Shown one piece after another: positions 1 through 34,213 of a stretch of 34,213 nucleotides of DNA. Origin of the DNA: a virus; the IMG/VR virus record IMGVR_UViG_3300042938_001487, positions 1 through 34,213 of that record; one strand, given 5' to 3'. The notes beneath the pieces were generated by a model. It was not told where the DNA came from and made no database searches. It saw nothing but the letters and a program-made list of their open reading frames with translations. Position 1 is the first letter of the stretch; each line of letters begins with the position of its first letter. Position numbers and translations under genes: made by a program.

Positions 1-198
1 GACCTTGGCGACTTTCTTTTCCAACTTGCCCTCGCGCACGGCGGAATCTGCGAGTTGTCGCCCTGCGCCTAATTTGAGATTTGAAAGCTCTGCAATTTCA
101 GCGTTGGTCATCCAGCCCTGCCTTTTGAGTTCCTCGGCGTCGCAGACGGCAGCGGACTCGAAGAAGGCGCTCCAGGCGGATTCTACGGCAGAAGCCAC
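1..198 (-). CDS. Winged-helix-like protein, partial (cut by left edge)
   Basis: Partial gene of 66 codons; the C-terminus runs off the left edge. It is a second allele of the complete gene at 33870-34118. The GTG start at 196-198 is chosen because it follows the metallophosphoesterase closely (overlap of 16 nt with its end). The visible protein contains a segment with the words GWMTNAEIAELSNLK and GAGRQLADSAV, which reads as a helix-turn-helix/winged-helix DNA-binding fold. Compared with the right-hand copy, PDQ is replaced by AEE and E by Q near residues 21-27; nearly all other base changes are silent, so both alleles look functional. DNA binding is inferred from the pattern only. Confidence 0.7.
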   Translation of the reverse strand, partial: MASAVESAWSAFFESAAVCDAEELKRQGWMTNAEIAELSNLKLGAGRQLADSAVREGKLEKKVAKV

Positions 199-293
199 GG
201 TTGGTTTTTTTGTTTTTCGCACAAATTTACACTGGTTGAATTTTCGTTGTAATAGCCCCACGCGAAGCCAGCTGAGTGAGCCAATGATGCGCG
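1..293. repeat. Left copy of the terminal overlap (allelic variant)
   Basis: This segment pairs with 33921-34213 without gaps. I count 17 mismatches, all between positions 25 and 166; 167-293 is identical in both copies (127 bases). It spans the 3' end of the metallophosphoesterase gene and most of the winged-helix gene. It is best explained as the overlap of the two ends of a circular genome, with strain variation in the first part. Confidence 0.9.
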
Positions 294-914
294 TCTGCTG
301 GAGCTATACTCCATATCGAGATTGCAGATGGCTCCGAGGCAGTAGCCTGTAGGCGAATCGATGCGGCGGCCGCGCTCGATGCCTACGCGGTGCAGGTGTG
401 CCATGAGCACCTTGCCATAGGTCTCTGCGTGATCCCTTATGGCAGAAACGTTGCAGCTATAACCATGCACCAGTGCGAGGTCTCCGAGGCGGTGGACGCC
501 CTTGCTGTTGTGGTATGGGTAGATTTTCGCTTTGAGCTTTTTGGCACAATCTCCGAGTTCGTTCAGCACGGTCATGGCGGCATGTGCGTGGACGGCGTTT
601 GGTGAGTCTGCCATGCGGCTTAGGCGGGCTTCGTGGTTGCCGAGCATTATGACATTTGGAGAAAATTCATAAAGGAACGAAATCCCCTCGCTGACATCTT
701 GGGCGATGTTCCGCGCGCGGTCTTTGCTGTCCACATCGGACGCGACGCCTCCGCGCATGGCCGCCAAGTCTATAAAATCGCCCAGATGCGCACGGAAGTC
801 TGGGCGAAATTTCTTGGCAAAATCCAGCACAGCACGGCGACTCTCTGGGCAGATGAGTTCCCCGTGCGAGCACCCGACTGCCATCCAGCGTTTCCATTTC
901 TTGATTGGTGTCAT
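183..914 (-). CDS. Calcineurin-like metallophosphoesterase
   Basis: Protein of 243 aa. Metal-binding blocks of the calcineurin-like phosphoesterase family can be read in order: GCSHGE near residue 14 (block I, with Cys/Ser where Asp is usual), HLGDFID near 43, GNHEARL near 92, VHGY near 149 and AHLHR near 172. Such enzymes hydrolyse phosphomono- or diesters using two metal ions; the substrate here cannot be told, and phage homologues include lambda protein phosphatase. It lies downstream of the lysis genes, at the end of the late strand. The loss of the first Asp of the usual D-x-H block is an oddity that may affect activity. No Shine-Dalgarno sequence is seen before the ATG. Confidence 0.8.
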   Translation of the reverse strand: MTPIKKWKRWMAVGCSHGELICPESRRAVLDFAKKFRPDFRAHLGDFIDLAAMRGGVASDVDSKDRARNIAQDVSEGISFLYEFSPNVIMLGNHEARLSRMADSPNAVHAHAAMTVLNELGDCAKKLKAKIYPYHNSKGVHRLGDLALVHGYSCNVSAIRDHAETYGKVLMAHLHRVGIERGRRIDSPTGYCLGAICNLDMEYSSSRRASLAHSAGFAWGYYNENSTSVNLCEKQKNQPWLLP

Positions 915-942
915 GGGAGGTCCGGAATCTCGTTGTCTTTTC

Positions 943-1164
943 TCAACTCATGTAGGAGCGGACTTTTTCGAGAGTGGAGTCGCACGCTGTGCGGCTCTCA
1001 CCTTCTTCGTCGCGCCATTGTTTGAATTCGCCGCCGCCGTGGTGCAGGAACGAGCGGATTTCGTTGAGGAGGTCATCTATGACGAGGATGGCATCGATGC
1101 CTTTCACCGCACAAATGTGTTCGGTGCGTTCTTCTGGGAGGGTGAATTCCAAGGTGGCTTTCAT
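943..1164 (-). CDS. Small hypothetical protein (73 aa)
   Basis: Not recognised. It starts MKATLEFTLPEERTEH and carries a likely alpha/beta fold with FTLPEE and GIDAILVIDDLLNEIRS, then HHGGGEFKQW, similar in style to small phage proteins of unknown function. Its ATG overlaps the stop of the gene at 1161-1400 by 4 nt (ATGA), so it is probably translationally coupled to it. It ends 28 nt before the metallophosphoesterase start. Confidence 0.7.
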   Translation of the reverse strand: MKATLEFTLPEERTEHICAVKGIDAILVIDDLLNEIRSFLHHGGGEFKQWRDEEGESRTACDSTLEKVRSYMS

Positions 1165-1400
1165 GCTTCGGCTTCGTCTTCTTCTTCCTCAAAGGGGAAC
1201 AAGAGTTCGGTCGTTTTTTCTGACAAAGATTCCACGGCGTAGCGGTTGCCGAAATGGGTTTCCATGTGGAATGTTTCGCCGCCTTCCTCCCATGAGAAAA
1301 CAACAAGACCGCAATCGAAATGGTCTGCCGCGAGTTGCCGGATTTGGTCAACGATTGCCGCGCGGTCTGGCGGCGGAGTGGCTTTTGGCTTGCGGCTCAC
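1161..1400 (-). CDS. Small acidic-tailed hypothetical protein (79 aa)
   Basis: GTG start at 1398-1400, placed 13 nt after a TTTGACA heptamer, an arrangement also seen at other late genes. The C-terminus is strongly acidic (FPFEEEEDEAEA). The middle holds FDCGLVVFSWEEGGETFH. Not recognised. It forms a two-gene unit with 943-1164 by an ATGA overlap and lies between the endolysin and the phosphoesterase. Confidence 0.65.
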   Translation of the reverse strand: MSRKPKATPPPDRAAIVDQIRQLAADHFDCGLVVFSWEEGGETFHMETHFGNRYAVESLSEKTTELLFPFEEEEDEAEA

Positions 1401-1537
1401 GACATTGGTGTGCTGTCAAAATGGGATGCCTCGGGAGGCGCTGCTTCTATGCGGTTCCAGCGCTGGGGACTTGTTTGACCAGGCGCGGTTCAAGCGATCC
1501 GCCGCATTCCCACTTAATTGCTCCCGAGGCGTAATTT
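1401..1537 (-). other. Gene gap with an open frame lacking a normal start
   Basis: Between the endolysin stop and the GTG start of the next gene lies a 137-nt gap. One minus frame stays open through it and ends in the residues RGIPF followed by TGA inside TTTTGACA, but it has no ATG or GTG; a TTG codon would give about 25 residues. This may be the rest of a decayed small gene or plain spacer. Confidence 0.35.
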
Positions 1538-2017
1538 TTAAGCGAGGATATCAATGCGCTCAGCGACTCGTTGGCGGAGGCTGGCGAGGATTTCACGCTC
1601 GGTCATGTTGGTGGACCATGCCGGCCGGTATTGGTAGTGGGGTTCGTCGTTGAATTTCCACCTACCGCCCCACTCGAATCCGAGGGATTCGCCGAGGGGT
1701 CCGAGTTCGCGGTAGAGGGCATGATCTCCGTGGTAGGTTTTGCCGTCCTTTGAAAACACGGCGAGATCGACGGCCAGACCGAAATTGTGCATGGAGTGGC
1801 CCGCCGGCGCGCGTGTTACTATCTTGCCGCTGGTGGTTCGGCCTTTTGCGTAGAGTGCCGCTTGCTCTGCCCATGTTCTCAAGCCGCAAATACATTTAAC
1901 ATCGAGACCGCGCTGGGTGGCGAGGCTCTTGGCGGCTGCCACGAATGTGGCCGCGCGTTGGTGGATGTCAGGGTGGAGGGTGGCGAGGTTGCGCTCGCTG
2001 CGTTCGTCGAGCGTCAT
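1538..2017 (-). CDS. M15-family peptidase, phage endolysin
   Basis: Protein of 159 aa with the zinc-peptidase signature of the M15 (VanY / T5 endolysin-like) family: GHSMHNFGLAVDL near residues 73-85 supplies His and Asp ligands, and WGGRWKFNDEPHYQ near 116-129 supplies the catalytic acid and final His. It would cleave peptide cross-links of the cell wall and release progeny at lysis. No signal peptide is visible, so it needs the upstream holin. It starts with ATG overlapping the stop of the preceding 51-aa gene (ATGA). Assignment is strong. Confidence 0.9.
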   Translation of the reverse strand: MTLDERSERNLATLHPDIHQRAATFVAAAKSLATQRGLDVKCICGLRTWAEQAALYAKGRTTSGKIVTRAPAGHSMHNFGLAVDLAVFSKDGKTYHGDHALYRELGPLGESLGFEWGGRWKFNDEPHYQYRPAWSTNMTEREILASLRQRVAERIDILA

Positions 2018-2169
2018 TTTGCGGAGCGTTTTTTTTTGGCAACTGGTAAGGATTTCTTAACGGTTGCCTTTTTTGCGCGCGGCTTGCGGGGTGGCTTGGG
2101 CGCTGGCTCTGCGGGAGGGGGCGTGGCTGCGGGGAACATGCGGCGGAAGAAGTCGAAGAGGTTAATCAT
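2014..2169 (-). CDS. Short basic Pro/Lys-rich protein in the lysis cassette
   Basis: 51 aa: an N-terminal MINLFDFFRRMF stretch that could be an amphipathic or membrane-associated helix, then a proline-rich and lysine-rich tail. Its ATG follows the previous stop (TAATATG) and its stop overlaps the endolysin start by 4 nt. A run of nine A residues (2029-2037 on the plus strand as T) sits inside the reading frame; a -1 slip there would join this frame to the endolysin. Function unknown; a role in lysis is inferred from position only. Confidence 0.65.
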   Translation of the reverse strand: MINLFDFFRRMFPAATPPPAEPAPKPPRKPRAKKATVKKSLPVAKKKRSAK

Positions 2170-2170
2170 A

Positions 2171-2248
2171 TTAGCGGAGCAGGAATGCGATCAGTAGGAA
2201 TCCGAAGCTGGCAAGGATGAGTGTCAGTGCGATCTGCTCAGGTTTCAT
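2171..2248 (-). CDS. Tiny single-membrane-span peptide (25 aa)
   Basis: 25 residues, MKPEQIALTLILASFGFLLI and a short FLLR-type end, essentially one transmembrane helix. The start overlaps the stop of the 3TM holin gene (ATGA) and the stop is followed at once by the next ATG. It could be an antiholin or holin regulator; that is inference from size, membrane helix and place between holin and endolysin. Confidence 0.65.
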   Translation of the reverse strand: MKPEQIALTLILASFGFLLIAFLLR

Positions 2249-2652
2249 TTGGCGTTTACTCCCTTGATTTTTTCGAGGGTTCGGAGGGTGCCGAGTCCGA
2301 GCATGCCGAGGAGGGTTGTCATGAGCATTTCTGTTGGGAGTTCGACCACGGGCGCGGGTTGTTTTGTTGTGAGCACGAAGACCCACGAAAACAAAGGCTG
2401 GCCGAAACAGATCCAACCGAATGAGAGTGCGCACACCCAACCGACTGCGGGACGCCAACCTGAAACGAAGAGGGAGGCGTGGGCAGCTTCGGCGGTGTTT
2501 GTCTGGCTTTGCTGGGTGGCTTCTTGGGCGGCGATTTCCAGCACGCGAAGTTGCCAGGCTTCTTGCGCCTTACGCTTCGCTTCAGTGTCGGGCACGACTT
2601 TATCGAGTATCTCGAGGCCGGTCTTGACCATGGCTGGAATGTCCCAAGTCAT
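2245..2652 (-). CDS. 3TM-type phage holin
   Basis: 135 aa. An N-terminal helical region is followed by VSGWRPAVGWVCALSF, a second hydrophobic segment PLFSWVFVLTT, and a C-terminal LLGMLGLGTLRTLEKIKGV block. This set matches the 3TM phage holin family also found in gene transfer agents. It would permeabilise the inner membrane and let the M15 endolysin reach the wall. Start and stop both overlap neighbours by 4 nt, so the whole lysis cassette is translationally linked. Confidence 0.88.
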   Translation of the reverse strand: MTWDIPAMVKTGLEILDKVVPDTEAKRKAQEAWQLRVLEIAAQEATQQSQTNTAEAAHASLFVSGWRPAVGWVCALSFGWICFGQPLFSWVFVLTTKQPAPVVELPTEMLMTTLLGMLGLGTLRTLEKIKGVNAK

Positions 2653-2909
2653 TGCTTGCGCTCGATTGCTCTTAGCCTGCCTTCGTGGTCTGCGAGGAGG
2701 TTGTCGTGGCGCTTGTCTGTTTCGGCGTTGGCCTCCATGCGAATCAAGACAGCCTCGATTTTTTCGACGCGGCCGCTAAGTTTTTCCGCTGCGCTTTCAA
2801 ACTCACCGCGCGACACAAATTGGCTTTGGAGCACGAGGATCAGGATTATCCCGGCGGGAGTGACCCACCGGGATGCGATGTCGAGAGCCTTTGTCACGTT
2901 GGCGCTCAT
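2649..2909 (-). CDS. Membrane-anchored coiled-coil protein (86 aa), spanin-like by position
   Basis: An N-terminal membrane helix (WVTPAGIILILVLQSQF, about residues 15-31) is followed by a long charged helix with heptad character up to the C-terminus (EKLSGRVEKIEAVLIRMEAN and RLRAIERKQ). This topology fits an inner-membrane spanin-like or accessory holin protein. It overlaps the fibre gene upstream and the holin downstream by 4 nt each. No outer-membrane lipoprotein partner was seen. Confidence 0.65.
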   Translation of the reverse strand: MSANVTKALDIASRWVTPAGIILILVLQSQFVSRGEFESAAEKLSGRVEKIEAVLIRMEANAETDKRHDNLLADHEGRLRAIERKQ

Positions 2910-4588
2910 GAGTTCGCTTGGGCGATGAGGTTGCCGACGATTGCTGTGGTGGCCACATTGGCGAGGCGCTCGGTGTTGAGTGCATCGGTCTTGACCTTCA
3001 CGGCATCCAGCTTTGTGGATTCACTGCCGGCCATGCGGCTACTCACGGAGGCGTCCACTCGTGCCAGTTCAACGGCCAGCTCGGTGCGTGTGGCTGCGGC
3101 GATGCTTGCGGCACTTGGCACTGATGGCGAGTTTGTGAGGGTGTCCACGGTCCCGCCGGTGATTTGCTTGCTGGCGGTGCCCCACACTGCGGATGCGTTG
3201 GCGGCGGCTGTCGGCACGGCGTCAAGTTTCCCGCCGGCGCGTTCGATGTCGGTGCGGATCGCTGCAACAAGCGAGACTTCGGAGAGGTTGGTGTTACCGA
3301 TGGCCCCGACGATGGCGTTGAGGACTTGCTGGCCGTCTGCTTCGTTGAGCAGCGATCCTTCAACCGCCGTTGCGATCTGTGCTGCTGTGGGTGGTGTTGT
3401 CGGCGCTGTGTAGGCGCTGCTGGCAAGGCGGCTTGAAACGGTTGCGTCGAGCTTCGTTGAGTTCGCGTCGATCTCTTGCCTGATCTCTACGGCTGTCGGG
3501 CCGCTTGAGGTTGTAAGAGTGCGGGTTGCGGCGCTCCAGACATCGGCGGCAGTGATCCCGCCTTCGGTGATGGTGCGTGATGCTGCGCTCCACACTGCTG
3601 TTGCCACAGCGGCTCCTGTGAGGACTGCCGTGCCAAAGCCTGCGTCTACAGGGACTCCCAGACTAACCGACCCTGCGGCTGGGATTGCGCATGTGCCGGT
3701 GAGGTTGCCGCCTCCGTAGCTCACGCCTGATCGGACATCGGCGGGGGCGGCTTGCGTCAAGCCGTTGTCGGCGGTAAACATGTCCACATAGGTGCTGGTT
3801 CCATTGAGGGCGTAGCGGGTTTTGGCGGCTGCGGGGGTTACATCCAAATAAAAAATTGGAGCGTAAACAGCAACTCGTCCATTTACTGCGGATATAAAAG
3901 AACCTGATGCTTTTACAACCGCGCTTGCGTTTGTTGAGCTAATTCCGTGCGATGAGGTTGAGGCAGTAATTTCTCCAACGACTGAAATAGTAGATGCCGC
4001 ATCTGCAAGTATTGCGTGGGAAGCCGTTCCGCCGCCACCGATGCAATTTCCTGTAATTGATACAACGCCTGCGCCTTGGTTGTATATTGCACGCAAGTTA
4101 GCTGCTGTCCCGCCTGTGCAGTTTCCGGTGACGGTTACAGAAGAGGATCCAATTAAATATATACAATTGCCACTTGTGCCTGGTATTATGTTACCAGTTA
4201 CCGATAACGATGCGGTAGATGATAAATTTATTGAATTCACTGATCCACCAGTAATATTTCCAACAATTGAGGCAGAACCGGATGACATGGCCAATATAGC
4301 GGATGTTCCTACATTGATTTGAGCCGTGAGAGTTACTCCATTGTTGAGAGTAAAGCCCCCTCCACCGGCAGCAGTTGTAGTGGCTCCATCTTTCCACACT
4401 CGCGAAGTCGCTGATGTGTTCGTGATAGAAATTACAGTTGGCGAATTATTAACAGTGATTGTAAACCCATTGGTGTAAACATCGTCGGACGAATCGGGCG
4501 CATAGAGAACGCCGCCAGTGGCCCAAGGCGATGTGGTTGTATTAGTGTCTGACCAGTTGCCAGCTCGGAATGCGCGAACATTTGCCAT
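2906..4588 (-). CDS. Tail fibre / beta-helix adhesin-like protein
   Basis: 560 aa. The N-terminus (MANVRAFRAGNWSDTNTTTS) starts like particle-bound fibre proteins. Residues 50-270 are rich in Ser, Thr, Gly and Val with repeated short beta strands (ITGNCIGGGG, VTGNCTGGTA, IVGNITGGSV), the look of a beta-helix. The C-terminal half has repeated units of AAVWSAATRTLT and SSRLASS type and ends in an alanine-rich helical zone. DNA of the beta-helix part (about 3840-4500) is visibly more AT-rich than the flanks, suggesting exchange of the receptor-binding part. It probably binds the host surface. Confidence 0.7.
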   Translation of the reverse strand: MANVRAFRAGNWSDTNTTTSPWATGGVLYAPDSSDDVYTNGFTITVNNSPTVISITNTSATSRVWKDGATTTAAGGGGFTLNNGVTLTAQINVGTSAILAMSSGSASIVGNITGGSVNSINLSSTASLSVTGNIIPGTSGNCIYLIGSSSVTVTGNCTGGTAANLRAIYNQGAGVVSITGNCIGGGGTASHAILADAASTISVVGEITASTSSHGISSTNASAVVKASGSFISAVNGRVAVYAPIFYLDVTPAAAKTRYALNGTSTYVDMFTADNGLTQAAPADVRSGVSYGGGNLTGTCAIPAAGSVSLGVPVDAGFGTAVLTGAAVATAVWSAASRTITEGGITAADVWSAATRTLTTSSGPTAVEIRQEIDANSTKLDATVSSRLASSAYTAPTTPPTAAQIATAVEGSLLNEADGQQVLNAIVGAIGNTNLSEVSLVAAIRTDIERAGGKLDAVPTAAANASAVWGTASKQITGGTVDTLTNSPSVPSAASIAAATRTELAVELARVDASVSSRMAGSESTKLDAVKVKTDALNTERLANVATTAIVGNLIAQANS

Positions 4589-4591
4589 GGC

Positions 4592-4873
4592 TTAGAGTCC
4601 TTTCGCGGTGATGTAGGTTTGGAGCGCGGTTTGGATCGCGCCGACGGCTTGCTGGGTTGCCTCGTCTGCACCTGTGAGTGAACCAAGCGCGATGCCGATG
4701 GCGGCTTCGTCAGCGGTGATGACCTCGCCGTCCTCGATGCGGGTCGGGACGAGGCGCATGGCGACATTGGCGTCTGAAGAACCATCGCCCAGATACCGGC
4801 CCGTTATGGCCAAATTGAGCGAAAATTTGTCGTAGGATTTTCCGTCGGTTTCGATTGGGTTGGTAGCGTTCAT
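4592..4873 (-). CDS. Small tail-associated protein (93 aa)
   Basis: Starts MNATNPIETDGKSYDKFSLN. The start is the ATG at 4871-4873, 19 nt after the previous stop; the longer in-frame extension overlaps the upstream gene and is not needed. It includes VAMRLVPTRIEDGEVI and an acidic, alanine-rich second half. Not recognised. It sits between two fibre-type genes and ends 3 nt before the start of the 560-aa fibre gene, so a role as virion baseplate or fibre accessory is likely. Confidence 0.65.
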   Translation of the reverse strand: MNATNPIETDGKSYDKFSLNLAITGRYLGDGSSDANVAMRLVPTRIEDGEVITADEAAIGIALGSLTGADEATQQAVGAIQTALQTYITAKGL

Positions 4874-4892
4874 GGTGTTGGATTTTTTGGGT

Positions 4893-5258
4893 TTAAGAAA
4901 ATTGGAGTTGGGTTTTGTTTGACCACGCGCCGACTGCCGAGGCTTCGGCTGTGACATTGCCGTTGGCGTCTGTGGTGGTGCGGGCTATGTCCCAGAGTGG
5001 GGAGTCGTAGATTGAGCCGCTGTTTGGGAAGTCGGAGTAGGCGAGTTTGCCGTAAAAGAGATGGTTGCCGATGATGTCGAAAACTTCGACTTTATCGGGC
5101 ACGGGACGAACGCCTATGCGGTAGACATTACCGGCGGCGTCTTTGGAGTAGAGGCATCGGTCGGTGAGATTTTGGAGGATCTCTCCGATGCCGAGCTGGT
5201 CGCTGGTCGGGATTCGGCCGGCGATAGAGGATTTTTTCGGGACGATTTGAGTTGCCAT
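4893..5258 (-). CDS. Tail fibre-associated protein (121 aa)
   Basis: The N-terminal part, IAGRIPTSDQLGIGEILQNL followed by DRCLYSKDAAGNVYRIG, is the pattern common at the start of phage fibre and head-decoration proteins (A-G-x-x-P-T-xx-L-x-x-G-E-x-x-x-N, then a D-x-x-x-Y-x-K-D stretch). It probably attaches fibre parts to the particle. It is preceded by an 86-nt gap holding a strong hairpin. Confidence 0.65.
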   Translation of the reverse strand: MATQIVPKKSSIAGRIPTSDQLGIGEILQNLTDRCLYSKDAAGNVYRIGVRPVPDKVEVFDIIGNHLFYGKLAYSDFPNSGSIYDSPLWDIARTTTDANGNVTAEASAVGAWSNKTQLQFS

Positions 5259-5287
5259 GTGGCGGATTTATTCGGCGGTTTTTTTAG

Positions 5288-5333
5288 ACTCCCCCCGCTT
5301 GGCGAGGCGCTATGGAGCGCCCCGCCGGGGAGT
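5288..5333 (-). other. Strong GC-rich hairpin between fibre genes
   Basis: ACTCCCC at one end pairs with GGGGAGT at the other, with a second inner arm built from GGCGCT and AGCGCC. On the transcribed minus strand it is followed by A residues, not T, so it is not a classic intrinsic terminator. It may slow or protect mRNA between 5345-6262 and 4893-5258. Confidence 0.5.
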
Positions 5334-5344
5334 GGTTGCGGTGC

Positions 5345-6262
5345 TTAGTAGGTGCCGCCGTCGATGACTGTCTCGAGTGCGCTGATGCGGCTCTCGTGGT
5401 CGGCCACGTCTGCCTCGAGGGATGTGAGGCGGCTGTCGCTGGATACGCCTTCCAAGCTCGTGATGCGGTTCGACAGTGATGTGTCTGCCGTGGCCCGTGT
5501 GGAGGCTTCGCTTGTGACCAGACCAGTAACGGTCACGATCGCTGCGGCCCTTGTGCTGGCCTCGGAATCGACATTTGCCTGCACGCCGGTGATGGCGCTC
5601 TGGCGGTCTGCCACTTCGTCAAGGATGTCTTGCTCGGCTGCGGAAACGCGAGTTGTGAGCGCGCTCAGGTCGCTGGCGACATCATCGATGTTGCCTTGCA
5701 ATGTAGCGTCGCCGGATTGGCGGTTCGTGACTTCGGATGCGAGGGCGGCGTTGTTGCTGGTTACATAACCGGCAAAGGCTTGATCGTTCGCTGTGTCGAT
5801 GCCCTGGATCAGGTCGACCAGTTCTTTCAGACTGTCTTTATCGGTGTCCGAAAGAGCGAGGATCGCATTGATGCGGCCCTTCTCAGTCTCGATTTTTGCG
5901 TCCAAAGCGGAGTCACCAGACACACGAGCGGAGGCTTCTCCTGATACGGCTGCGGCACGATCCAGAAGCTCTTGGGCGAGGTTCGCGGCGATTACGCCTT
6001 CTGCGTTTGTGGCCCGTGTGACCTCGTTATTCAGCGATGTGGTGATGCTGGAATCCGAGTTCGAACGCAAAAGTGCCTCGGCTGCTACTGCGTCAGAAAC
6101 GAAGGTCTTCTTAGCGAAGATGTGCTCGCCAGCGATCGCAAGAACGCCTTCGGCTGTTCCGATAAAAAGCGACTTGTTTTGCAGATCCATTCCCAACTCT
6201 CCTGTCTGGAGATTTATAGGAGATCCGCTGCCGCGCTTGATTTTCAAAATAGGGTTGCTCAT
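5345..6262 (-). CDS. Coiled-coil tail fibre shaft protein
   Basis: 305 aa. The N-terminus ILKIKRGSGSPINLQTGELG is the phage fibre attachment pattern (K-R-G... GELG...LFIG). After about residue 55 the protein is a repeating helical shaft with recurring EASTRAxA, EVTNRQSG and SLEADVADHESRI units, typical of trimeric coiled-coil fibres. It should form a rod carrying a distal binding part encoded by a neighbouring gene. The 60-nt leader lacks a Shine-Dalgarno sequence. Confidence 0.75.
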   Translation of the reverse strand: MSNPILKIKRGSGSPINLQTGELGMDLQNKSLFIGTAEGVLAIAGEHIFAKKTFVSDAVAAEALLRSNSDSSITTSLNNEVTRATNAEGVIAANLAQELLDRAAAVSGEASARVSGDSALDAKIETEKGRINAILALSDTDKDSLKELVDLIQGIDTANDQAFAGYVTSNNAALASEVTNRQSGDATLQGNIDDVASDLSALTTRVSAAEQDILDEVADRQSAITGVQANVDSEASTRAAAIVTVTGLVTSEASTRATADTSLSNRITSLEGVSSDSRLTSLEADVADHESRISALETVIDGGTY

Positions 6263-6322
6263 TTGAATTTTTTAGGTGTGTTTTTGGGTGTTGGTGGTTT
6301 GGGTTCGTCTGTGGGGTGAGTG

Positions 6323-6550
6323 TCAAAAAGTGCCCGCGTCGATGACGGGGATCGTGAGTGCGTAGGCCGATGCGGAGGGCGACCAGCGGTAGGGCATGCC
6401 CTCATCCATCGCCATGTAGAGTCGGTCTGGCTTGCCGCTCGAGGGGAAGGCAGAGCGCGTGGGATACTCGACGATGACGGGCGGGAGGCTCAGGTCGAAC
6501 GAGGAGAGATCGAGCGTCGGCGTGATGTTGCTCTCGGTGATTGTTGTCAT
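6323..6550 (-). CDS. Small tail protein (75 aa)
   Basis: Starts MTTITESNITPTLDLSSFDL; ATG overlaps the stop of the large tail protein at 6547 (ATGA), which fixes the start. It contains YPTRSAFPSSGKPDRLYMAM and YRWSPSASAYAL. The G-K-x-x-x-x-Y-x-x and Y-x-W pattern resembles short domains of phage fibre proteins that end in a tyrosine and tryptophan pair. It ends in phenylalanine and a TGA within TTTTTGACA. Confidence 0.65.
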   Translation of the reverse strand: MTTITESNITPTLDLSSFDLSLPPVIVEYPTRSAFPSSGKPDRLYMAMDEGMPYRWSPSASAYALTIPVIDAGTF

Positions 6551-7941
6551 GCGAATGCGAGAGTCTCCCGGTTGAGCCACGAGCCTGTGGCTGTGGCGTT
6601 GGCGAGCACGCGCCCGGCGGCTGATAGTGTGCTGCGTTTAATCGTCCAGCTTGTGGCGGTCTCGGGCAGGGCTGGCGCGGCAGGGCGGTCGGCATTGAGG
6701 AGGCGCCCGCTGTATGTGGTGAGGCCGTTGGCGCTTTGGTCGAATGCGTAGAGGTAGAGAGTCGGATCGAGGGGAGGCTGGACGCTGCGGAGGCCCAAGG
6801 CGGTGAAAACGATCTGCTGGCCGGCAGCAGGATAGCCGTCGAAAATGATGGTGCCGCTTGCGAGGTTGACCGTGTAGTCGGTCGCTGGGTTTTGAGTGAC
6901 GCCGTTCAAGCTGACCAGAACGGCAGAGGGATCGGAGCTTGCGAGTCCTCCGACTGAATAGGTGTCGGTCAGGCCGTCTGCCGTGTGGGTAGTCGTTGTG
7001 ATGCTGAGGCCGGGCGCAGAGGCTACGATGTAGTCCGAAAGGCCCGTGATGCTTGTCGCTGGGTGCGTGTGGGCGGATGGCGCAAAGGTCGCTGGTTTGC
7101 CGGTGAGACTCGACCAATCGACAGGCGGCGAGACTGCCACGACTGCGCTGGCAAAGTCGGTGATGTCCGCAGCGGTGTGCGTGTGGAGCGTTGCAGCCTT
7201 GCCGTTGATCTGGGTCTGGAGACTGCCGATAGATGCGGCAGCTTCGGCAATACTGTCGAGCGCGGCGGGGTCGAGATTCGCGGCGAGGAAATCGATTCGC
7301 TGGCCAAGCGCGGTGTCTGCGGAGGTAAGAGCGGCGAGGTCGGCATTGAGGCCGGTGATCTCGCTCTTAAGGTGCGTGTGCGCAGTGGCCGGGAATGTGG
7401 CAGGCTTGTCGAGCACGCTGGCCCATGTGGGGGGAGGCGCGAGTTGCGCGATGGCTTGCGCGGTCCGCAGCGGCGTCATCCACTTCGTGTTGTCCGTTCC
7501 GGTCGTGGCTTCTGCCTGCGTGGCCTTGCCGTCTGGAATCGCTTCGGGCGTGGCTTCGGTGCCGAGGATTACGCTATTCTGGATTTCGACGCTCAGCGTG
7601 GCCGTGCGGGTGGTCTCGCCTGGCACGCTCCAGCGGATCTCGAGGAGCGCGGAGATGCTGGCAGGGTTGGCGGAAAAAGCGGCCTCGAGGGGGACTGTAT
7701 TAAGGTTTAGAGTTGGTGGTTCCCCTGAGGCCAGAGCGAGAAAATTGGAGTCGGCAAAGGTCTTCTTGAGCGCAACGGTGGTCGTGGTTCCTGCGGGCAT
7801 GGATGCGACCGCCCCACGGGCGACAAAGGCGACTTCGACCGCCAGCGAGTCGCGGCGTTTGAGCACGAGCCGGTCGAGTGCGACATTCGATGCCGCAGAC
7901 TTGACGAGCTGCTTCTTGGTGGTGTCGAGAAAAAACTTCAT
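6547..7941 (-). CDS. Tail fibre protein with HTH metal-binding-type repeats
   Basis: 464 aa. N-terminus MKFFLDTTKKQLVKSA is of the kind seen in baseplate-bound fibre proteins. Three spaced copies of an A/L-H-T-H motif occur (TAHTHLKSEITGL near residue 190, TLHTHTAADITDF near 253, SAHTHPATSITGL near 288), the pattern that in phage fibres can coordinate metal ions along the trimer axis. Near residues 310-390 a domain with GLTDTYSVGG and VLVSLNGVTQNPATDYTV resembles tail-fibre knob domains. A distal tail role is well supported; receptor unknown. The start sits in a small hairpin (TGCCGC/GCGGCA). Confidence 0.75.
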   Translation of the reverse strand: MKFFLDTTKKQLVKSAASNVALDRLVLKRRDSLAVEVAFVARGAVASMPAGTTTTVALKKTFADSNFLALASGEPPTLNLNTVPLEAAFSANPASISALLEIRWSVPGETTRTATLSVEIQNSVILGTEATPEAIPDGKATQAEATTGTDNTKWMTPLRTAQAIAQLAPPPTWASVLDKPATFPATAHTHLKSEITGLNADLAALTSADTALGQRIDFLAANLDPAALDSIAEAAASIGSLQTQINGKAATLHTHTAADITDFASAVVAVSPPVDWSSLTGKPATFAPSAHTHPATSITGLSDYIVASAPGLSITTTTHTADGLTDTYSVGGLASSDPSAVLVSLNGVTQNPATDYTVNLASGTIIFDGYPAAGQQIVFTALGLRSVQPPLDPTLYLYAFDQSANGLTTYSGRLLNADRPAAPALPETATSWTIKRSTLSAAGRVLANATATGSWLNRETLAFA

Positions 7942-7982
7942 GCCGCTTCTCGCGGCGGCATGTCAAAAACTCTCCGAGCTTT

Positions 7983-8387
7983 TTAGGGAGTGGCTGTGAC
8001 GGGTTCCCACTTGCCGAGCGGGCAGCGCTCGGTGGCCATGCGGAGCTTGGCCCATGTGCTGCAACCGCACTTGCGGCAGCGGCCTGTGTTGTTCAGCGCG
8101 GCGGCGTCCCATTCGGGACAGGCGCGGCAGGTGGCTTTGCGCTCGGCGAGTGCTTCGGGCGGCGTGGCGGCGAATCCGGAGGCCGTCCAGTTCACGAGAG
8201 ACTTGCCGAGGTTCGCGGCTTGTTGCGGGATGGGTGGATTAACTTTTACCCGCGCGGCAAACTCTGGCGTATTCTCGCCGCGCTCAATGCATCGGGTGCA
8301 GGTGCCCTGGCTGGGCCTTCCTCCGTAGAGTCCGAGGCCGCAGGCGTTGTATTCGCGGGTGGTGGAGGTTGTGTGCGAGCAGGTCAT
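7983..8387 (-). CDS. Cysteine-rich zinc-knuckle-like tail-region protein
   Basis: 134 aa with about a dozen cysteines in pairs: CTRCIERG near 30, CRACPEWD near 87 and CRKCGCS near 104, then ERCPLGKW near the end. These pairs suggest two or three bound zinc ions. The final C-P-x-G-K-W element recurs in phage proteins coded near fibre genes. The ATG overlaps the stop of the gene at 8384. The role is unknown; it may be a virion component or an assembly factor. Confidence 0.7.
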   Translation of the reverse strand: MTCSHTTSTTREYNACGLGLYGGRPSQGTCTRCIERGENTPEFAARVKVNPPIPQQAANLGKSLVNWTASGFAATPPEALAERKATCRACPEWDAAALNNTGRCRKCGCSTWAKLRMATERCPLGKWEPVTATP

Positions 8388-9253
8388 GAGACGGTATAGC
8401 CTCCTTCGTATGAGCCAACGGGAGTGTTGCCATATCCAATCTTTGTAAAGGTTCCGTTTGGAGTTTTAATTTTCCATTTGCAAGATTCTGAAATAGGATT
8501 TGTGTTTGAAGTATAGTCTAATACGTAATCAAAATATAACATATAACCACCGCCTAAATATCTTCCAAGCACTGCCCACGAGCCATACCCCTCGCATGAA
8601 GCATAAGGAGATAACACCATAGGTGTATTTTGTGCGTTGTTTTGCGGCGGATATTGAACCCTTGTTCCGCGAGTAACAACTTGGCTGCCTGTTGCAAAAG
8701 AAATCCTAAGCGTGTCGGCAAACAAATCAAACATAAAGTAAAAGCGCGAACTCTCTATTTCTTCAGGTGGAGGCGGCTCACTACATAAAAAATTATGTGT
8801 GTAAGCGTAATAAGTTTGTTCATTTACTCTCAAACCATATGGTTCTTCAGGGTTTTCAGCGGATGGGCCAACGTATGAAGAAAACGCCCAGTAGTTTTGC
8901 GTATTGGAGATTGTAACTCCATCAAAATATTCCTGTCCCGTATCGGGGTCAAATTCCGAAGCTGTTTTGTAATAAAATGTGCCCGACGGCTCATCATCAA
9001 AGTAGTTTTTTGTAAAAAACGGGGTTGTTTTTTGCAAGGAATAATATTCTAATTGTTCTCCAAGTTCATAATCAACAAATTCTAAGCTATCAGGAAGATC
9101 ATTGTGATCAAATTTTACGTTCATTAATTCACCGGGATACAAGAGATAATCTAAGCATCCCCCACAACACGCACACCCGACCGCGCGGAGGCCGCCGCCG
9201 TCGGTGTCGGTTTTGATCTTGATGGCTCCGGAGGATGTGCGGCCGAGGGTCAT
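8384..9253 (-). CDS. Hypothetical tail protein with N-terminal Cys cluster (AT-rich gene)
   Basis: 289 aa. The start is the ATG one base after the preceding stop (TAACATG). An early AVGCACCGGCLDYLL segment holds four cysteines within seven residues, likely a metal site. The rest is rich in Tyr, Phe, Asn, Thr and Ser (for example GGYMLYFDYVLDYTSN), as in beta-rich receptor-binding or distal tail proteins. The DNA is clearly lower in GC than its neighbours, and the AT-rich block goes on through the genes to 10231, suggesting horizontal exchange. Not recognised. Confidence 0.65.
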   Translation of the reverse strand: MTLGRTSSGAIKIKTDTDGGGLRAVGCACCGGCLDYLLYPGELMNVKFDHNDLPDSLEFVDYELGEQLEYYSLQKTTPFFTKNYFDDEPSGTFYYKTASEFDPDTGQEYFDGVTISNTQNYWAFSSYVGPSAENPEEPYGLRVNEQTYYAYTHNFLCSEPPPPEEIESSRFYFMFDLFADTLRISFATGSQVVTRGTRVQYPPQNNAQNTPMVLSPYASCEGYGSWAVLGRYLGGGYMLYFDYVLDYTSNTNPISESCKWKIKTPNGTFTKIGYGNTPVGSYEGGYTVS

Positions 9254-9254
9254 G

Positions 9255-9527
9255 TTAGCATTCCTCTGTTGAGATCCATTGCAGCACCCCCTCCACCGCG
9301 CCAAGAACGTGGGTGCCAGAGGCGGGCACGGCAGGAATGTTTAGTCTGCGGGCGGGGTGGCCTCCGGCGCCGATTGTCGACTGCAAAAGCGTTTGATCAA
9401 TTTGCAATGTGGCAAATACAAAGTTTTTATCCAAGTCGGTGCCGCGAATGCGGTAAGGATACCCGCCAGACGCGGGATTTGGTGCCGTCTGCGCAAGCGA
9501 CGCAAAACTGAGCGGAGGGGTATTCAT
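9255..9527 (-). CDS. Small distal-tail protein (90 aa)
   Basis: ATG at 9525-9527 shares a base with the preceding TGA (TGATG), which supports this start over the in-frame TTG one codon upstream. Contains YPYRIRGTDLDKNFVFA and RLNIPAVPASGTHVLG. Not recognised; by place between tape measure and fibres it is likely a distal-tail or baseplate part. Confidence 0.65.
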   Translation of the reverse strand: MNTPPLSFASLAQTAPNPASGGYPYRIRGTDLDKNFVFATLQIDQTLLQSTIGAGGHPARRLNIPAVPASGTHVLGAVEGVLQWISTEEC

Positions 9528-10231
9528 CAATAAACCACCAATTTAACCCAACGCCCGAAATCTAAAACCTCAGGCACTATTTCAAAAGCGGTTTCGATTT
9601 CTTTAATTGTGCCGTATGTATTTACTTTAACGTGAGAAATTATTGTCCGCTTGAGGAGAGTAGTCTGGGAAAGCCCTGTTACGTAATTATAATTTTGAAG
9701 ACTGGAGTGAAGATCAATAAAAACATTGTAAATTTTATTTGTAATATCTGTGTTGTTATAGTCCAAAATTCTAAGTGTTGGCGCGGCGGGGATGACATCT
9801 CCGAGTTTCCTAATAAATGATGTCTCGAAAACAACATCAATTTTTGCTGTCCAGGTTTTCTCGTCTGATTTTTGTAGAGGTGAAGCTGGCGCGGTTGGAT
9901 CATCTTCGCTTGCTCGTAAGTAATAAGATTCCGCTGTTAGCTGGATAATCCCTGGGGTAAAGCTTTTCACTTCCTCAACCAATGATTCATCCCACACTCC
10001 GTAGCCGGTTGCGTTGATTTTTTCAAACCCATCAGTCCCGATTGAAATGGTCGGTTCTGGCCAGACATCAACAGTTCCGATACTGGTCTCGATAACGGCG
10101 GGCAGGTCTGTATTTCCAACCGGGCGGATGAATTCGGCCGAGCAGGTAAATAATCCTGATTTTTGTTTTTGCTCAGTGAGGCTCTGCATAACAGGCCACG
10201 AGCCCGAGGAAGATGTGTAATGGGTGCTCAT
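9527..10231 (-). CDS. Distal tail-like protein (234 aa)
   Basis: First gene after the tape measure, where siphophages code distal tail proteins. The sequence is beta-rich with SLTEQKQKSGLFTCSAEFIR near the N-terminus, TGYGVWDESLVEEV near 75, and ends EVLDFGRWVKLVVY. No clear family match by eye. It belongs to the same AT-rich block as 8384-9253. Role as distal tail protein is inferred from gene order. Confidence 0.65.
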   Translation of the reverse strand: MSTHYTSSSGSWPVMQSLTEQKQKSGLFTCSAEFIRPVGNTDLPAVIETSIGTVDVWPEPTISIGTDGFEKINATGYGVWDESLVEEVKSFTPGIIQLTAESYYLRASEDDPTAPASPLQKSDEKTWTAKIDVVFETSFIRKLGDVIPAAPTLRILDYNNTDITNKIYNVFIDLHSSLQNYNYVTGLSQTTLLKRTIISHVKVNTYGTIKEIETAFEIVPEVLDFGRWVKLVVY

Positions 10232-10234
10232 TTT

Positions 10235-12988
10235 TTAAACGCCGAGGGCGAACTGCGGGAGGCGGTCGCGGATTGTTGTGATGATGTCGGTCCAGTTATT
10301 CAAAATATTAGTTATACTTGTGACGTCAGCAATTGCATCGCCGCCCTGTCCGCCTTGTCCACCTTCACCGCCAGTGCCGCCTACTCCACCGGGTCCGCCT
10401 TCGCCACCGGTAAAGCTGTTTGAGATTTCGGCCTGCATCGAGGCCACGGCGGCTTGCACTTGGTTGGAGTCGATTTGAACAGAGATCGGGTCTGAGAGAG
10501 TCGCAACCTTGGCCGCTGCTGCTGAAGTGTCGGCATCGAGCGTGACGGTCTGAGCGGTGCCAAGGGAGGCGACTTGCGTCTGTGCGGCGGTGGTGTCGGC
10601 GGAGAGTGTGAGGGTTTGCGGAGTGCCAAGGCTGGCGACTTCGGTCTGAGCGCTGGATATCTCTGCGTTCACGCCAAGTTCTACGGGAGCGGCGAAGGCG
10701 CTGTTGACCGTGCTGTAGACATCGTTGGCCGCTTGCGAGCCGCTCATGCTCAGAGTGATCGGGTTTGAAAAGTTCGCTTCAGCCGCGCTGCGCACGTCTG
10801 CAATCGTCTTGTCGCCATCGAGATTGAATGCGATCGGCGCGGCAAAGTTCCCTTCTGCCGAGTTGCGCACGGCGGCGATGCTTTGGTCGCCTTCGAGGTT
10901 GAGGGAGAGAGGGGTTGCGAAGGTGGTGTTCGCGGAGTCGTAGAGGCTAACCACCGAGGCATTGAAAGCCTCCTCGTTGAAACGAACGCCAATGACTATT
11001 TCCTGCTGCCCGATCTTTGTGATCTCTTGCTGGACTTCGAGCAAGAGGCGCTTTGGGTTTTTCTCCTCGGTATCAAGGCCAAGGGATTCAGCGATTGTTT
11101 TGATGCCTGCCCCACTGTTTGCCAGTGCAGAATATTCGCCGCCGAGGTCACGAAGTTGAACTTTCGCCTCTTTGAACCCGGCTGAAAAATCCGCGTTCGT
11201 CATCTCGCGGGCACCACGTGTCAGAGCGGCTTCGGCAGCAAGAGTGCTTGTCTCGTAGGTGTAGGCACTTCCCATGGCATTCGCAAAAGACTTTTCTATT
11301 CCGAGTGCGGCTGTTCGCGCGTTGTTTGTAGCTGTCTCTGCGGCGGCGGCGTTGTTTGCAGCGGCAGCGAAATTATTTGTTACGATTGCCGAGTTATTGG
11401 CTGCTCCTGCAATTTTGTTTTGAGCGGTCTCGGAGTTCGTTGCCGTGGTCTCAAAGTTCTCGCGGGTCTTTTTTCCGCTCTCTTCCAGTTCGGAAAACTT
11501 CTCGTTCATCCGCTGGGTGGCTTCTTCTGCGCCGAAGAAGTCTTCTGTGAAAAGCGTTGTCTTGTCCTTGGCCTTGCCAAACTCCTCCACCACGCGAGCC
11601 GCAGCGGCCTCGGTCTGGCCCATGTTGGCGAGCTGCTGGGCGATGATGGAGTCATTTACTCCGCCAAGGGTGGAGAGCATCTTTTGTCCAATTGCTTCGA
11701 AGCCTGGCAGCGTGCTCAATCCGCTGGAGAACGTCATGAGCGCCTCGGTCATGTAGCGGCTGAAGGTAAGCGCGGAGTCGGTCAAGCCGCTCGTCACATA
11801 GGCGGTGATTGCGCTTGGTAGACTTGTCTGAAAAGCGGCAGCAACAAAATCGATGAACGTCACGCCAGCATTTAGAAGGCCGTTTGCCAGAGTTTTATAT
11901 CCGGCCTCATAAGCAAGGGCCCACGCCTCTATTGCTCCAAGCGGGTCTTTAAAAGCACCAACAAGCGTGTCGGCAATGCTTGCAATGGTATCCATAGCCG
12001 CTTGGCCCCACCCTGCCGCGTCAATGCCGCTGAGAGCGTTGGTGAATGTCGTGAGCGCTGGTAGCGCCTGCTCGAGGAAACCAGCGGCAAACTCCATGAT
12101 TTTGCCATTGATTGCAGCCATGCTGTCGCCCGTTGCGTCGAATGCTGCGGCCGAGCGATCCATCACGCCAGGCATTCCGCCAAGCTGATCGCGCGCGCCC
12201 TGTAACTCGCCGCTGAAATTGTTCAGGATCGGCAGCAACTCGCCACCGCTTTTGCCAAAGATCGACATCGCAGCCTCGGCACGTTGTGCAGGGTCTTGAA
12301 TGCCGGAAATGCGCTGCGCAAATACGGCCATCTGCTCGGTGGGCGTCTTGCCTGCAAGGTCGCCCATGGTGATGCCCAGCCGCTGCATGGCTTCGGATTG
12401 CGCGGCCCCCCCCTGCGCGGCATCGGTCATAAACTTCTGCATTTTGTTTATGCTCGTGCCGACGCTCTCCGCCGACACGCCGGTATTTGTGAAAGCCCGC
12501 TCCAAGACGAGCAACTGGCCAGAACTCTCCCCCGTGCGGGATGAAAGGTCGGTCAACCTGCCACCGAGGTCGATGGCTTGGCCGAATCCATCTGCCACGG
12601 CGCGGGCGGCATCCATCGCGCCCTCGGCAAGCGCCATGCCAGCCTTCACGGCGACACCGGCCACGCCTGCGGCAAGGCCGATCTTGCCAAGCGACATCGA
12701 GCTTTTTTCCCCGGCATCGTTGCCGCGATTGCCCATCTTTTCGAGATCGCGGCCAAGCTCGTCCACTTTCGGAGATGTGCCGCTGGCTTCGTCACCCATG
12801 GCTTTGAGCTTTTGCTCGAGGCCTTGCACTTGCCCCATGCGCTTCATCGTCTTTTCCAAGTCGCCCATGGAAAGGTCGCCGCTCTTGACCTTGGCTTCCA
12901 TGTTGGAAAGCTCGGCTTGCACCGTCTTGAGTGTGGCTTCCAGTCCGGCGTCGGATGCGCCGATTTTTACTTCGAGGGTGTCGCTCAT
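10235..12988 (-). CDS. Tail tape measure protein
   Basis: 917 aa, the longest gene; its length would set tail length. The start MSDTLEVKIGASDAGLEATL is chosen because the ATG overlaps the stop of 12985-13626 (ATGA); the frame stays open further upstream but that part overlaps the real gene there. Residues 1-100 are coiled-coil (TVQAELSNMEAKVKSGDLSM). A hydrophobic Ala/Gly-rich zone near residue 100 may enter membranes. Around 190-290 is the tape-measure core motif (TFTNTGVSAE-like, MQRLGITMGDL, AMSIFGKSGGELLPIL). The C-terminal third has degenerate repeats with DxTAAQTQVASLGTAQT and a glycine-rich GGPGGVGGTGG stretch. Confidence 0.92.
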   Translation of the reverse strand: MSDTLEVKIGASDAGLEATLKTVQAELSNMEAKVKSGDLSMGDLEKTMKRMGQVQGLEQKLKAMGDEASGTSPKVDELGRDLEKMGNRGNDAGEKSSMSLGKIGLAAGVAGVAVKAGMALAEGAMDAARAVADGFGQAIDLGGRLTDLSSRTGESSGQLLVLERAFTNTGVSAESVGTSINKMQKFMTDAAQGGAAQSEAMQRLGITMGDLAGKTPTEQMAVFAQRISGIQDPAQRAEAAMSIFGKSGGELLPILNNFSGELQGARDQLGGMPGVMDRSAAAFDATGDSMAAINGKIMEFAAGFLEQALPALTTFTNALSGIDAAGWGQAAMDTIASIADTLVGAFKDPLGAIEAWALAYEAGYKTLANGLLNAGVTFIDFVAAAFQTSLPSAITAYVTSGLTDSALTFSRYMTEALMTFSSGLSTLPGFEAIGQKMLSTLGGVNDSIIAQQLANMGQTEAAAARVVEEFGKAKDKTTLFTEDFFGAEEATQRMNEKFSELEESGKKTRENFETTATNSETAQNKIAGAANNSAIVTNNFAAAANNAAAAETATNNARTAALGIEKSFANAMGSAYTYETSTLAAEAALTRGAREMTNADFSAGFKEAKVQLRDLGGEYSALANSGAGIKTIAESLGLDTEEKNPKRLLLEVQQEITKIGQQEIVIGVRFNEEAFNASVVSLYDSANTTFATPLSLNLEGDQSIAAVRNSAEGNFAAPIAFNLDGDKTIADVRSAAEANFSNPITLSMSGSQAANDVYSTVNSAFAAPVELGVNAEISSAQTEVASLGTPQTLTLSADTTAAQTQVASLGTAQTVTLDADTSAAAAKVATLSDPISVQIDSNQVQAAVASMQAEISNSFTGGEGGPGGVGGTGGEGGQGGQGGDAIADVTSITNILNNWTDIITTIRDRLPQFALGV

Positions 12989-13626
12989 TTGAGATTCAGG
13001 CCGGGGTATTTGGCGGCGATGGTTTCGATGGATTTGAAGACGCCGGTCTTCATGTTTTCGCGGAAAAACTTCTCTCGGCCGTTCATGGCCTTGCGGATCG
13101 CATCGAAGACGCTGGATGAGTAGGTGCGCGAGTTGCTGAGATTGATGGCAAAGTCGCTTCCGTTGCGTTCTTCCCGAGCCTGTGCGTTCTCTGGGTAGTC
13201 GCCGCCGCGCGTGGTTGCGGAGGCGACATAGCTCGGCACTGAGATGTCGAATCCAAGGCGCTCTGCAATCTGCTTCCAGCTTTTTTTGGAGAGTCCGCGC
13301 GCTTCTTTGCGTCGCTTGATCGATGCAGAGATTTGAGACTGCACGGCAGACCATGCGTCATCGCGGAGACGCCAGCCGCGCGGTGCGTGTGCAGATCCTA
13401 CCATGAGGTAGGTTTTGCCTGCGACGGTGCGCGCCACTTTGCCTTTTACGAATGCTTCGATGCTTTTGACCTGTGCGGCTGCCGTGTTTTTCGATGCCGC
13501 TTCAAGAATCTTCTGCGTCTCGCTCTTGACCACTGCCTCGTAGGTCACGCCTGCGGTGCGCGCAATCTCATCGAAGGCGCGCATTAGCCCGAGGTTGGCG
13601 ACAGACATGGAAAGTGATCGGCTCAT
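12985..13626 (-). CDS. Tail completion/minor tail-like protein (213 aa)
   Basis: Lies between the tail-assembly chaperone and the tape measure, joined to both by 4-nt overlaps. Helical N-terminus (MRAFDEIARTAGVTYEAVV), then basic stretch SASIKRRKEARGLSKKSW. Overall layout is like minor-tail/neck proteins of the gpZ or gp10 kind but I cannot confirm the family. In lambda nothing lies between the frameshifted chaperone and the tape measure, so the position is somewhat unusual. Confidence 0.65.
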   Translation of the reverse strand: MSRSLSMSVANLGLMRAFDEIARTAGVTYEAVVKSETQKILEAASKNTAAAQVKSIEAFVKGKVARTVAGKTYLMVGSAHAPRGWRLRDDAWSAVQSQISASIKRRKEARGLSKKSWKQIAERLGFDISVPSYVASATTRGGDYPENAQAREERNGSDFAINLSNSRTYSSSVFDAIRKAMNGREKFFRENMKTGVFKSIETIAAKYPGLNLK

Positions 13627-14251
13627 AGTTTGGCAAATGCGGCTTCTATCTCAGTGATGGAGTCAAAAACGGCGGCGGCGTTGTTGCGGGTCCAGTATTT
13701 CTGTTGCCCGTGCGCCCAGCTGTCGGCGTGGAGTAGCTGAAGTCCGGCTGAAAACGGCAGCTGCTCCATGATCTCTGTGAAGCCCCAACCTGTGATTTTG
13801 GCGAGTCTGTAAACATACCCGGCGAGCCAGTTGGGGCCATTTAGTTTCCCGACTCAGAACCTTCGCTGTGGCTTGTGGCGGCCATGTAGAGATTAAACGC
13901 CTGCTCCATGTCGGTGGCCATGGCTCGCACGGTGTGCTGGTCGGGGATGTTCTTCTCGATCCACACGTCCACGGCGTCGAGGAATGCGGAGCGGTCATTG
14001 ACCACGCCACGAATCTTCGGGAATGGCTCGCTGTGCAGGAACATGAAAGCGGCGGCTTTCCAGATATTGTCTTTGTCGGGATCGAAGAATTTATTGCGCT
14101 GCATCCATGAGATGGTGAGCGCGGTGATCGGTCGCAGGTCGCGCCCTGCAACATGCTTCGGGCCATCGGTGATGCCCGCGATGCGAAGCGCTTCATCGTC
14201 CGAGAGGAGGTCGGTGTTTTCGGTGTCTGTGTTTTGGTTTTTTTGTTTCAT
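13623..14251 (-). CDS. Tail assembly chaperone, -1 frameshift product (gpGT-like)
   Basis: Inferred fusion of 209 aa made by -1 slippage at GGGAAAC (13844-13850). The zero frame stops at once after the site (TAA), whereas the -1 frame goes on from CTA AAT GGC and stays open for 73 residues to a TGA at 13623-13625 that overlaps the next ATG. The extension reads like a T domain: GPNWLAGYVYRLAKITGWGF near its start. It lacks its own good start, and it fills what would otherwise be a 215-bp gap in a packed operon. In lambda the equivalent GT protein binds the tape measure and recruits tail tube subunits. Confidence 0.85.
13841..14251 (-). CDS. Tail assembly chaperone, unshifted product (gpG-like)
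   Basis: 136 aa. Starts MKQKNQNTDTENTDLLSDDE; folded part about residues 20-125 with helical pattern (ITALTISWMQRNKFFDPDKD, AFLDAVDVWIEKN). Located just downstream of the tail-tube genes and upstream of the tape measure, the usual site of the siphophage tail chaperone pair. Its last codons (S-G-N) form the slippery heptamer. It helps to assemble the tail around the tape measure and is not expected in virions. Confidence 0.8.
   Translation of the reverse strand: MKQKNQNTDTENTDLLSDDEALRIAGITDGPKHVAGRDLRPITALTISWMQRNKFFDPDKDNIWKAAAFMFLHSEPFPKIRGVVNDRSAFLDAVDVWIEKNIPDQHTVRAMATDMEQAFNLYMAATSHSEGSESGN
13844..13850 (-). promoter_or_regulatory. Programmed -1 ribosomal frameshift site GGGAAAC
   Basis: The heptamer fits X-XXY-YYZ in the correct phase: TCG GGA AAC TAA in the zero frame. 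Both tRNAs can re-pair after a one-base slip (GGG, AAA). Lambda uses the close relative GGGAAAG at the same place in its tail operon. The zero-frame stop directly after the site and the long open -1 frame behind it make this a strong call. Confidence 0.88.
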
Positions 14252-14258
14252 AAATTTG

Positions 14259-14561
14259 TTAGCCGTTGGCTCCGGCGTGGCCGCAAACGCAGCGTTTTTT
14301 TCCGTAGTTCGTGCTTGGCTTGGATGCCTCGCGCCCTTTCATTCCGTCGCTCCCATTGCGACCTTCTTTGGCTCGTGTAAACGACTCTGAAACGGCACGG
14401 TCAAAACGGCTCTCAGTGACGACCAACCCTATCCGATTGATGTTGTATCCTCGACCGAAGCGGTCCTCCATGGTTGGCCGGTTGCCAGTTGTGTCAGGCC
14501 GTGTTTTTGTGACAGGCGAAGGCTTCGCGTCTTCGCATTTGCAGGCGTCTTCGTAAGTCAT
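14259..14561 (-). CDS. Hypothetical protein with C-terminal Cys pair (100 aa)
   Basis: Starts MTYEDACKCEDAKPS and ends KKRCVCGHAGANG, so there is a C-x-C type pair at each end; the middle is polar and rich in Arg and Gly. The ATG overlaps the stop of the gene at 14558. Not recognised. It lies between the tail-tube terminator and the chaperone gene. Confidence 0.6.
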   Translation of the reverse strand: MTYEDACKCEDAKPSPVTKTRPDTTGNRPTMEDRFGRGYNINRIGLVVTESRFDRAVSESFTRAKEGRNGSDGMKGREASKPSTNYGKKRCVCGHAGANG

Positions 14562-14950
14562 AAAAGTCGGGCGAATTTCTTGCGAGTTTCGTCGTCAGCG
14601 TTCTCCGAGAGGAAAAGCTGTTTGCCATTGCGGCGGATCTCGACCATGCGCGGCGTGCGCTTGTGCATGTCTATGGCCGTCTCCCGATTGGCAAACGCCG
14701 CGCGGATGTAGTTCACAGGGTGCTCGGGATCGGAGTCTTCAAGCTCCTTGTGGCCCTTGGTCATCCAGTGGATGACCTTGCTGGCCTTCAGCCCATTCGG
14801 GCCGTCTTCCTCGAACCAGTATGAGGAGCTTTCCTTGCCGTCCTCACGCGCGATGCGGACGCATGGGGAGTTTTCTTTGAGCGCAAAGCCGAGCGTCATG
14901 AGTGCCGATGCGGCTTTAATATTCGACGTGAAGGTAAATGTTTCTTTCAT
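14558..14950 (-). CDS. Hypothetical tail-operon protein (130 aa)
   Basis: Starts MKETFTFTSNIKAASALMTL. A folded domain with SYWFEEDGPNGLKASKVIHW and DPEHPVNYIRAAFANRETA is visible. Not recognised. It is the first gene after the terminator that follows the tail-tube gene, so its expression depends on readthrough. Confidence 0.65.
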   Translation of the reverse strand: MKETFTFTSNIKAASALMTLGFALKENSPCVRIAREDGKESSSYWFEEDGPNGLKASKVIHWMTKGHKELEDSDPEHPVNYIRAAFANRETAIDMHKRTPRMVEIRRNGKQLFLSENADDETRKKFARLL

Positions 14951-14960
14951 TTTATTTTTT

Positions 14961-15002
14961 CAAAAAAGAGACGGCCCCCCGTTTTACCGGGGAAGCCGTC
15001 TA
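14961..15002 (-). terminator. Intrinsic terminator after the tail-tube gene
   Basis: On the minus strand GACGGC and CCCCG pair with CGGGG and CCGTC around a short GTAAAA loop, with a two-base internal bulge, followed by CTTTTTT. It starts a few bases after the stop of 15007-15381. It should favour high expression of tail-tube protein over downstream tail genes. Confidence 0.88.
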
Positions 15003-15006
15003 AGAG

Positions 15007-15381
15007 TTAGGATGTGGCTAAGCTCAGCGTTTGATCATACTGCGTGGCCGCGATTTGTGTTTTTTGGAAGTCGCTCGAGGTCGATGTTTTGGTGACCGAA
15101 TCAACCAAGATCGTGCCGTCCAGCGGGGAGCCGACTGTATTAGTCAGGCTGCTCAAAATGCCGCCCACTTGCATGGAGGTGGTGCCGATACCGGAGATCG
15201 AGATGCTGGCTTTTTTGTTGTAGCGGTGGGAGTAGACGAGTTCTCCCGACTCGTCGAAAACTTCGGCCTTGTCCGTGCTCACGTCATAAGAAAGCGACTC
15301 GACCAAGAAACCCACGGCTGTTTCTGCTTCCAGTCCGAAGGTGGGTGAAATTCCTGATGCAGCGTAAAATTTTGCAGGCAT
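15007..15381 (-). CDS. Tail tube-like protein B (124 aa)
   Basis: Starts MPAKFYAASGISPTFG. Central strand pattern EVFDESGELVYSHRYNKKAS then MQVGGILSSL and TILVDSVTKTSTSSDFQ fits a beta-sandwich tail-tube or tube-associated fold. The same layout is found in the upstream neighbour (15391-15702), so the two are likely paralogues. A strong terminator directly behind it suggests a highly made virion protein. Which of the two is the true major tail protein cannot be decided from sequence alone. Confidence 0.7.
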   Translation of the reverse strand: MPAKFYAASGISPTFGLEAETAVGFLVESLSYDVSTDKAEVFDESGELVYSHRYNKKASISISGIGTTSMQVGGILSSLTNTVGSPLDGTILVDSVTKTSTSSDFQKTQIAATQYDQTLSLATS

Positions 15382-15390
15382 AATATATGA

Positions 15391-15702
15391 TTAGTCTTTG
15401 GTTGCGGTGATGGAGAATTCGGCGAACCCGTCGATGCTCTTGGAGGTGGATACCTGATCGACTGTGAAGTTGCCGCTCACGCCAGGCATGGAGGGGAGAA
15501 CATCACCAACAGTGAGGCTGGAAGGATCGCCGACGGCAGAAATCTGCACCTCGGTTTTAAATTTGTTGTAACCAACGGCGGCGACTTCGCCGTTTGCGCC
15601 TTGGAGTTCCTGCTTGGCGCTGGTCTGTGTTTCCGTCACCGAGGTGACAATGAACGAACCAGCGTTTCCGCCGGTGATTCCGAATGTATAGGATGCGGGC
15701 AT
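15391..15702 (-). CDS. Tail tube-like protein A (103 aa)
   Basis: Starts MPASYTFGITGGNAGSF; the ATG is 15 nt after a TTTGACA heptamer. Pattern ELQGANGEVAAVGYNKFKTE, LTVGDVLPSM, FTVDQVSTSKSIDGFAE parallels protein B, including the order GE-(V/L)-Y-NK, VG-(D/G)-(V/I)-L and V-D-(Q/S)-V. Ending 9 nt before the start of protein B. Likely a tail-tube or tube-initiation protein. Confidence 0.7.
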   Translation of the reverse strand: MPASYTFGITGGNAGSFIVTSVTETQTSAKQELQGANGEVAAVGYNKFKTEVQISAVGDPSSLTVGDVLPSMPGVSGNFTVDQVSTSKSIDGFAEFSITATKD

Positions 15703-15736
15703 ATGGTGTGGGTGGCTTGTCAAATGTGGTGGAGTG

Positions 15737-16141
15737 TCAAATCGCAGTGACGACACCGAGGGTGATGGCAGCGGTTTTGACCCAGCGATCCGACTGGCGG
15801 GATTCACTGAGAGAGGAGAGCACGGCCCCGGCCAGAGTCATTCCGGCGGGAAAGGCGGCTCCGAGCGCGGTGGCGGATATCAGGCAGGAGCGAAGCGCGG
15901 AGGAGAGGCCGCTGTGAAGCTCCAGCGAACCTTCCAAAAGGCTCGGAGTAACAAGCACGACCGAGGCTGTGATTTTGTAAAGAGACAGGCCGATGACTTC
16001 GGTGGTGTCCACCCCGACGACGATGACCGGTTGGTCGTTCGGGATTTCGTCGCTCGATTGCCCGGTGTGGATGGCGATGCCGTCGAATTCCGGTAGGGAG
16101 CGGAGCCAGGAGGAGAGCGCGGTTTCGATTTCGAGATTCAT
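15737..16141 (-). CDS. Tail terminator-like protein (gpU-like by position)
   Basis: 134 aa. Begins MNLEIETALSSWLRSLPEFD and has QPVIVVGVDTTEVIGLSLYK followed by a helix-rich part and a last beta stretch. Size, alpha/beta make-up and place between the head-tail connector and tail-tube genes are those of tail terminator proteins such as lambda gpU. Family identity is inferred. ATG overlaps the stop of 16138-16461. Confidence 0.65.
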   Translation of the reverse strand: MNLEIETALSSWLRSLPEFDGIAIHTGQSSDEIPNDQPVIVVGVDTTEVIGLSLYKITASVVLVTPSLLEGSLELHSGLSSALRSCLISATALGAAFPAGMTLAGAVLSSLSESRQSDRWVKTAAITLGVVTAI

Positions 16142-16461
16142 AGAGCGGAGCCGGGCTGGACGGTGCAGGTGATTTCGGCGGGGTTGTTCAGCGCTTCGCC
16201 GACTTGGGTGACCATGTAGCTGCGCCCGTGGAAGGCGACCGGCTCGCCACGGCGGGGCGGTGTGGTGAGGTCGCTGGATTGGAAGCGGACCGTGAACTCG
16301 CCGCCTTGGCGGAGTCCGCCGCTCTCAAGGTCGAACGAGACGGCCACGGGGGAGACGCAGGCGCGGATCTCTGCCTGCCGGAATTTTACAGGGATGCCGA
16401 AGAGTTGGTTGCGGCCGGCGGCGGCAAGGCTCTCGAGGCGGGATTTTTGTTCAGGCGACAC
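16138..16461 (-). CDS. Head-tail connector-like protein (107 aa)
   Basis: GTG start at 16459-16461, 13 nt after a TTTGACA heptamer and after the capsid terminator. A helical N-terminus (SPEQKSRLESLAAAGRNQLF) precedes beta strands with RRGEPVAFHGRSYMVTQVGE, the pattern of lambda gpFII and similar head-completion proteins. It would join filled heads to tails. Assigned by gene order and fold style. Confidence 0.6.
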   Translation of the reverse strand: MSPEQKSRLESLAAAGRNQLFGIPVKFRQAEIRACVSPVAVSFDLESGGLRQGGEFTVRFQSSDLTTPPRRGEPVAFHGRSYMVTQVGEALNNPAEITCTVQPGSAL

Positions 16462-16479
16462 GACACTGGGCGCGTGTCA

Positions 16480-16516
16480 AAAGCAAAACGCCCACCGGAA
16501 TAGGTCCGATGGGCGT
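16480..16516 (-). terminator. Intrinsic terminator after the major capsid gene
   Basis: An 11-bp stem on the minus strand (ACGCCCATCGG pairing with CCGGTGGGCGT, one T-G pair, 7-nt loop) followed by TTTTGCTTTTG. It lies 39 bp after the capsid stop. It would give more capsid mRNA than connector and tail mRNA. Confidence 0.88.
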
Positions 16517-16554
16517 CTGCGGGCTGGCGCGGGGAATCGCGCTGTTAGGGATTC

Positions 16555-17403
16555 TTAGTCTGGGATGATCATAGCCATGGTGCCATCGACCAATCCTGTG
16601 GCTGCGCCGAACATGACTTCGAGCGAGGCGATGAGTGAACGGGTGCTCTTGTCGCTGTAGACGTTGTAAGCAATCGTGAGGCCGATCTGATCGAGCGTCA
16701 CAGAGTCGCTGACCATGTAGTCGTTATCCGCAAGGGCTGGCACTGCTGCGGCCATCACAAGCGCTTCAGGGCTGCATGCAAAGCCTTTGAGGCCTGCTTG
16801 ACCGCCGAACGCTGTGGCGTAGTGGACGCCGTTCTCGAAGCCATAGGCTCCATCACCGAGGTTAAGCGATGTGGTGCTGGTCGGGATGAGTTGGCTGTAG
16901 ATGACGGGCGAAACGACGAGCCCCTTGCGTGGGCTCTTGTGGACGGCTGCCCAGAGTTTGGGAAGGTCGCCAGAAGCGGCATTCACTGCACTCTCAGCGG
17001 ACTCGACAACAGCGGCGCCGAAGTTTGCAACGGTGACAGGTGCGGTAGCGAGGTTCCAGATTTTGTCGGCGATAGCGTCAACATTGACCTGGATGAGGCG
17101 CTCCAAGCGGTGTGCGCTCTGGAGGTCGCTGTAGCTCAGGCCGAAAGGCTGATACACGTGATCGAGCACGACGGATGTCTTGCCGATAGTTGTGCCGCCG
17201 ATGCTGTTGAAGCTGGACGGATTTACCACTGTCGAGGCTGTCGCGGAAGCGATAGGGACGTGGATGGTGTCTTTTGGCTTCTTGACTTCGGAAGAGAAAT
17301 CCGAGGCGAAGAGGTTAAGCGCTGCGAGGCGCTTGCTGAGGACGTTCTTGGTCTGCTGAGCGATGGAGTCAGCAACCAGTGAGCTGTCGAATGTGTTAGG
17401 CAT
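16555..17403 (-). CDS. Major capsid protein
   Basis: 282 aa. N-terminus MPNTFDSSLVADSIAQQTKN; DTIHVPIAS near 45; QPFGLSYSDLQS near 85; GLVVSPVIYSQLIP near 160; NDYMVSDSVTLDQIGLTIAYNVY near 225, ending MAMIIPD. The arrangement (N-arm, spine-like helix DLQSAHRLERLIQVNVDAI, central P-domain segment KLWAAVHKSPRKGL) fits an HK97-fold coat protein. It follows the protease/scaffold gene and precedes a strong terminator, as expected for the most abundant head protein. Start ATG lies 36 nt after the previous stop. Confidence 0.85.
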   Translation of the reverse strand: MPNTFDSSLVADSIAQQTKNVLSKRLAALNLFASDFSSEVKKPKDTIHVPIASATASTVVNPSSFNSIGGTTIGKTSVVLDHVYQPFGLSYSDLQSAHRLERLIQVNVDAIADKIWNLATAPVTVANFGAAVVESAESAVNAASGDLPKLWAAVHKSPRKGLVVSPVIYSQLIPTSTTSLNLGDGAYGFENGVHYATAFGGQAGLKGFACSPEALVMAAAVPALADNDYMVSDSVTLDQIGLTIAYNVYSDKSTRSLIASLEVMFGAATGLVDGTMAMIIPD

Positions 17404-17438
17404 GGTGGTGTTGGTTTGTTGGTTGGGTTCTCCTTGGC

Positions 17439-17918
17439 TCAGGCCTTGGAAATTTTATTGCGGTGGGCCCAGATGAGGGCTTTGTGCTTTTCAAAAAGGA
17501 TGGATGCGGCCTTGCGGTCTCCGGATTCCACAGCGGCGAGATATTCGGCAACGGGGTCAGAGGATTCGGATGCTGCATTCTCGATGAGCGGGACCACACG
17601 GGCGGGAGCGAGTCCGAGGCTGGACTCAAGGCGGGCAAGGGCGGTGCGCTCGTTGTTCAGTTGCTCGCGGATGGCGACCATTTCGGCGCGGATGGTGTCG
17701 CGCTCAGCCACAAGGGCGTTGTATTTTGAAAGGATGGAGTCGGCAGCGGCGAGGGCGACGGGCAAGGATGGCTCTTGGATCTCAGGCTGTTCAGGCTCAG
17801 CTTCTGGCTCTGGCTGCTCTTCAGGGGCGGATTCGCTCACGACGGTGGCCTCAATGGGCTCTACAGCCTCGGGCTCTTCGGCGATGATTTCGGGTGTGGA
17901 TGGATTTTCCATTTGCAT
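17439..17918 (-). CDS. Putative internal-start scaffold protein inside the protease gene
   Basis: Two close in-frame ATG codons (17916-17918 and 17910-17912; protein start MQMENPSTPEII) would give a protein of about 159 aa made only of the acidic, Glu/Pro-rich and coiled-coil C-terminal part. Lambda makes its scaffold Nu3 from the protease gene C in the same way. A TTTGACA heptamer lies 9-15 nt upstream, as before other late-gene starts. Inferred, not proven. Confidence 0.55.
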   Translation of the reverse strand: MQMENPSTPEIIAEEPEAVEPIEATVVSESAPEEQPEPEAEPEQPEIQEPSLPVALAAADSILSKYNALVAERDTIRAEMVAIREQLNNERTALARLESSLGLAPARVVPLIENAASESSDPVAEYLAAVESGDRKAASILFEKHKALIWAHRNKISKA

Positions 17919-18527
17919 TGATGGCTGTGTCAAATCAGCCGGGGCGTTGCGGAATTTTGCCAAGCGGGAAAATCTGGATGCGCTGGCAGCGATAGCCATG
18001 CCCTCGGTGATCTCGTCCACAAATCCGGCGGCTTGCGCCTGCTCGGCTGTGAACCATGTTTCGGCATCCATCCATGCCTCGATCTGGTCGGGCTCTTGGC
18101 CGGACTTGGCGGCATAAGCTTTCACCATGTTAATGCGAATCATGTCCAAAAGTTCGGCTTGCTTGCGGAGTTCGTAGGAGTCTCCAAGTGCAGAGCCCCA
18201 AGGGTTATGGATCATATAAAATCCATTGCTGGCCATTTTCACCGGTGCGCCTGCCAGGCTGATAACGGTGGCCATGCTGGCCGCAATGCCCTCGATCTGG
18301 ACTTCCACATTTCCGCGACGGCTTAACGCGGTGAAGATGGCATTCCCGTCGAAGACTTCTCCGCCTGGGGAGTGGATGCGGAGGATGATTTTGTCTTCTG
18401 CCGGGATGCTGGAAAGGTCTCGGATGAAAGACTCGGCTGAGATGCCATGCATACCGATCTCATCGAAAATGGATATTTCGGTTTGCTTGAGCGCAGGCTT
18501 GGGAGAAAGGGCATACCAGGAGTTCAC
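17439..18527 (-). CDS. ClpP/S49-type prohead protease fused to scaffold
   Basis: 362 aa; GTG start 13 nt after TTTGACA. Residues 20-190 form the protease: RIHSPGGEVFDG (oxyanion region, about 50-61), catalytic Ser84 in GIAASMATV, His107 in MIHNPWG and Asp154 in AWMDAETWF with AGFVDEI behind. Residues 200-362 are acidic and proline-rich (EEPEAVEPIEA), then coiled-coil (VAERDTIRAEMVAIREQLNN), typical for a scaffold. It would cut head proteins and itself during prohead maturation. Gene order portal-protease-capsid matches lambda. Confidence 0.9.
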   Translation of the reverse strand: MNSWYALSPKPALKQTEISIFDEIGMHGISAESFIRDLSSIPAEDKIILRIHSPGGEVFDGNAIFTALSRRGNVEVQIEGIAASMATVISLAGAPVKMASNGFYMIHNPWGSALGDSYELRKQAELLDMIRINMVKAYAAKSGQEPDQIEAWMDAETWFTAEQAQAAGFVDEITEGMAIAASASRFSRLAKFRNAPADLTQPSMQMENPSTPEIIAEEPEAVEPIEATVVSESAPEEQPEPEAEPEQPEIQEPSLPVALAAADSILSKYNALVAERDTIRAEMVAIREQLNNERTALARLESSLGLAPARVVPLIENAASESSDPVAEYLAAVESGDRKAASILFEKHKALIWAHRNKISKA

Positions 18528-18542
18528 GGCATTGGCGGCATG

Positions 18543-20012
18543 TCAAACGACAGGCGTGGTTGTGAGTTGTGTTTTTTGGTTAGGGAAAACTTGAGAGATA
18601 TCGATCCCAAGAGCTTCGCATTTTTGTTTTCTGCGAATGTATGCAGATAGTATGTCGTCCTCTTCGGCCTCGGCATCGAGGCCATGTAAATTTGCGTAGC
18701 GCTCCCACGACATGTATCCAGAGTCGAGAAGCTGAGCGTAGAGACGCCCATCGCGGCCGTTGTCGACCGTGATCTTGCGGGGGGTGACCCACTCGACGCG
18801 CCACCAATCATCCCCTGGGTAAGGTAGTCGCCCGGCTTGGATCTCTTGCCAGACCCAGAATTTCCACGCGGGAAAACAAAACTGGTCGATTACCATCTGT
18901 TGGATTCGGTCCAAAAAGTTTTGCGCGACTTCGAGGAGTGCGCGCGTCTCAGTGCCAGCAAGGCCGACGAGGAGCATGAGAGCCTCGGGCGGGACGCCGA
19001 TGGCGCGGGCGATGTCGCTGGTGTAATCGCGCATGAGCGGCTCGAAGGCAGCGCCGGGGGCTTCGTTTTTGAAGGATTGGATACTCTCGCCGGGCTTAAG
19101 GCGTGGGATGAGGGTTCCGTTGTAAAGCGTATCTGTCGTGATCTCATCGCCTGCGGCATTGGTGATCTTCCCTGCCCCGAGGCCGATCTTCATCGCCTCG
19201 TTGCTGGTGATCATATAGCCGATTTGCGACTGAGCTTTGTAGCTGCCTTTGAGATAGCTCTTGGTTTCGCTCTTATCCTGAGCGGGGATGATCGCGGAGT
19301 GTAGCCACGAGACGCCACGTGGCTGGCCGATGCGGCGGACATGGCGGATGTGCATCATGTCGTCTGCGGAAACGTCCATATATTTGCCGGCCGCACGGTC
19401 GGTGATGACTCGGTATTTGCGCGGAGCACCAAAGGAATCGAGCAGAAGCCCATCAAACGACCCTTCCCCGGAGTCGGCAGTGTTCCCCACGGATTCACCG
19501 CCGATGAAACGAAAGCGCGCGCCGTCTGTGCCTGTAACGAGCTTCTGCGCGAAGACATCGCCATCGAGGGCCACATGGCGAACGAGAAGCGATTGCGCGC
19601 TGTAGAAATTCACGGAGTCGCTGGCGTCGAAGGCCCATGCCTCGCCGCATGCCCTGTCTTCGAAATGACGCTCTGCGATGCGGTTCCATGCGGCGTCAGT
19701 GGTGCGGGCCTTGGCGACAATGCCGGTGCCTATGGCACGCTGTGCAATGTGCTCGATGACGTAGGTGACATCTGGGAAATTGTTGTAGAGCCACCGAGCC
19801 TTGCGAATAAGTTGCTCACGTGTCTGCGGGGTGACCTCGCGCCGTGGGTCAACCGTATTGAGGAAAATCAACCCTCGGTTTTGATTTTGCTCTGCGGCCT
19901 CGAAGGCGGCGGCTCTGGCGTCTGGCTTGCGCGGGCGGCCTGCACCGGGACGATTCCCGCCCCATCCGCCGCTTGATTTTTTGATTTTCGAGGACATCGT
20001 CCTCGGCGGCAT
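18543..20012 (-). CDS. Portal protein, lambda gpB family
   Basis: 489 aa from the ATG at 20010-20012, one base after the previous stop (TGACATG); a second ATG five codons on is also possible. Signature stretches are LIRKARWLYNNFPDVTYVIE near 65, FEDRACGEAWAFDASD near 115, LLVRHVALDGDVF near 140, MMHIRHVRRIGQPRGVSWL near 220, IGVPPEALMLLVG near 340 and RALLEVAQNFLDRIQQ near 358. The basic, Gly/Pro-rich N-terminus (GGNRPGAGRPRKPDARAA) is common in this family. It forms the ring through which DNA enters the head. Confidence 0.9.
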   Translation of the reverse strand: MPPRTMSSKIKKSSGGWGGNRPGAGRPRKPDARAAAFEAAEQNQNRGLIFLNTVDPRREVTPQTREQLIRKARWLYNNFPDVTYVIEHIAQRAIGTGIVAKARTTDAAWNRIAERHFEDRACGEAWAFDASDSVNFYSAQSLLVRHVALDGDVFAQKLVTGTDGARFRFIGGESVGNTADSGEGSFDGLLLDSFGAPRKYRVITDRAAGKYMDVSADDMMHIRHVRRIGQPRGVSWLHSAIIPAQDKSETKSYLKGSYKAQSQIGYMITSNEAMKIGLGAGKITNAAGDEITTDTLYNGTLIPRLKPGESIQSFKNEAPGAAFEPLMRDYTSDIARAIGVPPEALMLLVGLAGTETRALLEVAQNFLDRIQQMVIDQFCFPAWKFWVWQEIQAGRLPYPGDDWWRVEWVTPRKITVDNGRDGRLYAQLLDSGYMSWERYANLHGLDAEAEEDDILSAYIRRKQKCEALGIDISQVFPNQKTQLTTTPVV

Positions 20013-20013
20013 G

Positions 20014-20295
20014 TCAAACGGGCGAGTTGAAAGCGCCGAAGTTGACGAAGGTGCCAAGTTGGCGTCCGCCGTTGCCTTCAGCGTAAACTTCCATAATGAC
20101 GGCGAGCCGGTCGGTCTTGGTGAGAGCGCTGAGTTGCGCGGATGAAGAAGCTCCTTCACTGCCGAGGCTTGTGATGATGGTTTCCTCGATGCCACTTTCA
20201 ACGCCGGCGGCCATGGTGAGGAGTTCGGCCTTTGTTTTGCCGAGAGCCTGGAGATAAGCCTTGTAGCCTGAGCGTGCGATGTCGGAAGCGGTCAC
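20014..20295 (-). CDS. Small protein upstream of portal, gpW-like by position
   Basis: 93 aa; GTG start at 20293-20295, 13 nt after TTTGACA. Mostly helical: DIARSGYKAYLQALGKTKAE and AQLSALTKTDRLAVIMEVY. In lambda-type phages a small head-tail joining protein (gpW) is coded between terminase and portal, but sequence likeness to gpW is weak. Stop lies inside another TTTGACA. Confidence 0.55.
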   Translation of the reverse strand: MTASDIARSGYKAYLQALGKTKAELLTMAAGVESGIEETIITSLGSEGASSSAQLSALTKTDRLAVIMEVYAEGNGGRQLGTFVNFGAFNSPV

Positions 20296-20310
20296 GACCG
20301 AGGGGGTGTG

Positions 20311-20379
20311 TCAAAAGGGAAAAGCAGGGACGGTGTGCACTTCCTTTTCAAGCGTGGGCTTTCGGGAGTCTTGGGTCAT
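20311..20379 (-). CDS. Possible tiny ORF (22 aa) or remnant
   Basis: MTQDSRKPTLEKEVHTVPAF then PF and TGA. The same frame is open for 30 more codons upstream with protein-like content (RIGLSQKHTELRWDGRSF) but without ATG, GTG or TTG. Its stop lies in the TTTTGACA that precedes the GTG of the next gene by 13 nt. It may be the tail of a broken gene. Weak. Confidence 0.3.
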   Translation of the reverse strand: MTQDSRKPTLEKEVHTVPAFPF

Positions 20380-20674
20380 AAATGACCGCCCATCCCACCG
20401 GAGTTCAGTGTGCTTCTGAGAGAGGCCGATCCGGTCGTGTGTCCGCCTGCCTGCATGGTGGCGGGCAAGTCAAAGATTAGAATCCGGCGAGAAGTTCAAG
20501 CGTGGCTTGGTTTCGCGTGGCACTTTCTAAACACGTTGAAAATATAGGGCTGTTTTTTCAACAAGCCCGATGAGGTATAACTCAAAAGGTTATACTTTGT
20601 TTATGACGGATGAGGTATAAGTCATAAAAATTGACTCAGAAAATTGTGGTCGTTTTTCTCACAAAACAATCATA

Positions 20675-20690
20675 TCGGTGCGCTCACCGA
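20675..20690 (-). terminator. Weak terminator-like hairpin after terminase operon
   Basis: Perfect 6-bp inverted repeat TCGGTG/CACCGA with a 4-nt loop, starting just after the stop of 20696-20908; the transcribed strand continues TATGATTGTTTTG, a poor T-rich tail. It could end or slow the early/terminase transcript. Confidence 0.4.
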
Positions 20691-20695
20691 ATTGC

Positions 20696-20908
20696 TCAGA
20701 ACATGCCGAAGATTTTGCGCAGATCGTCCACGCTTTTTGAGTCGTTAATCGGCGCGGGGTCGTGCTCGTCTTCGCCTTCGTGAAAGGCGTAGTCCCATGT
20801 CTGGTCAAAGAGTTTCCGCAGGCCGCGCGTTGACAAAGTAACATTTCCATCTCGCTCGAATGCGGGATTCTTTGCGCAGTAGATTTTCCAAAGTTGGGAT
20901 TTTTTCAT
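20696..20908 (-). CDS. Small protein after terminase (70 aa)
   Basis: Starts MKKSQLWKIYCAKNPAFERD; the ATG overlaps the terminase stop (ATGA), fixing the start. Includes NVTLSTRGLRKLFDQTWDYAF, ends in SVDDLRKIFGMF. Pattern W-x-x-Y-C-x-x-N-P-x-F is that of a small phage accessory protein often coded beside large terminase genes; no known function. Confidence 0.7.
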   Translation of the reverse strand: MKKSQLWKIYCAKNPAFERDGNVTLSTRGLRKLFDQTWDYAFHEGEDEHDPAPINDSKSVDDLRKIFGMF

Positions 20909-22584
20909 TTGAATTCGATGGCTCCCGCTTTGCGCAGTTGTTGTGCGCAGGCGTAGTTGAGGCGCACGGAGTCGGCAAAGTGGTCGCCTGCCACCGAGCG
21001 CCATTCTTTGCGGCCTTTTTTACTGACGATGATTTTTTGCCCCATGAAGGCAGATAGGAATTCTTCGCCTGAGTCTTTCGGGAAAAATAGAAACGGGGAT
21101 TTTCGCTTTGCGATTCGGTCGATGAAGAGCGAGACTTTCGACGCGAATTCGTTGACGGTGTAGAGCGGCATGGTGGGGTATTCCTTCAGAACGCTCTCGG
21201 AGATGCTGCCGAAGTTTGCGCCGGACCCCTTGGCCGGGAAAAAGAAATTACCCGAGAGATAGCATGCGCGGTATACGGCGTTTGCGTTGAAGCCTGAATC
21301 GAGCAGCCCGCCGATCGGTGTGACCTCCCTGCCATCTGGCGTTTTGTATTTCTGTGACTGCGCGACCTCGAGCATGTCGTCGATGCCGGTGACGGTGCCG
21401 TAGTCGATGACATACGAGTCTCCGTTTTCTGCAAAGGCCATCGTCGTCCAGTGGGATGTATCTTGGCCAACGTCTGCAGATAGGGTGATGGCAACCGGCT
21501 CGATGGGACAGGCTCCGCGAAGGTAGTCTTTGCGGCAGGCAAGCACTTCGGCGCTTGTGGCTCCGGTGCCTTGGATGGTCCAGCGGCGGGCGTTGCGTTT
21601 CTGAATGAATTGCTTCATCGCTTCTGTGTCTCCGGCCTTGCGGTCGAGATCCGCCTTCACCCACTCTACCGCGAGAGATCCCCACGGAATCCACCACACG
21701 GCGGCGGCATCGTAGTGAAATGCGATCCGCCCAGGCGCGCCGTGCGATTTCACGACGTAGCGCGAGCCGGATGACAGGGCGCGGCGAATGCGCGGGTCGT
21801 CCATGTATTCGTGCGAGCATGTTGGGCACACGAGCCGGGCGCTCTTCGCTACTCGGTCCCAGAGCATGGCGCCATTCCCATCTGTCTCACGGTCGAAGGC
21901 TATGTTTTTAAAGTCCCACGGATGCACTTCACCGCATAAGCACTGCCAGGAGAATTCGCGCTTTTCGCATAAGTCTTCTGCGTCGTGAAAATCGTCGCCT
22001 TCCTCGCCACCTTGAGAGACGAGGATGCGGCGGGCATTCCACCTGTCGTGAGTTCGCCGGCGGAATTCCTCCAGCATGCCGCGCTTCCAACGCCACACTT
22101 CGTCGGCTATAGCCCACCGGATAGATTTCTCCTGAAGGCTGGTGAGGTTTGCCCCGCCGATGAAGAGCGGCATGTGTGGAAAAAGGATCTCCGTCTTGCG
22201 CTTTTGGTGCCTGTCTTTTGGGAAGAGCTTGGCGACCGAGGGGATCGCTTCCAGCATCGGCCCGAGGCGCGACTCTGCCCACTGCTTCGCCGTTTTGTCC
22301 GTCTGCCCTGTCACCAATGTCGGGCCGGGGTTCTCTGAAATGATCCATGCCAATAGCGCCTCGAAAAGCGTGGTCTTCCCACTGCCTACAGGTGCGCAAA
22401 TAAGGATTTCGTCGTTCGTGTCTTTGGCGATTTCTTCAATCGGTTCGTTCATCCATTGCGCTGTCGTGGAATCAAATTGCGTATTCCGTGCCGAATGCGG
22501 AACGACGACATGCCGAGACATCCATTGCACCGGACTCAGCCGCTCGCCGGGGTTCACTCCGAGTTTAAAATATTCTGCGATCAT
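20905..22584 (-). CDS. terL: Terminase large subunit (GpA type)
   Basis: 559 aa. Start overlaps the small-subunit stop. ATPase: ICAPVGSGKTTLFEAL near residues 62-77 (Walker A) and IRWAIADEVWRWKRG near 135 (Walker B with DE). Zinc-type pairs WQCLCGEVHPWDF and LVCPTCSHEYMD lie near 195 and 235. Nuclease acids: LSADVGQDTSHW near 367, GLLDSGFNAN near 413 and HFADSVRLNYAC near 540. This is the lambda gpA-like packaging motor that cuts and translocates DNA into proheads. Confidence 0.93.
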   Translation of the reverse strand: MIAEYFKLGVNPGERLSPVQWMSRHVVVPHSARNTQFDSTTAQWMNEPIEEIAKDTNDEILICAPVGSGKTTLFEALLAWIISENPGPTLVTGQTDKTAKQWAESRLGPMLEAIPSVAKLFPKDRHQKRKTEILFPHMPLFIGGANLTSLQEKSIRWAIADEVWRWKRGMLEEFRRRTHDRWNARRILVSQGGEEGDDFHDAEDLCEKREFSWQCLCGEVHPWDFKNIAFDRETDGNGAMLWDRVAKSARLVCPTCSHEYMDDPRIRRALSSGSRYVVKSHGAPGRIAFHYDAAAVWWIPWGSLAVEWVKADLDRKAGDTEAMKQFIQKRNARRWTIQGTGATSAEVLACRKDYLRGACPIEPVAITLSADVGQDTSHWTTMAFAENGDSYVIDYGTVTGIDDMLEVAQSQKYKTPDGREVTPIGGLLDSGFNANAVYRACYLSGNFFFPAKGSGANFGSISESVLKEYPTMPLYTVNEFASKVSLFIDRIAKRKSPFLFFPKDSGEEFLSAFMGQKIIVSKKGRKEWRSVAGDHFADSVRLNYACAQQLRKAGAIEFK

Positions 22585-22985
22585 TCGTCGGAGAGTGTTT
22601 TCAGAACGCGGTTTATTTCGTCTTCAAGGATCGGCACCATCTGAGCCGCCGATAGCCCTTCGAGCCGCCCAGGCAATGCGCCCACCCATGAAAGGAGTTG
22701 CGCCTTCACGGCCATGCCAAGCGCGATCATTTCTTCCTCTACCTTCTCCTTTGCAATGTGCTTCCCCTTGGTAACCTCGAGCAGATACTCGATGCGGTCG
22801 CCCTCGAGCTTGAGCTTCCGCAGCCTCGCCGCCTTCATGTCCTCCACGGGAAGGCCGGTTGTCTCGGATTCGGCGGCAAGATTGCGAGCCTGCCGTTTCG
22901 TCACAGCAAGCTCTTGTGCAATGTGATCCGTCACTGGGTTACGGGGGCGGCCCTTGCCTCTTTTCGGGGTGGTCTTTGGTTTCAT
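22581..22985 (-). CDS. terS: Terminase small subunit-like DNA-binding protein
   Basis: 134 aa. Basic N-terminus (KPKTTPKRGKGRPRNPVTDH), a helix-turn-helix IAQELAVTKRQARNLAAES near residues 22-40, then a helical region with KLEGDRIEYLLEVTKGKHIA and a C-terminal helix ILEDEINRVLKTLSDE. Place directly before the large subunit with a 4-nt overlap supports a Nu1-like role in recognising packaging sites. Confidence 0.8.
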   Translation of the reverse strand: MKPKTTPKRGKGRPRNPVTDHIAQELAVTKRQARNLAAESETTGLPVEDMKAARLRKLKLEGDRIEYLLEVTKGKHIAKEKVEEEMIALGMAVKAQLLSWVGALPGRLEGLSAAQMVPILEDEINRVLKTLSDE

Positions 22986-23047
22986 TATGCGGAAATGGGA
23001 ATTTTATTGCTCACACAAAACTATCGAGCGACTGGCAAACTGCTGGC

Positions 23048-23263
23048 TCAGAGCGGATTGGTAGGGTTCCCAATTTGTTTTAATAAATTTTGCAGCTTGT
23101 CGCGCTCGAGGAGTAGCGTGACCTGATCTCTGTGGAACGCTTCGGCCAATTCGCGCGCGCCGTTCCGCTCACGCTCCAATCTCTGCGCCACCGCACGCAG
23201 GACCGGCGACCAATCGCCACCTGCTGCGATGACTGCGGCATCCGTCTCGGGTGTGTCACTCAC
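23048..23263 (-). CDS. Small coiled-coil protein of the SDTPETDAA type (71 aa)
   Basis: GTG start overlapping the upstream stop (GTGA). The beginning SDTPETDAAVIAAGGDW and the following LRAVAQRLERERNGARELAE form a pattern seen in many small phage proteins. The second part is a long coiled coil (RDQVTLLLERDKLQNLLKQI). Function unknown. Confidence 0.75.
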   Translation of the reverse strand: MSDTPETDAAVIAAGGDWSPVLRAVAQRLERERNGARELAEAFHRDQVTLLLERDKLQNLLKQIGNPTNPL

Positions 23264-23499
23264 GGTTGATCCTCCACGTCCCTGCACTGCGATACCATAA
23301 GATCAATCGCCTTGAATATCTCGGGCCATTCGAGTGGAGTGATGGATATCTTGCCGTCGCAGGCATCACTGCATTGGCGGACCTCTATGAACTCCCCGGC
23401 GGCCTCGTCCACGATCTCGATCTCCGTGGCCTCTTGGTTGAATAGCGGCTCGCCCTTGGGAACAATGACGACCTTGGTTGTGCGTGTCTCGTATGTCAT
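23260..23499 (-). CDS. Hypothetical protein (79 aa)
   Basis: Starts MTYETRTTKVVIVPKGEPLF; ATG overlaps the upstream stop (ATGA). Pattern of strands with EATEIEIVDEAAGEFIEV then a C-terminal helix. This looks like a small beta-rich protein. Not recognised. Coupled at both ends to its neighbours. Confidence 0.7.
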   Translation of the reverse strand: MTYETRTTKVVIVPKGEPLFNQEATEIEIVDEAAGEFIEVRQCSDACDGKISITPLEWPEIFKAIDLMVSQCRDVEDQP

Positions 23500-23927
23500 C
23501 GCGTTGCCTCCAGTAGTTCCCGCACGCGCTTGGCCTCGCGCTCCATTGGCTCGAGGAGGTCGAGAGCGCGGGTCAGCTTGTCTTTGTCCCATGCTTCGGG
23601 GTTGCTCTTAGCCATCCAACGCTCCACCGATTGCTGCAGGTGCCTCAGGACATCCGTCTCAGGGTCACGCTCGAGCATGGCTGGCTTCGTGGGGTCAATA
23701 CCCATTTTCAGGAAAAACATCGCTTGAACCTTTGCCACCGTCTCAATGCCAAACTTCTTTGCGCCGAATGCCTGGGATTTGAGTATCAGGTAGCGCGATG
23801 CTTCTTTGTAATAGAGCAGCTTCCTATGTCCATCTTCCCAATCCTCCACCGTGATATCCTCAGGGATCGTGTAGGTTTTAAGTTCTTCGGCTGTTAATTG
23901 CTGTTCTGGTATTATTTGTAGTTTCAT
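23496..23927 (-). CDS. Hypothetical protein (143 aa)
   Basis: Starts MKLQIIPEQQLTAEELKTYT, then IPEDITVEDWEDGHRKLLYY; mostly helical and charged. Ends with ALDLLEPMEREAKRVRELL. Not recognised. It lies in the operon between the 196-aa HTH protein and the terminase genes, with ATGA overlaps on both sides. Confidence 0.7.
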   Translation of the reverse strand: MKLQIIPEQQLTAEELKTYTIPEDITVEDWEDGHRKLLYYKEASRYLILKSQAFGAKKFGIETVAKVQAMFFLKMGIDPTKPAMLERDPETDVLRHLQQSVERWMAKSNPEAWDKDKLTRALDLLEPMEREAKRVRELLEATR

Positions 23928-24514
23928 TTTTGTTTTTTCATTTGGTTGAAAATAGTGAGAGTTAGCGCGGCGAGGTTGTCCATTTTGGGTGGTGGTGTCT
24001 TGCCCTTGCCCGCGCGGTGTTGGCGGCGTTCCTCCGGGGTCATGGCGGCAAATCGTGCGCGTGCGGATTCAGAGTAAACCTTGGAGGCTGATGCGCGTTT
24101 TTGTTGCACTCCTCGGAAGTTATTGCGCTGGGATTGTTTCTTTGCGTGCCAATCGAGAAGCTGCTTACTTACGCCCACCCGCAAAGCCAGTGATGTCAGG
24201 CTCTCCCCTGTCTGGTTGAGAAGCCAGTAGAGTGCGACAAATTGCATGCCGACATGCTCAGCGTTGATTTTCCCGGCGCGGGGGATGTTGACCGCAAATG
24301 CTCGGCTGAGTTCGTCCGCATTGTTTTGGCGGCTCGATTCAGTCCCGCGGTTAGCGAGCCATTCAATGAGGCGTTTAGCCTGGGCAATGTTTAACCCAAG
24401 CTCCTCGGCGAGTATTTCCTCGGGCAAATCAATTTCATCCGCCATGTCTGGCATATAAATGCCACCGTTCTTTTCAAACAGGCGGGTAGCTTCTGCGGGT
24501 GAGGCTGAGATCAT
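23924..24514 (-). CDS. HTH-containing hypothetical protein (196 aa)
   Basis: Early helical segment LPEEILAEELGLNIAQAKRL near residues 30-49 and a second helix-turn-helix-like segment SLTSLALRVGVSKQLLDWHA near 106-125, where a phage regulator or replication accessory would bind DNA. The C-terminal part is basic (RASASKVYSESARARFAAMT, then RRQHRAGKGKTPPPK). Function unknown; a DNA-binding role is inferred. Confidence 0.7.
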   Translation of the reverse strand: MISASPAEATRLFEKNGGIYMPDMADEIDLPEEILAEELGLNIAQAKRLIEWLANRGTESSRQNNADELSRAFAVNIPRAGKINAEHVGMQFVALYWLLNQTGESLTSLALRVGVSKQLLDWHAKKQSQRNNFRGVQQKRASASKVYSESARARFAAMTPEERRQHRAGKGKTPPPKMDNLAALTLTIFNQMKKQK

Positions 24515-24705
24515 TGTAGGTGTTCGCTAAGTATGGTTTTGAGGTGGTTGTATTTCTGCACTTTGTCGAATTCGTCGCCGTGGATTTCGTATGTCGTCCA
24601 GGTGTGCGGGCACTTGTTGCAGTGCCTTCTGCGGTAGGTGTGTTCGTTGTTTTGCCGTGAGTCCGTGACGTGGCTCGTGCTTTGGCACTTGGGGCAGGGT
24701 TTCAT
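24511..24705 (-). CDS. Zinc-ribbon protein, Ogr/NrdR-like (64 aa)
   Basis: Two cysteine pairs, CPKCQSTSHVTDSR (residues 4-7) and HCNKCPHTWTTYE (about 29-32), form a single zinc ribbon, followed by a helical tail. The order C-P-x-C ... R-R-x-C-x-x-C-x-x-x-W/F-T-T-Y-E is as in the zinc ribbon of NrdR and of small phage transcription activators. It may be a late-gene regulator, inferred. Overlaps helicase stop by 4 nt. Confidence 0.75.
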   Translation of the reverse strand: MKPCPKCQSTSHVTDSRQNNEHTYRRRHCNKCPHTWTTYEIHGDEFDKVQKYNHLKTILSEHLQ

Positions 24706-25967
24706 TTGCCCTCCTCGAAGCGTGCTATATGTCCGTGCATAATGACCGGCACCGATCTGTCGCGTTCACCGCTGCGGTTTTTGTCTACGCGCAGCACCTT
24801 GCCTTCGTCTCCCTTGGCGATGATCCACACATGGTCTGAGTGGTGCGAGATCGCGCGGGACTCGCGCAAGCGGCCTTCGTCGTTAAGCTGGCTGGCCGTG
24901 CCGACGCAGATGTTGAGCTGAAGGGCGAGCGCCTTCAGCCGCCGGGTGATCTCCGAAACGTGCTGCTCGCGCGTCTCGTTCTTGCCGAGGGTCCGAAGGT
25001 GGACGAGTTGGATGTAATCGACTACCAAAACGTCAAGCTCACCCTTGCCGGCCGCTTCGCGTGCAGCGGATTCGATAGACTCCCAATCGGTGTGCTCGGA
25101 CTCAATCCGCAGGTTCATTTTTTTGAAATGCGAGATCCCCTGTTTCACTCGTGCCAGGTCTTCGACCAACATTCCCTCGGCAGCGCACTTGACGCGGTGG
25201 CCGGTGAAGTTCGAGAGCATGCGGCTGAAAACCTGCTTGGCAGGCATTTCGAGGCTGAATAGGAGCACATGCTTGAGTTTTTCCGCCGCATCAAGAGCGA
25301 CTTGTTGCAAAATGATCGATTTGCCTCCACTTGTCTCGGCAGCGACCACGAAGAGTTCGCCGCGCTTGGGTCCGCCGCCGGTCAATCCATCCAGCGACGG
25401 CAGGCGGGTCGAGAAGGCTTCAAGCGGTTCGGGGTTCTGAATCTCATCGAGAAACTCCTCCATGGTGTCTCTGAGCGATTTGCGCGGGCGGTCCACCATG
25501 GCCGATATTTCAGCCAGTTCGCCCGAGAGTGCAGATATGTCGCCCTCCATCGTCCGAAACTCAATAGCGGCCCTGCTGGCGCAATCCTGGGCCTTCCTGT
25601 AGCGGGCTGCGGTCATGAGTTGGTCACGATACCAGAGCGCTGTGACTGGATCGCTGGTCGGGAACGCTGCGAGAATGTCCACGAGCGCTTGGTGTCCGCC
25701 GGCCGCATCGAGCGTGCCGCAGGTCTCCATGTGGGTGATGATGCTTAGAGCGTTCGAAGGCGCTCCGGATTCGTGGCAGGCTTTGGCCGATGCCAGGATG
25801 AGCTTGTTGGCGGGGTTGAAAAACAGGTCGTCCGGCCATGTGGCAAGGTCGAGAGTCGAGAGATGCTGAACGATGCAGGAGAGCGCCACACGCTCCGCTG
25901 TGTCGTTCCTTGGGATCGCTGGCGGCATCGCAATGATATCGGCTCTTTGTGGGGTGTAGGTTGGCAT
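24702..25967 (-). CDS. dnaB: DnaB-like replicative helicase
   Basis: 421 aa. N-terminal domain with AERVALSCIVQHLSTLDLAT near 24-43 and GGHQALVDILAAFP near 90; RecA-type ATPase from about 185: STRLPSLDGLTGGGPKRGEL, Walker A AAETSGGKS near 209-217, LLFSLEMPAKQVFSRML near 235, Walker B VLVVDYIQL near 310, and arginine-containing C-terminal KNRSGERDRSV. It unwinds DNA at the phage fork. Gene follows the initiator-like gene by a 6-nt gap. Confidence 0.92.
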   Translation of the reverse strand: MPTYTPQRADIIAMPPAIPRNDTAERVALSCIVQHLSTLDLATWPDDLFFNPANKLILASAKACHESGAPSNALSIITHMETCGTLDAAGGHQALVDILAAFPTSDPVTALWYRDQLMTAARYRKAQDCASRAAIEFRTMEGDISALSGELAEISAMVDRPRKSLRDTMEEFLDEIQNPEPLEAFSTRLPSLDGLTGGGPKRGELFVVAAETSGGKSIILQQVALDAAEKLKHVLLFSLEMPAKQVFSRMLSNFTGHRVKCAAEGMLVEDLARVKQGISHFKKMNLRIESEHTDWESIESAAREAAGKGELDVLVVDYIQLVHLRTLGKNETREQHVSEITRRLKALALQLNICVGTASQLNDEGRLRESRAISHHSDHVWIIAKGDEGKVLRVDKNRSGERDRSVPVIMHGHIARFEEGK

Positions 25968-25973
25968 TGTCTT

Positions 25974-26432
25974 TTAAAGGCAGCGTTGTGGTTCTGGTTG
26001 GGGGGTCGAAGACCCCTTATTATTCTTCTCTTCTCTGGTAACGTTTTTGTAACGCTGCGGGCGTTTCTCTTCCGTTACATCACCGTTACAGCGGTGTTTG
26101 TTGACTCGGCGCGTTCCAAGTGCTCTTTCCTTAGCGGTTTGACTGCAATGGCGGTCGAAGTTTACGAAGGTGATTTTCGCATCTTTCACGCGCAACCACC
26201 CTGCTTCCACCATGCTTTCGGCGAAGCCTTCGTTGCCTGCCAAAACGTTCAAGTGTGCAAGTGCTGCAATATGTGTAACGCCGTCACCGTTACAATTTCT
26301 CGACGCCCAGCCCCATATTTTGAGCAGCTTTCCCACGACTAAATCGGGGTCCATTTTTGCGGATGTTGCTATCTGTAGCACTTCCGGTTTTTCCGGTAGG
26401 TGCAGTTCAACCTTGATCCATTCTCCAGCCAT
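25974..26432 (-). CDS. Replication initiator-like winged-helix protein
   Basis: 152 aa. The N-terminus WIKVELHLPEKPEVLQIATS followed by DPDLVVGKLLKIWGWASRN is the pattern of the winged-helix domain in phage replication proteins (replisome organisers of the lambda O or DnaD-like kind). Its C-terminal tail is polar and basic, possibly the helicase-loading part. Directly upstream of the DnaB-like helicase, which supports the role. No iterons were seen inside the gene by eye. Confidence 0.75.
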   Translation of the reverse strand: MAGEWIKVELHLPEKPEVLQIATSAKMDPDLVVGKLLKIWGWASRNCNGDGVTHIAALAHLNVLAGNEGFAESMVEAGWLRVKDAKITFVNFDRHCSQTAKERALGTRRVNKHRCNGDVTEEKRPQRYKNVTREEKNNKGSSTPQPEPQRCL

Positions 26433-26433
26433 A

Positions 26434-26661
26434 TTATTTCAGCGCCTCCAGTGTGATTTTATCCGCCGGGATTCCGATTCCCGACGCACGCCCGAGCGCC
26501 GTGCAAAGGTCTTTGTAAAATTCCGAGTTGAGAAAAAGGATCGCGCTGCGTTGGTTGTTTTCTCGGTTGCTCTTATTGTCCGCTGTCACATATTCGCGGT
26601 CGTTCTTGGCGTCCTTCACCGCCTGCTTGATCATCGCGCAGAGCACTTCGCGGGTGAACAT
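26434..26661 (-). CDS. Small helical protein (75 aa)
   Basis: Starts MFTREVLCAMIKQAVKDAKN. The ATG shares bases with the preceding TAA (TAATG), which fixes the start; a longer frame exists upstream but overlaps two real genes. It contains NRENNQRSAILFLNSEFYKD and LGRASGIGIPADKITLEALK. Not recognised. Ends 1 nt before the initiator start. Confidence 0.7.
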   Translation of the reverse strand: MFTREVLCAMIKQAVKDAKNDREYVTADNKSNRENNQRSAILFLNSEFYKDLCTALGRASGIGIPADKITLEALK

Positions 26662-26858
26662 TAGCTCGTTGTCATGAGCTGCTTCGTCATGTGCCAACCG
26701 TCGCAAATCGGACACTGGTAGAGTCGGAGCGACTTGTTTTTGTTTCGCCGTGCCTCCTGGGCGAGTTTGAGCTTGCGCTTGGCTGTCCGGTAGGTCGCAT
26801 ATCGGTTTTTCGATGCGCACATTTTGAACAGGCAAACGGGCGGGATGTTTGAGAGCAT
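26661..26858 (-). CDS. Small zinc-binding protein (65 aa)
   Basis: Contains ASKNRYATYRTAKRKLKLAQ followed by LRLYQCPICDGWHMTKQ: the C-P-x-C-x-x-W-H-x-T ending recurs in small phage proteins and suggests a half zinc finger with His. An AAGGA sequence sits 8 nt before the ATG at 26856-26858; a second ATG at 26820-26822 would give a 53-aa form. Role unknown, possibly nucleic-acid binding. Confidence 0.75.
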   Translation of the reverse strand: MLSNIPPVCLFKMCASKNRYATYRTAKRKLKLAQEARRNKNKSLRLYQCPICDGWHMTKQLMTTS

Positions 26859-26861
26859 GGC

Positions 26862-27023
26862 TCATTCCTTCCGCTCCTTGCATTTGCCTGTGCGACATTC
26901 TTCAGCCACCTCTCGGGCGTTCTTGCGCAGTGACCGGATCATGGCAGTCAGCTCCATGTTGTCGTTGAGTAATTTGTCAACTTCTGCCTGCAATCGCTTG
27001 TTTTCTGTAAATAAGTCATTCAT
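26862..27023 (-). CDS. Small coiled-coil protein (53 aa)
   Basis: MNDLFTENKRLQAEVDKLLN onward: an N-terminal heptad-like helix of about 35 residues, then a short basic tail with ECRTGKCKERKE. ATG overlaps the stop of the upstream gene (ATGA). Not recognised. The small size and packed position suggest a real gene. Confidence 0.65.
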   Translation of the reverse strand: MNDLFTENKRLQAEVDKLLNDNMELTAMIRSLRKNAREVAEECRTGKCKERKE

Positions 27024-27214
27024 TTCCTTTTGGGCTTCCCGTGGTGGGTTTCGATGTATTTGCGCACGCGCTCCGCATCAGCCTCCGCCTGCGGGCGTTC
27101 CTCCAGCGCGTAGGTGTGCTGGTAGGGCGGCAGCGGTGTCCCGCGCTCGAGCCGGGGGCCGATAGGCGCGCCGTTTGCCGTAATGGTCAGGCGGATGGTG
27201 ATTTCAGGGAGCAT
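27020..27214 (-). CDS. Hypothetical protein (64 aa)
   Basis: Starts MLPEITIRLTITANGAPIGP, contains PPYQHTYALEERPQAEADAE and a basic end. Not recognised. It is separated from the DGQHR-like gene by a 52-nt gap and coupled to the coiled-coil gene downstream. The pattern of a beta N-terminus and helical C-terminus resembles small phage proteins. Confidence 0.65.
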   Translation of the reverse strand: MLPEITIRLTITANGAPIGPRLERGTPLPPYQHTYALEERPQAEADAERVRKYIETHHGKPKRK

Positions 27215-27266
27215 TTTAAAAAAATCTTGCGCGTATCCCGCCGCGCCCCGGTCACTGCGGGTTGAG

Positions 27267-28175
27267 TTAAAACGAAATATTGCTTGGATGTGTGTCGAAT
27301 TGTTTCGGTGTGGTTTTCACGGAAGCAAATGATTTAAACAGTTGGTTTTTATCACGCTGATCTGAGACGCTTTTTTTGAGAACCTTACGCACAAAATCAG
27401 TAGCCTCATCTTTATCATTCTGAGCAATCTGGATTTTGCTGACAGAGGCCTTGCTTTTATCAAAAACTCGAAGCCCTCGTGCTAAGGATTCACGAGCGTC
27501 TAACGATCTCGCTTTTCCACTTTCCACTTGCCGCACAAGTGCTTTTGCAGAGCTTGACATGTCATCAAAGCTTAAATTACAGAGCGCGCGGTATTGCTGT
27601 AAAATAAAGTCTGAATCGCCTCCGCTCATTATATGCATACAGGCAGCGAGTTTCATCGGTGCTGATGAGTAAAACTTGCGCTGCGTGCCACAAAATTGGA
27701 CTAAAGCCTGCACCGCCTCTTGGAGGCCTGCGTCAATAAACGGCTTCATCTGGTCTATACTCGGCTTATTGCAGCTAAAGACATACTGGCACCCAAGGCG
27801 CAACACATCGGCGACATTGCGGTTTTCTGAGAGACGGTCGGCATAAGTGCGCATTATTCCGATATCGGTCACTTCATAGGCGTCTGGGCGCAGGCCTAAA
27901 ACAACTACCGACCAGATTGCAGTGCCGCTTTTTATGCATGCGTTTAGCCTGTGGTGAGCATCGCGCAAGCGGCCCATACTATCAAAGCCAAGCCCTTGAC
28001 TTGTAACACGCCACTCACCTCGTTTCATTGAAGCCGCAAGCAAATCTACATACCAATCTCTTAGACGGCGATTACCGGGGCTTGTTTCCAGCATCTCCAT
28101 GGCTATCTCTGGAGTTATCTTCATAACTCCAGCTTCTGGGGTCTCTCTTGCATATTTTTTTTCTATATTTTTCAT
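27267..28175 (-). CDS. ParB/DGQHR-like protein with variant DAHHR motif
   Basis: 302 aa. Block at residues 18-90: ITPEIAMEMLETSPGNRRLR, then MKRGEW, GFDSMGRLRDAHHRLNAC and VVVLGLRP with TDIGIMRTYADRLSE. This is the layout of ParB-like proteins whose core is G-x-L-x-D-G-Q-H-R-L-x-A; here DGQHR is replaced by DAHHR. The C-terminal 200 residues are helical. A Shine-Dalgarno-like GAGAGG lies before the ATG, unlike most genes here, and the base composition is lower in GC than both neighbours. It looks like an acquired cargo gene inside the recombination module; function unknown. Confidence 0.75.
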   Translation of the reverse strand: MKNIEKKYARETPEAGVMKITPEIAMEMLETSPGNRRLRDWYVDLLAASMKRGEWRVTSQGLGFDSMGRLRDAHHRLNACIKSGTAIWSVVVLGLRPDAYEVTDIGIMRTYADRLSENRNVADVLRLGCQYVFSCNKPSIDQMKPFIDAGLQEAVQALVQFCGTQRKFYSSAPMKLAACMHIMSGGDSDFILQQYRALCNLSFDDMSSSAKALVRQVESGKARSLDARESLARGLRVFDKSKASVSKIQIAQNDKDEATDFVRKVLKKSVSDQRDKNQLFKSFASVKTTPKQFDTHPSNISF

Positions 28176-28238
28176 TATTTTGCCTCTCTTTGTGTTGTGT
28201 TTGTTTGTGCGCGTTGACCGGACGCGCCCCCGGTTGGG

Positions 28239-28697
28239 TTAAAACGGGATCTCGTCGCCGTCTGCGTCTTTGTGGGTTGGTGCTGCCTTGGTCGGCTTGG
28301 CTGTGGCCTTCGCGGTCTGCTTGGCTTCGAGCCACCGCTCAATGGTATTAAATCGCGCGTTCGGGTTCGTGCTTCCGGCCTCCTCGCCTAAGACCACCCA
28401 TGCCGACATTCCGACGAAATCCTCGGCTTCGATGGTGACCTCTTCGCCAGGAACGACAGCTTGCCCGAGTGCTTGGCGCACTTGGTCGATCTTCCACGCG
28501 GCCTTGGCCGTAAAGGTCAGGTGCTCGGAGATTTCTGGCCCGTTCGTGCCGTCTGCCATCTTCACTCGGCAGGTGAGCTTGATCATGCTGTTCCCTGCTT
28601 GGGATGTCTTCTCGACGCCGTTGGTGATTTCGATCTGATATTTACCCGGCTCAACGAAATAGGTCTCGCGGGGTTCGGTTTGTGTGTAACTTGGCAT
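28239..28697 (-). CDS. Phage single-stranded DNA-binding protein-like
   Basis: 152 aa. N-terminal part VEPGKYQIEITNGVEKTSQA with NSMIKLTCRVKM and EHLTFTAKAAWKIDQVRQAL matches phage SSB-like proteins (DUF669 type, OB fold). The end KDADGDEIPF is the acidic -IPF tail of SSB proteins that docks partner enzymes. It neighbours a nuclease, a RecA-like ATPase and a resolvase, forming a recombination set. Confidence 0.82.
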   Translation of the reverse strand: MPSYTQTEPRETYFVEPGKYQIEITNGVEKTSQAGNSMIKLTCRVKMADGTNGPEISEHLTFTAKAAWKIDQVRQALGQAVVPGEEVTIEAEDFVGMSAWVVLGEEAGSTNPNARFNTIERWLEAKQTAKATAKPTKAAPTHKDADGDEIPF

Positions 28698-28701
28698 ATT
28701 A

Positions 28702-29706
28702 TTATTTGGTTTTTGTTTGGCGCAGGGTGGTTATCGGTGCCCCTGCCTTCACCGCGGATTCATCCACCTCCACGCCTGAGTCGGCGCAGAATTGGCGAAA
28801 TTGTTTGGCGCTCATCTTTCCGCCCAAGGCGAGAATGAGCGTTTCTTTCGAGACGTTGGCGCTTGCCTTGGCGATGGCATCGGCTTCCACGTATTCTCGG
28901 CCGGCAGAGGTCGAGACCTTCCAGCCGGGGATCTCGTCACCGGCGGCGAGTCGTTGCTTAAGTAGTTCAATGACCGGCTCGGCGATGTGCTTCTCGGTAG
29001 TCTTCCAGTTGGCGGCGAAGACGCTCATCTGCAACGGGTCGGCGGCAATCTCCGCGCGGATCTGGTCCAGCGTGCGTCCATCGGTCTTTAGGAGTGCCAG
29101 CGCGCTCTCGGCTTGGCGGGTAATGGCCCCACATTCGTTAAAATGCTGGCACCAGGTGCAGTATTCACACGGGGTAGGCTTTGCGTCCTCGCTCGTGGCC
29201 TCGGAGATCCATGCCTGCGTCGTGGCCTCGGCCTCCGCGCGGGTGAAGTCGTAGGACCGCACAAGCTGCTGATCCACATAGACCACATGGCCGGTCCACG
29301 ACTCGGCAAAATGATCTTCCATACAGGATAAACTGTAGGCTGCGAGCTGCTGACGGTAGTTCCGGACTTGGCCGGTCTTGATGTCTGCCACCCACATGGC
29401 GCGCTTGCAAATCGCGTCTGCCGTGCCGAGTTTCGAGAGTCCCGGCACTGCCATGGCGAGATATTCTTCTCGGGTCTCGACATGCTCGCCACCGCTCAGG
29501 CCCCGAAGGGTTTCAATACCCCAAGTCGCTGCGGTCAGGTCGTCGCCGGTCAGTTGGTCAATCGGTGCCGTGTCGCCATCCATCGCCAACCGGATCGCCT
29601 TATCGATAGCCGTCCCGCGCTCGGCAGCCGCCGACGAACCGGATGCGCCGACGAAGACCGCACATTCCGCCAGCTTCGGAGCGGATGAAGGGCTTAACTC
29701 CTTCAC
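28702..29706 (-). CDS. PD-(D/E)XK nuclease, Cas4/RecB-like (DUF2800 type)
   Basis: 334 aa with GTG start overlapping the upstream stop (GTGA). Early LSPSSAPKLAECAVF and AAERGTAIDKAI give the N-terminal pattern; catalytic core GTADAICKRAMWVADIKTGQ near residues 117-136 followed by YRQQLAAYSLSC; a cysteine set near 200, CEYCTWCQHFNECG, may bind iron-sulfur as in Cas4. Likely the exonuclease partner of the recombination ATPase and SSB. Confidence 0.85.
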   Translation of the reverse strand: MKELSPSSAPKLAECAVFVGASGSSAAAERGTAIDKAIRLAMDGDTAPIDQLTGDDLTAATWGIETLRGLSGGEHVETREEYLAMAVPGLSKLGTADAICKRAMWVADIKTGQVRNYRQQLAAYSLSCMEDHFAESWTGHVVYVDQQLVRSYDFTRAEAEATTQAWISEATSEDAKPTPCEYCTWCQHFNECGAITRQAESALALLKTDGRTLDQIRAEIAADPLQMSVFAANWKTTEKHIAEPVIELLKQRLAAGDEIPGWKVSTSAGREYVEADAIAKASANVSKETLILALGGKMSAKQFRQFCADSGVEVDESAVKAGAPITTLRQTKTK

Positions 29707-30638
29707 GCCGCCTCCTTGAGTTCGGTAGCCTTGGCAACCAATGCCTCGGGGCGAGCCACAATGTTTGCGCGGAGTTTCTCGGAGACATCGCGCCATGTTT
29801 GCCCTGGCTGAATGGATTTGTTGGAGACAAGGAAGGCGTTGACCGCTTCTTCGTTGGCTTCAAGCATCTCGAAGGCGCGCACATGCTCCGCACCGACCAC
29901 GACCACTGCCGGTTCGGCTTTCGCTTTTGGCTTTGCCGCTGCGAAGAGATGCGCGACCGAATCCCACTCCATCGGCAGTTCCTCAGCCAATCCGCTTCGT
30001 GTCTTGGCATCGTAGGCCGCCGAGTGCGTGGTGAGAATGATGCGCTGCTTGCCGCCGGTGCCCTTGGCCTTGCCGTTCTCAGACTCAACCACCTTCGTTT
30101 TGAACCGGAAGAACCAGAGTTCATCCGCCCATTCTTTAACGAGCGGCGAGCTTTGTTTGCTCATCTTGAGTTCGTAACGGTCGTATGCCGTCATCAAGTC
30201 CGGCGGCTCCACGCGCTGAACCTTGCTGTGAGCGAGAAGGACAACGTGTTTGCCATTCGCGATTAGCGAATCCAAGGCCGTCAGCATCCGGCTCATGCGC
30301 TCGGCGACCTGAACCCATCCTTTGCCATAGCCGAAATCCTCGATGCTCGTCTTCTTCGTGCTCGCCAGCAGGTCTTCCACGCATAGGCGCTCCGCCCAAT
30401 CCGCCGAGTCGATGATCACCGTCTGGTAGTCGCTGGCTGCGACCTCTTTCAGTGCGCCATTGAGTTCCGCCCAAGAATTAATCTCGCAGCGGTCGGTGTT
30501 GAGATGTGCCGTGCCTCCCTCGATGTCGAGGAACAATGGAGCGGGGAATTGCGCGGCAAATGTCGTCTTGCCAACCGATTCCACTCCGTAAATGACCACG
30601 CGCTGTGGCCGTGTCTGTTTTCCTTTTGTTATTTTCAT
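29703..30638 (-). CDS. RecA-fold ATPase, Sak4-like recombination protein
   Basis: 311 aa. The start MKITKGKQTRPQ is set by the 4-nt overlap with the resolvase stop. Walker A GVESVGKTTFAAQFP at about 18-32; LFLDIEGGTAHL near 36; TVIIDSADWAERL (Walker B) near 73; FGYGKGWVQVAERM near 100; LLAHSK near 133. This set matches phage AAA/RecA-like ATPases of the Sak4 type that mediate strand annealing or exchange with SSB. A serine- and alanine-rich C-terminus completes it. Confidence 0.85.
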   Translation of the reverse strand: MKITKGKQTRPQRVVIYGVESVGKTTFAAQFPAPLFLDIEGGTAHLNTDRCEINSWAELNGALKEVAASDYQTVIIDSADWAERLCVEDLLASTKKTSIEDFGYGKGWVQVAERMSRMLTALDSLIANGKHVVLLAHSKVQRVEPPDLMTAYDRYELKMSKQSSPLVKEWADELWFFRFKTKVVESENGKAKGTGGKQRIILTTHSAAYDAKTRSGLAEELPMEWDSVAHLFAAAKPKAKAEPAVVVVGAEHVRAFEMLEANEEAVNAFLVSNKSIQPGQTWRDVSEKLRANIVARPEALVAKATELKEAA

Positions 30639-31084
30639 TGTTTCGTATTTGCGGCAGCGAAAACGGCCACTGCCAGTGCCGCCCAACTATGGGATTTGAT
30701 GCCGTATGTCGGGCCCGGCTTGGCCTTGGTTCCCTGTGGCCCGACGAGATCGAGCAACGCCTGACGCACATTGGCGTCCTTTGCCCGCATCGTGCCGCAG
30801 AGAAAAAGTTTGATGCTCTTGCGGTAGCAAAGAACCGGCTCCACCCGAGCCACCTCCGTAAACCGTCCGATCCAAAGGCATGTCTCGAAGGTCGAAGCCC
30901 CTACCGGCATGCCGTAGCTGGCAATCATCTCAATCGCCACAGCGTCATATTCGCGGCCGATGAGCACCTGCCGCATCTCGGTATTGGAAATCCACCCGTG
31001 GTCAAGAATCTCGCCCGCACGGTATTGGACAAACGCGCTCTGAGTCGTGCCGGGATCGATGGCAAGAATGGTCTCAGTCCTCAT
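30635..31084 (-). CDS. RuvC-like Holliday junction resolvase
   Basis: 149 aa. Opening strand ILAIDPGTTQSAFV (Asp10), YDAVAIEMIASYGMPVG with Glu near 54, then FLCGTMRAKDANVRQALLDL near 95 and GTKAKPGPTYGIKSHSWAAL at the end. This order is that of phage RuvC-like nucleases. In the last motif a His (SHSW) stands where related proteins usually have Asp. It would resolve branched intermediates before packaging. Confidence 0.85.
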   Translation of the reverse strand: MRTETILAIDPGTTQSAFVQYRAGEILDHGWISNTEMRQVLIGREYDAVAIEMIASYGMPVGASTFETCLWIGRFTEVARVEPVLCYRKSIKLFLCGTMRAKDANVRQALLDLVGPQGTKAKPGPTYGIKSHSWAALAVAVFAAANTKQ

Positions 31085-31223
31085 CGTCGAATTCCTCCCA
31101 CCTGCGTTTGCGCTCTTGGTAATCCTTGATTTCCTGCCGCATGGAGTCGCGCCCGAGGTGGTAAGATGCGAAGCAGCTCCCGAGGGTCAGCACGGCCAGG
31201 CAGATAGCAAAAGATGCGCTCAT
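31074..31223 (-). CDS. Small membrane protein with charged tail (49 aa)
   Basis: MSASFAICLAVLTLGSCFAS: one N-terminal membrane helix or signal anchor, then a charged helix ending DYQERKRRWEEFDDED. The start overlaps the upstream stop (ATGA) and the end overlaps the resolvase start by 11 nt. Unknown function; early membrane peptides of phages often affect host physiology or superinfection, but this is inference. Confidence 0.65.
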   Translation of the reverse strand: MSASFAICLAVLTLGSCFASYHLGRDSMRQEIKDYQERKRRWEEFDDED

Positions 31224-31405
31224 AACTCTGCGGCCTCCTCCCGTGTTACCCAGTTCGCGTAGCGCTCCCAAAGGTCCGGCCAAGTGGCCTTGATCTTCTG
31301 AAGGTTGTCAGGGTCAGCCGCCGCCGCCGCGTGAGCCAGCGCCCGCGCAAAGTTGCCGCCTCGCTGGTGCATGGCCTCGATGGTCTGGAGGTCTGCAAGG
31401 GTCAT
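31220..31405 (-). CDS. Small helical protein (61 aa)
   Basis: MTLADLQTIEAMHQRGGNFA onward, with KIKATWPDLWERYANW near the end. ATG at 31403-31405 overlaps the stop of the upstream 39-aa gene, which decides for this start over the longer frame. The pattern of a short helical protein with W-x-x-x-W is often found in small phage proteins of unknown role. Confidence 0.7.
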   Translation of the reverse strand: MTLADLQTIEAMHQRGGNFARALAHAAAAADPDNLQKIKATWPDLWERYANWVTREEAAEL

Positions 31406-31521
31406 CGGGAAATCCTCCAAGTTGCCCAAGCCAGCCCAACGAGCGGTGCCACGGTGCCGAGGTAGGTGAGGAAGTAGCCGATGGATCGGCAGACGGCTTG
31501 GGGGTCGTTGATATCAATCAT
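31402..31521 (-). CDS. Tiny membrane protein (39 aa)
   Basis: MIDINDPQAVCRSIGYFLTY then a hydrophobic segment (LGTVAPLVGLAWATW): one or two membrane-crossing stretches. Linked on both sides by ATGA overlaps. Not recognised. Confidence 0.6.
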   Translation of the reverse strand: MIDINDPQAVCRSIGYFLTYLGTVAPLVGLAWATWRISR

Positions 31522-31673
31522 AGGTTTTCTGTTTTGGTGTGGAGGGACGGGATGCCGTGCAGGCTCAAAAACTTGGCGTTCGCCTCGGTGAGGCAGGTGG
31601 CGCGGACCAAATCGCGGATCGGTCCGAAGAGCGGGTCATAACCTTCGCAGAGGTAGAGGCGGGCGGTTTTCAT
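31518..31673 (-). CDS. Small hypothetical protein (51 aa)
   Basis: MKTARLYLCEGYDPLFGPIR and RATCLTEANAKFLSLHGIPS; a compact alpha/beta protein by look. ATG overlaps the stop of the excisionase-like gene and its own stop overlaps the next ATG. Not recognised. Confidence 0.6.
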   Translation of the reverse strand: MKTARLYLCEGYDPLFGPIRDLVRATCLTEANAKFLSLHGIPSLHTKTENL

Positions 31674-31873
31674 TTCGCGGGCCTCCGGTTCGAGGTCGCG
31701 CCGATCTGGTCAGACAACCATTGGCGGAAAGGCTTTTCAAAAATCCTCCAGCCGCCACGGTCCGAAAGCGGTTTGCAGGCTGAGAAGGTTCCGCGCCGAA
31801 TATGGCGAAGGATTGTCTCTGTGTGAGCGCCGGTTTCCTCGGCGGCTTGCTTCACTGTGAGCGTGCCTTTCAT
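31670..31873 (-). CDS. Excisionase-like MerR-type HTH protein
   Basis: 67 aa. TLTVKQAAEETGAHTETILR then HIRRGTFSACKPLSDRGGWR and IFEKPFRQWL: the helix-turn-helix with wing typical of the HTH_17/excisionase family. In temperate phages such proteins bend DNA at att sites to direct excision. Position in the first early genes near the integrase supports this. Could also be a plain transcription regulator. Confidence 0.78.
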   Translation of the reverse strand: MKGTLTVKQAAEETGAHTETILRHIRRGTFSACKPLSDRGGWRIFEKPFRQWLSDQIGATSNRRPAK

Positions 31874-32034
31874 TTCGCGGCCTCCTTCTTGGCCTCTTTC
31901 TTTGCCTGCTGGCGGATGGCTTCAGCCACCAGCCTGCTGATTGGCACTCCACCGTTCGCATCCGCTTTTTTCTTCAGGTAGTCGAAGAGTTCAGCCGGGA
32001 TGCTCACGCTTGTTTTCATGTATCCGGTTTGCAT
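31870..32034 (-). CDS. Ribbon-helix-helix regulator (first gene of the leftward operon)
   Basis: Start at ATG 32032-32034 gives 54 aa; an ATG at 32019 would give 49. MKTSVSIPAELFDYLKKKAD and PISRLVAEAIRQQAKKEAKK show the beta strand (TSVSIPA), helix and helix pattern of RHH proteins with a basic C-terminal tail. Repeats TGGTGCTACCG lie at and just upstream of the start, as expected for an autoregulated RHH gene. It is coupled to the excisionase-like gene by ATGA. Confidence 0.75.
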   Translation of the reverse strand: MQTGYMKTSVSIPAELFDYLKKKADANGGVPISRLVAEAIRQQAKKEAKKEAAK

Positions 32035-32066
32035 GGTGCTACCGATATTATTGGTGCTACCGGTAG
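32034..32066. promoter_or_regulatory. Operator-like direct repeats upstream of the RHH gene
   Basis: Two direct copies of TGGTGCTACCG (32034-32044, 32052-32062), 18 bp apart, the second extended to a perfect palindrome CTACCGGTAG (32057-32066). A third related copy TGGTGTTACTGGTAG lies at 32187-32201. The spacing of roughly two helical turns and the position over the start of the RHH gene suggest repressor binding. Confidence 0.6.
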
Positions 32067-32115
32067 AGCAATAAAAATCGGTCAATGGGGTGTTCGTCTT
32101 ATACGACGATTTTAG

Positions 32116-32204
32116 TTGACATCCGCATGGGGATTAAGTTTGCGGGCGAAAATAAATTTTCGCTAAAATTTGAACAACGATGTTTCTGGTGTTACTGGTA
32201 GGAT
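32116..32204 (+). promoter_or_regulatory. Likely promoter/operator region for the rightward RHH gene
   Basis: AT-rich spacer. A possible -35 TTGCGG (32140-32145) and -10 TAAAAT (32164-32169) are 18 nt apart. A perfect 8-bp inverted repeat GCGAAAAT/ATTTTCGC (32146-32163) sits between them, an ideal operator position. A further repeat copy TGGTGTTACTGGTAG ends 4 nt before the ATG. A TTGACA at 32116 lacks a fitting -10. Promoter strength is not known. Confidence 0.5.
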
Positions 32205-32501
32205 ATGAAAGATGGAAAATTCAAAAAGTTAAACATCAGCCTTCCTCCCGATTTGCATGGGTGGATCAAAAAAAAGCAGGCTGATTTCAAGAGAGAAAAC
32301 CCGCTCGGGAAACTCGAGATCAGCCCAATTGTTGCTCACTGCATAAAGGCAATGAAAGAATCCGAAGAATCTCCGCAAATTTCTTCAAGCAAAGCGTCAA
32401 AAGTCTCCCCGGTTGTTGGTGCCACGATGGCCACGCTGTCAGAGAATTTAGACTCTGGGCCATCCACAGCCACCAAGAAGCACTGCCGACGGGCTTCTTA
32501 G
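32205..32501 (+). CDS. Ribbon-helix-helix-like protein, candidate lysogeny repressor
   Basis: The only plus-strand gene, 98 aa. N-terminal half KKLNISLPPDLHGWIKKKQA and LEISPIVAHCIKAMKESEES shows an RHH-like strand-helix-helix pattern; the C-terminal half is polar and Ser/Thr-rich and looks disordered. It is divergent from the other RHH gene and ends opposite the integrase. No CI-like HTH repressor was found elsewhere, so this may be the lysogeny regulator. This is inference. Confidence 0.7.
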   Translation: MKDGKFKKLNISLPPDLHGWIKKKQADFKRENPLGKLEISPIVAHCIKAMKESEESPQISSSKASKVSPVVGATMATLSENLDSGPSTATKKHCRRAS

Positions 32502-32546
32502 GTCAAATTTACCCCCACGCGGATTTCGGGGGGGGGGGGGGTAAAT
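32475..32546. repeat. Hairpins and poly-G tract between convergent genes
   Basis: AAGAAGC (32475-32481) pairs with GCTTCTT (32493-32499) at the end of the plus-strand gene. Next, ATTTACCCCC (32507-32516) pairs exactly with GGGGGTAAAT (32537-32546); the second arm is part of a run of 14 G (32528-32541). The two hairpins may end transcripts from both sides. The long G run is unusual and could vary in length. Confidence 0.6.
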
Positions 32547-32590
32547 CATTGCTTTCAATGGCCTTACCGCTGTTTTTTTTGCGCATAGCG

Positions 32591-33616
32591 TTAAACAGCC
32601 CACCACGCCCGCCAATCTGCCCGCCGCGATGGCACGGCATAAACCCTTTTGACCATCGCCGTGGTCGAGTGTCCAAGCTGGTGCGCCGTCTTGCCGGCAT
32701 CCTGACAGCGCCCCAGGTGGTAGGTGGCGAAGGAATGCCGCAGAGCGTTCTCAGGGAATTGCGACCACGGCAGCTTGCCCGCCTCGTGCAGTCTCAAAAT
32801 CAGCGCATGGCGCTCGGCATAGATGCGCAGTGAGTCCGGCGGCAGAATTAGCCCCTTCTTTTTTTCGTCCAGAAAGAACGCCGTCCGTTTGGTCAGCGGC
32901 TCGGTGAAGTCCACGATCCGCTCTGGCAGTCCGGTGGATTGTTTGGAAACCTCGCGCCGGATCTCAATCTCTCCCACGGCGGCGTCCACATCCTCCCAAC
33001 GCATGCGCCGAACCTCGATGGACCTCAAGCCCGCAAAGCCACCCAGGAGAAACCACGCCCGCAGCGGGTCGCTCATTTCCGCCTCCAAGATCGTTACCAT
33101 TTCCGCCGCTGTCACGAGTGACCGCTTCGCCTCCGCTTTTGGAGCCTTGATCCTCCGCAGCGGATTCCGGTCAAGAATCTCCATGTCCACGCACCACGCG
33201 AAAAAACCGCTCGCGTAGCGATGCCAACCCGCGCGTGTCGTCGGTGATCCTTCGATCCCGTCAAACCACCTCCCCGCCTTCAGCGGGGTCACATTCGCCA
33301 CCGGCCCCTCAAACTCCTCCAGCAACTTGCCGCAAACCCGTTCGATCTTCGCTCTGTGATCCTTTGACGCCTTCGCTTTCGTCGCAATGTAATCCCTCAC
33401 CGCCGACCGCACAGAAAGCCCTCCCTGATCCTTCTCCCTCAGTCCCTCCGTCCCTGTCTTTTGCAAAGCCTCCAAAAGAGCAGGCCCCGCCGCCCAAGCC
33501 TCCGCCTCCGTCTTAAAAAATCGCCTGATCCGATCCCCCGAAACAACTGCCGGAATCTCCAGTTTCCAAGTGCCGGGTCGAGATGCGTTAGGACTCACAA
33601 AATATCGCGCTTTCAT
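32591..33616 (-). CDS. int: Tyrosine-type integrase
   Basis: 341 aa from the ATG at 33614-33616. N-terminal arm-binding region (MKARYFVSPNASRPGTWKLE), SAM-like core-binding part (KASKDHRAKIERVCGKLLEE, HRYASGFFAWCVDMEI), then catalytic domain: Arg in FAGLRSIEVRRM, box II NALRHSFATYHLG, then HQLGHSTTAMVKRVYA with the likely nucleophile Tyr. The first His of the common H-x-L-R-H box is Asn here. The ending with W-x-x-W is reminiscent of PVC-group integrases. It would recombine attP with the host tRNA-Leu gene. Confidence 0.92.
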   Translation of the reverse strand: MKARYFVSPNASRPGTWKLEIPAVVSGDRIRRFFKTEAEAWAAGPALLEALQKTGTEGLREKDQGGLSVRSAVRDYIATKAKASKDHRAKIERVCGKLLEEFEGPVANVTPLKAGRWFDGIEGSPTTRAGWHRYASGFFAWCVDMEILDRNPLRRIKAPKAEAKRSLVTAAEMVTILEAEMSDPLRAWFLLGGFAGLRSIEVRRMRWEDVDAAVGEIEIRREVSKQSTGLPERIVDFTEPLTKRTAFFLDEKKKGLILPPDSLRIYAERHALILRLHEAGKLPWSQFPENALRHSFATYHLGRCQDAGKTAHQLGHSTTAMVKRVYAVPSRRADWRAWWAV

Positions 33617-33644
33617 GTTGCCCAAACTGTTGCCCGTGTTGCCC
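33616..33644. promoter_or_regulatory. Integrase arm-type repeats, one side of attP
   Basis: Three direct copies of TGTTGCCC at 33616-33623, 33628-33635 and 33637-33644. They lie about 110 bp from the tRNA-like core and reach into the integrase start codon, so binding may also lower integrase translation or transcription. Matching repeats exist on the other side of the core. Confidence 0.65.
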
Positions 33645-33752
33645 GAATTTTCAACCTTAAACGCTTTTGCAAATAGTGGCAGTTTGTGCGGTGTAGCGGC
33701 AACAAAACCCCGCCAACCCAATCCCAGAGCGGCAAAGAAGCCCACCCACCCA

Positions 33753-33808
33753 GTGCCGGCGGCGGGACTCGAACCCGCACTCCGTTTTCACGAAAAGGGA
33801 TTTTAAGT
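33753..33808 (-). other. attP core: 3' half of a tRNA-Leu(UAA) gene
   Basis: Read on the minus strand it starts at the anticodon loop CTTAAAA (anticodon TAA), then TCCCT, the long variable arm TTTCGTGAAAAC typical of leucine tRNA, the T-arm GCGGGTTCGAGTCCCGC, the acceptor strand CGCCGGC and discriminator A, followed by CTG instead of CCA. The 5' half and the other acceptor strand are missing. Integration here would rebuild the host tRNA gene. It lies about 140 bp upstream of the integrase gene. Confidence 0.88.
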
Positions 33809-33845
33809 CTATTCTGTGCGTTTAATAATCAACGACTTGCAAAGC

Positions 33846-33870
33846 TGTTGCCCGTCGTTGCCCTGTTCCC
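33846..33870. promoter_or_regulatory. Integrase arm-type repeats, other side of attP
   Basis: TGTTGCCC (33846-33853), CGTTGCCC (33856-33863) and a partial TGTTCCC (33864-33870), in the same direction as the copies at 33616-33644. The set lies about 40 bp from the core and runs into the stop codon of the winged-helix gene. Confidence 0.6.
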
Positions 33871-34118
33871 TACCCTTTCGGCCTGTAAAAGTTCACATTC
33901 CACCGCCGTCCCTTGACCATGACCTTGGCGACTTTCTTTTCCAATTTGCCCTCGCGCACGGCGGAATCTGCGAGTTGTCGCCCTGCGCCTAATTTGAGAT
34001 TTGAGAGTTCCGCGATCTCTGCGTTGGTCATCCAGCCTTCTCGTTTGAGTTGGTCAGGGTCGCAGACGGCAGCGGATTCAAAGAATGCGCTCCAGGCGGA
34101 TTCTACGGCAGAAGCCAC
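33870..34118 (-). CDS. Winged-helix-like DNA-binding protein (82 aa, complete copy)
   Basis: GTG start at 34116-34118 within the end of the metallophosphoesterase frame. Helix LKREGWMTNAEIAELSNLK then GAGRQLADSAVREGKLEKKV, and a strand end with KGRRWNVNFYRPKG: helix-turn-helix and wing, with a basic C-terminus fitted to bind DNA. It is the last gene before attP in the late direction and may act on att recombination or transcription. The partial copy at 1-198 is another allele of it. Confidence 0.72.
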   Translation of the reverse strand: MASAVESAWSAFFESAAVCDPDQLKREGWMTNAEIAELSNLKLGAGRQLADSAVREGKLEKKVAKVMVKGRRWNVNFYRPKG

Positions 34119-34213
34119 GGTTGGTTTTTTTGTTTTTCGCACAAATTTACACTGGTTGAATTTTCGTTGTAATAGCCCCACGCGAAGCCAGCTGAGTGAG
34201 CCAATGATGCGCG
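33921..34213. repeat. Right copy of the terminal overlap
   Basis: Same segment as 1-293. Bases 34087-34213 equal 167-293 exactly (127 nt); bases before that differ at 17 sites. This is the joining region of the circle. Confidence 0.9.
34103..34213 (-). CDS. Metallophosphoesterase, C-terminal end (partial, cut by right edge)
   Basis: Repeats bases 183-293, that is, the last 36 codons of the 243-aa phosphoesterase with its stop TAG. It is the same gene seen a second time because of the circular overlap, not a second gene. Confidence 0.85.
   Translation of the reverse strand, partial: RASLAHSAGFAWGYYNENSTSVNLCEKQKNQPWLLP

Follow-up and report, generated by a model that had tools for sequence, protein, structure and literature searches.

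A facing pair of predicted ribbon-helix-helix genes as a candidate lysogeny switch in a lineage of temperate phages

Genes and repeats between integrase and excisionase

The window analysed here is the whole IMG/VR virus record IMGVR_UViG_3300042938_001487, 34,213 bases long. Every ORF with a PHROG match lies on its leftward (-) strand, the + strand ORFs having been searched in part. These matches include an endolysin, a holin, tail proteins, a tape measure protein, a head protease, a portal protein and the large and small terminases, together with a DnaB-like helicase, a replication initiator, an exonuclease, a single-strand binding protein, a Sak4-like annealing protein and a Holliday junction resolvase. 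Within the same partial search of the + strand, RHH2 was the sole gene-like ORF in that orientation. An earlier note on this DNA had proposed that RHH2 and its divergent neighbor, RHH1, are two ribbon-helix-helix (RHH) proteins forming a lysogeny switch. We confirmed the gene pair and the positions of both ORFs, which face each other across 170 bases (Table 1).

Table 1. Features of the switch region and of other parts of the window discussed in the text
Feature	Position	Strand	Description
196-aa protein	23924-24514	-	Counterpart of the ~165-aa HTH protein of relatives; lytic strand, ahead of the terminase genes
64-aa protein	24511-24705	-	NrdR-like zinc ribbon (Pfam Zn_ribbon_NrdR 2.9e-10)
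HTH_17 excisionase-like protein	31670-31873	-	67 aa; start overlaps RHH1 stop by four bases; Pfam HTH_17 5.3e-8
RHH1	31870-32034	-	CopG/Arc-like RHH protein, 54 aa; opens the leftward (early/lytic) strand; Cro position
O3	32035-32047	-	Candidate 13-bp operator TATCGGTAGCACC; abuts RHH1 start codon; 12/13 positions invariant in 13 protein-chosen representatives
O2	32053-32065	-	Candidate 13-bp operator TACCGGTAGCACC; overlaps palindrome CTACCGGTAG (32057-32066)
A/T-rich inverted repeat	32146-32163		GCGAAAATAAATTTTCGC; core conserved, outer arms not
O1	32188-32200	-	Candidate 13-bp operator TACCAGTAACACC; just ahead of RHH2 start codon
RHH2	32205-32501	+	98 aa; N-terminal RHH-like domain (~residues 6-52) and variable, low-confidence Ser/basic tail; CI position
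RHH2 C-terminal tail	32361-32501	+	Far more variable than the domain
G run	32528-32541		Stretch of 14 G in the gap between RHH2 and the convergent integrase
Tyrosine integrase	32591-33745	-	Convergent with RHH2; Pfam Phage_integrase 1.1e-7, PHROG 1 2.4e-31; coordinates of the listed ORF, true start probably further in
3' half of tRNA-Leu(UAA)-like sequence	33754-33809	-	Adjoins integrase; probable attP
103-aa ORF	33870-34181	-	Beyond the probable attP; no family match (Pfam, PHROG)

RHH1 most likely starts at the ATG at 32034 rather than at the first in-frame TTG, because relatives lose the second in-frame ATG yet keep the residues MQ[TSN]. The protein matched Pfam RHH_1 weakly (E=0.0018, below the curated cut-off) and PHROG 3180, an Arc-like repressor family, at 4e-6; a PDB profile search yielded nothing beyond a chance match. 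An AF2 model of RHH1 (pLDDT 81) was compared with the PDB by Foldseek, and the top matches were NikR, Arc and ParD2, with probabilities up to 0.98 and E-values above 0.1 that are weak because the protein is tiny; almost all of the matches were RHH proteins, CopG included. With VIA-align, RHH proteins (antitoxins, Arc and CopG) filled nearly the whole list at Z 4-6.2. The earlier note had named structure predictions without an RHH fold as a refutation; the RHH1 model gave an RHH fold by both Foldseek and VIA-align, and these together with PHROG place RHH1 in the superfamily defined by a beta-strand and two helices.

The same note had also called the 98-aa RHH2 an RHH protein and had asked for a structure prediction of it. 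The RHH2 profile aligned to the RHH1 profile across the whole domain (hhalign probability 97.5, E=5.8e-12), and a strand motif, KLN[IV][ST][LI]P, is present in all RHH2 forms and has the counterpart KTS[VIL]S[IL]P in RHH1; alignments of relatives show the strand residues conserved in both proteins. RHH2 itself had no match in Pfam, PHROG or PDB profile searches, and its structure model was of low confidence, the sole RHH match by Foldseek and VIA-align being to ParD2 (Z 3.1), a score equalled by unrelated folds. Support for an RHH fold comes from profile homology to RHH1 and not from RHH2's own model, which matched nothing convincing. We infer that RHH2 folds as a divergent RHH protein whose helices are separated by some six additional residues.

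Between the two genes, the sequence TAYYRGTARCACC has its only three exact matches in the 34-kb window; in 100 dinucleotide shuffles of the whole window the expectation was 0.00 and the largest count 0. The repeats reported earlier, TGGTGCTACCGATA (32034-32047), TGGTGCTACCGGTA (32052-32065) and TGGTGTTACTGGTA (32187-32200), are all present, as is the palindrome listed with O2 in Table 1, and we define three candidate 13-bp operators here, O1 to O3. Three more sites scattered elsewhere in the window lie within two mismatches of TAYCGGTAGCACC and were not counted as operators. An 18-bp near-palindrome, GCGAAAAT-AA-ATTTTCGC, was also found as the earlier note had reported, but it is improbable as an operator, since among relatives just its A/T-rich core is conserved and its outer arms are not; this inverted repeat is possibly promoter-associated instead. 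No clear sigma-70 promoter was found for RHH1 or RHH2, none being assignable with confidence, and we rejected TAATAT between O2 and O3 as a -10 box, those bases not being conserved in relatives. The RHH1 ATG, abutting O3, has no Shine-Dalgarno-like stretch ahead of it. The RHH1 message may be leaderless, as is known for that of lambda cI.

Outside the pair lie genes for integration and excision. The HTH_17 protein also matched PHROG 66, 'excisionase and transcriptional regulator' (9.9e-8). Beside the integrase, the window carries the 3' half of a tRNA and no intact tRNA, and several relatives have the same half-tRNA in this place; integrase and half-tRNA together suggest that this is a temperate phage's attP. 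Lysogeny is predicted for the phage from its integrase, excisionase and probable attP.

Conservation of the module among IMG/VR relatives

We searched IMG/VR by protein and by operator motif and obtained about 40 contigs of relatives. The RHH1 protein search found 41 contigs, and RHH2 faced RHH1 in every one with enough sequence (40/40); the one remaining contig starts just 71 bases upstream of RHH1. Purifying selection acts on both genes, with dN/dS of ~0.02-0.26 for the domains, some distant pairs being saturated: RHH1 ranged from 0.02 to 0.19, and in RHH2 the domain (0.05-0.26) differed from the tail (0.7-0.9). A 27%-identical form can take the place of RHH2 while RHH1 and the operators are unchanged (L064 and L045). 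By tblastn, neither protein had a match in 50,697 annotated phage records.

Two further observations concern the end of RHH2. An ending like STATKKSSRRAG recurs among otherwise different RHH2 types, and near-identical domains bear different tails, which suggests that tails have been exchanged among RHH2 types. Beyond the stop codon, some relatives have a G run of 8-16 at the same place as the window (16 in L053, 12 in L045) and others are without it; these differences in length may be genuine or may have arisen in assembly.

We measured conservation of the candidate operators on the protein-found set, since contigs found by motif are biased towards an intact O3. In 13 representatives of less than 90% identity, none picked by operator, 31/39 operator columns were invariant, as against 41/131 other intergenic columns (Fisher p=9e-8). 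O3 was the most conserved of the operators. The spacing of O2 and O3 was 18 bp in every locus, though the five bases between them vary. Two contigs, L089 and L108, have one extra base between O3 and the RHH1 ATG and an intact operator; the operator is therefore conserved in its own right. Position 5 was always A in O1 and always G in O3 among the 13 representatives, a constant difference that would fit different affinities.

The genes on either side of the module vary in a coordinated way. The gene after RHH1 occurs as seven sequence types, each of which matches HTH_17. Distances between integrases correlate with those between excisionases (Mantel r=0.87), and they do so when RHH1, RHH2 and intergenic distances are controlled for (partial Mantel r=0.85). 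L060 and L051 share 99% of their intergenic DNA, 100% of RHH1 and 94% of RHH2, yet their integrases are 23% and their excisionases 14% identical. Because the types covary around a nearly unchanged switch, we conclude that integrase and its cognate excisionase are swapped together while the RHH module between them stays in place. This covariation supports the identification of the HTH_17 gene as the excisionase and puts the RHH operators at that gene's promoter, so the module would be situated where integration and excision are controlled. The half-tRNA corresponds to other tRNAs in L042/L049 and in L064, and Leu UAA goes with the window's integrase type; the integration site thus seems to follow integrase type.

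The best annotated relatives of the terminase, portal and integrase are Akkermansia phages, with Verrucomicrobia phage P8625 as a further match for the portal, at identities of just 24-26%; the helicase did not show this affinity. A host among the Verrucomicrobiota is thus probable, though not certain. The annotated regulators of Akkermansia phage Moulinsart, considered as a source of a known switch, are not RHH proteins by Pfam. Searches of sequenced bacterial genomes with the RHH1 profile and an 18-bp operator-start motif found no prophage with the RHH pair; the sole two matches, in Cedecea and Xenorhabdus, lack RHH genes and fit chance expectation.

The proposed switch and alternative readings

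According to the earlier note, a CI-like repressor elsewhere would have spoken against a switch made of RHH proteins. We detected no CI-type repressor in 13 contigs, the window included, some contigs possibly being incomplete. Peptidase_S24 had no match in any of them, and Phage_CI_repr had none over the cut-off, the three weak sub-threshold matches all falling in excisionase genes; the HTH domain joined to an S24 self-cleavage domain that marks the lambda CI family was not found. Matches to HTH_3 or HTH_19 in these contigs were confined to a protein of ~165 aa and, in one contig, to the excisionase gene. The ~165-aa protein, present in 7/12 relatives tested, was rejected as a CI, its HTH_3 match being weak and S24 absent. 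Its 196-aa counterpart in the window has a similar N-terminus (41% over 123 aa) and no detectable HTH_3 match, and it may be a late-gene regulator. The window does have HTH genes, namely the HTH_17 gene (31670-31873) and the gene at 23924-24514, which is partly similar to the HTH protein of relatives, but neither resembles CI or Cro; the earlier statement is best put as the absence of a CI/Cro-like HTH gene from the switch position.

We propose that a lineage of temperate phages uses the pair as its primary lysogeny (immunity) switch, in which two homologous RHH proteins occupy the positions of CI (RHH2) and Cro (RHH1), and we put the probability of this reading at roughly two in three. The layout resembles that of lambda in having two facing genes for predicted DNA-binding proteins, with shared candidate operators at both starts. 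The Cro position of RHH1 likewise follows from the layout: RHH1 is followed on the same strand by genes for excisionase, recombination, replication, packaging and structure. DNA binding, repression, lysogen maintenance, the assignment of roles and the nature of the inducing signal are all predictions. What the earlier note had called a lysogeny switch is upheld in part, as a conserved facing pair with shared operators in about 40 contigs; its control over lysogeny, and which of the two proteins would keep the lysogenic state, we infer from the layout.

In the proposed mechanism, RHH2 would be transcribed alone and rightward, and RHH1 would be the first gene of a leftward strand carrying the excisionase, recombination, replication, packaging, structural and lysis genes. 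Both proteins would bind the same family of 13-bp operators. In the lysogen, RHH2 on O2 and O3 would block the transcript of RHH1, excisionase and lytic genes. Where RHH1 is dominant, it would shut off RHH2 through O1 and limit its own operon through O2 and O3, and the constant sequence differences between O1 and O3 could set different affinities. RecA-stimulated self-cleavage is unlikely as the inducing signal because there is no S24 domain.

The features of RHH1 itself raise the question of whether the roles might be reversed, with RHH1 as a low-level, autoregulated maintenance repressor and RHH2 as an anti-repressor or lytic-side regulator. RHH1 is more conserved than RHH2, the most conserved operator lies at RHH1's own start, the missing Shine-Dalgarno-like stretch before its operator-abutting ATG could mean a leaderless message, and the 27%-identical RHH2 form is tolerated beside the same RHH1 and operators. 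Nevertheless, RHH1 appears to belong to one operon with the excisionase and the lytic genes, all of which a lysogen has to keep silent, and a constantly needed repressor is normally not first in such an operon. We consider the reversed arrangement unlikely.

The position of the module between integrase and excisionase would also suit a narrower task, in which the RHH pair controls integration and excision alone, through excisionase dosage, and lysogeny is kept by some other, unrecognized repressor, for which the HTH protein preceding the terminase genes would be a candidate. That protein, with its weak HTH_3 match, is conserved in a majority of the relatives tested, but the window's related protein sits inside the lytic strand and has no divergent partner. 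The operators, moreover, are found at the switch alone. By ORF coordinates the leftward strand has no gap larger than ~130 nt from RHH1 to the region ahead of the small terminase, its genes being closely spaced from RHH1 down to the terminase, and the RHH1 promoter therefore looks like the main early promoter. These features make a role limited to integration and excision improbable.

Regulation of a secondary (P22 immI-like), partition or toxin-antitoxin kind, with no lysogeny switch, is where RHH proteins are commonest, and the structural neighbors of RHH1 include antitoxins, but we regard it as very improbable here, since no toxin, ParA or antirepressor gene adjoins (no toxin family was found among the neighboring genes with Pfam or PHROG, and there is no ant), the operators are not repeated elsewhere as a partition site would be, and the neighbors in relatives are a convergent integrase after RHH2 and, in every type seen, an HTH_17 excisionase after RHH1.

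A broader claim builds on the two-RHH switch: that a complete primary switch of this kind, without a self-cleaving repressor, is the standard device of the lineage and a fixed hub for attP-integrase and excisionase exchange in Verrucomicrobiota phages. We regard the chances for and against it as evenly balanced.

Comparison with known systems

Well-studied phage immunity switches are mainly based on HTH repressors. In the open-licence literature, which our search covered, we found no description of a primary switch made of two facing RHH proteins. If the proposal is correct, proteins of 54 and 98 residues with an unrelated fold can make up a CI/Cro circuit, and it becomes a question by what means such a prophage is induced if not by self-cleavage. 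It would also supply an annotation rule for temperate phages of a poorly studied group, namely two RHH genes that face each other across TAYYRGTARCACC operators and lie between integrase and excisionase, and a very compact genetic toggle.

Among known RHH regulators, the plasmid repressors CopG, Reg576 and ORF56 are small RHH proteins whose structures are matched by RHH1. They act in plasmid copy or establishment control, as the PDB titles also indicate, and, unlike the pair described here, they have no facing RHH partner and no integration cassette.

Arc-type proteins also occur in other phages. YosL of Bacillus phage SPbeta, predicted to be an RHH protein of the Arc type, is connected with that phage's lysis-lysogeny system (PMC10516654). 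It differs in that the master repressor there is another protein, MrpR, and YosL itself is associated with switching on lytic growth. Pseudomonas Pf prophages have Arc-type genes near the excisionase, and in 12/182 prophages these replace the repressor C gene (PMC7549136). However, Pf is a filamentous phage with a single Arc gene of predicted function, and no divergent two-RHH pair is described there.

The immI region of the temperate Salmonella phage P22 encodes small RHH repressors, Arc and Mnt, and RHH1 is near Arc in size and predicted fold. Arc and Mnt regulate the antirepressor Ant and belong to a second immunity region, P22 having c2 as a further, separate repressor (PMC7549136). The locus described here differs in that it has no adjoining ant gene, and our searches detected no repressor of the c2/CI kind.

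The lambda CI/Cro switch is alike in its two facing DNA-binding genes with a few related operators in common, in the Cro-position gene heading the early lytic strand, and in the integrase and excisionase nearby. It differs in the proteins themselves, both of which look like RHH rather than HTH proteins in the window and have no self-cleaving S24 domain, and in the arrangement of the recombination genes: in the window the excisionase directly follows the Cro-position gene, and the integrase converges with the CI-position gene.
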